Shown piece by piece: positions 1 through 42,256 of a stretch of 42,256 nucleotides of DNA (position 1 is its first letter; every line of letters starts with the position of its first letter). The notes beneath the pieces were generated by a model. It was given only the letters and a program-made list of their open reading frames with translations, made no database searches and was not told where the DNA came from. The position numbers were made by a program, and so were the translations under genes. This stretch comes from a virus, in IMG/VR virus record IMGVR_UViG_3300029286_000097, positions 1-42,256 of that record. One strand, 5' to 3'.

Positions 1-3000
1 CTTTCAAACTGGCGATGGTTATGATAATGCAGTTAAAGCTCGTATAGTAGACACTGCCGACAATGATGATTATGTAGACTGGAGAAGTGAAACAATTTCA
101 AGAACAACCATATCTTCAAGTAGCCATAATAACTTAAATGGCTTGCAAGGTGGGACTACTAATGAGTATTATCATTTAACTTCTGCTGAATATACAGGAA
201 GTGGGACTGGTGTATTTTCTCGTTTAGACTCGCCTGTTTTTACTACTCAAATAACTACCCCTAAAGTAATCGGTGGCACAGCTACAACAGCAGACCTCAC
301 ACTTCAAACTACTTCAGGTGTCGGTGAAACAGGAGCTGATATGCACTTTCTTGTAGGGAATAATGGTGCTACTAAAGCTCTAACAATACTTAATTCAGGC
401 AACGTCGGGATTGGGACAACGGCGCCGGGTGCTAAATTAGCTGTTTCCGGAGGGGATATAGTTGCAGAAACTGGGCAAGGAAGATTCAAGGGATGGTTTA
501 CTGCTGGGTCAGGACTTGCGGCCGAACTCGGTATTTCTGGCGTAGAGGCCTATTTTATTGCTTACAACAGAACAACTTCTGCTTACTCTCCAATTAATAT
601 GCAAGCTGGCACGACTGTATTACGTTTGCCAGTTGGAGGCATGACTACTCTTACAAATGGACTGGCCGTTTCTAGCGGTAATGTTGGGATTGGGACGACG
701 GCACCAAGCGGTAAGTTAGTAATCAAAGGTGCAGGAACGACAACAGGAATTGGCTTACAGACGCAGAACTCATCGGGAACGGCATTGGTCACAATGTTAG
801 ATAGCGGCAACGTCGGAATCGGGACGGTCAGCCCAGGCTCTAAATTAGATGTTTTAGGTAATATAAAAGTAGGTGATGGTGGGGGAGCAGCAGTTATTAA
901 TTTTAATGCTACCAACTATGGGGCGTTACAGTTAGCCGGGAATACTTATCTAGCTTTAAATAACGGTAACGTTGGCATCGGGACGACTAGCCCTACAGCA
1001 GTCCTTCACATAAAAGCTGGCACAGCTACAGCAAGCACAGCACCTTTGAAGTTTACAAGTGGGACAAACTTAACAACAGGAGAAGCAGGTGCAATGGAAT
1101 ATGACGGCACTAATTTATATTTCACTCCAAGTGGAACTACAAGAAAAACTTTTGCTTATACAGATACAGCTCCAACATCTCACGCAGCTTCTCACGCAGT
1201 CGGTGGTGCTGATGCAGTATTTCCAGCCGACCCAGGAGCAGATAAGTATTTAATGTGGGACGATGACCCAGGTCAATTAGTTTGGGCAGATTCAGGGGCA
1301 GGTGGAGGTGCTACAACTGCTTTAGATAATCTCTCTTCAGTCGCTATTAATACAACTCTTGTTTCAGACACTGATAACACAGACGCTTTAGGAACGACAG
1401 CAATAGCTTGGTCTGATTTATTCTTAGGAAGTGGTGCAGTTATTACTTTTAACTCTGCTCCTTCAACAGCTGACGTTACTCTTACTCACTCGGCTAATAC
1501 TCTGACTTTGGCAGGAGGTGATTTAATAATGGCTACTTCTCTAGGTGCTACTGGGACACGAGTATTAAAAGGTTGGTTTACAGATTTAGAAGTAACTAAC
1601 GCAATTGCTGGTTCTGTAACTGGAAACGCTGGGACAGCAAGTGCGGTTGCTGTCGGAGGAATAACTGGTTTAGGAACTGGTGTCGGAACTGCGCTAGCAA
1701 TAAATATTGGTTCTGCTGGTGCTCCTGTTTTGTTTAACGGTGCTTTAGGAACACCTAGCGGAGGAACTGTTACTAATCTAACTGGAACTGCTTCAATTAA
1801 TATAAATGGAACAGTAGGTGCTACTACTCCAACTACTGGTGTATTTACAATAGCAACAGTTAATACTGGATTAATGCCTGATGCTAATGACGGGGCTTAT
1901 CTTGGTCAAGCCGGAACTGCTTTCTCTGATTTATTCTTAGCTGAAGGTGCTGTTATTAATTGGGATAGTGGAGATTTAACTCTTACTCAAACTGGTAATT
2001 CATTAGCTTTAGCAGGAGGTGATTTAGCATTAGGAGCAAACAATTTAACAATGACTGGAAGTATTGGTGCTACTGGTGCTGGAAAGGTAACTAAACTCTG
2101 GGCAGTAGATGCTGAGCTTACTAATCTCCCAACTATAAATGGTGGAACTTTAGCGACTGCTCTTTCCCTAGGAACAATGGCTTCTGAAACAGCAACTAAC
2201 TATGTAGCTAAAGCTCTTTATGACGCTAACTCTGTATTATATGCTACTTCTGACAATACTCCGGCCGCTTTAACTGTAACCGAACAAACCGTTGTCGGTC
2301 GGGCTACTGGTGGAGCTATTGCCGCTATTGCTATTGACTCTGACCTGTCAAGTGTAAGTGCTAATGACGACACAATACCAAGCGCTAAAGCTACTAAGGC
2401 AGCTTTAGATTTGAAAGCTCCTCTTACAGCTCCGACCTTCGCTACTTCTATTACAGGGTCTTATTTAACTGCTAGTGAAATCTTAATCACAGACGGAAGT
2501 AAGAATATTGTATCTGCTCCGGTCGCTACTTATCCTTCATTAGCTGAATTAGCTTACGTTAAAGGCGTTACAAGTGCTATTCAAACACAAATAGGTGATA
2601 AAGCACCGTCTGCTAATCCAACCTTCACTGGAACAGTTATTTTACCAAAAACTTTAGAAATACAAGATACCTCAGCTGACCATCAATATGTTTTAGCTGT
2701 TTCAGAATTAACAGCAGATAGAACTATTACACTTCCTTTATTAACTGGAACTGATACTTTTGTTTTTGAAGCACACACCCAGACTTTAACTAACAAGAGA
2801 ATTACATCTCGCATTACTACAATTACTTCTCACGCTACTCCGACTATTAATACTGACAATTGTGACGCTGTAACTATTACCGCACAAGCTGAGGCTATTT
2901 CGTCAATGACAACTAATTTAAGTGGAACACCAACTAACTTTCAAAAACTTATTATTAGAATAAAAGACGATGGTACTGCCAGAGGTATTACTTGGGGGGC

Positions 3001-3127
3001 TAGTTTTGAAGCAAAAGGTGTAGCTTTACCAACGACCACAGTTATCTCAAAAGTCTTAACTGTCGGATTTATTTATGACACAGTAACTTCTAAATGGGGA
3101 TGCGTAGCATCTGCTCAGGAAGCTTAA
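1..3127 (+). CDS. Tail fibre / receptor-binding protein, 3' part (5' end outside window)
   Basis: The frame is open to the left edge, so this is the C-terminal part of a longer gene; a TTG at 143 is not a real start. Four copies of an SGNVGIGTT-type motif, each followed by a KLxV-like tail (DNA near 398, 677, 805 and 965), mark repeated beta-rich fibre modules. The remainder is Gly/Thr/Ala-rich fibre sequence, with a distinct C-terminal domain after about base 2640. The first 120 bases are identical to 41108-41227 in the same frame, so this is most likely the other end, in a different allele, of the fibre gene starting at 39360. It would form the distal host-binding fibre. The gene ends in TAA, 4 nt before the next gene. 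Confidence 0.85.
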   Translation, partial: FQTGDGYDNAVKARIVDTADNDDYVDWRSETISRTTISSSSHNNLNGLQGGTTNEYYHLTSAEYTGSGTGVFSRLDSPVFTTQITTPKVIGGTATTADLTLQTTSGVGETGADMHFLVGNNGATKALTILNSGNVGIGTTAPGAKLAVSGGDIVAETGQGRFKGWFTAGSGLAAELGISGVEAYFIAYNRTTSAYSPINMQAGTTVLRLPVGGMTTLTNGLAVSSGNVGIGTTAPSGKLVIKGAGTTTGIGLQTQNSSGTALVTMLDSGNVGIGTVSPGSKLDVLGNIKVGDGGGAAVINFNATNYGALQLAGNTYLALNNGNVGIGTTSPTAVLHIKAGTATASTAPLKFTSGTNLTTGEAGAMEYDGTNLYFTPSGTTRKTFAYTDTAPTSHAASHAVGGADAVFPADPGADKYLMWDDDPGQLVWADSGAGGGATTALDNLSSVAINTTLVSDTDNTDALGTTAIAWSDLFLGSGAVITFNSAPSTADVTLTHSANTLTLAGGDLIMATSLGATGTRVLKGWFTDLEVTNAIAGSVTGNAGTASAVAVGGITGLGTGVGTALAINIGSAGAPVLFNGALGTPSGGTVTNLTGTASININGTVGATTPTTGVFTIATVNTGLMPDANDGAYLGQAGTAFSDLFLAEGAVINWDSGDLTLTQTGNSLALAGGDLALGANNLTMTGSIGATGAGKVTKLWAVDAELTNLPTINGGTLATALSLGTMASETATNYVAKALYDANSVLYATSDNTPAALTVTEQTVVGRATGGAIAAIAIDSDLSSVSANDDTIPSAKATKAALDLKAPLTAPTFATSITGSYLTASEILITDGSKNIVSAPVATYPSLAELAYVKGVTSAIQTQIGDKAPSANPTFTGTVILPKTLEIQDTSADHQYVLAVSELTADRTITLPLLTGTDTFVFEAHTQTLTNKRITSRITTITSHATPTINTDNCDAVTITAQAEAISSMTTNLSGTPTNFQKLIIRIKDDGTARGITWGASFEAKGVALPTTTVISKVLTVGFIYDTVTSKWGCVASAQEA

Positions 3128-3131
3128 TTAT

Positions 3132-3893
3132 ATGGCAACAGTTGTATATTTAACTTCGGGAACTTCTTGGACAGTTCCAGTAGACTGGAATGATTCTAAT
3201 AATTCTATTGAATGTATTGGTGGCGGAGGAAATGGTGGGTCTGCTGCTTATGGTGGAGGAGGAGGCGGCGGAGGAGGTTATTCTTTAGAAGAAGATATTA
3301 ATTTAACTCCTGGAAATTCTATAACTTACCAGGTTGGTGGAGTTGCTGGTGATACTTGGTTTAATGGCGCTAATTTAGCTGCTTCAAGTGTTGGTGCTAA
3401 AGGCGGTTCTTCTGGGTCTGGTTATACTCCAGGAACTGGTGGAGCAGCAGCTTCTGGTATTGGAACAACAAAATATTCTGGTGGAAATGGAGGAAATTAT
3501 GATATTCTTGGCAGTGGCGCTGGTGGCGGAGGCGGAGGCGCAGCAGGCTTAAATGGGAATGGAGTAGATGGAAAAAAATTAACACCAGGTGGAACTGGTC
3601 GGGCTGCTGGTGGAGGAAATGGAGATAATGGATATGGAGGAGCTGGAGGTGGAGATAATAATGCTGGTTCTAATGGTGGAAATGGAACAGAATGGTCTGC
3701 TTCTTATGGTTCTGGCGGTGGAGGTAGTTCTAATTTTGGTTATGGTGAAAAAGGGAAAAATGGAGGTAATTATGGTGGCGGTGGAGGAGGAGGCGGCGGA
3801 GGAGGAGGCGGAAATGGTATACAAGGTCTTATTGTTATTACTTATGAGCCGTTAGTAGCTGACTTATCTAAATTCTTACAACTCTTTAATTAA
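3132..3893 (+). CDS. Glycine-rich tail fibre tip-like protein
   Basis: A 253-residue protein. A short N-terminal beta-like segment (TSGTSWTVP followed by ECIGGGG) leads into a long glycine-rich body of poly-Gly runs, ending in an IVITYEP strand. This arrangement is common in phage tail-tip or adhesin proteins, where polyglycine helices can form a receptor-binding surface. It lies 4 nt after the fibre gene and belongs to the same transcription unit. The start context is ATATG with no Shine-Dalgarno. The start is secure because no coding capacity remains upstream. A role in host attachment is inferred from composition and position. Confidence 0.8.
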   Translation: MATVVYLTSGTSWTVPVDWNDSNNSIECIGGGGNGGSAAYGGGGGGGGGYSLEEDINLTPGNSITYQVGGVAGDTWFNGANLAASSVGAKGGSSGSGYTPGTGGAAASGIGTTKYSGGNGGNYDILGSGAGGGGGGAAGLNGNGVDGKKLTPGGTGRAAGGGNGDNGYGGAGGGDNNAGSNGGNGTEWSASYGSGGGGSSNFGYGEKGKNGGNYGGGGGGGGGGGGGNGIQGLIVITYEPLVADLSKFLQLFN

Positions 3894-3925
3894 TAACTAA
3901 ACACCCCATTGGGGGATAAAATAAT

Positions 3926-4189
3926 ATGACTTATAAAATCACAAGATTTGAAGAGCAAGGAGACAGCTTATTTATCTGTATCAATTCAGAAAATAACCCA
4001 GTTTATCTCGAGCACTTTTTTACAGAAGAAGAAAAAGCTGACAAAGAAGGAACAATTGAAAAACTAATCGCAGAATTAGAAATTAGAGACGAAGCCTATG
4101 TGGCTCCGCTTCCAAGAGTTTCTAAACTAGAAGACGTTGATAAAATGACATTTTCTAAATCTAACATAGAAACCGCTAAAGCAGCCTGA
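3926..4189 (+). CDS. Small acidic protein with a questionable TGA end
   Basis: 87 residues, acidic and charged (MTYKITRFEEQGDSLFICIN at the start), following the fibre-tip gene where many phages place a fibre accessory or chaperone gene. I do not recognise the family. The frame stops at TGA (4187-4189), but the next ten codons read KAKALEDKNL and end in TAA at 4220-4222. That TAA is followed directly by T-ATG of the next gene, the same stop-start heptamer seen at many other junctions here. The true product may therefore be 98 residues, with the TGA read through or derived from a TGG tryptophan codon. See findings. Confidence 0.7.
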   Translation: MTYKITRFEEQGDSLFICINSENNPVYLEHFFTEEEKADKEGTIEKLIAELEIRDEAYVAPLPRVSKLEDVDKMTFSKSNIETAKAA

Positions 4190-4223
4190 AAGGCAAAAGC
4201 TTTAGAGGATAAAAACTTATAAT

Positions 4224-4445
4224 ATGAAAAACATCTTTAGTCCTAACTGGACACTAATTAAACAAGATTTAAAAAGAATTGCTATCGGTGCTGGTATTGC
4301 TTTACTTGGTGCTTTAGCAACTTATTTAGAACAAGAAATACCAGGATTTGATTTTGGAGCTTACACTCCTATTGTGGTAGCGGTTAATTCAATCATTGTA
4401 AACGCAATTCGCAAGTTTGTGATAACTTCCGTTTACGTAAAATAA
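4224..4445 (+). CDS. Holin-like small membrane protein
   Basis: 73 residues. A basic N-terminal stretch precedes one clear hydrophobic segment (about residues 20-37, IAIGAGIALLGALATYL) and a second hydrophobic stretch (about 47-60) ending in a basic tail. Size, two potential membrane segments and position after the tail genes, close to a lysis-type peptidase, fit a holin; this is inference, not family recognition. It is packed tightly with neighbours (1 nt from the possible TAA at 4222, 4 nt before the next gene). No Shine-Dalgarno is visible. Confidence 0.65.
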   Translation: MKNIFSPNWTLIKQDLKRIAIGAGIALLGALATYLEQEIPGFDFGAYTPIVVAVNSIIVNAIRKFVITSVYVK

Positions 4446-4449
4446 AAAT

Positions 4450-4755
4450 ATGACGGAGAATTTAAACAATACGGCTAATGAAGCCCAAACAGAAAACATT
4501 GTTAAAAGGATCTTAACATCTGAGGTTAAGTATGTAATTGGAATTGTTATCTTTTTAGTCGGCGTTGTTGCTCCGTATTATGATATTAAACAAGACGTTG
4601 TATTGATAAAGCAAAACCATATAGCTCATATGGAAACAATGACAAAACAGATACAAGAAAATTCAGATGTTATAAAAGCATTAAACGAAAAGGAATATAT
4701 TTTAATGCAGAAATTAGCCGAAGTCGATGGTAGAGTTAAGAGTTTAGAAAAATAA
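4450..4755 (+). CDS. Single-pass membrane protein with coiled coil
   Basis: 101 residues: a polar N-terminus of about 26 residues, one transmembrane segment (about 28-44, VIGIVIFLVGVVAPYY) and a C-terminal coiled-coil-like helix rich in Glu, Gln and Lys. This architecture is seen in phage lysis accessory proteins (antiholin- or spanin-like) and in tail-linked membrane proteins. It lies directly downstream of the holin-like gene, so a lysis role is likely but unproven. Confidence 0.65.
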   Translation: MTENLNNTANEAQTENIVKRILTSEVKYVIGIVIFLVGVVAPYYDIKQDVVLIKQNHIAHMETMTKQIQENSDVIKALNEKEYILMQKLAEVDGRVKSLEK

Positions 4756-4800
4756 ATATAAGTTCTTTTTAAACATTAATAATTAAGAAAGGAGGTTCAC

Positions 4801-5001
4801 GTGGTTGTAATTAGATGTCCTAAGTGTAAGTGTGTAAAGTTTCTTTCAAAAGACGGAGATGTAATGTGGAGACAATTACTCCACGTTGAAGAATCAGCAC
4901 TTACTGCGATTTACTGCTCAAACCTATTATTAGCTTTAGTAGGGGGATACCAAGAATATGAAGAAAAATGTTACATTTGTAATGCGGCTGAAAAAAACTG
5001 A
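4801..5001 (+). CDS. Small zinc-ribbon protein with strong Shine-Dalgarno
   Basis: 66 residues starting at GTG. An AAAGGAGG (4788-4795) lies 5 nt upstream, a near-perfect Shine-Dalgarno in a genome that otherwise almost never has one, and it fixes the start. Two cysteine pairs (CPKC near residue 7 and CYIC near 58) suggest a zinc ribbon spanning the protein. The stop TGA overlaps the Shine-Dalgarno of the next gene. Function is unknown. It is the first gene of a three-gene cassette that appears foreign to the rest of the phage. Confidence 0.7.
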   Translation: MVVIRCPKCKCVKFLSKDGDVMWRQLLHVEESALTAIYCSNLLLALVGGYQEYEEKCYICNAAEKN

Positions 5002-5012
5002 AAGGAGACACA

Positions 5013-5228
5013 ATGGGAAGAGCAAAAAAAAGTAAGGCCTGCCTTCAAGTAGAGGGTTGGACTGACACCGGAATGAAATTCAGTGATTGCGAAATCTGGC
5101 GTAATGGTCATCAAAGATTATTGTATTACCCAAAGACCGAGGAAATTGTTCAATCTTACTGGGCTGACGAAAGACACTTAACCGGAAAGGGAGGATCACT
5201 CTCTATCGGAGAAAGGAGTGAGTCGTGA
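5013..5228 (+). CDS. Unknown small protein of the Shine-Dalgarno cassette
   Basis: 71 residues with an ATG start and AAAGGAG at 5001-5007, 5 nt upstream. A basic N-terminus (MGRAKKSKA) is followed by a Trp/Tyr-rich body; no known motif was recognised. Its last codon and TGA overlap the GTG start of the next gene (GTGA), implying translational coupling. It probably shares origin and regulation with its two neighbours. Confidence 0.65.
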   Translation: MGRAKKSKACLQVEGWTDTGMKFSDCEIWRNGHQRLLYYPKTEEIVQSYWADERHLTGKGGSLSIGERSES

Positions 5229-5443
5229 GCCACCGTAAGCATCAGAACAAGTTAACAAAGCATCATATTTTGTGCAGAAGTCGTTATCCAGAATTAATTA
5301 ATGAAGATTACAACATCTGTATGGTGCCAGAACACGAACACCAACTTTACCATCAGTTATTTGCCAATAAAACTCCAGAGGAGATTATCAACTATTTAGT
5401 TAATACTTTCTGGAACGGAGATTTCAGGTGGTTAAGATTCTAG
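5225..5443 (+). CDS. HNH-like small protein
   Basis: 72 residues with a GTG start preceded by AAAGGAG (5212-5218). It contains KHHILCRSR (residues 12-20), an asparagine near residue 29, and an EHxxxYHxLF helix (about residues 38-47). The order H-H, N, H resembles the beta-beta-alpha metal fold of HNH nucleases, but the protein is very short and lacks zinc-binding cysteine pairs. Similar proteins might be host-encoded. Nuclease activity is a guess from motif order. It ends in TAG, rare in this window, and is followed by a terminator-like hairpin. Confidence 0.65.
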   Translation: MSHRKHQNKLTKHHILCRSRYPELINEDYNICMVPEHEHQLYHQLFANKTPEEIINYLVNTFWNGDFRWLRF

Positions 5444-5445
5444 GA

Positions 5446-5479
5446 GCTTGCCCCTCATTAAAAGGGCTTTCTAACAAGC
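5446..5479 (+). terminator. Terminator-like hairpin after the Shine-Dalgarno cassette
   Basis: An outer stem GCTTG/CAAGC (5446-5450 with 5475-5479) and an inner GCCC/GGGC stem followed by TTTCT lie directly after the cassette stop codon. It could end the cassette transcript or be a leftover boundary structure. The T-run is short, so termination is uncertain. Confidence 0.4.
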
Positions 5480-5493
5480 AATAAATTTAAAAT

Positions 5494-5640
5494 ATGTGTT
5501 GGTGCTATATTATTTTCTTTGCTACATTTTTATTAGCTATTAATTTAACTGATAATACTTGGTATTCGATTATCATAGCGACAGTTATTTATATTATTAG
5601 TTGTTTTATAAGTTGCTTTAATTTTATATGGAAGAAATAA
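5494..5640 (+). CDS. Small two-pass membrane protein
   Basis: 48 residues (MCWCYIIFFATFLLAINLTD at the start). Two hydrophobic segments (about 4-16 and 24-43) are separated by a polar turn, and the C-terminus is basic (WKK). The 3' end overlaps the following peptidase gene by 13 nt in another frame, typical of tightly packed phage lysis genes. The start has the usual AAATATG context. A second holin or lysis helper is plausible; no family was recognised. Confidence 0.6.
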   Translation: MCWCYIIFFATFLLAINLTDNTWYSIIIATVIYIISCFISCFNFIWKK

Positions 5641-6587
5641 AAAATGGTGTCTTACAAGGCACTGGACAACTAGATTGGTTTCAAGGCGCAAATAGTCCAA
5701 TAGTTCCAGATATAAACGTATCAGACTGGAAAGATTATAAAATAGAACACGAAATACAATGGACTGGAACTTATGATACTTTATTTTGTGTTACTTACTC
5801 TGCTTTAGATTGTATTGGGTCGTTGTTTATGTACTATATAGCTAATGGTTTAATGGCTCCTGATAATGTAAAATGGTTACAAGATAATGGATATTTTAAA
5901 AACGGATTTATAAACTTTAATGAAAGATTTATAGGAACACTTGGAGGAACCACTAATCAAGGAGCTTATCAGTTTAAAGTAGCTAATGCCATAAATAACA
6001 ACGGTCTTATCCCACAAGATATGTTTCCTTTAGCAGATAACTTTAATGATAATATTGACACTAAATTTATAACGACTAATATGCGGATTTTAGCCGCAGA
6101 ATTTAGAAAGAGATTCACAATTAACTTTGAATGGGTTACTGACTTTATAGAAGCAATTAAACACTCTCCAATTCAAGTAACTGTTAAATATGCAGATTAT
6201 AATAATCCAGAAGACATCTTAAAACCAGAAGGAACTCCTAATCACGCTGTTAAATGTGTTTATAAAAATAACTTATATAACGAAATAGATGATACTTATT
6301 GGCAAAGATACAAACGATATGATCCAGCCTATACTTATAGTCCGATGTCTTTCAAACTAACAATTAATAACATATCTATGGATACAAATAAATGGCTAAA
6401 AGACAACGATAAAAAGTGGGTAAGAAACTCTAATTCTGGTGCGTTTGGTAGAGTTTTACAAGAAAAACTATTCGTTTTTAATTCAATTGATAGAGGAGCA
6501 TTAGCTCTCTTAGATGATAAAGTAAGAGAAAATGGTGTACAAATAACTAATAACGAATGGGAACAACTTCCTAAACAAAATTTTTAA
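5628..6587 (+). CDS. Papain-like (C1-type) cysteine peptidase, possible endolysin
   Basis: 319 residues. A candidate catalytic triad is visible: Cys54 in YDTLFCVTYSA, preceded by Gln44 as the possible oxyanion residue; His206 in PNHAVKCVY; and an Asp/Asn near residue 229 in YDPAYTY. The order Q-C-H-N/D is that of papain-fold peptidases. No signal peptide is seen. It is the last gene of the rightward unit, behind the holin-like genes, so cleavage of cell-wall peptides during lysis is a reasonable inference. The gene ends 16 nt before a strong terminator. Confidence 0.7.
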   Translation: MEEIKNGVLQGTGQLDWFQGANSPIVPDINVSDWKDYKIEHEIQWTGTYDTLFCVTYSALDCIGSLFMYYIANGLMAPDNVKWLQDNGYFKNGFINFNERFIGTLGGTTNQGAYQFKVANAINNNGLIPQDMFPLADNFNDNIDTKFITTNMRILAAEFRKRFTINFEWVTDFIEAIKHSPIQVTVKYADYNNPEDILKPEGTPNHAVKCVYKNNLYNEIDDTYWQRYKRYDPAYTYSPMSFKLTINNISMDTNKWLKDNDKKWVRNSNSGAFGRVLQEKLFVFNSIDRGALALLDDKVRENGVQITNNEWEQLPKQNF

Positions 6588-6602
6588 AAGATAATATATT
6601 AT

Positions 6603-6630
6603 AAAAAAAGAGTTTTCATACTCTTTTTTT
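6603..6630. terminator. Bidirectional rho-independent terminator
   Basis: A perfect 11-bp stem, AAAAAAAGAGT with ACTCTTTTTTT and loop TTTCAT, lies between convergent genes. The A-run and T-run on the two sides let it work in both directions, ending the late rightward and early leftward transcripts. Confidence 0.85.
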
Positions 6631-6747
6631 AATACCTTTTTTTCTTACAGTAGACATCATCTCTGAGATCTGCTTTTTTGTTTTTCCTTTAAACCTTGCC
6701 TTAACAGAAGCTTTACCTCCTAAGACAGCGAATTCTTGTATCGTCAT
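6616..6747 (-). CDS. Small basic protein
   Basis: 43 residues, strongly basic (MTIQEFAVLGGKASVKARFK at the start, KKGIKKRV at the end). It resembles short stress- or nucleic-acid-binding KGG-like peptides only in composition. It ends in TGA within the terminator loop. The start ATG follows the previous stop by one base (TAATATG). It is the last gene of the leftward operon; its function is unknown. Confidence 0.6.
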   Translation of the reverse strand: MTIQEFAVLGGKASVKARFKGKTKKQISEMMSTVRKKGIKKRV

Positions 6748-6748
6748 A

Positions 6749-6925
6749 TTAGTCTTTTAAATGAATAATACAAAGTGGAAGCCAAATAGCAACTAAAATT
6801 AATGTATAAATAAGAGCCGTTGGATTTTCTTCTATAACCATTAAGTTACCTAAAAATGCTAACGCCATAATTATAATACCAATAATTGATAGAATAGAAC
6901 CTAACGTACTTTTTTTCTTTTTCAT
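6749..6925 (-). CDS. Small two-pass membrane protein
   Basis: 58 residues: a basic start (MKKKKST), a hydrophobic segment (about 8-29), a short polar loop (EENPT) and a second hydrophobic segment (about 36-53), ending HLKD. The topology is of a small inner-membrane protein. It is joined to the next gene by TAATATG. Superinfection exclusion or lysis control are possibilities only. Confidence 0.65.
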   Translation of the reverse strand: MKKKKSTLGSILSIIGIIIMALAFLGNLMVIEENPTALIYTLILVAIWLPLCIIHLKD

Positions 6926-6973
6926 ATTTTTATATTATTGCCAGTTAATTCTGACTTATTATTTACTCTTTCA

Positions 6974-7154
6974 AGATGAGCTGTGGCTAGGTTTGACTAG
7001 CAGGGCTTCTTCGTGAACTTGGCTGTTAGGCACAGAACCATAGAATACAATTCAGTATGTATTAGACCACTGATAATAACTGGTCTTAGTTCCAGCATCC
7101 TAATTATCAATCGGCAAGACTATAACGGCTCACAGTCCGACACACATCTCATCT
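6974..7154 (-). ncRNA. Structured intergenic RNA candidate A
   Basis: No convincing ORF is present. An outer stem AGATGAG (6974-6980) pairs with CTCATCT (7148-7154). Inside are CTGTG/CACAG, the hairpin GCTAG-GTTTGA-CTAGC, CTGT/ACAG, AATACA/TGTATT (7044-7063) and AGACCA/TGGTCT (7064-7086). The number of nested perfect stems is high for AT-rich spacer DNA. It lies between two leftward genes, so the RNA is probably made on the minus strand; the strand is not proven. It shares its outer stem and following GCT-hairpin with candidate C at 9324. Confidence 0.5.
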
Positions 7155-7169
7155 CAAAACAGGAAACAA

Positions 7170-7424
7170 TTATTCTTTGTAATACTCTTTAATTAAATCT
7201 ATTGAATTAAGCACATTGCTGTTAGTCATTAATATATCTGTAATAGTTTCTAAATCTTTCTTACGGAGGTCGGAGATGAATTGTTTAATAATATCCATTT
7301 CTCCCACTGGACCAAGATAACTAAACTCCTCATCAAATCTCTCCTGCCAAGTTTTAATTGTAATCACTGGCTCGTGAGGTAAACTACCACTTGTATGTTC
7401 TTCTACTTTTAATAAAGGTTTCAT
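7170..7424 (-). CDS. Unknown acidic protein
   Basis: 84 residues, MKPLLKVEEHTSGSLPHEPV at the start, mixed charge, probably mostly helical in the C-terminal half (IKQFISDLRKKDLETI). There is no transmembrane segment and no recognised motif. It sits alone between two structured intergenic segments, which is unusual in this otherwise tightly packed operon. Confidence 0.65.
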   Translation of the reverse strand: MKPLLKVEEHTSGSLPHEPVITIKTWQERFDEEFSYLGPVGEMDIIKQFISDLRKKDLETITDILMTNSNVLNSIDLIKEYYKE

Positions 7425-7477
7425 ATAATTACTAATTAGTCCGCTTATTCGTCTTAGATATTCACGGAAATCTTGTC

Positions 7478-7645
7478 GTCAAAGAAATTTGACCAATATG
7501 TCGTCCTAACGGTCGACACTTAAAGACCAAGACTTTTGTTTTGTGCTTATTCGGTATATTACACACGCACTACTGATAGAAACCACACAAAGGAGCTTTG
7601 CTATCAATTTAAACCGTAGTGCTGCCGACTGGTTATGGTTGGCAG
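7478..7645 (-). ncRNA. Structured intergenic RNA candidate B
   Basis: Between the genes at 7424 and 7656 there is no ORF but a chain of perfect stems: GTCAAA-GAAA-TTTGAC (7478-7493, a GNRA-type tetraloop), GTCG/CGAC, a nested element GCACTAC/GTAGTGC (7567-7573 with 7616-7622) enclosing TGATAG/CTATCA and CAAAG-GAG-CTTTG, and then CTGCC/GGCAG (7622-7645). GCTTATTCG occurs twice in the segment. The minus strand is assumed from the neighbouring genes. A stable non-coding or regulatory RNA is likely; its class is unknown. Confidence 0.5.
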
Positions 7646-7655
7646 GGGGGGATTG

Positions 7656-7859
7656 TTAATGTTTTTGTTCAATATGCTTATGTCTTGATATTTCTGTAAA
7701 ATAATAATTTGTTTCGTGCTTATAATCTAAAAATTCTTTTACAGCTAAGCATAAAAATCTTTTTCTTTTAAACGTAACAAAATTTCTTAATTCAGCTACT
7801 GCCAGAAAATATAAGGTAAATGGAATTCTAAATAATATTTTTAATTTCATATCTTCCAT
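7656..7859 (-). CDS. Small basic protein of unknown function
   Basis: 67 residues as given; a second ATG three codons in (MKLKILFRIPFTLYFLAVAE) is an equally good start. A hydrophobic N-terminal segment (IPFTLYFLAVAEL) is followed by a basic, aromatic-rich remainder (FKRKRFL). It could be membrane-associated. No family was recognised. It lies between a structured RNA candidate and the hexamer repeat array. Confidence 0.5.
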   Translation of the reverse strand: MEDMKLKILFRIPFTLYFLAVAELRNFVTFKRKRFLCLAVKEFLDYKHETNYYFTEISRHKHIEQKH

Positions 7860-7891
7860 ACAATTTTTTATATATTACCTCTCACTTAGTA

Positions 7892-8071
7892 TTACCAAGA
7901 CCAAGACCTAGACCCAGACCCAGACCTAGACCTAGACCAAGACCCAGACCTAGACCTAGACCAAGACCAAGACCAAGACCTAGACCTAGACCTAGACCAA
8001 GACCCAGACCTAGACCCAGACCTAGACCAAGACCCAGACCTAGACAAATAATTTGATAAATAAATAAACAT
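7892..8071 (-). CDS. Possible Ser/Arg/Trp/Gly repeat protein encoded by the hexamer array
   Basis: 59 codons starting MFIYLSNYLS, then alternating Ser with Arg, Gly or Trp, ending SWSW and TAA. The start is chosen because its ATG follows the upstream gene's TAA by one base (TAATATG), the junction used repeatedly here. A competing frame (7882-8106) would encode Gly-Leu repeats, with all unit-to-unit changes falling at the third base of the Leu codons. Either frame may be accidental, since any hexamer array leaves open frames. It is low-complexity and of unknown function. Confidence 0.35.
   Translation of the reverse strand: MFIYLSNYLSRSGSWSRSGSRSGSWSRSRSRSWSWSWSRSRSGSWSRSRSGSGSRSWSW
7898..8045. 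repeat. 24-copy hexamer tandem array AGACC(T/A/C)
   Basis: 24 contiguous 6-bp units plus a partial AGAC. Five positions are invariant in all units; the sixth is T in 11 units, A in 7, C in 6, and never G. The order of variants shows no clear longer period. The flanks are ordinary AT-rich sequence. It could be a coding repeat on the minus strand, a protein-binding array, or a slippage-prone variable locus. Confidence 0.95.
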
Positions 8072-8072
8072 A

Positions 8073-8411
8073 TTACTTCTGTTCTTTTGGTAATAAGTGT
8101 TTCCAAGGAAAAATATCAACAATAGAGTTAGAATTTACAAAAGCATCACCAACAGGTTCAACTTCACTTAATGAACCATTTTTAATAGCATTCATAAATC
8201 TTCCGCTATCTGCTACCCAAGAAGCATCTTCTAATTTCCATATACTACCAATAATCTTTGTTAATTTACCAACTAGATGATAAGTGACTGTTCTGATAAA
8301 AAGATTTTTACCTATTAAGTCATCTAATTTACCAATATCAAGTTTTTCTTCACTTAATAATTGGTCTTTAATTTTAGCGTAAGTTTCATCGCTAATTTGT
8401 AATGTTTTCAT
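8073..8411 (-). CDS. Unknown phage protein
   Basis: 112 residues, MKTLQISDETYAKIKDQLLS at the start, then a globular middle with FIRTVTYHLVGK and ASWVADSGRFMNAIKNG. The length and even composition suggest a compact single domain. No catalytic signature was seen and there is no transmembrane segment. The stop TAA is joined to a downstream ATG as TAATATG. Confidence 0.75.
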   Translation of the reverse strand: MKTLQISDETYAKIKDQLLSEEKLDIGKLDDLIGKNLFIRTVTYHLVGKLTKIIGSIWKLEDASWVADSGRFMNAIKNGSLSEVEPVGDAFVNSNSIVDIFPWKHLLPKEQK

Positions 8412-8434
8412 ATTTTTTATATATTACCCCTCAC

Positions 8435-8614
8435 TTAGTTGTGAGATTGGTTAGTTAAACTTTTATATTCTATCATTCCTTCAAGTCTTCCGATAGCGAA
8501 GGCTCTGTGTTCTGTTGACTTCCAGTCTTTACATTCAATCTGAAATAAATTAGATATTACCATTCTTAATAAGCTTAATTCTCTCTCGTTTTGAGTTGCT
8601 TCTTTCTCTCTCAT
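8435..8614 (-). CDS. Small helical protein
   Basis: 59 residues, MREKEATQNERELSLLRMVI at the start, charged and predicted helical, with a central Trp (CKDWKSTEHRAFAIGRLEGM). It ends in TAA, 24 nt before the next gene. The start context AATAATATG matches the phage norm. No family was recognised. Confidence 0.6.
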   Translation of the reverse strand: MREKEATQNERELSLLRMVISNLFQIECKDWKSTEHRAFAIGRLEGMIEYKSLTNQSHN

Positions 8615-8636
8615 ATTATTTAATGTTAGTTAGTGA

Positions 8637-8756
8637 TTAGCAAGTAGTTAATGGCATCGGATTAGTATAAGGCCAAGTTCCATTAGGCATTAGTATGGGT
8701 TGGGGTTGATAGTTTGGAATTTGATAAGGATAAACATTAACTATCGGTCTTATCAC
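8637..8756 (-). CDS. Proline-rich micro-protein
   Basis: 39 residues from a GTG start: Pro/Tyr/Asn-rich, with YPYQIPNYQPQP and MPNGTWPYTNPMPL. AAGGGA lies about 9 nt upstream. An in-frame TAA sits immediately before the GTG, which fixes the possible start. The amino-acid pattern looks coding rather than random, but such a short ORF is uncertain. Confidence 0.4.
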   Translation of the reverse strand: MIRPIVNVYPYQIPNYQPQPILMPNGTWPYTNPMPLTTC

Positions 8757-8796
8757 TTACCATATCCCTTAAATAAAAACAATTTACCAATACTAT

Positions 8797-9291
8797 TTAA
8801 TTATACATTCTAGTTATTTTAACATCTCCTGTATATCCTCTTTTATAATAAAGACAACCGCAAGGGAAACCAAATGGAAAACCTATCTTGCCACCGCTAC
8901 CGAGCATTAATATCTCTTTAAGTCCTCCATATTTTTCTATCTCTTTATCTATCTTTTGGCTTTTAAATGCTTTAGCTAACGGAACAAGAAACACTACATT
9001 ATCTGCTACCTCGAATGCCTTTAAAAGAAACTTATCATAAATAGAGTAGGGGGGATTTGTTATTATCCAGTCTACTTTTTTATCATAATCAAAGAAATCT
9101 CTACATTCATCTATTTCACACCAGTCCTTTTTACTTTTAATATTATTATAGAAACTTCCATTACCACGACATGGTTCTAATATAAGTTCAGATGGATTAA
9201 AATGTTTAATAATTTTAATAGCAATATTTTCCCTAGTCATTATCTTATCTGTCTGATTTTGCTTTCCTGTTTTATTTGGTCTAACAAACAT
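8797..9291 (-). CDS. DNA adenine-N6 methyltransferase-like protein
   Basis: 164 residues. ILEPCRGNGSFY (about 37-48) occupies the AdoMet-binding motif I position and NPPY (79-82) is the catalytic motif IV of N6-adenine/N4-cytosine methyltransferases. The target-recognition domain is minimal, so this is a small phage methylase. The start MFVRPNKTGKQNQTDK is kept because a following MT near residue 18 would remove a conserved-looking segment. It probably protects phage DNA from host restriction or marks it for other purposes. It lies directly below structured RNA candidate C. Confidence 0.85.
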   Translation of the reverse strand: MFVRPNKTGKQNQTDKIMTRENIAIKIIKHFNPSELILEPCRGNGSFYNNIKSKKDWCEIDECRDFFDYDKKVDWIITNPPYSIYDKFLLKAFEVADNVVFLVPLAKAFKSQKIDKEIEKYGGLKEILMLGSGGKIGFPFGFPCGCLYYKRGYTGDVKITRMYN

Positions 9292-9323
9292 ACATTTATA
9301 TTATTTAATTTACCAATAGTGAA

Positions 9324-9501
9324 AGAAAGATGAGGCTGGGATTATCGTTCCCAGCAAGCTTCACCTCGCACCGCAACCGCCATCAAGTTTGTCTGCCCTA
9401 TAGGTTTAGGTGTTTTTATTAACTGCTTCGGAATCAAACCGTATCACAGTTAGACAACTCTTTTGATTGGTCGTGCTGAACAAACAGCCACTCATCTTTC
9501 T
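9324..9501 (-). ncRNA. Structured intergenic RNA candidate C
   Basis: A perfect 11-bp outer stem, AGAAAGATGAG (9324-9334) with CTCATCTTTCT (9491-9501), encloses the hairpin GCTGGGA-loop-TCCCAGC (9335-9355), GTTTGT/ACAAAC, TGTCT/AGACA, TAACTG/CAGTTA and CGG/CCG. No ORF fits. Candidate A at 6974 has the same closing stem core GATGAG/CTCATC followed by a GCT-starting hairpin and almost the same length (about 180 nt). The strand is inferred from the flanking leftward genes. Confidence 0.55.
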
Positions 9502-9531
9502 CTCGCTACTAGCCACCAATTAAGATTGATG

Positions 9532-9828
9532 TTAGTATTGATTTTTAGATTCGTTATTCTTAACTTCCAAAAGTGTGCGTATTGCTGAAAGTTTATGTTC
9601 AAGACTTCTTTGCTTCATTTTAATTTCCATAAGCTCCAAACCTTCATTAGTGAGCTCCCACTTCCTTTCTAAAGCCGCGTCAGATTTAACCTCGTCTCTA
9701 AAACTTTGATAATATAAAGCTCTTAATCTCATAAGTTCAACCGCTCTCTCACCTAAACGACCATAGTTATCGGCTATTACTATTCTTGATTGAGCGAGTT
9801 GACCCGGACTTTGATTCTTTAGTTCCAT
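9532..9828 (-). CDS. Unknown helical (coiled-coil) protein
   Basis: 98 residues: a short polar start (MELKNQSPGQLAQSRIVIAD), then long charged helices with heptad-like spacing (RALYYQSFRDEVKSDAALER and onward). It overlaps the 3' end of the HNH gene upstream by 62 nt in another frame, consistent with packed early phage genes. Proteins of this type occur near phage recombination genes, but no specific family was recognised. Confidence 0.7.
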   Translation of the reverse strand: MELKNQSPGQLAQSRIVIADNYGRLGERAVELMRLRALYYQSFRDEVKSDAALERKWELTNEGLELMEIKMKQRSLEHKLSAIRTLLEVKNNESKNQY

Positions 9829-10192
9829 AACTTTTTAATACTTTTTCTAAACTCTTATCCATTAAATCTAAATTCTCTTTAAAATCTTTGTGGTTTATTT
9901 TGAATTTGATTTGATTAATAAGATTGTACCATTTATTGCCACGCATATCTTTTCCTGTTTTCACTGCCCATTGAGGATCTTCTTCAAATTTTTTATGGCA
10001 GACATAGCATACAACGAATATATTTTCCATAACCCATCTTAAAGAAGTATGAGTGCGACCAATGAAGTGGTGCCAATGAATCTGATAACCTTGTTCTTTC
10101 GACCGCCCACAAATCTCACATCGCCAACCTTTATCGTCTTTACAAGCTACCTCACACTTCTTGTCAAGCTTATGCCACTCAGACTTTGTCAT
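9767..10192 (-). CDS. HNH/NinG-type zinc-binding nuclease-like protein
   Basis: 141 residues. CEIC (25-28), HWHH (39-42) and CYVCH (62-66) form a two-cysteine-pair zinc site around a His-His core, as in HNH nucleases and lambda NinG-like recombination proteins. The C-terminal half is basic and helical, probably contacting DNA. The stop TAA lies inside the next gene. The start follows the previous stop as TAATATG. A role in recombination or DNA processing is inferred. Confidence 0.75.
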   Translation of the reverse strand: MTKSEWHKLDKKCEVACKDDKGWRCEICGRSKEQGYQIHWHHFIGRTHTSLRWVMENIFVVCYVCHKKFEEDPQWAVKTGKDMRGNKWYNLINQIKFKINHKDFKENLDLMDKSLEKVLKSYGTKESKSGSTRSIKNSNSR

Positions 10193-10193
10193 A

Positions 10194-10601
10194 TTAAAGT
10201 TTTCTCATTGCCATTTTAGTAAACTCTTCAGCTTGATGTTCTATGTCTTCAATATTCATCATAAGCTCTCCTTTTAAGAAAGGAGTAAAAGCTTCTTGTA
10301 AAAAACCGAATTTACATTTGCCGAATACATCGTCTTCTTGTTTAACTGTAGCAATTTGAGCGCCGAGCTTGTTATTAGCAGTAGCCGCTCCTCCTTGTTT
10401 AATCGTAAAGTTTAAATACTGACCATTAGGCATAATATCAATATCAATGTCTTGTCCTTTAATCCAGTTAACTGCGTCTCCGGTTCTCGGACCGTTGACC
10501 CAGCGTTCCTCACCTTTATAGTCTAATAAGATTCCTAACTGAGGTACACCCTGGAAAGGTTTTCCTTTAGTATTAATTCCTTTGATTTTGTAAATTGACA
10601 T
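10194..10601 (-). CDS. Unknown protein, possibly OB-fold nucleic-acid binding
   Basis: 135 residues. The N-terminal half is beta-rich (MSIYKIKGINTKGKPFQGVP and GQYLNFTIKQGG); a helical C-terminal tail ends in HQAEEFTKMAMRKL. A short beta-barrel-like body followed by an acidic or helical tail, next to an HNH recombination-like gene, could fit a single-strand-binding or accessory protein. This is a weak structural guess; the family is not recognised. Confidence 0.65.
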   Translation of the reverse strand: MSIYKIKGINTKGKPFQGVPQLGILLDYKGEERWVNGPRTGDAVNWIKGQDIDIDIMPNGQYLNFTIKQGGAATANNKLGAQIATVKQEDDVFGKCKFGFLQEAFTPFLKGELMMNIEDIEHQAEEFTKMAMRKL

Positions 10602-10615
10602 ACGTTTTTATTTAA

Positions 10616-11122
10616 TTATTTATTTAAAACTATTTTGTTACACATCCAATGATGTTGTTTGCCTAGATTTATTGCTTCTATTGTCTTGCGAGTTGAGCAG
10701 TCTATATCTAGGGAGCATTCTTCAGTTATTTCTAGAGGCGGTAGCTTACTATTCCATTGAAATAATCCTCTGTCTACTGAGCCGTTTCTATTAGGCTTAC
10801 TCACCGCCTTAGGATTCATACTTGATTCGCATTTAGCAAGCTTAACAAGATAGTCCGGCCATTCAAAATTAAGTTCATCAGCAATAGCTCTAATTTGAAA
10901 CTCTACATCAGGATTATTAGTTATAAGCTTAACCTCTTTAACTATCACGCTAGATGTAGCCTGTAAGGCCACAGGAGCCTGAATTTGAGCCTTTTCTATT
11001 CTTTCCGATACTTTATACGTTTCCACTACTTTTTTTAAGGTAAGAGCTTGTGTGGCTCCGAATAGAATTGTTAAGATTAGGACATAAAAGAACGGATTAC
11101 ACTTAAGTTTTTTTGTTTTCAT
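10616..11122 (-). CDS. Membrane-anchored lytic transglycosylase-like protein
   Basis: 168 residues. A cytoplasmic basic start (MKTKKLKCNP) is followed by one transmembrane or signal segment (about 11-27), a linker, and a transglycosylase-like domain. The domain has LAKCESSMNP (catalytic Glu near 99) and DRGLFQWN (117-124), matching the E-S and G-L-F-Q motifs of soluble lytic transglycosylases and lysozymes. It is in the early leftward operon, not with the late lysis genes. That could mean a role in modifying the wall early, in exclusion, or in entry of a second genome. Confidence 0.75.
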   Translation of the reverse strand: MKTKKLKCNPFFYVLILTILFGATQALTLKKVVETYKVSERIEKAQIQAPVALQATSSVIVKEVKLITNNPDVEFQIRAIADELNFEWPDYLVKLAKCESSMNPKAVSKPNRNGSVDRGLFQWNSKLPPLEITEECSLDIDCSTRKTIEAINLGKQHHWMCNKIVLNK

Positions 11123-11130
11123 AAATTTGA

Positions 11131-11160
11131 CTTTAAGATTAATAAATTAATCTCTTAAGT
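11131..11160. repeat. Inverted repeat upstream of the transglycosylase gene
   Basis: GATTAAT-AA-ATTAATC forms a perfect 7-bp dyad within a longer imperfect palindrome that starts ACTT and ends AAGT, about 10 nt before the ATG at 11122. It could be an operator or a hairpin affecting translation. Confidence 0.5.
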
Positions 11161-11200
11161 CTAGCAAAGATGCTTCAAATCTTTTTAATATTTACTTCTT

Positions 11201-11262
11201 GTGGTAGTAATCCCCAACTAATAGGAAATCTAATCAGTAAACCTATTAATTATTACTACCAC
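11201..11262 (-). ncRNA. Structured hairpin element D
   Basis: A perfect 11-bp stem GTGGTAGTAAT (11201-11211) with ATTACTACCAC (11252-11262) encloses a second perfect 7-bp stem TAATAGG/CCTATTA (11219-11248). The region between 11123 and 11279 has no ORF. It lies in the 5' region of the transglycosylase gene, so it may be a cis-acting leader. Confidence 0.5.
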
Positions 11263-11279
11263 CTGAGCTAAATACTATT

Positions 11280-11429
11280 TTAATTTTTAATTTCCTCTAA
11301 GTGTTCTGAAAATGTTGCGTTATCTTCTTCCTCTTCTACTGCTTCACAATGATCGTGACAATCTGGACACATTTTATAGTCTTGCCACATAGAGTTCATA
11401 CTTGCGCCACAACAGTTTGATACTTTCAT
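11280..11429 (-). CDS. Small zinc-ribbon-like acidic protein
   Basis: 49 residues: CCG near residue 6, then CPDCHDHC (about 21-28), then an acidic tail EAVEEEED. Several Cys and His residues suggest a bound metal ion. The start follows the previous stop as TAATATG. Function is unknown. Confidence 0.6.
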   Translation of the reverse strand: MKVSNCCGASMNSMWQDYKMCPDCHDHCEAVEEEEDNATFSEHLEEIKN

Positions 11430-11430
11430 A

Positions 11431-11652
11431 TTATTTATTTCTTAAACCATTTTTACTTAGTGTTTGTTTTATGGTAATCCATTTCTTAACTGATAAAAGA
11501 TGAAGTATAAATCGATATTGAGCGCTGCTTAAACTTCTAAGCACATCGTCTAGGTTGCTCATATCGAAGTTAATCATATGCTCTGCGTATACCTTGTCAG
11601 CAAAAATACTTCTTAGAGTTCCTATTTCATTTAGTGATATTGGTTCTCTCAT
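11431..11652 (-). CDS. Unknown small protein
   Basis: 73 residues, MREPISLNEIGTLRSIFADK at the start, mostly helical, with a basic C-terminus (SKNGLRNK). Its ATG overlaps the TGA of the preceding gene (ATGA), indicating translational coupling. No motif was recognised. Confidence 0.65.
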   Translation of the reverse strand: MREPISLNEIGTLRSIFADKVYAEHMINFDMSNLDDVLRSLSSAQYRFILHLLSVKKWITIKQTLSKNGLRNK

Positions 11653-11819
11653 ATCATTACTGTTAAATCTGAAACTTTATAAGCCTTTCTCATTGACTCT
11701 GCTAAGTAAGAGGTCTGAGCTAGGTCTGCGTCAAATAAAGATTGACCAACCATTTCGCATAAGATTTCTTTTTCTAGTTTTTCTTTATTAAGTTGTGCAA
11801 TCATTAATTCGTTATACAT
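11649..11819 (-). CDS. Small helical protein, first gene behind a promoter
   Basis: 56 residues, MYNELMIAQLNKEKLEKEIL at the start, amphipathic helix. It ends in TGA inside an ATGA overlap with the next gene. It is the first ORF after the promoter at 11926-11954 and its structured leader. Function unknown. Confidence 0.6.
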   Translation of the reverse strand: MYNELMIAQLNKEKLEKEILCEMVGQSLFDADLAQTSYLAESMRKAYKVSDLTVMI

Positions 11820-11845
11820 ATTAGTATTTAATTATATTTAGAGAA

Positions 11846-11912
11846 ATGAGAGCGAAGTAAAGAGTTTCTTATTTTGATTTCTCGCTATGTAGCTTTCTAC
11901 TACCGCTCTCAT
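11846..11912 (-). promoter_or_regulatory. Structured 5' leader of the 11819 operon
   Basis: A perfect 9-bp stem ATGAGAGCG/CGCTCTCAT (11846-11854 with 11904-11912) encloses GTAG-CTTT-CTAC. On the minus strand it begins about 7 nt after the expected transcription start of the promoter at 11926-11954. It could be a put-like antitermination RNA, an attenuator or a stability hairpin. Confidence 0.5.
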
Positions 11913-11925
11913 AACTTACATTAGT

Positions 11926-11954
11926 AGTATAACAAACAGGTTCGTAGTTGTCAA
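11926..11954 (-). promoter_or_regulatory. Sigma70-type promoter, leftward
   Basis: On the minus strand, TTGACA (11954-11949), a 17-bp spacer and TATACT (11931-11926): a near-consensus promoter pointing at the small genes from 11819 down. The expected start is near 11919. Confidence 0.75.
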
Positions 11955-11958
11955 TAGT

Positions 11959-12408
11959 CTAAACTGTTAATAACTTTATTAGCTCTTTTTTTGCTATTAT
12001 TTGCGTTAATTTATCATTGTATCGTGCAGAAAATGCTGGATGAACATTAACGTAGTTATTATTAAATAATAAAAAATTTAATATTTTATTTTCTTTATTA
12101 ATAACTATCCCAACGACATAATCAATATTTTTTCTGTCGTTCTTTAACCAACCAAATGTAACTTTGTTATCCCATTTATGTAGAGTAGATGTTTTTATTT
12201 CAATGTTTAGTTTATTAATAACTAAATCAAATGGATGAGTATGTAATATTCTTAAACAGGAATAGGCACCTTGCTTATTTCTGCCATTTATTTTAATTAT
12301 TTTTACTTTTTTATGATCTCTTAAGTCTGTAAACTTAATATTATTTTTTTTAAGAAAATTAATAAATAGTGTTTCTCCTACGCTGCCAACAGTTTGTTCT
12401 TTTATCAT
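11959..12408 (-). CDS. PD-(D/E)XK-fold nuclease-like protein
   Basis: 149 residues. Glu12 (GSVGETLF), Asp61 (HPFDLVIN) and the pair Glu70/Lys72 (IEIKTST) are spaced as in the catalytic core of PD-(D/E)XK nucleases such as restriction enzymes, resolvases and RecB-like domains. It ends in TAG, rare here, just upstream of a leftward promoter. Three genes up lies an MT-A70 methyltransferase, so a restriction-modification pair is possible. A Holliday-junction or DNA-repair nuclease is an alternative. Confidence 0.7.
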   Translation of the reverse strand: MIKEQTVGSVGETLFINFLKKNNIKFTDLRDHKKVKIIKINGRNKQGAYSCLRILHTHPFDLVINKLNIEIKTSTLHKWDNKVTFGWLKNDRKNIDYVVGIVINKENKILNFLLFNNNYVNVHPAFSARYNDKLTQIIAKKELIKLLTV

Positions 12409-12411
12409 ATT

Positions 12412-12684
12412 TTATGCTTGATTATTTAATGCCGTTATTTCTAGGCACTTAACACAAGCATAATTAGCAATAGCGCAACAATCGTGAAACCACAGGTCTT
12501 TTTTCTTTAATCCTTTTGGCGGATTGTCACAAATAAATTGTTCTTTTTTCTTTTCGATTGGTAATCATTCAAAATAAGTAAATACTAAGTGCGCCTTTCC
12601 TCCGCAATTACATTTAATTGTTTTTGGAAAGTTTTCTTGCCAAGTTGCGTCAGGAGCAAACCTTCCCTTTACGATGTAAGTCAT
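12412..12684 (-). CDS. Zinc-finger-like protein with an in-frame TGA
   Basis: Read through one TGA (codon 40, 12567-12565), the frame gives 90 codons from ATG to TAA. The first part holds CNCGGK (25-30). After the TGA come FICDNPPKG, HDCCAIANYACVKC and a short tail. Cysteines on both sides of the TGA look like one metal-binding fold, and there is no start codon that would restart the second part. The TAA lies 3 nt before the ATG of the nuclease gene, a normal junction. The TGA could be a mutated TGG, recoding, or a sequencing error. If TGA is a true stop, this is a broken gene. Confidence 0.55.
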
Positions 12685-12694
12685 AGTTTTATTT

Positions 12695-13252
12695 TTAGTT
12701 AATTAAATTAATATCACTTTCTACTTCATTACCCCATACATCCCAACCTTCTGTTTTTTGTCTAGCAAATAGTTCTACTCTTGGAAGATAGCCCATTAAT
12801 TCAACTATCTTATCCCTAACTATGTCTGGCTTCTTGCTATGGCCCTCTATTGGTGTCTGAACTAATTGAAATATCGAATTAGAAATTCTTGATGGCTTTC
12901 CTTTAACTGCTAATAAGCAACACTCCGTATTTCCTCTGGTCAATCTTCCTAAGCCAAAAAAAGGTTTTCCATTTTTCTTATTCAATTTAACCCACTGAAA
13001 GGCAATAGTCTTATATTTAAAACCCCAGGCATCAATTACCGATAAAGCTTCTTTTAGCATTGGATAAGTTGCCCACATAAATAAAACGCAATTATCGTCA
13101 GCTATTCCTTGCCCCCCACCTATAGGTAAATTACAAATATCTTTAATGTTCATTGTTTGATAGTGATCTGAAGCATTACCATTACATTTCTTGTCGTTAT
13201 ACGACCAGGCTGGGTCTGCGTAAATTATTTGATACTTTTTGTTTGTATTCAT
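12695..13252 (-). CDS. MT-A70 family adenine methyltransferase
   Basis: 185 residues. DPAW at residues 13-16 (IIYADPAWSY) matches the DPPW catalytic motif of MT-A70 enzymes, and CVLFMWAT and the C-terminal VELFARQKTEGWDVWGNE are typical of the family. It transfers a methyl group from AdoMet to adenine N6 in DNA. It is preceded by a gene (13260-13574) that may be its partner. Together with the methylase at 8797, the phage has two distinct adenine methylases. Confidence 0.9.
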   Translation of the reverse strand: MNTNKKYQIIYADPAWSYNDKKCNGNASDHYQTMNIKDICNLPIGGGQGIADDNCVLFMWATYPMLKEALSVIDAWGFKYKTIAFQWVKLNKKNGKPFFGLGRLTRGNTECCLLAVKGKPSRISNSIFQLVQTPIEGHSKKPDIVRDKIVELMGYLPRVELFARQKTEGWDVWGNEVESDINLIN

Positions 13253-13259
13253 ATTATTT

Positions 13260-13574
13260 TTATCCCCTGCTTGGATTAGATGGACTCATATCAGTGTGCC
13301 ACCAAAATTCATTAATCTTTCTTTGTTTTAAAACTTCTTCGCTTGTTGGTAAAAATATATGTTTAGCATTTTCGTTTGCTCTATAACGCTGGCAATCTGA
13401 AAATCTTGGCAGATCAAATAGTTCTTTCATTTTGATAGCTTTGTCTCCATCTTTACTCTCAACTATCTTAGAATTATAAAACTCCCATATTAAAAGTTGC
13501 CATAATTTTATATCGCTGTTGCGGCTATCTGGATGCTTTTCAAGTATAAATTTTACTTTTTCTTTTAAAGACAT
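13260..13574 (-). CDS. Unknown protein upstream of the methyltransferase
   Basis: 104 residues, MSLKEKVKFILEKHPDSRNS at the start, with LWQLLIWEFYNSK and a basic, polar C-terminus. The middle segment (LFDLPRFSDCQRYRANENAK) looks like a small DNA-contacting fold, but no family was recognised. It is directly followed by the MT-A70 gene (7-nt gap). Confidence 0.65.
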   Translation of the reverse strand: MSLKEKVKFILEKHPDSRNSDIKLWQLLIWEFYNSKIVESKDGDKAIKMKELFDLPRFSDCQRYRANENAKHIFLPTSEEVLKQRKINEFWWHTDMSPSNPSRG

Positions 13575-13589
13575 ATAGTTAAGATTTTA

Positions 13590-13691
13590 TTAATCATCTT
13601 TAGATGGATGACTAATAAAAGTAATTAAAATTGCCACTCCTAATAGCCAAAAAATTATCATTCTTAATGGCTCACTAATTGGTTCATTCAT
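13590..13691 (-). CDS. Single-pass membrane micro-protein
   Basis: 33 residues. MNEPISEPLR is followed by one hydrophobic segment (about 11-26, MIIFWLLGVAILITFI) and SHPSKDD. The start follows the previous stop by one base (TAATATG). Small, but it fills the gap cleanly between two genes. Confidence 0.5.
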   Translation of the reverse strand: MNEPISEPLRMIIFWLLGVAILITFISHPSKDD

Positions 13692-13692
13692 A

Positions 13693-13821
13693 TTATTTGC
13701 ATTTATAACATTTAAAACCCATTCCGGTCACCCAGACAAAAGAACCGACTCTTATTCTTTTGCCGCAGCCGGAACAAAACATAGGTCTAGCTGATTTAAA
13801 GATAAATGGTCTTTTTTTCAT
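13693..13821 (-). CDS. Small zinc-ribbon protein
   Basis: 42 residues with CSGC (16-19) and CYKC (38-41), the two knuckles of a zinc ribbon, in a basic, aromatic protein. Likely nucleic-acid or protein binding. The TAA is joined to the next ATG as TAATATG. Confidence 0.6.
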   Translation of the reverse strand: MKKRPFIFKSARPMFCSGCGKRIRVGSFVWVTGMGFKCYKCK

Positions 13822-13823
13822 TT

Positions 13824-13976
13824 TTAATATTTAATAAATAAGTTATTTTGTTGGTTTTCTTTATTGAACTTAGTTTCGTCGTAATCTAAATAAGTGATAT
13901 TTTCATTAATAGAGAATATCTTGCCAGATTTCTTATGTATTAAACGAAACTTGTTTTGAGGACTATAGATTACCAT
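13824..13976 (-). CDS. Unknown small protein
   Basis: 50 residues, MVIYSPQNKFRLIHKKSGKI at the start, with charged, beta-rich then Asn/Lys-rich sequence. It occupies the whole gap between its neighbours and has coding-like composition. No motif was recognised. Confidence 0.55.
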   Translation of the reverse strand: MVIYSPQNKFRLIHKKSGKIFSINENITYLDYDETKFNKENQQNNLFIKY

Positions 13977-13987
13977 ACCGTTTACTA

Positions 13988-14344
13988 TTATTCAGGAAAT
14001 TTTTTCATAATAATTTTATGAAACTCGCTGTTTTCTAGGTTTTTTGTCGTTTCGTTAGGTAAATCTTTTAATAACTCCGGATAATATCTCTCGTCTATTT
14101 TAATATCAGGGTTATTTTCTAAATACCATTGACCGAATTTATTAATAGCACGAGTTCCGTCGTGTAAAATACGTTTAGTATCATCTATTGGTTTTTGTCC
14201 AGCCCAAATATACAAAGGAGATAGGCTAACATTTAAACGAGATATGAAACACTTTCTGCCCTCATCCCAAACAGGTAATGATTTTTGATATTCTTCGTCT
14301 GTTAATTCAAATTGAGCGTCTTTTGAATAAAAAATTGTTTTCAT
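13988..14344 (-). CDS. Unknown protein coupled to the replication gene
   Basis: 118 residues with a mixed-charge, aromatic-rich sequence (FYSKDAQFELTDEEYQ, WYLENNPDIK). Its ATG overlaps the TGA of the initiator gene (ATGA), so the two are translationally coupled. It might help replication, for example as a helicase-loader-like partner. That is inferred only from position, as in the lambda O-P pair. Confidence 0.7.
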   Translation of the reverse strand: MKTIFYSKDAQFELTDEEYQKSLPVWDEGRKCFISRLNVSLSPLYIWAGQKPIDDTKRILHDGTRAINKFGQWYLENNPDIKIDERYYPELLKDLPNETTKNLENSEFHKIIMKKFPE

Positions 14345-15096
14345 ATTATTTCTATTTTAGATTTATTATTTATTTTAGTTAAATCGTCATCAATGTATTT
14401 ACCCACGCTTTCTAAAGTCCATTTAAATTCGGCGTTGTCAATTAGATATTTCATTACCTCGGCAACTCTAGAAGGTTTATAAGCTTTAAGGTTTTGGGCG
14501 GCACGCAGATTACGGCGGATAAATGATCTTTGTTGCTCTCTGTCGGAGAAGTCTATTTTCTTAGCTCTAGCAAATAACCCTATAATCTGGATATGCTTTT
14601 GACTATCCTTTAAAAGGTCTGGAATTACTTCTAGCGGAGCTTGCTCCGCAATATTATCTATTGTAAGAGTATCTATTGTAGTAGTATCTATTGTGTGTGG
14701 CATTTTTGCCAACGACGCTTTGGCATTTTTGCCTATAGTGATTGGCATTTTTGCCAACGAATTTATAACCTTTGGCTTTTTTGCCAACGGTTTCCAATCG
14801 TCAAAGTCCTTATTAAATCTATATAAAGTGATGTTATCGTTGGCTTTTTTGACAATAATTAAATTCATTTTAGCTAACTTTCGTAAAGAACGGCATACCT
14901 CTTGCTTTGGCATTTTTGCCAACAGACAGAATTGAGATAGGCTTATTTTGTCTTCTTTCTTCTGAAATCCATAGGTTTTTCGGATTATAACATCAAGGCA
15001 TTGTCTAGCTTCTCCGGATATTCTAATACCGCAGAGAGCCTCGAAGACTTCTGTAGCTATTGGGATAAATCCATTTTCTTTTTGAGGTGAGGCCAT
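14341..15096 (-). CDS. Replication initiator, phage O-protein-like
   Basis: 251 residues. The N-terminal 75 residues (FIPIATEVFEALCGIRISG and KISLSQFCLLAKMP) look like the winged-helix domain of lambda O-type phage replication initiators. A Lys/Thr-rich linker with repeated LAKMP or LAKKP segments leads to a basic helical C-terminus. The DNA of the repeated segments forms palindromes of the form TTGGC-N6-GCCAA, likely initiator-binding iterons inside the gene, as in lambda. It is the first gene of the leftward operon behind a consensus promoter and structured leader. Confidence 0.8.
   Translation of the reverse strand: MASPQKENGFIPIATEVFEALCGIRISGEARQCLDVIIRKTYGFQKKEDKISLSQFCLLAKMPKQEVCRSLRKLAKMNLIIVKKANDNITLYRFNKDFDDWKPLAKKPKVINSLAKMPITIGKNAKASLAKMPHTIDTTTIDTLTIDNIAEQAPLEVIPDLLKDSQKHIQIIGLFARAKKIDFSDREQQRSFIRRNLRAAQNLKAYKPSRVAEVMKYLIDNAEFKWTLESVGKYIDDDLTKINNKSKIEII
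14698..14923. repeat. Iteron-like palindromes inside the initiator gene (candidate origin)
   Basis: Copies of TTGGCATTTTTGCCAA or close variants lie at about 14698-14715, 14720-14733, 14742-14760, 14772-14790 and 14907-14923, with a degenerate copy at 14840-14854. Most are followed by CG or CA. Each has dyad symmetry. Lambda has comparable dyad iterons inside its O gene at its origin, so this is a candidate origin of replication. Confidence 0.65.
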
Positions 15097-15111
15097 ATCT
15101 TTTAAACAAAA

Positions 15112-15186
15112 AACGCAAAGTTCTCCCCTCCTATCAGCGTACTACGGCTGCCACCCGATTTTACGGATGAGGGAAAGCTCTGCGTT
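15112..15186 (-). promoter_or_regulatory. Structured 5' leader / possible attenuator of the leftward operon
   Basis: AACGCA (15112-15117) pairs with TGCGTT (15181-15186). Inside are CCCTC/GAGGG, CCG/CGG and CAGC/GCTG stems. On the minus strand the last stem arm runs into a T-run (GCGTTTTTT), as in an intrinsic terminator, between the promoter and the initiator start at 15096. An attenuator or antitermination site would fit. Confidence 0.5.
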
Positions 15187-15236
15187 CTTAGTTTAAAATT
15201 GTAGTACTTCATAGGAGTTTTTATTTAGTTAATTCT

Positions 15237-15264
15237 ATTCTATCATACCTATTAGATTTGTCAA
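15237..15264 (-). promoter_or_regulatory. Sigma70-type promoter for the leftward operon
   Basis: On the minus strand, TTGACA (15264-15259), a 16-bp spacer and TAGAAT (15242-15237). It points at the initiator gene and its leader. A second TAGAAT at 15237-15232 is spaced too far (21 bp). Confidence 0.7.
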
Positions 15265-15279
15265 TACTTTATCCACAAT

Positions 15280-15308
15280 TTGACACCGGCTTTGTATTTT
15301 GTTATAAT
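15280..15308 (+). promoter_or_regulatory. Consensus sigma70 promoter for the rightward operon
   Basis: TTGACA (15280-15285), a 17-bp spacer and TATAAT (15303-15308): a perfect consensus promoter, divergent from the leftward one only 16 bp away. It should drive the packaging and structural genes after a roughly 290-nt leader. Confidence 0.9.
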
Positions 15309-15346
15309 GTTAATGATGGTTCAGGATAGTTCTTTTCTGAGTTTTT

Positions 15347-15411
15347 CCTATTTTTAAATACTTAGTGTAGATAATACACTCGCGCCTTTACGGAAGCATC
15401 TAAAAAATAGG
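15347..15411 (+). promoter_or_regulatory. Structured leader element of the late transcript
   Basis: A perfect 9-bp stem CCTATTTTT/AAAAATAGG (15347-15355 with 15403-15411) encloses AGTGTA/TACACT and a small CC/GG hairpin. It starts about 30 nt after the expected transcription start. GTAGA/TCTAC follows near 15420-15436. The size and position resemble HK022 put-type antitermination RNA, although sequence similarity was not assessed. Confidence 0.5.
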
Positions 15412-15488
15412 AGAACTTGGTAGAGAGTTATTCTACTAATATTACATTAGATGATTACACAGTGCTTGTTAATTATCAGTATACTACT

Positions 15489-15511
15489 CTAGAGTAATCT
15501 AGGGGTTTTTT
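15489..15511 (+). terminator. Terminator-like hairpin in the late leader
   Basis: CTAGA-GTAA-TCTAG followed by GGG and a T6 run lies between the late promoter and its first gene. It could be the terminator that an upstream antitermination RNA overrides. The stem is short (5 bp). Confidence 0.45.
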
Positions 15512-15521
15512 CGTTTAATAA

Positions 15522-15631
15522 TGTTTATCTAGGTTGAGCCTTTGAGGATAACCAGGATAAACAAGTGATGGATATCGGGGTCGTGCTTGGGGAGATAAAA
15601 TCAATATGAAATTAGTCCTGTCGCCGACCCC
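15522..15631 (+). promoter_or_regulatory. Hairpins before the first late gene
   Basis: TGTTTATC/GATAAACA (15522-15529 with 15556-15563) with inner GGTT/AACC forms a stable hairpin. Then GGGGTCG (15577-15583) pairs with CGACCCC (15625-15631) around the ATG at 15606. The second stem would hide that ATG and favour a start at 15636. The rest of the 15097-15605 gap holds only the promoters and leaders listed separately. Confidence 0.45.
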
Positions 15632-15782
15632 TTTAATGACAATGACAAACAAAGACAAAGACAAAATGATCAGAGAGGCTAATCGTAAAGCCAGACTAAA
15701 GGAAAAGAGAATAGCTTATAGGCTTTCTAAACAGGATTGGGATATAGACACAACAAACGAGGACTATTTTGGAAAACATTAA
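15606..15782 (+). CDS. Small basic protein, first gene of the late operon
   Basis: 58 residues from the ATG at 15606 (AATATG context); a later in-frame ATG at 15636 would give 48 residues and begins just after a hairpin that contains the first ATG. The body is highly charged (NKDKDKMIREANRKARLKEK) with an acidic C-terminus. No family was recognised. It ends 10 nt before the next likely start. Confidence 0.55.
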   Translation: MKLVLSPTPLMTMTNKDKDKMIREANRKARLKEKRIAYRLSKQDWDIDTTNEDYFGKH

Positions 15783-15792
15783 ATATATAATT

Positions 15793-16032
15793 ATGAACTA
15801 CGAGGATTACGGCTCTAAAGCCAAAAAGAGATATGACTTTGTTAAATCTCGCTTAGATATTAAAGGTCCTACTAAACCAGGAGACTTAATGTCAAAAGCC
15901 CAAACTATGGGAAGCTTTAAAAAAAAGACTAAAGTATTACCAAAAGCTATAAACTCTAAAGTTAAACCGGGTCCAGAGATTGATTACAAAGCAGCAAATG
16001 TTGGAGGTCCAAGACTTAAATTTAATAAATAA
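15793..16032 (+). CDS. Small basic protein of unknown function
   Basis: 79 residues from the ATG at 15793 (MNYEDYGSKAKKRYDFVKSR). A TTG at 15769 would overlap the previous gene and lacks the usual start context. Lys- and Pro-rich (KGPTKPGDLM, KVKPGPEIDY), possibly DNA- or capsid-binding. It lies upstream of the terminase genes. Confidence 0.6.
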   Translation: MNYEDYGSKAKKRYDFVKSRLDIKGPTKPGDLMSKAQTMGSFKKKTKVLPKAINSKVKPGPEIDYKAANVGGPRLKFNK

Positions 16033-16046
16033 TAATACTAAATGCT

Positions 16047-16235
16047 ATGAACAAATCAATCATTTTTACAGAACAAGAAGCCAATGCTTTACTTATCTTA
16101 ATAGATATTGCTATTAGGACTAAAGGGATTGAAGCAGCTGAGGCTGGAGTAATCCTTACTAAGAAGATTAAAGAATCTTTTAAAGAAAACATTAAAGAAG
16201 AAGAGGTTAAAGAATCAGATAAAAAAGATAAATAA
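16047..16235 (+). CDS. Small helical protein
   Basis: 62 residues, MNKSIIFTEQEANALLILID at the start, helical with a charged C-terminal tail (KEEEVKESDKKDK). 2 nt before the DUF5681-like gene. No motif was recognised. Confidence 0.6.
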   Translation: MNKSIIFTEQEANALLILIDIAIRTKGIEAAEAGVILTKKIKESFKENIKEEEVKESDKKDK

Positions 16236-16237
16236 CT

Positions 16238-16615
16238 ATGGAATCAGAATCAACACAAATAGATAAAGTTGTAAACATACTAAATAACAAAGAGAAATCT
16301 GGTAATCAGTCCGATAGCAGACCTTGGTTGTTTAAGAAAGGTCAATCTGGTAATCCCGCCGGCAGGCCTAAAGGAATCACATTAAAGGAATATTGTCGTA
16401 ATTTTCTTGCTAGCCAAACAGAAAAAGAAAGAGCTGAGTTTCTAGATGGGCTAGATAAAGAAACAATCTGGAAGATGGCTGAAGGTAATCCTGATACTAA
16501 ATCAGATCTTAAACTAGAAGTTAAAGAACTACCTAAGGTTTTAAATATAATTTCAAATCAAGATGGAAACGCTAACAGTAATTCCAACCATAAAGCAGGA
16601 GCAAGCCTGGAATAA
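16238..16615 (+). CDS. DUF5681-like protein, possible small terminase partner
   Basis: 125 residues. FKKGQSGNPAGRPKG (about 32-46) is the hallmark of the DUF5681 family, common directly upstream of phage large terminases. The segment is basic and probably contacts DNA; the C-terminal region is helical. It overlaps the start of the large terminase gene by 53 nt. Recognition of the packaging start or of genome DNA is inferred from this position. Confidence 0.75.
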   Translation: MESESTQIDKVVNILNNKEKSGNQSDSRPWLFKKGQSGNPAGRPKGITLKEYCRNFLASQTEKERAEFLDGLDKETIWKMAEGNPDTKSDLKLEVKELPKVLNIISNQDGNANSNSNHKAGASLE

Positions 16616-17945
16616 ACTAGAGGATAAAGATACTAAATACATTGTCTTCGGAGGCGCCGCCGGAGGCGGGAAAAGCTGGTTACTCTGCGAATGGCTCTTG
16701 GTAAAGTGTATTCAATATCCTGGGAGTAAATGGTTTATTGCTAGAGAAGAGCTTAAAAGATTGATGAGCTCAACGTATATAACATTTTTAAAAGTTTGTG
16801 AATTTCATAAAATAGATAAATCTAATTGGAATTTAAATGGCCAGTACAACTATATTGAATTTAATAATGGGAGTAGAATCGACTTATTGGATGTTAAGTT
16901 TCTGCCTTCTGACCCTCTTTATGAGCGTTTTGGTTCTACTGAATACACCGGAGGAGCGATTGAAGAAGCTGGAGAGGTAGACTTTCTAGCTTTTGATGTT
17001 TTAAAGAGTAGAATCGGAAGACATTTAAACAAAGAATTTAATGTTCCTTCAAAGATATTAATAACTTGTAATCCTAAGAAGAACTGGTTATATCAAATGG
17101 TTTATAAACCTTGGAAGAATAAAGACTTACCGAAAGAATTTGCCTTTATTCAATCCTTATATGGAGATAATAAACATACTGCTGAAGATTATGGTTCAAA
17201 CTTAGCTCAGATTAAAGATAAAGCTAATAGAGAACGCTTAATGTATGGCAATTGGGAGTATGACGATGATCCTTCAACCTTAATAGAGTATGACGCTATC
17301 TTAGACCTTTGGACTAACACCGTAGAGAACAGCAATCAAAGATACTTAACAGCTGATATAGCTAGATACGGACAAGATAAAACAGTTATTTATTTATGGG
17401 AGGGATTTAAACTATATAAACACATAGTTAAAGAAAAATTTGGTATTGACCAAACAATAACAGAATTAAGAACCTTAGCAGAGAACGAGCAAATACCTTA
17501 TTCTCACATAATAGTAGATGAAGACGGAGTTGGTGGTGGTGTAGTTGATGGTCTTAGAGGAATTAAAGGATTCGTTAATAATTCAACTGCATTAGAGAAT
17601 CCAAAGACATTTATTAAAGAAAACTATGCAAATTTAAAGACACAATGCTACTACCTTTTAGCTGAATCAGTTAATAACCGTAAAATGTCTATAAAGGTTG
17701 ATGACCAAGTAATGAAGGCACTTTTAATAGAAGAACTAGAGCAAGTTAAGACAAAAGACATAGACAAGGAAGGTAAATTAAAGATAGTTCCTAAAGAAGA
17801 AGTAAAAGAAAAGCTAGGCAGAAGTCCTGATTACTCTGACGCCTTAATGATGAGAATGTATTTTGAACTACAACCTTCTCACCAATCTAGACCGGCAGCT
17901 AAACAATTTATTCCTAGTGGGATAGTTAGAAAGTATAGTTATTAA
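16563..17945 (+). CDS. Terminase large subunit
   Basis: 460 residues. Walker A GGAAGGGKS (30-38), a Walker B-like TGGAIEEAGE near 127-136, then the RNase H-like nuclease domain with TADIARYGQDKT (first Asp near 263), DEDGVGGG (near 319) and DYSDALMM (near 422). ATPase plus nuclease make this the DNA-packaging motor that cuts and pumps the genome through the portal. Normal length. It starts inside the DUF5681-like gene. Confidence 0.95.
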   Translation: METLTVIPTIKQEQAWNKLEDKDTKYIVFGGAAGGGKSWLLCEWLLVKCIQYPGSKWFIAREELKRLMSSTYITFLKVCEFHKIDKSNWNLNGQYNYIEFNNGSRIDLLDVKFLPSDPLYERFGSTEYTGGAIEEAGEVDFLAFDVLKSRIGRHLNKEFNVPSKILITCNPKKNWLYQMVYKPWKNKDLPKEFAFIQSLYGDNKHTAEDYGSNLAQIKDKANRERLMYGNWEYDDDPSTLIEYDAILDLWTNTVENSNQRYLTADIARYGQDKTVIYLWEGFKLYKHIVKEKFGIDQTITELRTLAENEQIPYSHIIVDEDGVGGGVVDGLRGIKGFVNNSTALENPKTFIKENYANLKTQCYYLLAESVNNRKMSIKVDDQVMKALLIEELEQVKTKDIDKEGKLKIVPKEEVKEKLGRSPDYSDALMMRMYFELQPSHQSRPAAKQFIPSGIVRKYSY

Positions 17946-17959
17946 AAGTAATATAAACG

Positions 17960-18310
17960 ATGCGTTTAAGGTTAGGCATCGAAAAAAAACAAATCTTCAA
18001 CTTGGTTTATAGATATAAAATTTGGGGCAACGTCCGCTACACTGACGACCCCAGACTTGAATCTGTAAATCAAGCAATATCAAAATTGATCACAATGAAG
18101 TCGAATAAAACTTGAATGCTGGACTTTAGCGGAACTCCTTCGGACGGGAACTGAAACAATAGTTTCAACAATCGTCTGTTATTACGCTAATAGACAGCAT
18201 TTAGGCAAGGAGCTAATAGAAATATTAGGACTAGCAGGAGGTCACATTTATATGAATATAAACACTTGAGCTTTAGACTTACTTAAATGTAATTCAAGGA
18301 GTTAAAGTGT
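17960..18310 (+). ncRNA. Structured intergenic region between terminase and portal
   Basis: A 380-nt gap in an otherwise tight operon. Clear stems: GGGG-CGTC with GACG-CCCC (18024-18052), CAGA/TCTG or CTTGA/TCAAG near 18052-18074, TGAAAC-AATA-GTTTCA (18152-18167) and GTCTGTTA/TAATAGAC (18174-18195). CTCCTT/AAGGAG (18135-18140 with 18207-18212) closes the last two as a three-way junction. A 51-codon ORF starts at 17960, but it is GC-rich and coincides with the stems. It may be a packaging-related or regulatory RNA or an RNA processing site. Confidence 0.45.
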
Positions 18311-18325
18311 AGGTAATACTAAAAT

Positions 18326-20338
18326 ATGTCAATATTAAAGCTAAATAACGAGATAAAAGAAAAGGTTAAGACTAAACTAAGTCCAGACAAAATCTTTTCT
18401 GTTTATGAAACGTCTAAATATCAACCTACTCCAGAAGAAAAAGAAGTTCTTCAGATGATACTTAAACACTTTGAGCTTGGAGATCTGACTATGCAGAAGC
18501 CCAGAGTAGAGTTTAATGATATGTCTGTTATTACTAGGATGATGTATGACCAAATGTCCTTTAATACTTACCAACCTAATAATGGAGACGGTTTAGAGGG
18601 TGATATTTTAAACAATTGGCGGTCTAATGCTATTAGACCGACAGTAAGAAATAAAGCTATTTCAATAGCTGCTCACGCTACAGCTAGACTAATTTTTCCT
18701 AAAGTATTCGCTTATGATTCTGGTAACACCGAGCAAAGAGATGCCGCTACAGTAATTGGAGACTTAATGGAATGGGCCGCTGATAAAAGCAACTACGCAC
18801 ATTATAGCCTTTTAAGAGTTTTAACAGCTTTAACTGACCCAGCCTCTATTGGATATACAGAATATTGTGAGACTTACAGAACTGTAAAGACTGAGAAGAT
18901 TAATGGTAAATGGAAGACTAAAAGAATACTAGATGATACTTTATCAGGATTTCAAGATTATGTAGTGCCTTGTAATGAACTCTATATTGAGAATCCTTTT
19001 GAACCAGATATTCAAAAGCAAGGCTGGTTGATATGGCGCAAAGTTATCTCTTATTCATTAGCTGAAGCTAAATATAAAGATAAATATAATAACTTTAAAT
19101 ATGTCTTTCCTGGTATACAGCTCATTTATAACGATGCTAACAATACATTCTATCAAGTATATGATGCCAACCTCCGACAAGATTCAGTTGAAGAAATAAT
19201 CTATTGGAACCGCACATTAGACCTTAAAATAATCATTAATAACGGGATAATGTTGACTGACTCAGATGAACCTAATCCTCGTATTGATAAGAAGTATCCT
19301 TTTGACAAGTTTTATTACGAAATGATTAGTCCTAAGTTCTTTTATGGGAAATCTCTAGCTTTCAAACTTCAATCAGATTCTAGAATTATTAATGATCTTT
19401 ATCAAATGATTATAGACGGTACATATTTGTCTATAATGCCTCCGATGATTAATGCCGGTGGAGAGTCAATCACTTCTGATGTTATTGTCCCGGGTATAGT
19501 TACAACTTTTGAAAATCCATCCTCAACCTTGACTCCAGTCCAGACCGCTAACAACCTGACTTCTGGGATTAATACTTTAACTCAAGTTGAAAGCTCGCTA
19601 GCTGAATCTAGCGTAGAACCTCAACAACAAGGAGCGAGTCCTGAAGGAAGTCAAACAGCTTATGAAATTAGCAGATTAGAACAAAATGCTAACACAGTCC
19701 TTGGTTTATTCCTTAAGATGATTGCTCAACACGTTAAAGAATATGGCAAGTTAAGACTATCAGATATTATTCAGTATATGACTATTGCTGATGTCGATAA
19801 ATTAGAGGCAAATGGAGAAATGGTTTATAAGACTTTTTTAATAGGAGATAAAAACACTTCTGGAGGTACTAAGACTCGCAAAATAGCCTTTGAAGGAAAC
19901 CTTAAAGACAGTTACTCAGACGATGAATTATTAAAGGAAAGTTATAATACATTAGAACAAGAAGACAAGTTTGAGAATACTGATCTTTATAGAGTTAATC
20001 CTGGTAAGTTTAGAGAATTAGTATTTGAACTATCTATCACTCCAGATGTTTTGAATCCTAAGAGTGAAGACTTAGAGAAGGCTTATGGGCTAGAAGCTTA
20101 TGATAGAATGATTGCTAATCCAATGGCTAATCAAGAAGAGGCTTTTAGATTAATGTTAGGACTTTATGATCAGACTAAGAAAGACCCAGACAAGTTTATT
20201 ATGCAAACAGATCCTAATGCAGTAATGCCTAATTTACCTGGTATGCCTCAAATGAATCCTAATGGAGGAATTGCTCCGGCTGGTTCTCAAAAACAGACTG
20301 TTCTTCCTCAAGTAGCAGGAAATACAAAAGTAGCTTAA
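18326..20338 (+). CDS. Portal protein (P22-like)
   Basis: 670 residues, typical of podovirus portals. The body contains an IRPTVRNKAISIAAHATARL helix near residue 100, WLIWRK and IIYWNRTLD segments of the wing/stem region, and a Gln/Pro-rich C-terminus (PNLPGMPQMNPNGG). Position straight after the terminase supports the call. It forms the dodecameric DNA channel at the capsid vertex. Confidence 0.85.
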   Translation: MSILKLNNEIKEKVKTKLSPDKIFSVYETSKYQPTPEEKEVLQMILKHFELGDLTMQKPRVEFNDMSVITRMMYDQMSFNTYQPNNGDGLEGDILNNWRSNAIRPTVRNKAISIAAHATARLIFPKVFAYDSGNTEQRDAATVIGDLMEWAADKSNYAHYSLLRVLTALTDPASIGYTEYCETYRTVKTEKINGKWKTKRILDDTLSGFQDYVVPCNELYIENPFEPDIQKQGWLIWRKVISYSLAEAKYKDKYNNFKYVFPGIQLIYNDANNTFYQVYDANLRQDSVEEIIYWNRTLDLKIIINNGIMLTDSDEPNPRIDKKYPFDKFYYEMISPKFFYGKSLAFKLQSDSRIINDLYQMIIDGTYLSIMPPMINAGGESITSDVIVPGIVTTFENPSSTLTPVQTANNLTSGINTLTQVESSLAESSVEPQQQGASPEGSQTAYEISRLEQNANTVLGLFLKMIAQHVKEYGKLRLSDIIQYMTIADVDKLEANGEMVYKTFLIGDKNTSGGTKTRKIAFEGNLKDSYSDDELLKESYNTLEQEDKFENTDLYRVNPGKFRELVFELSITPDVLNPKSEDLEKAYGLEAYDRMIANPMANQEEAFRLMLGLYDQTKKDPDKFIMQTDPNAVMPNLPGMPQMNPNGGIAPAGSQKQTVLPQVAGNTKVA

Positions 20339-20357
20339 TAAATTAAAATAAAACGTT

Positions 20358-20684
20358 ATGACAGACAAAAATCAGTTATACATTCCAGAATGGTTAGCTC
20401 TAAGTAAGGAAACTAGAGTAAAACTAGCTGAGATGTTTAATCTAAAAAGAGACATCGCAACCGAAGTAATAGCCAATCAAGTCGTATGTGATGGTTATTC
20501 TAATAAAATGCTGAAGAATATGAGTTTAGAGGCTATAAATGAAAAAGGTTTTGGTGGCCCAGACTTTCTAAGCGCTTTGGCAGAATTGCTAAAATCATTA
20601 GAGGTCGAACCAGAAAATAAGTTTGTAGAAACACCTATCATAGAAGAAGTTAAAGAAGAAGTTAAAGATAATTTAATTAACTAA
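20358..20684 (+). CDS. Unknown head-region protein
   Basis: 108 residues, MTDKNQLYIPEWLALSKETR at the start, an EVIANQVVCDGY helix and an acidic tail (EEVKEEVKDNLIN). Small acidic proteins at this place are often head or scaffold accessory proteins. No family was recognised. Confidence 0.7.
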   Translation: MTDKNQLYIPEWLALSKETRVKLAEMFNLKRDIATEVIANQVVCDGYSNKMLKNMSLEAINEKGFGGPDFLSALAELLKSLEVEPENKFVETPIIEEVKEEVKDNLIN

Positions 20685-20696
20685 TAAATAAACACT

Positions 20697-21113
20697 ATGG
20701 CAAACGCTAAACAACAATATGCAAAACAAGCTAAGTTGGCAGCTGACAAGAATAAAAAGGAAATTGAAAGGGTTAATAAAATCGTTAATGAAAAGATTTT
20801 TCCGCTCCTTAAAGAAATAAGCGATGACGTCGAAGATGCTAAAATAATTCCAGGAGTTCTTAAGACAGTAGTACAACAGGCAATCTTTAATGAGATGATG
20901 AAAAGAAAGGTTAAAGATTTAAACCTTATCAATCAATTAAAAGGAGGACAAAAAGAGCAAGTAGAAAAGTATGCTAAACTAATCACCTTACTAGAAAATG
21001 AACCAACTTCTGTCGCTTATACAATTTTAGATGGTTTAGTAGAAGAAATTATGCTTAAAGAGAAGATGGCGATGAAAAAATTGTCACTAACTGCATTATA
21101 TGAAGGTAATTAA
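20697..21113 (+). CDS. Unknown coiled-coil protein in the head cluster
   Basis: 138 residues, mostly helical with long charged stretches (MANAKQQYAKQAKLAADKNK at the start). It overlaps the next gene by 14 nt. It could be a second scaffold-like or internal protein; no family was recognised. Confidence 0.7.
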   Translation: MANAKQQYAKQAKLAADKNKKEIERVNKIVNEKIFPLLKEISDDVEDAKIIPGVLKTVVQQAIFNEMMKRKVKDLNLINQLKGGQKEQVEKYAKLITLLENEPTSVAYTILDGLVEEIMLKEKMAMKKLSLTALYEGN

Positions 21114-21438
21114 AAATAAAATTAAAAATTGGTTACTTAAAAGTCTATTAAAGACAGTTGTTGTCGGAGATATTGTTACTTTAAATACAAAAACTAAAGA
21201 AATATTTATTGACGGCAATAAAATTGATCAAGGTGAGGCTGAAGCTATAAGAGAAGAAGCTAAATATCTTGAAAAGACCAGAATTTGGGCTTTAATAATA
21301 GGTAGTTTAAATGACCAAGCTAGAGAAAGAATGTTCGAGAAAGCGGTAACAATTGATGATTTATTATTCGGGAAAGCTTTACTTTATACATTAAGCATTC
21401 AAAAGCAAATAATAAGTATATTTAAAAACATTAAATAA
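21100..21438 (+). CDS. Unknown basic protein in the head cluster
   Basis: 112 residues with a basic amphipathic N-terminus (MKVIKNKIKNWLLKSLLKTV), then beta-rich VTLNTKTKEIFIDGNK and helices. There is no clear transmembrane segment, though the N-terminus could bind membranes or nucleic acid. It overlaps the preceding gene and is followed by three hairpins. Confidence 0.65.
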   Translation: MKVIKNKIKNWLLKSLLKTVVVGDIVTLNTKTKEIFIDGNKIDQGEAEAIREEAKYLEKTRIWALIIGSLNDQARERMFEKAVTIDDLLFGKALLYTLSIQKQIISIFKNIK

Positions 21439-21464
21439 TTAATCGCATTCTGGTAGTCTTCATT

Positions 21465-21544
21465 CCATTAATAGACCCGTTTTCGTAGCGTTATCGGGCT
21501 CTGTTAGTGGGATAAAGGCTATCAGCCTGGTCGTAAAGCCGACC
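21465..21544 (+). ncRNA. Three consecutive hairpins upstream of the scaffold gene
   Basis: CCATTAATAGA-CCCG pairs with CGGG-TCTGTTAGTGG (21465-21510; 15 bp with two G-U pairs and one bulge). GGCT-ATC-AGCC (21517-21527) and GGTCG/CGACC (21529-21544) follow, ending 9 nt before the ATG at 21554. It may be a transcript-processing site or translation control for the scaffold-capsid genes. Confidence 0.5.
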
Positions 21545-21553
21545 TAAAACAAT

Positions 21554-22093
21554 ATGGAAAATGAAACTAAAACATTAGAGGAAGTCGTTTCTACTCCTCC
21601 AGTAGCTGCTGAAACTACTCAAACATCAGCGCCAGTTACTCCAGACCTTACTTCTCAAGCTGTAGCAGTTGCTGAAGCCGCTATAGAGAAACTTAAGAAG
21701 GTGGAATCTGATAGAGATAACTATAAAGAAGGTATGCTCGCTAAAGAACGCAAGCTCAAGGAACTAAAAGACCAAGGCTACGAAATAGGCGATCAAGAAG
21801 AAAGACTTACTTTAGCTGACGTTAATCGTCTAGTAGAGGAAAAACTTTCTCAAGTAAAGAAGGAGGAAACTTCTTCAGAGGTCGGAAGCCTTTATAAACA
21901 AGTCTCCGAACTAAAAACTGCTCTTGTCAATAGACAAGGACTTCCAACTACACCTACTGGGAATGGAACTGAGACCCAAGAACCTAAAGCAGCTAGATGG
22001 GTAGATGAACCGGCTACTGCCGAAAGACTTAAATCTCAGGGTTTAGACCCTAATAAAGTGTACGAAAATTGGAAAGCTAATCAACCTAATTAA
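21554..22093 (+). CDS. Scaffold-like protein
   Basis: 179 residues. A Thr/Ala/Val-rich start is followed by a long charged coiled coil (EAAIEKLKKVESDRDNYKEG and on) and a short Pro/Thr-rich linker before a basic C-terminus (AARWVDEPATAERLKSQGLD). Acidic helical protein just upstream of the decoration and capsid genes is the usual form and place of a phage scaffold, which shapes the procapsid and then leaves. Confidence 0.75.
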   Translation: MENETKTLEEVVSTPPVAAETTQTSAPVTPDLTSQAVAVAEAAIEKLKKVESDRDNYKEGMLAKERKLKELKDQGYEIGDQEERLTLADVNRLVEEKLSQVKKEETSSEVGSLYKQVSELKTALVNRQGLPTTPTGNGTETQEPKAARWVDEPATAERLKSQGLDPNKVYENWKANQPN

Positions 22094-22101
22094 TAAATTA
22101 T

Positions 22102-22593
22102 ATGGCTCAAGGGAATGTAACTTTGCGAGAAGGTGGTATATTTTCAACACCTCCTACAAAGCGTTACCAAGTAGCTGCCAGTGCTACTTTAATCTATGCT
22201 GGTGAACCTGTTAAATTAAATGCTTCAGAAGATGCCGTAGTTATCAAATGTGCTGATGCTGAACCAGTAACTTCATCTCCAACTTTTGCTGGTATTGCTG
22301 CGACTGATTCAACAAACACTTCTACTGCTGCTGGTTATGTAGATGTTTTTACCCCTTTAGAAGGTCAAGTATACCTATGTGATGCTAAATCTTCTGCTGC
22401 TATTGATACTCAAGCTGAATATGATGCTTTAGTAAATGAAAGATGCGCTTTTGATTTATCTAGTACTACTTTCACTGTAGATACTACTTCTGCTGGTACT
22501 ACTGATGGATTAGTAATTGTCGCTAGTGATATTACTCGTAATCCTGGTAAAGTAGCTTTTGAAATCAGACGCTCTTGCTTAGAGAAAAACTAA
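22102..22593 (+). CDS. Head decoration-like protein
   Basis: 163 residues, beta-rich, Thr/Ser/Ala-rich. Starts MAQGNVTLREGGIFSTPPTK and ends FEIRRSCLEKN. Small beta proteins directly upstream of the capsid gene often decorate capsid surfaces. The call rests on size, composition and position. Confidence 0.65.
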   Translation: MAQGNVTLREGGIFSTPPTKRYQVAASATLIYAGEPVKLNASEDAVVIKCADAEPVTSSPTFAGIAATDSTNTSTAAGYVDVFTPLEGQVYLCDAKSSAAIDTQAEYDALVNERCAFDLSSTTFTVDTTSAGTTDGLVIVASDITRNPGKVAFEIRRSCLEKN

Positions 22594-22647
22594 GAAAATA
22601 AAACGCTGCAAAGTAAACGCTGCACATTAAAAATTAATTACTAAAAT

Positions 22648-22925
22648 ATGCTTACTTCTGCACAAAATTTAGCTATCGTGCGAACAGAATTGGATGGAGT
22701 ATTTTACCAAGAATTTAATTATTCTAATGCTACTCCTTCTCAAATGACTGCTCTTACGGCTGCTATATTCAAACCACTAAATACAACTCACAAAGCTTAT
22801 ATTGAAGAAGTATTTAAAGGTTCTGAATTATTTAAGGACACTGGTGAAACTGAAGTTGTTGGTTCTACCACTCCTAAGGTCGCTAACAAATTAACGACTT
22901 ACGTAAAAGACTTTACACAAAGCAT
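22648..22925 (+). CDS. Major capsid protein, exon 1
   Basis: Codons 1-92 plus two bases of the capsid gene (MLTSAQNLAIVRTELDGVFY at the start; last full segment TYVKDFTQS). The frame runs on to a stop at 22956, but those codons belong to the intron. The 5' splice site after T22925 is proposed from a P1 helix GCAT-A with TGTGC that places the required U-G pair at the exon end. Joined to 23850-23878 and 24610-25232, it gives 930 nt, 309 residues. See findings. Confidence 0.8.
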
Positions 22926-23849
22926 AAAATTTCTGTGCCAGGCTACAGCAATGTAACCAAGAAAACTTCGTAAATTAGGTGGAACTCCTCGGTGAGGACA
23001 ATACCTAGCCAAGACTCGTAAGAGGAAGGTGTAACGACTAGAGACGAAGCCCCTAAAGTTTAGGGTGAAAGTATAGTCTGAACAACTGTAGAAAAATAGT
23101 CTTGATAAAAGATTTAATAGATGATATACTAAAGACATAATAATTAATATAAAAATTATGTCTGAAAAACACAACGAAGTATCTAAAAAATGGAGAAAAA
23201 ATAATATAGAAAAAGCTAGAAAACAAGCGAGGGAATGGGTCGCTAGACAAATAGAAGAAAAAGGTGAGGCATTTAGAAAGACCGCCAGAGAAAGAGCTTT
23301 AAAATATTATTATAACAACATTGAAAAGGTGCGAGAAAAGGATAACGAAAGAAAAAGATTATATAGACTGAATAATCAACAGCAATATAATCTCGAACAG
23401 AAAGAATATAGAAAGAATAATCCTGATAAGGTCAAGCAATATCGTATTAATAGAAAAGATGGGCAAAAGAAATACGCTCGTAAAAAGCAGATAGAAAAAT
23501 ACGGGATTACTGAAGAAATATATCATAAAATGTTTTTGAATCAAGAAGGTAAGTGTGCTATTTGTAATATGCCGTTTAATGAGAAGACTCCGAATATAGA
23601 CCATTCTCACAATAACGGAAAAGTAAGAAGTTTATTATGTAGTAGTTGTAATATTATTCTCGGACACGTAGAAAAACAATTACAAATTAATAAAAATATT
23701 TTAACTGAAATTACAAAATACCTAAAAACCTATGCCTAACAGCTAGGGGAAGCACTAATTAGTTGAGATAGATGGAAACAATCTATCAATCTGAAAAGAT
23801 TTAACAAATGAGAATTGAGTAAAGATTTGTTCGATAAACTAATAATAAG
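22926..23849 (+). other. Group I intron 1 in the capsid gene
   Basis: Core helices are visible: P3 CTTCGT (22966-22971) with ACGAAG (23044-23049), P4 AGGT/ACCT, P5 CCTC-GGT-GAGG, P7 GACTA (23036-23040) with TAGTC (23074-23078) and P8 CCCTAA/TTAGGG. The terminal G is 23849. It carries an HNH endonuclease ORF in the peripheral region after P7. Boundaries are inferred from P1 and from restoration of the capsid frame; the core is firm. Confidence 0.8.
23158..23739 (+). CDS. Intron-encoded HNH (endonuclease VII-like) homing endonuclease 1
   Basis: 193 residues. A long basic N-terminal helical region (EKARKQAREWVARQ, many Arg and Lys) is followed by the nuclease core: CAIC, then DHSHNNGKVRSLLCSSCN, matching the C-C-D-H-x-H-C-C arrangement of recombination endonuclease VII-type HNH enzymes. 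It cuts intron-less capsid genes and lets the intron spread. The start has no Shine-Dalgarno. Confidence 0.85.
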   Translation: MSEKHNEVSKKWRKNNIEKARKQAREWVARQIEEKGEAFRKTARERALKYYYNNIEKVREKDNERKRLYRLNNQQQYNLEQKEYRKNNPDKVKQYRINRKDGQKKYARKKQIEKYGITEEIYHKMFLNQEGKCAICNMPFNEKTPNIDHSHNNGKVRSLLCSSCNIILGHVEKQLQINKNILTEITKYLKTYA

Positions 23850-23878
23850 TTTCAAAAATATATTATTGTTGAACAATT
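23850..23878 (+). CDS. Major capsid protein, 29-nt exon 2
   Basis: Proposed micro-exon between the two introns: one base completes an Ile codon, then FKNILLLNN, then one base of the next Tyr codon. It is supported by a G at the end of intron 1, an 8-bp P1 for intron 2 (ATTCCCTA with TAGGGGAT) placing U-G at T23878, and an uninterrupted 310-codon joined frame. No direct transcript evidence. Confidence 0.6.
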
Positions 23879-24609
23879 CCCTATCTTTCCGCACTGCGGT
23901 CTAGGGGATAAATAAAACAGGGATAAACGGGGAAAACCCTTACCAAAGGACAACCCCGTACCAAGCTTTAGTCTAAATGGCTACTGAAGGTCGAACGACT
24001 AGATAGTGAAACTCAATTTGAGAATATAATCTATCCAAGAAACCCCTGCACCGAAAGGTGAAGATATAGTCTGAACATTGTCATAAGAATAATTATGAGA
24101 TAAGATAACTATATAATTATCATCAAACATATATGGTTATCAAATGTAAACATTGCAAAGAAGAAAAATCTGAAGAATACTTTGATTATTACAGAGGAAG
24201 AATAAACAAGTCTTGTAAAGAATGTAGAAAAAAAAATAATCAGTGGTATGCCGAAGATTTGAATGGAAAGAGAACAAAATATAAAGAGTTCTATCAGAGG
24301 AACAAAGAACGAATAGCTAAATATCGCTCTGAGCATAGACTTGAAAAGTTTTACTCTCTAACTAAAGAAACCTTTAATACAATGTTAGCAATTCAAAATA
24401 ATCAGTGTGCTATATGTGGTTCTAAGTTTGAAAATCTTAAACCCTGTGTAGACCACGACCATACTTCTGGGAAAGTAAGGGGATTATTATGCCGAAGATG
24501 TAACTTGGATTTGCAGGTTATAGAAAAAAAAGACTTCGTCATTAAAGCTCAAAATTATTTAAAATCAATGAAATAGAGGATAAAGAGCCTCTATAATAAC
24601 AAAAAACGG
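23879..24609 (+). other. Group I intron 2 in the capsid gene
   Basis: P1 with IGS TAGGGGAT (23902-23909); P3 GGATA (23921-23925) with TATCC (24032-24036); P4 CGGGG/CCCCG; P7 GACTA (23997-24001) with TAGTC (24067-24071); extra hairpins CTC-AATTT-GAG and CACC-GAAA-GGTG. The terminal G is 24609. An HNH ORF lies after the core, as in intron 1. The two introns share the P7 sequence and TAGTCTGAAC, so they are related. Confidence 0.8.
24133..24576 (+). CDS. Intron-encoded HNH (endonuclease VII-like) homing endonuclease 2
   Basis: 147 residues. The N-terminal CKHCKEEKSEEYF and CKECRKK form a zinc-ribbon-like DNA-binding part; the core has CAICGSKF, then VDHDHTSGKVRGLLC and RRCN, again the endonuclease VII-like HNH arrangement. 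Related to but shorter than the endonuclease of intron 1. It ends in TAG. Confidence 0.85.
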   Translation: MVIKCKHCKEEKSEEYFDYYRGRINKSCKECRKKNNQWYAEDLNGKRTKYKEFYQRNKERIAKYRSEHRLEKFYSLTKETFNTMLAIQNNQCAICGSKFENLKPCVDHDHTSGKVRGLLCRRCNLDLQVIEKKDFVIKAQNYLKSMK

Positions 24610-25232
24610 ATAATATGCACGGCGTATGGTCAAAATCTGTCTCTGATATGGCTATGAAAGCTCGTATCACTCAAGATGACAATGCAATGAAACTTTTCCG
24701 CAATGCGTTTACTACTGCTTTAACTGCTGATGGTTCTGCTATTTGTGCATCACACACCCTAATTGGTGGTGGCACCGTAGTTAATAACACGACTGCTGCT
24801 TTAACTCCGACTAGCTTAAACACTGGTATTGTAGCTTTAGCAGAACAGAAAGATCAGGCTGGTGTTATTCTAGGCAATCAACCAAGTTATTTAGTTGTTC
24901 CTCCTGCATTATTTAAGAAAGCCTTAGAGGTTACTGACTCTGCTTTACTAGCTGATACTGCCAATAACAATATCAACGTATATCGCAGTGCTTATGGAAT
25001 TACTGTTTATACTTCACCTTATTTAGGTGCTTCTGCTGGTGGTTCTGATACTGCTTGGTTCTTACTAGCTCGTAATCACGCTATCACTCGTTTAGTTCGC
25101 CAAGGAATCCAGACTTCTTTAAGAGGTTGGGAAATGTCTAACAATAGAACTTACTTCTACCAAGCTAATTTCCGTGAAGAAGTTTATTGTCCTGATTATG
25201 CTGGAATTTACGGTTCTACTGGTACTGTCTAA
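24610..25232 (+). CDS. Major capsid protein, exon 3
   Basis: C-terminal two thirds of the capsid protein. An ATG at 24615 lies inside NMHGVWSKSVSDMAMKAR and is not a true start. The rest (ITQDDNAMKLFRNAFTTALT, LADTANNNINVYRSAYGITV, GWEMSNNRTYFYQANFREEV) is typical of a phage major head subunit of the Mu gpT or HK97-like group: E-loop and P-domain type sequence with a beta-rich C-terminus. It builds the capsid shell. Confidence 0.85.
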
Positions 25233-25282
25233 TTTAACTAAACGCTATTAAACGCTACTTTTACTTAATAACTTTAATTAAT

Positions 25283-26248
25283 ATGTCTTTGACAAATTTT
25301 CCTTTCGGAATTTCTTCAATGGGAAATCCGGTGCTAGGAGGTGGTATGCCAATGGTTGGCCCTCAATCGAGAGTCATTTTCGTTGATGCTTCCTATGGTA
25401 ATGATGGGAACGACGGTCGCTCTTGGGAGACGGCTGTTAAAACTGTTGCTCAAGCTTATAGTCTGGTAACTACTAATCGTGATGATGTTATTGTTTTGAG
25501 CACTTATGCTCAACACGAATTAACAGCGATGTTAGATGTTTCTAAATCTCGTGTTCACTTTATTGGTGATATGAATGGTCGTACTTATGGCCAAAGAGCA
25601 AGAATAAACTATGCCGATGGTATTGCTACTGCTGACGCCTTTGCTATTAAGAACACTGGTATTGGTAATACTTTCACTGGTATCAAGTTCTTAAATAACA
25701 ATACTGACGCTCAAGTCGTTGCGACTGTTGGTGAAGGTGGAGAATATTCTGTTTATAGAAATTGTGAATTTTACAATTCAACTCATTTAGATTCAGATAC
25801 TGTTTCTGAATTAGTTTTAAATGGTGATTCTGCTCAATTCTACAACTGTACTTTTGGTTCATTAGCTGATTCAGTTAGTGGCGATAAAGTACGCCCGGCT
25901 GTTTTAATGACTGCTGGCACTGTTGGTTCTGGTTTAGTATCTCGCGATGTATTATTCGACGGTTGTAAATTCTGGAAGAATGCCGGTGGAACGACTACTT
26001 CATTTATCAAATTAGTTGATAATGATCTAGAACGTTTAATGGAAATAAAGAATTGCACCTTTATGAATAATATGTTAGGTGCTGTCCCAGCTGTTGCTAT
26101 TAACTCTGCGACTTTAACAAAGAGTTTAATTGTTCTATCTGGCGATACCGTTGCTTGTGAATGCACAAAGATTGGTACTGCTACTGGAATATTAAATGCA
26201 ACTCCAGCTCGTGTTGCTACTGCGACCATCGCAATTCAGGTCACTTAA
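25283..26248 (+). CDS. Beta-helix capsid-associated protein
   Basis: 321 residues. After a Gly/Pro-rich start and a DASYGNDGNDGRSWETAVKT segment come repeated turns YRNCEFYN, FYNCTFGS, FDGCKFWK and IKNCTFMN, the signature of a right-handed parallel beta helix (pectate-lyase-like). Directly after the capsid gene it could be a head fibre or decoration protein binding glycans. Enzyme activity is not claimed: no catalytic set was identified. Confidence 0.65.
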   Translation: MSLTNFPFGISSMGNPVLGGGMPMVGPQSRVIFVDASYGNDGNDGRSWETAVKTVAQAYSLVTTNRDDVIVLSTYAQHELTAMLDVSKSRVHFIGDMNGRTYGQRARINYADGIATADAFAIKNTGIGNTFTGIKFLNNNTDAQVVATVGEGGEYSVYRNCEFYNSTHLDSDTVSELVLNGDSAQFYNCTFGSLADSVSGDKVRPAVLMTAGTVGSGLVSRDVLFDGCKFWKNAGGTTTSFIKLVDNDLERLMEIKNCTFMNNMLGAVPAVAINSATLTKSLIVLSGDTVACECTKIGTATGILNATPARVATATIAIQVT

Positions 26249-26262
26249 TTCAATTGAAATAT

Positions 26263-26415
26263 ATGGCTTTTAAGAAAATAGCTGAAAAAGTAGTAAAAGC
26301 TACTAAAAAAGCTAAAGAAGTTAATAACAAAGAAGAAGTTAAGCGCACTATAATTGATTTAGACCACGTTCTTGTTGAATATAGTGATGGTTCAACGGAA
26401 TCCAGAGTCATTTAA
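26263..26415 (+). CDS. Small basic protein
   Basis: 50 residues from the ATG at 26263, with a lysine-rich helix (MAFKKIAEKVVKATKKAKEV) then a beta-like tail (HVLVEYSDGSTESRVI). An upstream longer frame starts within the beta-helix gene in another frame and is not favoured. Function unknown; head cluster. Confidence 0.55.
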   Translation: MAFKKIAEKVVKATKKAKEVNNKEEVKRTIIDLDHVLVEYSDGSTESRVI

Positions 26416-26421
26416 CTTTTA

Positions 26422-26446
26422 GGAGGCATCTCAAAGAGGTGCTTCC
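26422..26446 (+). terminator. Stem-loop between head genes
   Basis: GGAGGCATCTC pairs with GAGGTGCTTCC around an AAA loop: 11 bp with two G-U wobbles. There is no T-run, so RNA processing or translational control is as likely as termination. Confidence 0.4.
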
Positions 26447-26477
26447 AATAAAGATTAAATAACTTAATAATAAATTT

Positions 26478-26759
26478 ATGTCACAAGTATCTACTGATTA
26501 CCAAAAATCCTATATCTCGACCGCTACAGACACACAAGTGTTTACCGGTCCTGGAACGTTAATAAGTGTTATTTTAGGCGAAACAGCTGCGGGAGCTATT
26601 ACTCTTGGTGATGGCTTAACTGGTGCTGCTACTACTTTCTCTGTATTAAAAGCTAGTATTGCCGAAGGACAATATGATTACAATTGCCAAATCTCTACTG
26701 GTTTAACAATTACTACTGCTGGTGCTTCTAAAATGACTGTTATCTGGAAGAAAAGCTAA
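26478..26759 (+). CDS. Small beta-rich head or neck protein
   Basis: 93 residues, Thr/Gly/Ala-rich, beta-rich (VFTGPGTLISVILGETAAGA, ending TVIWKKS). Such small beta domains occur as head decoration or stabilising proteins. Family not recognised. Confidence 0.6.
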   Translation: MSQVSTDYQKSYISTATDTQVFTGPGTLISVILGETAAGAITLGDGLTGAATTFSVLKASIAEGQYDYNCQISTGLTITTAGASKMTVIWKKS

Positions 26760-26784
26760 ATAAATTAATAAACGCCTTAAATAT

Positions 26785-27999
26785 ATGAGTTACAGTATAT
26801 TAAATCTGAAACAAGATTTAATTGGTATTCTTCACGGAACAACTTTAAATCAAATTTCAAACATAAATGGCGTTATTGAGAGAGCTGGTCGTCAAATACT
26901 AGCAGATATCGATCCTCAAGAAACAAAAAAGATAGCTCCTTTAGCGAGTCCATTATTTGGTCAAGTTTATGATTATAATATTCCGGACGATTTAAAAGGA
27001 AATAGAATTATAGATATAAGACCTCAAGCAAATAGAAATTCTCAAGACTATTTTAGCCAAACTTATAATAGAGCTTTTGATTATTCAAAGACTCTAAGTC
27101 TTCAACCTCAGTTTTCTGTACAACATAACACGGGAGTTAAAACTATCCGTATTTCAGACCCAGTTTTAAATACTGGTGTTCTTATTAATCAGGCAAACGT
27201 TATAGATGACGGTGGTCTTTGGGCTGTTTCTGGAAATGCTAGTAATTTAGAAGAAAATAATATTGATTTTGTAAGTGGAGGCGGTTCTTTATCTTTTGAT
27301 TTATCAGCAGCGGCTGGTACTGGGAGCATAACTAACTCAACTTTCGATTCGGTTGACCTTACAGACCACGAAAATCAGTCAATTATATTTGCTTGGGTTT
27401 ATCTTCCAACTGCCACTTCTTTCACTAATGTAATTCTTAAATGGGGAACAGATTCATCTAATTACTGGACTGGGATAGAAACAGAAACATATCAAGGAAA
27501 TGCCTTCGTAAATGGTTGGAATTTGATAGGTGTTGATTGGAACACAGCAACTAAGGTAGGAAGTCCATCTAGTGCCACTACGGGCTTCGTAGAGGCCACT
27601 TTCACCTATGACTCAACATTACAGACATCTGTTAAAATAAACTCCATAGTGAGCCAATTAGGGCGTATCTGGGAAATCGAGTACTATTCTAAGTATATGT
27701 TCAGAAATCCAACGACTAATGCCTTTCAAGAAAGAATAGTAGACGATTCTGACCTCGTAAATCTAGACACTGAAGCTTATAACCTTATCTTAAATTTAGT
27801 AGCTTATTATACAGCTCAGCAACAACAAGGTTATTCAGCTCTTCAATTTGATGCTAAATTCTTCTTAGATGAATATAAAAATGGAATAAAGAGATACAGA
27901 GACCTTTATAAAGGAGAAACAATACTTCCCCACTCAACTTATTATCGCAAGCCTAATAGCGGATATTCTCAGTGGGCATCATTTAGATTAACAAGATAA
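26785..27999 (+). CDS. Head-tail adaptor-like protein with inserted beta domain
   Basis: 404 residues. The N-terminal helical part (MSYSILNLKQDLIGILHGTT) and C-terminal helices (LILNLVAYYTAQQQQGYSAL) resemble phage neck adaptor proteins. The middle (about 115-300) is a beta-rich, Asn/Thr/Ser-rich domain like carbohydrate-binding modules (ENQSIIFAWVYLPTATSFTN). It may link portal to tail and also contact glycans. The function is inferred from position between head and tail genes. Confidence 0.6.
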   Translation: MSYSILNLKQDLIGILHGTTLNQISNINGVIERAGRQILADIDPQETKKIAPLASPLFGQVYDYNIPDDLKGNRIIDIRPQANRNSQDYFSQTYNRAFDYSKTLSLQPQFSVQHNTGVKTIRISDPVLNTGVLINQANVIDDGGLWAVSGNASNLEENNIDFVSGGGSLSFDLSAAAGTGSITNSTFDSVDLTDHENQSIIFAWVYLPTATSFTNVILKWGTDSSNYWTGIETETYQGNAFVNGWNLIGVDWNTATKVGSPSSATTGFVEATFTYDSTLQTSVKINSIVSQLGRIWEIEYYSKYMFRNPTTNAFQERIVDDSDLVNLDTEAYNLILNLVAYYTAQQQQGYSALQFDAKFFLDEYKNGIKRYRDLYKGETILPHSTYYRKPNSGYSQWASFRLTR

Positions 28000-28001
28000 G
28001 T

Positions 28002-29852
28002 ATGTCAATCGACGCAACAAAATCATTTATATTAACTAAAGACTTTCTGGGCTATCAATCTAGAAAAGATATTACTAACTTACCGGCTGGCGTTCTTATT
28101 AGTGGGAGTCAAAATGTTATAACTAAAACTAACGGAAGGGTCGGGATTGTTAAAGGTTATACTTTAGATGGTCAAGATGGAACTACTATTTCTGCTGGGA
28201 TTGAATCTTCTTATGATACTGATATGAATTATGGAGAAGAAAGACATCTTCGTTCTTATACAGATCCGACAACCGGAAACGGTGTTGTCCAATTCAGATA
28301 TGTTGATTCTGCTGGTGCTGTTACTTGGGAAACTTTAAGCAGTAGTTTAGATAGAGGTTTAATCCGTTATACTAAATTCTTTGACTTTACCACTGAAAAG
28401 AATGACCTTATTTTAATGGTTGATAATACCGCTAATGTTTATGAATGGACTGGAGCAATAACAACAGTTGCTTCTGTAACAACTAATACAATTACTAAAG
28501 AGGGTGTTAAATATTGGTCTGAAATGGGATTTAATGGAACAAATAATAGAAAAATAATGATTAGAGGTGTTGAATATACTTATACCGGTGGACAAGGAAC
28601 ATTAACTTTAACTGGAGTAACTCCAGACCCAACTGCTCAAGGAGCAAACGTTCCAATAGCTGGAGATATGACTTTTCAGAGTTTAACTACTGTTCCTAAT
28701 AGTTCTATAACAACTCTTCCAGACACTTTACCTAACTCTTATATCGCTACATTTAAAAATCAAGTTTATTATGCCTCAGAAGTTGAAAATGATGTTTATA
28801 TTTCAAAACTAAATAATTACAAAGATTGTTCTGTTTCTACCGTTAGAGTTGTTGGAGAAGGTGGACTCTTGCATTTAGACGCTAATATTACTGGTTTTGT
28901 ACCGCAAGAAGATGCGATGTATATCTCGGCTGGCAAAGACCAATGGTATAATACTAAATTTGCTTTAAGTTCTGATAACGCTAAAGAAGCTTTAGATATT
29001 GATAGACTTAAGACAACTTCAAGACAGGCAGCTTATAGCCAAGAGTTTATAACTAAGGATAAAAACAATGTTATATTTGTTTCAAATGAACCAGTTTTAA
29101 CTACTTTAGGAAGAGTTTCTGGTGTAATTTCGACACCTCAATCTTCTGATATCTCTTGGACTATTATTGATGACTTTAACTCTTATAATTTTACTGGTGG
29201 GTCTTGTAAATACCATAAGAACTTTATATATGTTTCAGTTCCTAGTGAAGGTTTAATCCGTATTTATAATCAAACAAAAGCAGATAATCAATACTGGGAG
29301 GCTCCTATTACTTATCCTGTCGGTATGTTTTCAGTAATAGACGGCGAACTTTATGGTCATTCTTTCTCTAATCCAGAGACTTATAAATTATTTGATGGAG
29401 GTAGTTTTGATGGTAGTTCTTATAACGCTGTTGCTGTTCTTTCTTATCAAAATTATGGTGACAGAGCGGCGCTTAAAGGTTTTAATCAATTTTATACAGA
29501 AGGATATATCTCAGCTAATACAACTCTTAATTTAGGAATTATTTATGAAATAGATGGTTGTGCTTCAACAATTGAATATCCTTTACTTGGAAATTCAGCT
29601 TTTGTTTGTAAATATAAATCTGATGCTCCTTTAGGTAAAGTTCCTTTAGGTATTAATCCTTTAGGCGGAAGTAAAAATGCAATTCCAGCCTTACCTCCTA
29701 AATTTAGATGGGCTAAAACTTTTGTTCCTAATTATTTTTATGAGCACTGTACTTATTATAAGAGTACTGGAGTAGATATGAACTGGGAGATTTTAGCTTA
29801 TGGTCCAAGACTAATTCACGGAAAAGATATTAGTTTAAATATACAAGATTAA
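28002..29852 (+). CDS. Tail stopper / tail tube-like beta-propeller protein
   Basis: 616 residues, beta-rich throughout. The start SFILTKDFLGYQSRKD with LISGSQNVITKTNGRV and a C-terminal MNWEILAYGPRLIHG recall podovirus tail proteins (P22 gp10-like or nozzle-like) that close the portal. Normal length for that class. It directly follows the adaptor gene, 2 nt away. Confidence 0.6.
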   Translation: MSIDATKSFILTKDFLGYQSRKDITNLPAGVLISGSQNVITKTNGRVGIVKGYTLDGQDGTTISAGIESSYDTDMNYGEERHLRSYTDPTTGNGVVQFRYVDSAGAVTWETLSSSLDRGLIRYTKFFDFTTEKNDLILMVDNTANVYEWTGAITTVASVTTNTITKEGVKYWSEMGFNGTNNRKIMIRGVEYTYTGGQGTLTLTGVTPDPTAQGANVPIAGDMTFQSLTTVPNSSITTLPDTLPNSYIATFKNQVYYASEVENDVYISKLNNYKDCSVSTVRVVGEGGLLHLDANITGFVPQEDAMYISAGKDQWYNTKFALSSDNAKEALDIDRLKTTSRQAAYSQEFITKDKNNVIFVSNEPVLTTLGRVSGVISTPQSSDISWTIIDDFNSYNFTGGSCKYHKNFIYVSVPSEGLIRIYNQTKADNQYWEAPITYPVGMFSVIDGELYGHSFSNPETYKLFDGGSFDGSSYNAVAVLSYQNYGDRAALKGFNQFYTEGYISANTTLNLGIIYEIDGCASTIEYPLLGNSAFVCKYKSDAPLGKVPLGINPLGGSKNAIPALPPKFRWAKTFVPNYFYEHCTYYKSTGVDMNWEILAYGPRLIHGKDISLNIQD

Positions 29853-29870
29853 TTTAATATTAGTAAAAAT

Positions 29871-32237
29871 ATGGCGGATACGTTTAAACCACTTCAAACG
29901 CAAGCAACATCTCTTTACGGAGCTGGAGCTGTTTTAGGCGCTACATCAATAATACTTTCTTCATTAGTCGATTTAGAAGGTAATACAATCGCAATGACTG
30001 ATTTAGGTTCTTTAGGATTTGGGACAATAGAGCCTGGCTCTTCTGGTCAAGAAGAATCTATTACTTTTACTGGGATTACTCAAAATGCTAACGGTACGGC
30101 CACTTTGACTGGAGTTAAAAATCAACTAGGTAAAGCTCCTTATACGCAGACTGCTGGTCTTTTAAGAAGTCACGCTGGCGGTTCAATCTTTGTTTTATCT
30201 AATACCGCAGGATTTTATGAGTCAATTAGTGGAAAAGCTAATGATGAAACTGTAACTGGAGTTTGGACTTTTACTTCTCCTAATTATCCTCGTATGGATA
30301 GTGCGGCTGTTGCTCCAACAGATGATGAAGAATTTGCTACTAAAAAATACGCTGATGATGTATTTACTGGAGCTATCGGCACAGCTTCAAATACTACTGC
30401 TGGCGTAATTAAAACCGACAAAGCAAATAATGGAAAACCTCGAACATATCAAACCTTAGTCCAGGAACAAGCTACTCCAGGCATGACTTTAAAAGTTTTA
30501 CCTTTCAAAATTGCTGAAGGAGACAAAATTGTTGATTATACTGGCGGAGATTCTCCTGTTTTCACTCCTCCTCAAAATATCGGCGATTTGGGAATTGTAA
30601 TAATTACTAGTGATAATGAAACCGTAACTATCAACGGAGTAATCTTTACTTTTAAAGCAACACTTAGTGCTGTAGCTGGACAAGTATTGATAGGTGCTAC
30701 TGTCGCAACCGCTAGAGCAAATTTGGCTGATTTAATAAATAATCCTAATTCTACAAACTCAAACCATGTAGCTCTCTCTGCCGGTAATCAAACCTTGATG
30801 TCAGGTACTTCGGCTATTGACGATTTAAGTTCCAAAATAACCATTAAAAAAACTGGATCGACGACGCTTACAGTAACTGAGACTATGGCTGGAACTGGGA
30901 ACGTATGGACGGCTAACACAAATCCTAAAATTGATATCTTAGTATATGACACCATTAATTCTATTTTAGTTATTCGTCCTGGTACTCCAGCAGCTTCTCC
31001 TTCTATTCCGTCTCCTGTGTCAGGAGATATAATGCTTGCCGAAATTTATCATAGATTGAATGAAATATCGATTAAGGAAAATAGTGACTCCGTAAATGGG
31101 TATATCCAAAAGTTTTTTGTACCCTCAGTTTATAGAACAGATATAGCTACTACTGCTGTATTAAATTCAAAATTAAAATTTGCTGGTGACGGATCTGACG
31201 GGGCTTTAACTTTACAAAACCTAGTAGGCACGGGAACGATTACATCAACAGGGGCGTCAGTTTTAGGTAACGGAACTTTATTTACTACAGAATTTACTGT
31301 AGGCGATAGAATTATAGTTGGCGCTGTTGTAAAAACAATTACAGTTATTACAGATAATACGCATTTAACCGTAGGCGTAGCTTATTCGCCAGATGTAGTT
31401 AACCAGGCATTCACTAGAGGACGAACAACTACAATAGACTTAGGTAGCGCAATTTTATTTAAAAAACAATACAGCTCTATAACAATTACGGGGAATACAG
31501 ATTTAAAGTTTAGTAACCCTTCAGCTAACGGAACAATCCTTATTTTAAAGGTTTTAGGTGACGTAACTATTACAAGCGCGCAAGTACCTGCTATAGACTT
31601 AAAGTCATTAGGGTCAGCTTTAATTACGAATGCTTATGGTCTTTTTGGGTTAGCGACAGCTGGCGCCAACGCTTCTAATAGCGTGGGTGGTACAGGTGCT
31701 TTTTGGAACGTTGGAATAGACGGAAAAATAATTAAAGTAGGTTGCGGTGCGGGCGGTGGTAGTGGGAGTGGTGCCGGCGGACGTGGTGCCGGCGGACTAT
31801 ATATTGAATGCGGAGGAGCTCTTAATTTTACATCAACAATAGACGCCTCGGGTATGGCAGCTGTAAATACTACCAGTGCCTCTTCAGGTGGCGGTGGCGG
31901 TGGCGGTTGCGTGATTATTTTATATACCACAGTTACAGCAAATACGGGAACAATATTAGCTGCCGGTGGGAAGGGTGGAGATGTTTCTAAACTGAGTCCA
32001 ATAGGCGGTGGTGCCGGAGGTACCGCTGGAATTATTACAACTTATGGAATTTCACAGGGTGGTGCCGGAGGATACGAATCGCATTCTGATACTGGCGGTT
32101 CTGGTGGTGCCGGTGCTGGTGGCGGTGGCGGTGGAGGCGGAGGAATTGGCGGAGATGATCAAACAAATGATAGATATAGCTCTGGCGGTGGCGGTGGAGG
32201 AGGTGGTTACTACGTAGGTAACAATACGGAATTTTAA
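29871..32237 (+). CDS. Tail fibre/spike protein with glycine-rich tip
   Basis: 788 residues: a helical/beta N-terminus, a middle beta-rich part (a TARANLADLINNPNSTN-like structural segment near 285), and a C-terminal glycine-rich tip (GAGGGSGSGAGGRGAGG and several poly-Gly runs) like the protein at 3132. It probably forms a second adhesin or a tail appendage. Recognition rests on composition and order. Confidence 0.65.
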   Translation: MADTFKPLQTQATSLYGAGAVLGATSIILSSLVDLEGNTIAMTDLGSLGFGTIEPGSSGQEESITFTGITQNANGTATLTGVKNQLGKAPYTQTAGLLRSHAGGSIFVLSNTAGFYESISGKANDETVTGVWTFTSPNYPRMDSAAVAPTDDEEFATKKYADDVFTGAIGTASNTTAGVIKTDKANNGKPRTYQTLVQEQATPGMTLKVLPFKIAEGDKIVDYTGGDSPVFTPPQNIGDLGIVIITSDNETVTINGVIFTFKATLSAVAGQVLIGATVATARANLADLINNPNSTNSNHVALSAGNQTLMSGTSAIDDLSSKITIKKTGSTTLTVTETMAGTGNVWTANTNPKIDILVYDTINSILVIRPGTPAASPSIPSPVSGDIMLAEIYHRLNEISIKENSDSVNGYIQKFFVPSVYRTDIATTAVLNSKLKFAGDGSDGALTLQNLVGTGTITSTGASVLGNGTLFTTEFTVGDRIIVGAVVKTITVITDNTHLTVGVAYSPDVVNQAFTRGRTTTIDLGSAILFKKQYSSITITGNTDLKFSNPSANGTILILKVLGDVTITSAQVPAIDLKSLGSALITNAYGLFGLATAGANASNSVGGTGAFWNVGIDGKIIKVGCGAGGGSGSGAGGRGAGGLYIECGGALNFTSTIDASGMAAVNTTSASSGGGGGGGCVIILYTTVTANTGTILAAGGKGGDVSKLSPIGGGAGGTAGIITTYGISQGGAGGYESHSDTGGSGGAGAGGGGGGGGGIGGDDQTNDRYSSGGGGGGGGYYVGNNTEF

Positions 32238-32260
32238 ACACATTGATTAGATATAAAAAT

Positions 32261-34201
32261 ATGTCAACTATGAAAACAAACGAATTACCCTATCAAACCT
32301 ACGAACGGATTACCGGTAAAAAATGGGGAAGTGATCCAAGTGCTTATAAAACTTATGGAGTTACCTCTCCGGCCGGTTCTTCAGCTGCTAATCTTCAGCT
32401 TCAAACAAAGCTTTTAGCAACCGCTAATACCCCCGCAAGACAAGACGTAGAAACTATTACTAATCCTAATGGCACTTCTACTGCTATCGTGCGACCTAAA
32501 GGCTACACAGCTTCAATGAATCAACCTTCAGTGGTAACCTCAGGAGCTGCTTCTTCTAATTTAAATACTATTAAATCTGATCTTAATAATTGGAACACAG
32601 GAATTCAAAATCAAAATATTATTAATGCTCAGAATAAAGCTAATGCTGCTGCTCAGAAGATAGTTACTGACCAAAATAAAGCTAACACCGGCGCAGCTTT
32701 AACTCAAGCTGGTGATAAGACTAAAACTAATATGTTATTAGAAAGTCTTAAAGCAGAACTTGCTAAAGGTAAAACAGATACGTCTAACTATGGAAATGAA
32801 AAATCTCCTTCTGGAATGAGTAAAGACCAAGAACTAGAAGCTGCTTATCAAAGAATTCAAGCTGGCAATCCTAGTGAAGCTGACCTCGCTAATGTAGAAC
32901 ACGCTAAAGGAAATGGTTGGATGCCTTCTGGTTTAGCTCCTATGGCCACTCCCACTGCGGCTCCTACAGAAGCTCCTAAAGCTCCAGATAATAAATTAGA
33001 TAGAACTAAATTTGATATTAATGGCAATCCTCTTTATAACGAAGACGGAACTCCTACTCAATATAAAGAAATCCAAGACTTAGAAGCAGAAAGAGATAAA
33101 TACGATACTGAGATGGATAATATTATTAACGGTAATTTTGTCTTAGACCCAGAAGAACAAGCTCAAGTAAGTGCAATGAGGTTAGCTTTTGATAAATTAA
33201 TAGATGAACAAAGAGTTGCTAATCAAAACTTTCAAGGAGCAACCGCAAGACTTGGTGAAACTTCTGGTCGTTATCGCTATGCTGGAGAAGAACAAATAGG
33301 AATTGCTAAAGATGCAATTGATCAAGGAGTAAGAAAGATTGCTGATTTAGAAGCTAAAGCTTTAAGTGCTATTTCTCAATTAAAAGAAGCATTTAAATCT
33401 AAAGATTATGAGATGATTTCTCAGCAATACGACAATATAGCCAATACTTTAAGAGAAAAAAGACAAGCTATTATTGATACTAATAATGCCGTCAGACAAG
33501 CTGCTAAAGACGCCGAAGACGCTGTTACTGCTAAACTTAACCAACAGAAACTTCAAGCTGATATTGCTGAAACAACTGGAGCTCCTTTACTTATGAATGC
33601 TTTAACTGGAGACCAGGCTCAAGACCAACAGACTATTACTAATGTGGCTGCTGCTATTAATATTGACCCTAATATCTTAATTGGTGCTTACAACACCTTA
33701 GAAGCTAAAAGAACAGCTGAAGAAGAAAAAGCTAAAGCAGAAGCTAATAAATTAACTAAGACTGTTTATAAGGGGCAAGTTACTTGGTGGAATGCTAAAG
33801 GAGAAAAGGTAAATCCAGATGGAACACCTATATCTTCGGCGCCTAAAACCTCTATTCCTTCTACTACTTCATTTACTCCTACGGAAAAGAAAAAACTTGA
33901 ACAAGCTGGTTTATCCAAGGCATCTAGACAAAACCAATTAAACTTCTTGTATGGGAAGAATGAACCGATCGGTTTTAACGAAAAAACTGCTTTATCAGAA
34001 ATGACACAAGCTATAAATGATGTAACTGGAGCAGATAGATTTATTTCTCCTCAAGACCATCAACTTTTAAGAAAACAATGGGTTGATGCTGGTGGTTCTT
34101 CAACTACATTTGATACTAAATTCCGAGGTTATTTAAATCCAAATAATCCTAATTACGTGACTAAAAAAGAAACAAAAGACGACAGGATAATTATAAAATA
34201 A
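32261..34201 (+). CDS. Internal virion (ejection) protein-like
   Basis: 646 residues from the ATG at 32261, which has the AAATATG context; a TTG 18 nt upstream is not favoured. Ala/Gln/Lys-rich with long helices (about 310-470, LEAKALSAISQLKEAFKSKD and on). This is the type and position of podovirus internal virion proteins that are ejected with the DNA. It is joined to the next gene as TAATATG. Confidence 0.65.
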   Translation: MSTMKTNELPYQTYERITGKKWGSDPSAYKTYGVTSPAGSSAANLQLQTKLLATANTPARQDVETITNPNGTSTAIVRPKGYTASMNQPSVVTSGAASSNLNTIKSDLNNWNTGIQNQNIINAQNKANAAAQKIVTDQNKANTGAALTQAGDKTKTNMLLESLKAELAKGKTDTSNYGNEKSPSGMSKDQELEAAYQRIQAGNPSEADLANVEHAKGNGWMPSGLAPMATPTAAPTEAPKAPDNKLDRTKFDINGNPLYNEDGTPTQYKEIQDLEAERDKYDTEMDNIINGNFVLDPEEQAQVSAMRLAFDKLIDEQRVANQNFQGATARLGETSGRYRYAGEEQIGIAKDAIDQGVRKIADLEAKALSAISQLKEAFKSKDYEMISQQYDNIANTLREKRQAIIDTNNAVRQAAKDAEDAVTAKLNQQKLQADIAETTGAPLLMNALTGDQAQDQQTITNVAAAINIDPNILIGAYNTLEAKRTAEEEKAKAEANKLTKTVYKGQVTWWNAKGEKVNPDGTPISSAPKTSIPSTTSFTPTEKKKLEQAGLSKASRQNQLNFLYGKNEPIGFNEKTALSEMTQAINDVTGADRFISPQDHQLLRKQWVDAGGSSTTFDTKFRGYLNPNNPNYVTKKETKDDRIIIK

Positions 34202-34202
34202 T

Positions 34203-37200
34203 ATGGCGTATGGTTTTGGAGTAAAAACTAAAACTCCTATTAAGACCGCTCCAGCAAAGAGTGGTTCTTATGGTTTTGGAGCAAAAACTATAACCGCACC
34301 ATCAACATCACAAGTAAAAACATCTTACCTATCTAAAGATTTGGGTGGTGGTGCTTATAATACTGTAATAGGACAACCAAATACTTTAGCTCTTTCTTCT
34401 GCTAAATACGGACTTTTAAATGATACTAAAAAACCTGGTCAAGAAGGACATCATATAATTGGTGTTGCTGCTGGTGGTGTGAGCATTCCTGAAAATTTTA
34501 TGAATGTTGATAAAGAGCTTAACCGAAGATTAGGAGTTATTCAAACTCAAGCGATGAATGATTACGAGGCTGGAAAAATAAGTCTTCCAGAGGTTAGGAT
34601 GAGAACACAAATAGAACTTCAGAAAGATTTATTAGAAAAGCAAGGAATAAGCGATAAAAATATAAATTTAGGAGGAAAGCCTGGGAAATTTGCTGATTAT
34701 ATGGTTGGGTCGGTTCAAAATTTAGCAAAGACTATTAAAAATAACTTATTTGGTAAAAAAATTACTCCGACTGTTTATACTCCTCCAACTAAGTTAATAA
34801 CACCAAATGCAGAGGTAGCTAAAACTCCTTTGATTACTACACAGCAAAAGACTTCTGCCACTACTCCGATGATAGACAGAGAGGCGCAAGGACCGGTTTC
34901 TTCTGTTTTCGGAGCAGTTAGAGCAACAACTGATATAGCTACTATCCCAATCACTGCTACGGTGAATTTCTTATCTCCAAGCGATAAAAAGGTTCCTATT
35001 AAAACTTTAATAAATTCTACTATAGAGATGGCTAGGCAAGACGCTCAGTCAGGGGGAACAGCTAGTATCAATCAGGCAGTTCAAAATTACTTACAAAATA
35101 GAAAGGTTGGAAAGTATGGAGGAAAAGATGTTAATGTTTTAGATGTTATGGTTCTTTCTGGATTGGGATTTTTTAATATATTTGGTGATCCAATTCTAGG
35201 AGCAGGGGCGGTTATTCCGTTAGCAAAAGAAGCAAAATTTGCTTTACAATTTAGAAAAACAGGACAAGTAGTTAAACCATTGGCTGAAGGTGTTAAGATA
35301 ATTAATCCAGTAACAAGGACTTTAGATTTAAGTAATGATGTCAAGATGGTTATTAAACCAAAGTCTAATGAGGTTATCTTCCAAGGGTTTATTCGTAGAG
35401 GTTCTAACGGGGAAATATTACGTAATCCTCTAGAAATTGAGGCTATTTCTTCAGATATTTCAAGCGCTACAGGAAAAAATATAACACCTAGGGTGGTTGG
35501 GAATGATTTATCATTAACCGCAACCACTAAACCTGCTTTTCAAGTAGCTAAAGAAACTCTTAATAAAGGGGTTGCCCTTTCAAAGACAGGTCAAACTGTT
35601 AATAGCTTAGACCCTACTATTAAATATGAGATTAAACCGGTCGGTCCAGACGAGTTTGGAAAGCCAGCTATTTCTGAAACAAATATAAACCCTGTAACTA
35701 AAGAAGCTACTATTACTATCAGCCCTACTGTTAAAAGCCCAGAGAAGATTGCTGATATTATTAATCACGAACACGGAACAATCATAGAACACCGAACTGG
35801 AGAAATAGCGCCAAAATCAGCTATCCAAGCTAATGTAGATAAATTTGTCGCTGACAATATTAAAACTAAACAACAAATTGGTCAGGATATAATTAAAGAA
35901 GTGCAGAGCGTAGGCGGACTTGATAAGGCTGTTGCTCTAATCAAAGACAATCCAGCCAAGGCTCAGACCTTGATGCCTACTTTTAGTGGGATTTCCAAAA
36001 CAAAAGCTGATACTATTATTAAAAAACTAACAACCGATAAACTTGTAGCCGAAGATTTAGAAAGAACTACCAAGGAAACTGAACAGATATTAGCTGAAAT
36101 TAAAGCTAATACTCCTGAAGAAATATTTCCTGTTGAGAAGCCTGCGGTTGAGCCTAAGCAACCAGTAGAAAAACCTTCCAAGGTCGCTGAAGTTGCCAAA
36201 GAGGCAGGATTAGAAAAGAAAGCAGACGCTTTGTCTAAGGCTAGAAATGAGTTTGAAAAATCTACTTCAAAAGCTAAGGGAATTTATAATGTTAAAGAAA
36301 AGCAAGATTTATATAAAAAGATTATTAAACCTAAAATTAATAAATTAGGCAAAGTTAGCAAAGATGAAACTATTATTTATTACCAAGGTAGCAGTAAGAA
36401 CGGTCAATATGTTAATACTTCCCCTAGTGAAGTGTGGCATTATGATGTTAATAAAAATCTAGCTGTTAGAAAGATTAAAACTGACCAACTTAAAACAACT
36501 GGAAATAAACTTCGTGATGAAGTTGGTTATAGATTAATAAACAGGCCAATCAAATCACAAGAATCACCAAAAACTGTTAGAGTTTGGAGAAAAAGTAGGT
36601 TTTCTGAAGGTGGCTCGTATGTTGATTACAAAATTATAAGAAAAGAAGAAAATATCACGCTGTATCAAGGTGGAGCTGGCGGTCAGCACTGGACTCCTGA
36701 TAAGAAATACGCTTCTCAATTTGGAGAAGTAAAAGAAAAAACTGGCTCATTCTATCAGATTGATAATGGAAACAGAATGACCAATGTTTATGTTGAAGTA
36801 CCATCTAAAGAGGTTATTAAACCAGTAGTTAAAGAAGTAGCTAAGTCAGAAATTACTGATACTATAAACGCCTTTAATATTAGAAGAAAGTCTTTAGAAG
36901 ATGCTGGGTTATTACCAAAGGCTAGCGACCTACCAGGATTTGTTAATCCAGTTGAATTTAAAAAGATTATTACTGAAAGTCCTCTAGTAGTTGAGGCTAG
37001 AAAGAGTCTAAAACCTTTAAACTTCCAAGACACAGAAACCCAGAATATCTTTAGACAATGGAACGGTATTCATATATTGGGCAAAGAATCTGCTCGCAAA
37101 GAAGCTGCTAAACTCCCTATATTAGGTAGAGAAAATGGAATGAGATCTATCTTTGACTATGAATCAGGTAGACCCAGTGAATTAGGCAACAAAATAAAAG

Positions 37201-39254
37201 ATGTCTTTGATAAATTACACTCCGAAGCAAGACAGCGTGGTTTAGATACCGCCTATAGACAGAACTATATTCCTCAAGTTTATGCCAATACCAGGGAAGA
37301 AGTTATAGAAGCTGCTATAAAATATCTGCAAGATCAACAAGTCCCAGATAAGTTAGCTGAAGAATTTGTGTTAGGAGAAAAAGATTTGCCAGAAGAAATT
37401 TCAAATAGATTAAAGATTAATCCGTCTTTTGATAAAACTCGTGTATTTCCTGATTACGAGACAGCTATTAAATATAAATTAACTCCTAAATATACAGAGC
37501 CTTCTCAACTAGCTGGTTATTACAGGGAAGAAATGGAGAAGACTTTTGCTAACAGAGCCTTATTAAACGACCTTCAAAAGGCTGGAAAGTTAAAAGACTT
37601 CTACGGAGCAGGTAAAGATTGGGCTCCAATCACTACCAATTTCTCATCTAAAGAGTTCTTTGCTGCTCCAGATTTAGCCAAGATGATTAATGGAATGTTT
37701 AGAAATGAAGAAACTTTAGGCTTCGGACAGAGATTAGTCAAAAAGACCGCTGGCATAAATAGAGTTATGCAGGAAGTAAGACTTTCAGCTGGTATTCCCG
37801 GAACTTCAGTAAACTACTTTACTACTTCTCAAACCATTAAGGATGTAACTCAAGGTATCGGAGCTTTGCTGTCAGGTGATATTAAAGGCGCAGTCTCAGG
37901 ATTCAGAGCAATCCCTGCCTACTGGAGAAGCAACTTCAATAAAGGATCTATTAAATATTTTGAAAAGAATCAAACCTACGTTGACGAAATGGCTAAACAA
38001 GGTATAGACCTTACAAGTCGTATTGGAAAATATAATAAAGTATCTTTAAGAAATATAGCTGCTAGTAAGAACTACGGGAAACTGTTAGGTGAAGGATGGA
38101 ATCGTGCTTTTGGTGAAAAGACTTTTAATTCATTTATGCCGATGAGAATATTAGATACCTATAAAGATACTAAATTACAATTAATTGCTAAAGGTTTACC
38201 AGAAGATGAAGCCATTAAGATCGCCGCTGACACGGCTAAGAAGTTCCACGGATTAGTTGAAAAGATCGGCAGAGACAAAACTACCGAAGATGTGTTAGGA
38301 ACTTTCTTCTTCGCTCCTAAATTCCGTGAAGGCATTATAAATACTTTAGCTAATACCGTTAAAGGATTTGGTCCTAAGAATTTAAAGAACCCAGCCTTTA
38401 GAAGAAACCGCCAATTAATGTTAGGTATTATTGTAACGGCTATTCTCTACGATCAGTTAAATAGAAAGCTTAATAATCATTCAATGGTTGATAACCCAGC
38501 CGGTAAAGAAGACAGCTTAATGATTCCTCTGCCTAATAGTGATATTGCCTATATGCCGCTACTTCCTTCATTCCTTTCTATCCCAAGAAGCATATTCGGT
38601 TCCCTATCCGCTCTTTATAAAGGTGATGTTGCGGCTTCTAGTCAAAAGATTTCTGGAAACTTCTCTATGGGTATTAAGACTTCAACAGAAGTTTTATCTA
38701 ATAGAGATTACTTTGGAAGAGAAATATATACACAGACAGATACTGGTCCTCAAAAGATGCAGAAATTAGCTACTTACGCTGGATTGGCTGTAAATCATCC
38801 TTATATTGAAATTGCTTATAAGTACCAGCAAGGGAAGATTCCTGCTTACCAAGCCTGGTCACAGGCCTTAGAAATGCCTTTTAAATATGGAAGTGAAGAA
38901 AAGTTAATCCAATCTGAGTATTACGACCAAGTTTCTAAGAACAAAATAACCAAAGCGAGAGAGAAGGCTGCATTTAAAACTAAAGTTTATGATAAAATAA
39001 TGGAATTAGATGGAGAAGAATATTCTGACGCAATTATAGCTTTAAGTGATAATGAATATAAATTGTTTATGGCAGTTAAAAAAACTGAAACCGCTAAGGC
39101 TACCATAAAGGCTAAGCCAGCTGTTTACGCAAAATACAAAGAGTTCCAGAACCTAATGAACGCTAATAAAACAGAAGAGGCTCAGACATTAATCAATAAT
39201 ATGACGGACAGTGAGTATAAAACTTTTAAAAAGATTTATGATTCATTTGAATAA
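34203..39254 (+). CDS. Giant polyvalent internal virion protein
   Basis: 1683 residues. Near residues 79-110 there is GQEGHHIIGVAAGG with Asn98, an HNH/endonuclease VII-like nuclease motif. At about 815-860 ENITLYQGGAGGQHWTPDKK followed by KYASQFG resembles ADP-ribosyltransferase cores. About 1400-1510 (LMLGIIVTAILYDQLNRKLN, DSLMIPLPNSDIAYMP) resembles the LPD38 domain of phage polyvalent proteins. Such proteins enter the cell with the DNA and counter host defences or aid ejection. Enzyme activities are inferred from motifs. Position between the ejection protein and fibre genes supports a virion role. Confidence 0.75.
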   Translation: MAYGFGVKTKTPIKTAPAKSGSYGFGAKTITAPSTSQVKTSYLSKDLGGGAYNTVIGQPNTLALSSAKYGLLNDTKKPGQEGHHIIGVAAGGVSIPENFMNVDKELNRRLGVIQTQAMNDYEAGKISLPEVRMRTQIELQKDLLEKQGISDKNINLGGKPGKFADYMVGSVQNLAKTIKNNLFGKKITPTVYTPPTKLITPNAEVAKTPLITTQQKTSATTPMIDREAQGPVSSVFGAVRATTDIATIPITATVNFLSPSDKKVPIKTLINSTIEMARQDAQSGGTASINQAVQNYLQNRKVGKYGGKDVNVLDVMVLSGLGFFNIFGDPILGAGAVIPLAKEAKFALQFRKTGQVVKPLAEGVKIINPVTRTLDLSNDVKMVIKPKSNEVIFQGFIRRGSNGEILRNPLEIEAISSDISSATGKNITPRVVGNDLSLTATTKPAFQVAKETLNKGVALSKTGQTVNSLDPTIKYEIKPVGPDEFGKPAISETNINPVTKEATITISPTVKSPEKIADIINHEHGTIIEHRTGEIAPKSAIQANVDKFVADNIKTKQQIGQDIIKEVQSVGGLDKAVALIKDNPAKAQTLMPTFSGISKTKADTIIKKLTTDKLVAEDLERTTKETEQILAEIKANTPEEIFPVEKPAVEPKQPVEKPSKVAEVAKEAGLEKKADALSKARNEFEKSTSKAKGIYNVKEKQDLYKKIIKPKINKLGKVSKDETIIYYQGSSKNGQYVNTSPSEVWHYDVNKNLAVRKIKTDQLKTTGNKLRDEVGYRLINRPIKSQESPKTVRVWRKSRFSEGGSYVDYKIIRKEENITLYQGGAGGQHWTPDKKYASQFGEVKEKTGSFYQIDNGNRMTNVYVEVPSKEVIKPVVKEVAKSEITDTINAFNIRRKSLEDAGLLPKASDLPGFVNPVEFKKIITESPLVVEARKSLKPLNFQDTETQNIFRQWNGIHILGKESARKEAAKLPILGRENGMRSIFDYESGRPSELGNKIKDVFDKLHSEARQRGLDTAYRQNYIPQVYANTREEVIEAAIKYLQDQQVPDKLAEEFVLGEKDLPEEISNRLKINPSFDKTRVFPDYETAIKYKLTPKYTEPSQLAGYYREEMEKTFANRALLNDLQKAGKLKDFYGAGKDWAPITTNFSSKEFFAAPDLAKMINGMFRNEETLGFGQRLVKKTAGINRVMQEVRLSAGIPGTSVNYFTTSQTIKDVTQGIGALLSGDIKGAVSGFRAIPAYWRSNFNKGSIKYFEKNQTYVDEMAKQGIDLTSRIGKYNKVSLRNIAASKNYGKLLGEGWNRAFGEKTFNSFMPMRILDTYKDTKLQLIAKGLPEDEAIKIAADTAKKFHGLVEKIGRDKTTEDVLGTFFFAPKFREGIINTLANTVKGFGPKNLKNPAFRRNRQLMLGIIVTAILYDQLNRKLNNHSMVDNPAGKEDSLMIPLPNSDIAYMPLLPSFLSIPRSIFGSLSALYKGDVAASSQKISGNFSMGIKTSTEVLSNRDYFGREIYTQTDTGPQKMQKLATYAGLAVNHPYIEIAYKYQQGKIPAYQAWSQALEMPFKYGSEEKLIQSEYYDQVSKNKITKAREKAAFKTKVYDKIMELDGEEYSDAIIALSDNEYKLFMAVKKTETAKATIKAKPAVYAKYKEFQNLMNANKTEEAQTLINNMTDSEYKTFKKIYDSFE

Positions 39255-39255
39255 T

Positions 39256-39359
39256 ATGGACACTATATATCAAATAGGAAACTTTATTTTGCTAGGTTAC
39301 GGAGCTTTTTTACTAATCATTTGCCCGTTGCTAGTAGTTAGTGCAATAATTTCAATACT

Positions 39360-39378
<19 letters not shown>
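39256..39378 (+). CDS. Single-pass membrane micro-protein
   Basis: 40 residues: MDTIYQIGNF, then one long hydrophobic segment (about 11-35, ILLGYGAFLLIICPLLVVSA and on) and a basic end WTKNK. The start is joined to the previous stop as TAATATG, and the end overlaps the fibre start by 19 nt. Possibly a holin or exclusion peptide; placed before the fibre gene. Confidence 0.55.

Positions 39379-42256
<2,878 letters not shown>

Follow-up and report, generated by a model that had tools for sequence, protein, structure and literature searches.

Two group I introns 25 nucleotides apart, each with an Endo VII-motif endonuclease gene, in the major capsid gene of a virus

Small exons enclosed by neighbouring group I introns have been described in phages. 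In phage phiNIT1, two group I introns in the gene for the large subunit of ribonucleotide reductase are reported to enclose a small exon, which escaped prediction and came to light by cDNA sequencing (PMC11878797). In mycobacteriophage LittleE, a group I-like intron with an endonuclease ORF lies in the capsid gene and is efficiently spliced (PMC3706429). On the protein side, a C-terminal CxxC, DHxH, R, CxxCN motif characterizes the DHHRN homing family of F-CphI (PMC6083498).

The window analysed here, a 42,256-nucleotide stretch of viral DNA, contains an essential capsid gene (22648-25232) in which the initial annotation saw a micro-exon flanked by two group I introns, both with an endonuclease ORF. 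We found both ribozyme cores and both ORFs, confirming this part of the description, whereas the exon limits had to be revised (Table 1). The locus resembles that of phiNIT1 in its arrangement, an essential phage gene with neighbouring group I introns that enclose a small exon. It differs in the gene, the phage group and the endonucleases, a term search of PMC11878797 having returned none of the Endo VII type. As in Twort orf142 and the SIOphi terminase, several group I introns occupy one virion or packaging gene; however, exon skipping is reported for those phages (PMC11878797), whereas skipping of the 25-nt middle exon would shift the frame here. LittleE likewise has an intron with an endonuclease ORF in its major capsid gene, a parallel in arrangement, but it has one intron only and a different endonuclease type. 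Finally, the endonucleases of the window share with the F-CphI/DHHRN family a C-terminal Endo VII motif (D, H, H, R, N) and a link to phage group I introns. F-CphI is nevertheless free-standing beside psbA, whereas those of the window are encoded inside a capsid gene, in different ribozymes 25 bp apart (PMC6083498). The rarity claimed for the arrangement has to be tempered, since the literature already has group I introns in phage capsid genes (PMC3706429), exon skipping and a small exon enclosed by two phage group I introns (PMC11878797), and Endo VII-motif endonucleases linked to introns (PMC6083498). What the present sequences add is a 25-nt exon that is precisely placed and serves each of the two ribozymes, and a hot spot in the capsid gene where the partners are mixed.

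Table 1. Parts of the split capsid gene and elements of its two introns, in window coordinates
Feature	Position	Strand	Length	Details
Capsid exon 1	22648..22925	+	278 nt	Codons 1-92 and two bases of codon 93; unbroken alignment to homologues uninterrupted here
P1 of intron 1	22922..22938	+		Exon GCAT with guide GTGC (22935-22938); U.G at splice site
Group I intron 1 (W1)	22926..23810	+	885 nt	Ends in G; Rfam RF00028 local match
Intron 1 core	22966..23078	+		Rfam alignment; P3 CTTCGT/ACGAAG (22966/23044), P4 TAGGT/ACCTA (22976/23003), P5 CCTC/GAGG (22987/22994), P7 GACTA/TAGTC (23036/23074), P8 CCCTAAA/TTTAGGG (23051/23059)
Endonuclease of intron 1	23158..23739	+	193 aa	PF02945, 1e-17; PHROG endonuclease VII
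Capsid exon 2 (micro-exon)	23811..23835	+	25 nt	Homologues, model rank 1, P10 of intron 1, P1 of intron 2
Group I intron 2 (W2)	23836..24608	+	773 nt	IA-like, P7.1/P7.2; Rfam RF00028 local match and covariation with the L010, L014 and L029 introns
Guide sequence of intron 2	23861..23874	+		TATTATT (P10, with exon 3 GATAATA) and GTTGAAC (P1, with exon 2 GTTCGAT)
Intron 2 core	23918..24071	+		P3 CAGGG/CCCTG (23918/24044), P4 ACGGGG/CCCCGT (23927/23954), P7 GACTA/TAGTC (23997/24067), P7.1 GATAG/CTATC (24002/24031), P8 CACC/GGTG (24049/24057); RNAalifold and pair counts on A1
Endonuclease of intron 2	24133..24576	+	147 aa	PF02945, 2e-16
Capsid exon 3	24609..25232	+	624 nt	D102 to stop; homologues; Pfam Phage_capsid_4 and Mu-like gpT

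About 100 capsid relatives were collected from public viral contigs, most of them uninterrupted at this point. The uninterrupted homologues read ...F(A/T)Q(G/S)I-E(I/L)SK(N/D)LFDD-NMHGVW... (consensus FAQGIEISKNLFDDNMHGVW), and this reading is continuous across the joined exons of Table 1. All sites with a T before the intron and a G at the intron end were combined into 6,157 distinct stop-free spliced proteins, which were scored against a profile of the uninterrupted relatives. The model joining 22925 to 23811 and 23835 to 24609 ranked first of the 6,157, with 516.4 bits. Single-intron models skipping the whole interval reached 490.2 bits at best (rank 328). The joined frame of 927 nt corresponds to 309 codons including the stop, or 308 amino acids, instead of the 310 codons initially counted. 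Exon 2 reads A GAA TTG AGT AAA GAT TTG TTC GAT, that is, the last base of I93 followed by ELSKDLFD. It is flanked in the joined protein by ...CAAAGCAT (ending at 22925) and GATAATATGCAC (starting at 24609), and the predicted peptide over the junctions is ...DFTQSIELSKDLFDDNMHGVW....

The initial annotation had placed exon 2 at 23850-23878 (29 nt) and the start of exon 3 at 24610. This choice does give an open frame of 310 codons, has the correct 5′ site for intron 1 and leaves U and G residues at the intron ends. However, with as many as 6,157 stop-free spliced proteins available from such sites, the open frame is a coincidence. The resulting protein scored 485.8 bits (rank 713 of 6,157). Its junction peptide (FKNILLLNNY; TQSIFKNILLLNNYNMHGVW) mismatches the homologue consensus and is one residue too long, and the peptide SIFKNILLLNNYNMHG does not fit the homologues' reading either. 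P10 is weak or absent (P1=3 and P10=2 for intron 1; P1=3 and P10=0 for intron 2). Moreover, the proposed segment is made up of the loop of P1 and the guide of intron 2. We regard this placement as practically untenable. The alignment with homologues, suggested at the outset as a check, thus contradicted the earlier exon 2 and exon 3 junctions; the 5′ site placed behind 22925 for intron 1 was upheld.

In group I introns, the 5′ splice site is set by P1 and the 3′ splice site by P10 (PMC3984707). By chance, a P1 of at least 4 within 20 nt was found at about 15% of T sites and a P10 of at least 4 at about 3% of G sites; P1 and P10 both of at least 6 occurred together in 5 of 11,102 random site pairs. 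As read from the sequence, both introns have a 5′ exon U paired with a guide G, a terminal G and a P10, the pairing being strong in intron 2 and modest in intron 1. At the 5′ boundary of intron 1, exon 1 ends in T (AGCAT/, the slash marking here and below the exon boundary) and is paired with GTGC, and the P10 half TTCT (22931-22934) pairs with AGAA of exon 2. This combination, P1=4 and P10=4, is missing from each close rival junction. On P1 and P10 alone, these junctions rank 9th of 357 T/G site pairs, others scoring higher; hence they rest on pairing and homologues jointly. The runner-up model keeps the same intron 2 and moves intron 1 to 22932/23818, leaving an 18-nt micro-exon and the peptide SIKFSKDLFDD. 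Its protein scored 514.2 bits, only 2.2 bits behind the best, and differs only in intron 1. But pairing drops to P1=3 and P10=1, KF replaces the homologues' E(I/L), and Rfam puts the P1 strand around GCAU/GUGC. We consider this shifted placement improbable and retain the 25-nt exon.

Local searches alone detected the two introns, which whole-window Rfam scans miss. Intron 1 matched Intron_gpI (RF00028) at 22916-23101 with 48.6 bits (E=1e-11), just below the gathering score of 50, and intron 2 at 23845-24095 with 31.3 bits (E=1.9e-6), well below it. As aligned, each has the RF00028 core from P3 to P8 with the G-binding helix P7. The core DNA of intron 1 resembles that of introns which isolated phages carry in their genes for terminase, ribonucleotide reductase and the tape measure; Rfam recognises several of these introns. 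An exact search with its core pattern found nothing, and a plain MAFFT alignment of intron 1 with these phage relatives (A2) contained too many gaps for pairs to be counted and was left out.

Intron 2 showed contiguous pairings of P1=9 and P10=9, the top of the 448 site pairs tried. Its homologues in L010, L014 and L029 exceed the Rfam gathering score. The consensus fold of these four introns comprises 38 pairs in nine helices (P3, P4, P5, P6, P6a, P7, P7.1, P7.2 and P8), 98% paired and 14 with both-sided changes. None of 500 shuffles matched this fold, and slid controls came nowhere near either. P7.1 and P7.2 lie between P7 and P3 (helices 103-107/133-137 and 113-115/122-124 of A1) and show both-sided changes, so that intron 2 is IA-like by its helices. 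The guides of the L010, L014 and L029 introns depart from that of the window yet fit the exons of their own genes (P1 7-8, P10 6-7); together, the guide and exon changes are a natural compensatory test. The close intron-less relatives of L029, namely L165 and L166, have an empty site and read FDDDIHGEW and FDDDMHGEW, as predicted for spliced L029.

Judged by sequence relatives and a predicted fold, the product is an HK97-fold major capsid protein. In a Foldseek search, the predicted structure of a capsid homologue (L001, mean pLDDT 82) matched the HK97 head 2fs3 (E=1.7e-11), and a profile search matched the Mu capsid 9jod (E=2e-7). Pfam Phage_capsid_4 was matched too. In the L001 model, the residues at the intron sites comprise the last part of a long strand plus a short helix, directly before the long helix 105-132, which corresponds to the spine helix of the HK97 fold. 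Both Rfam scores being below threshold, the introns might have decayed, the gene being a pseudogene or yielding separate fragments. However, the exons are intact and in frame, both endonucleases are intact with all motif residues, and cores and guides are intact with co-varying P1 and P10. In addition, a search of the 42-kb record found no second capsid copy. Decay is thus very unlikely.

Among 109 distinct capsid sequences, 107 were informative over this stretch and four of these carry an intron there, at or within 9 nt of the intron 2 site. The L010/L206 intron occupies the identical site (TTCGAT/GATAAT), that of L029 lies one codon beyond it, and those of L014 and L154 slightly further 3′ (AACAT/GCAT). 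The capsid stretch coding for SK-LFDD-NM is thus a repeated landing site for introns in this capsid family. Intron 1 is present in none of the four intron-bearing relatives. Along the gene, nucleotide conservation places the three downstream intron sites in the 97th-99th percentile and the intron 1 site (site A) in the 56th; site A being not unusually conserved, conservation alone does not explain intron 1.

Several further observations were made in the course of these searches. L010 (4515-4790, same in L040/L206) has another group I intron near capsid codon 15 (Rfam 84.9 bits) within which no ORF is obvious; judging by frame and P10, the last base of this intron would be A (AATCA/AGATAG) instead of the usual G. 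In the L319 contig (2252-3016), whose bin is Candidatus Zambryskibacteria, a group I-like insert containing an ORF on the minus strand breaks into a capsid homologue around residue 48. The capsid relative in L041 (5995-6615) has in-frame stops that may reflect recoding, sequencing error or decay. In Shewanella phage 1/4 (L160, 1229-1946), three Rfam group I matches are packed into 720 bases close to the tape measure gene and are perhaps further closely spaced introns. Elsewhere in the window, at 7882-8122, minus-strand ORFs of a long GL/RS tandem repeat are probably a simple-repeat tract.

The intron-encoded proteins had been called HNH endonucleases. No classical HNH Pfam or PHROG family matched either of them, and only Endo VII families (PF02945) did. 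The intron 1 protein ends in CxxC, DHSH, R, CxxCN (PF02945 over residues 111-190 of 193) and the intron 2 protein in CAIC, DHDH, R, CRRCN (residues 67-144 of 147), the latter also matching the solved T4 endonuclease VII 1e7d weakly (E=0.0065). By these motifs, both are Endo VII-motif proteins of the DHHRN, F-CphI-like type. The closest relative of the intron 1 endonuclease is that of L010, located inside an intron at the intron 2 site (45% over 193 aa, full length), and that of the intron 2 endonuclease is from L014, at the neighbouring site (56% over 146 aa). In contrast, the nearest relative of the intron 2 ribozyme is the one in L010 (83%), whereas the intron 1 ribozyme belongs to another lineage. 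Given these discordant relationships, endonuclease genes have apparently moved between ribozymes at neighbouring sites, which is the simplest reading. A search of viral contigs found no relatives of the intron 1 endonuclease although that of L010 is related, presumably because pattern seeding overlooks 45% identity.

Overall, the data make it very probable that the capsid gene of this tailed phage acquired two introns independently, 25 bp apart at a recurrent site, and that self-splicing yields the 308-aa capsid protein; the introns would presumably spread by endonuclease homing and have apparently exchanged endonucleases. The computations establish the exon limits, the two cores, the family of the endonucleases, the repeated insertion and the discordance, from which splicing in vivo, cleavage and homing are inferred. 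Each ribozyme would fold in the pre-mRNA; P1, with its U.G where cleavage occurs, would set the 5′ site, and P10 together with the terminal G the 3′ site. Splicing in vivo would then join the exons into the HK97-fold protein. Of the micro-exon, the first 4 nt would be used for P10 of intron 1 and the last 7-9 nt for P1 of intron 2, whereby 25 nt would suffice for both introns. A major, perhaps regulatory, product might also arise by exon skipping, from the 5′ site of intron 1 to the 3′ site of intron 2, as reported for adjacent group I introns in Twort and SIOphi (PMC11878797). Here, however, 25 nt is not a multiple of three and skipping would give ...TQSMIICTAYGQNLSLIWL* and no capsid; the skipped form could be a side product only, and we consider it unlikely to be a major one. 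Under the preferred reading, in which both introns are removed and the micro-exon is kept, each endonuclease would presumably cut intron-less capsid genes, the intron being copied in by homing. A more speculative extension, possible but somewhat doubtful, is that the 25-bp segment is one homing target, which both endonucleases would recognise. Two unrelated ribozymes with related, interchangeable endonucleases would have entered the same capsid motif, each intron destroying or shielding the cleavage site of the other, and the micro-exon would be a remnant of this competition.

A micro-exon cannot be placed from an open frame and splice-end letters alone; its position has to be fixed with homologues and P10 as well. 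The locus is a tidy case from nature of how short the distance between two group I introns can be, 25 nt with a complete P1 and P10 each, in a capsid gene whose protein must be made in quantity. With its neighbouring sites, discordant relationships and about 100 empty sites, this capsid family may be used to test endonuclease movement.
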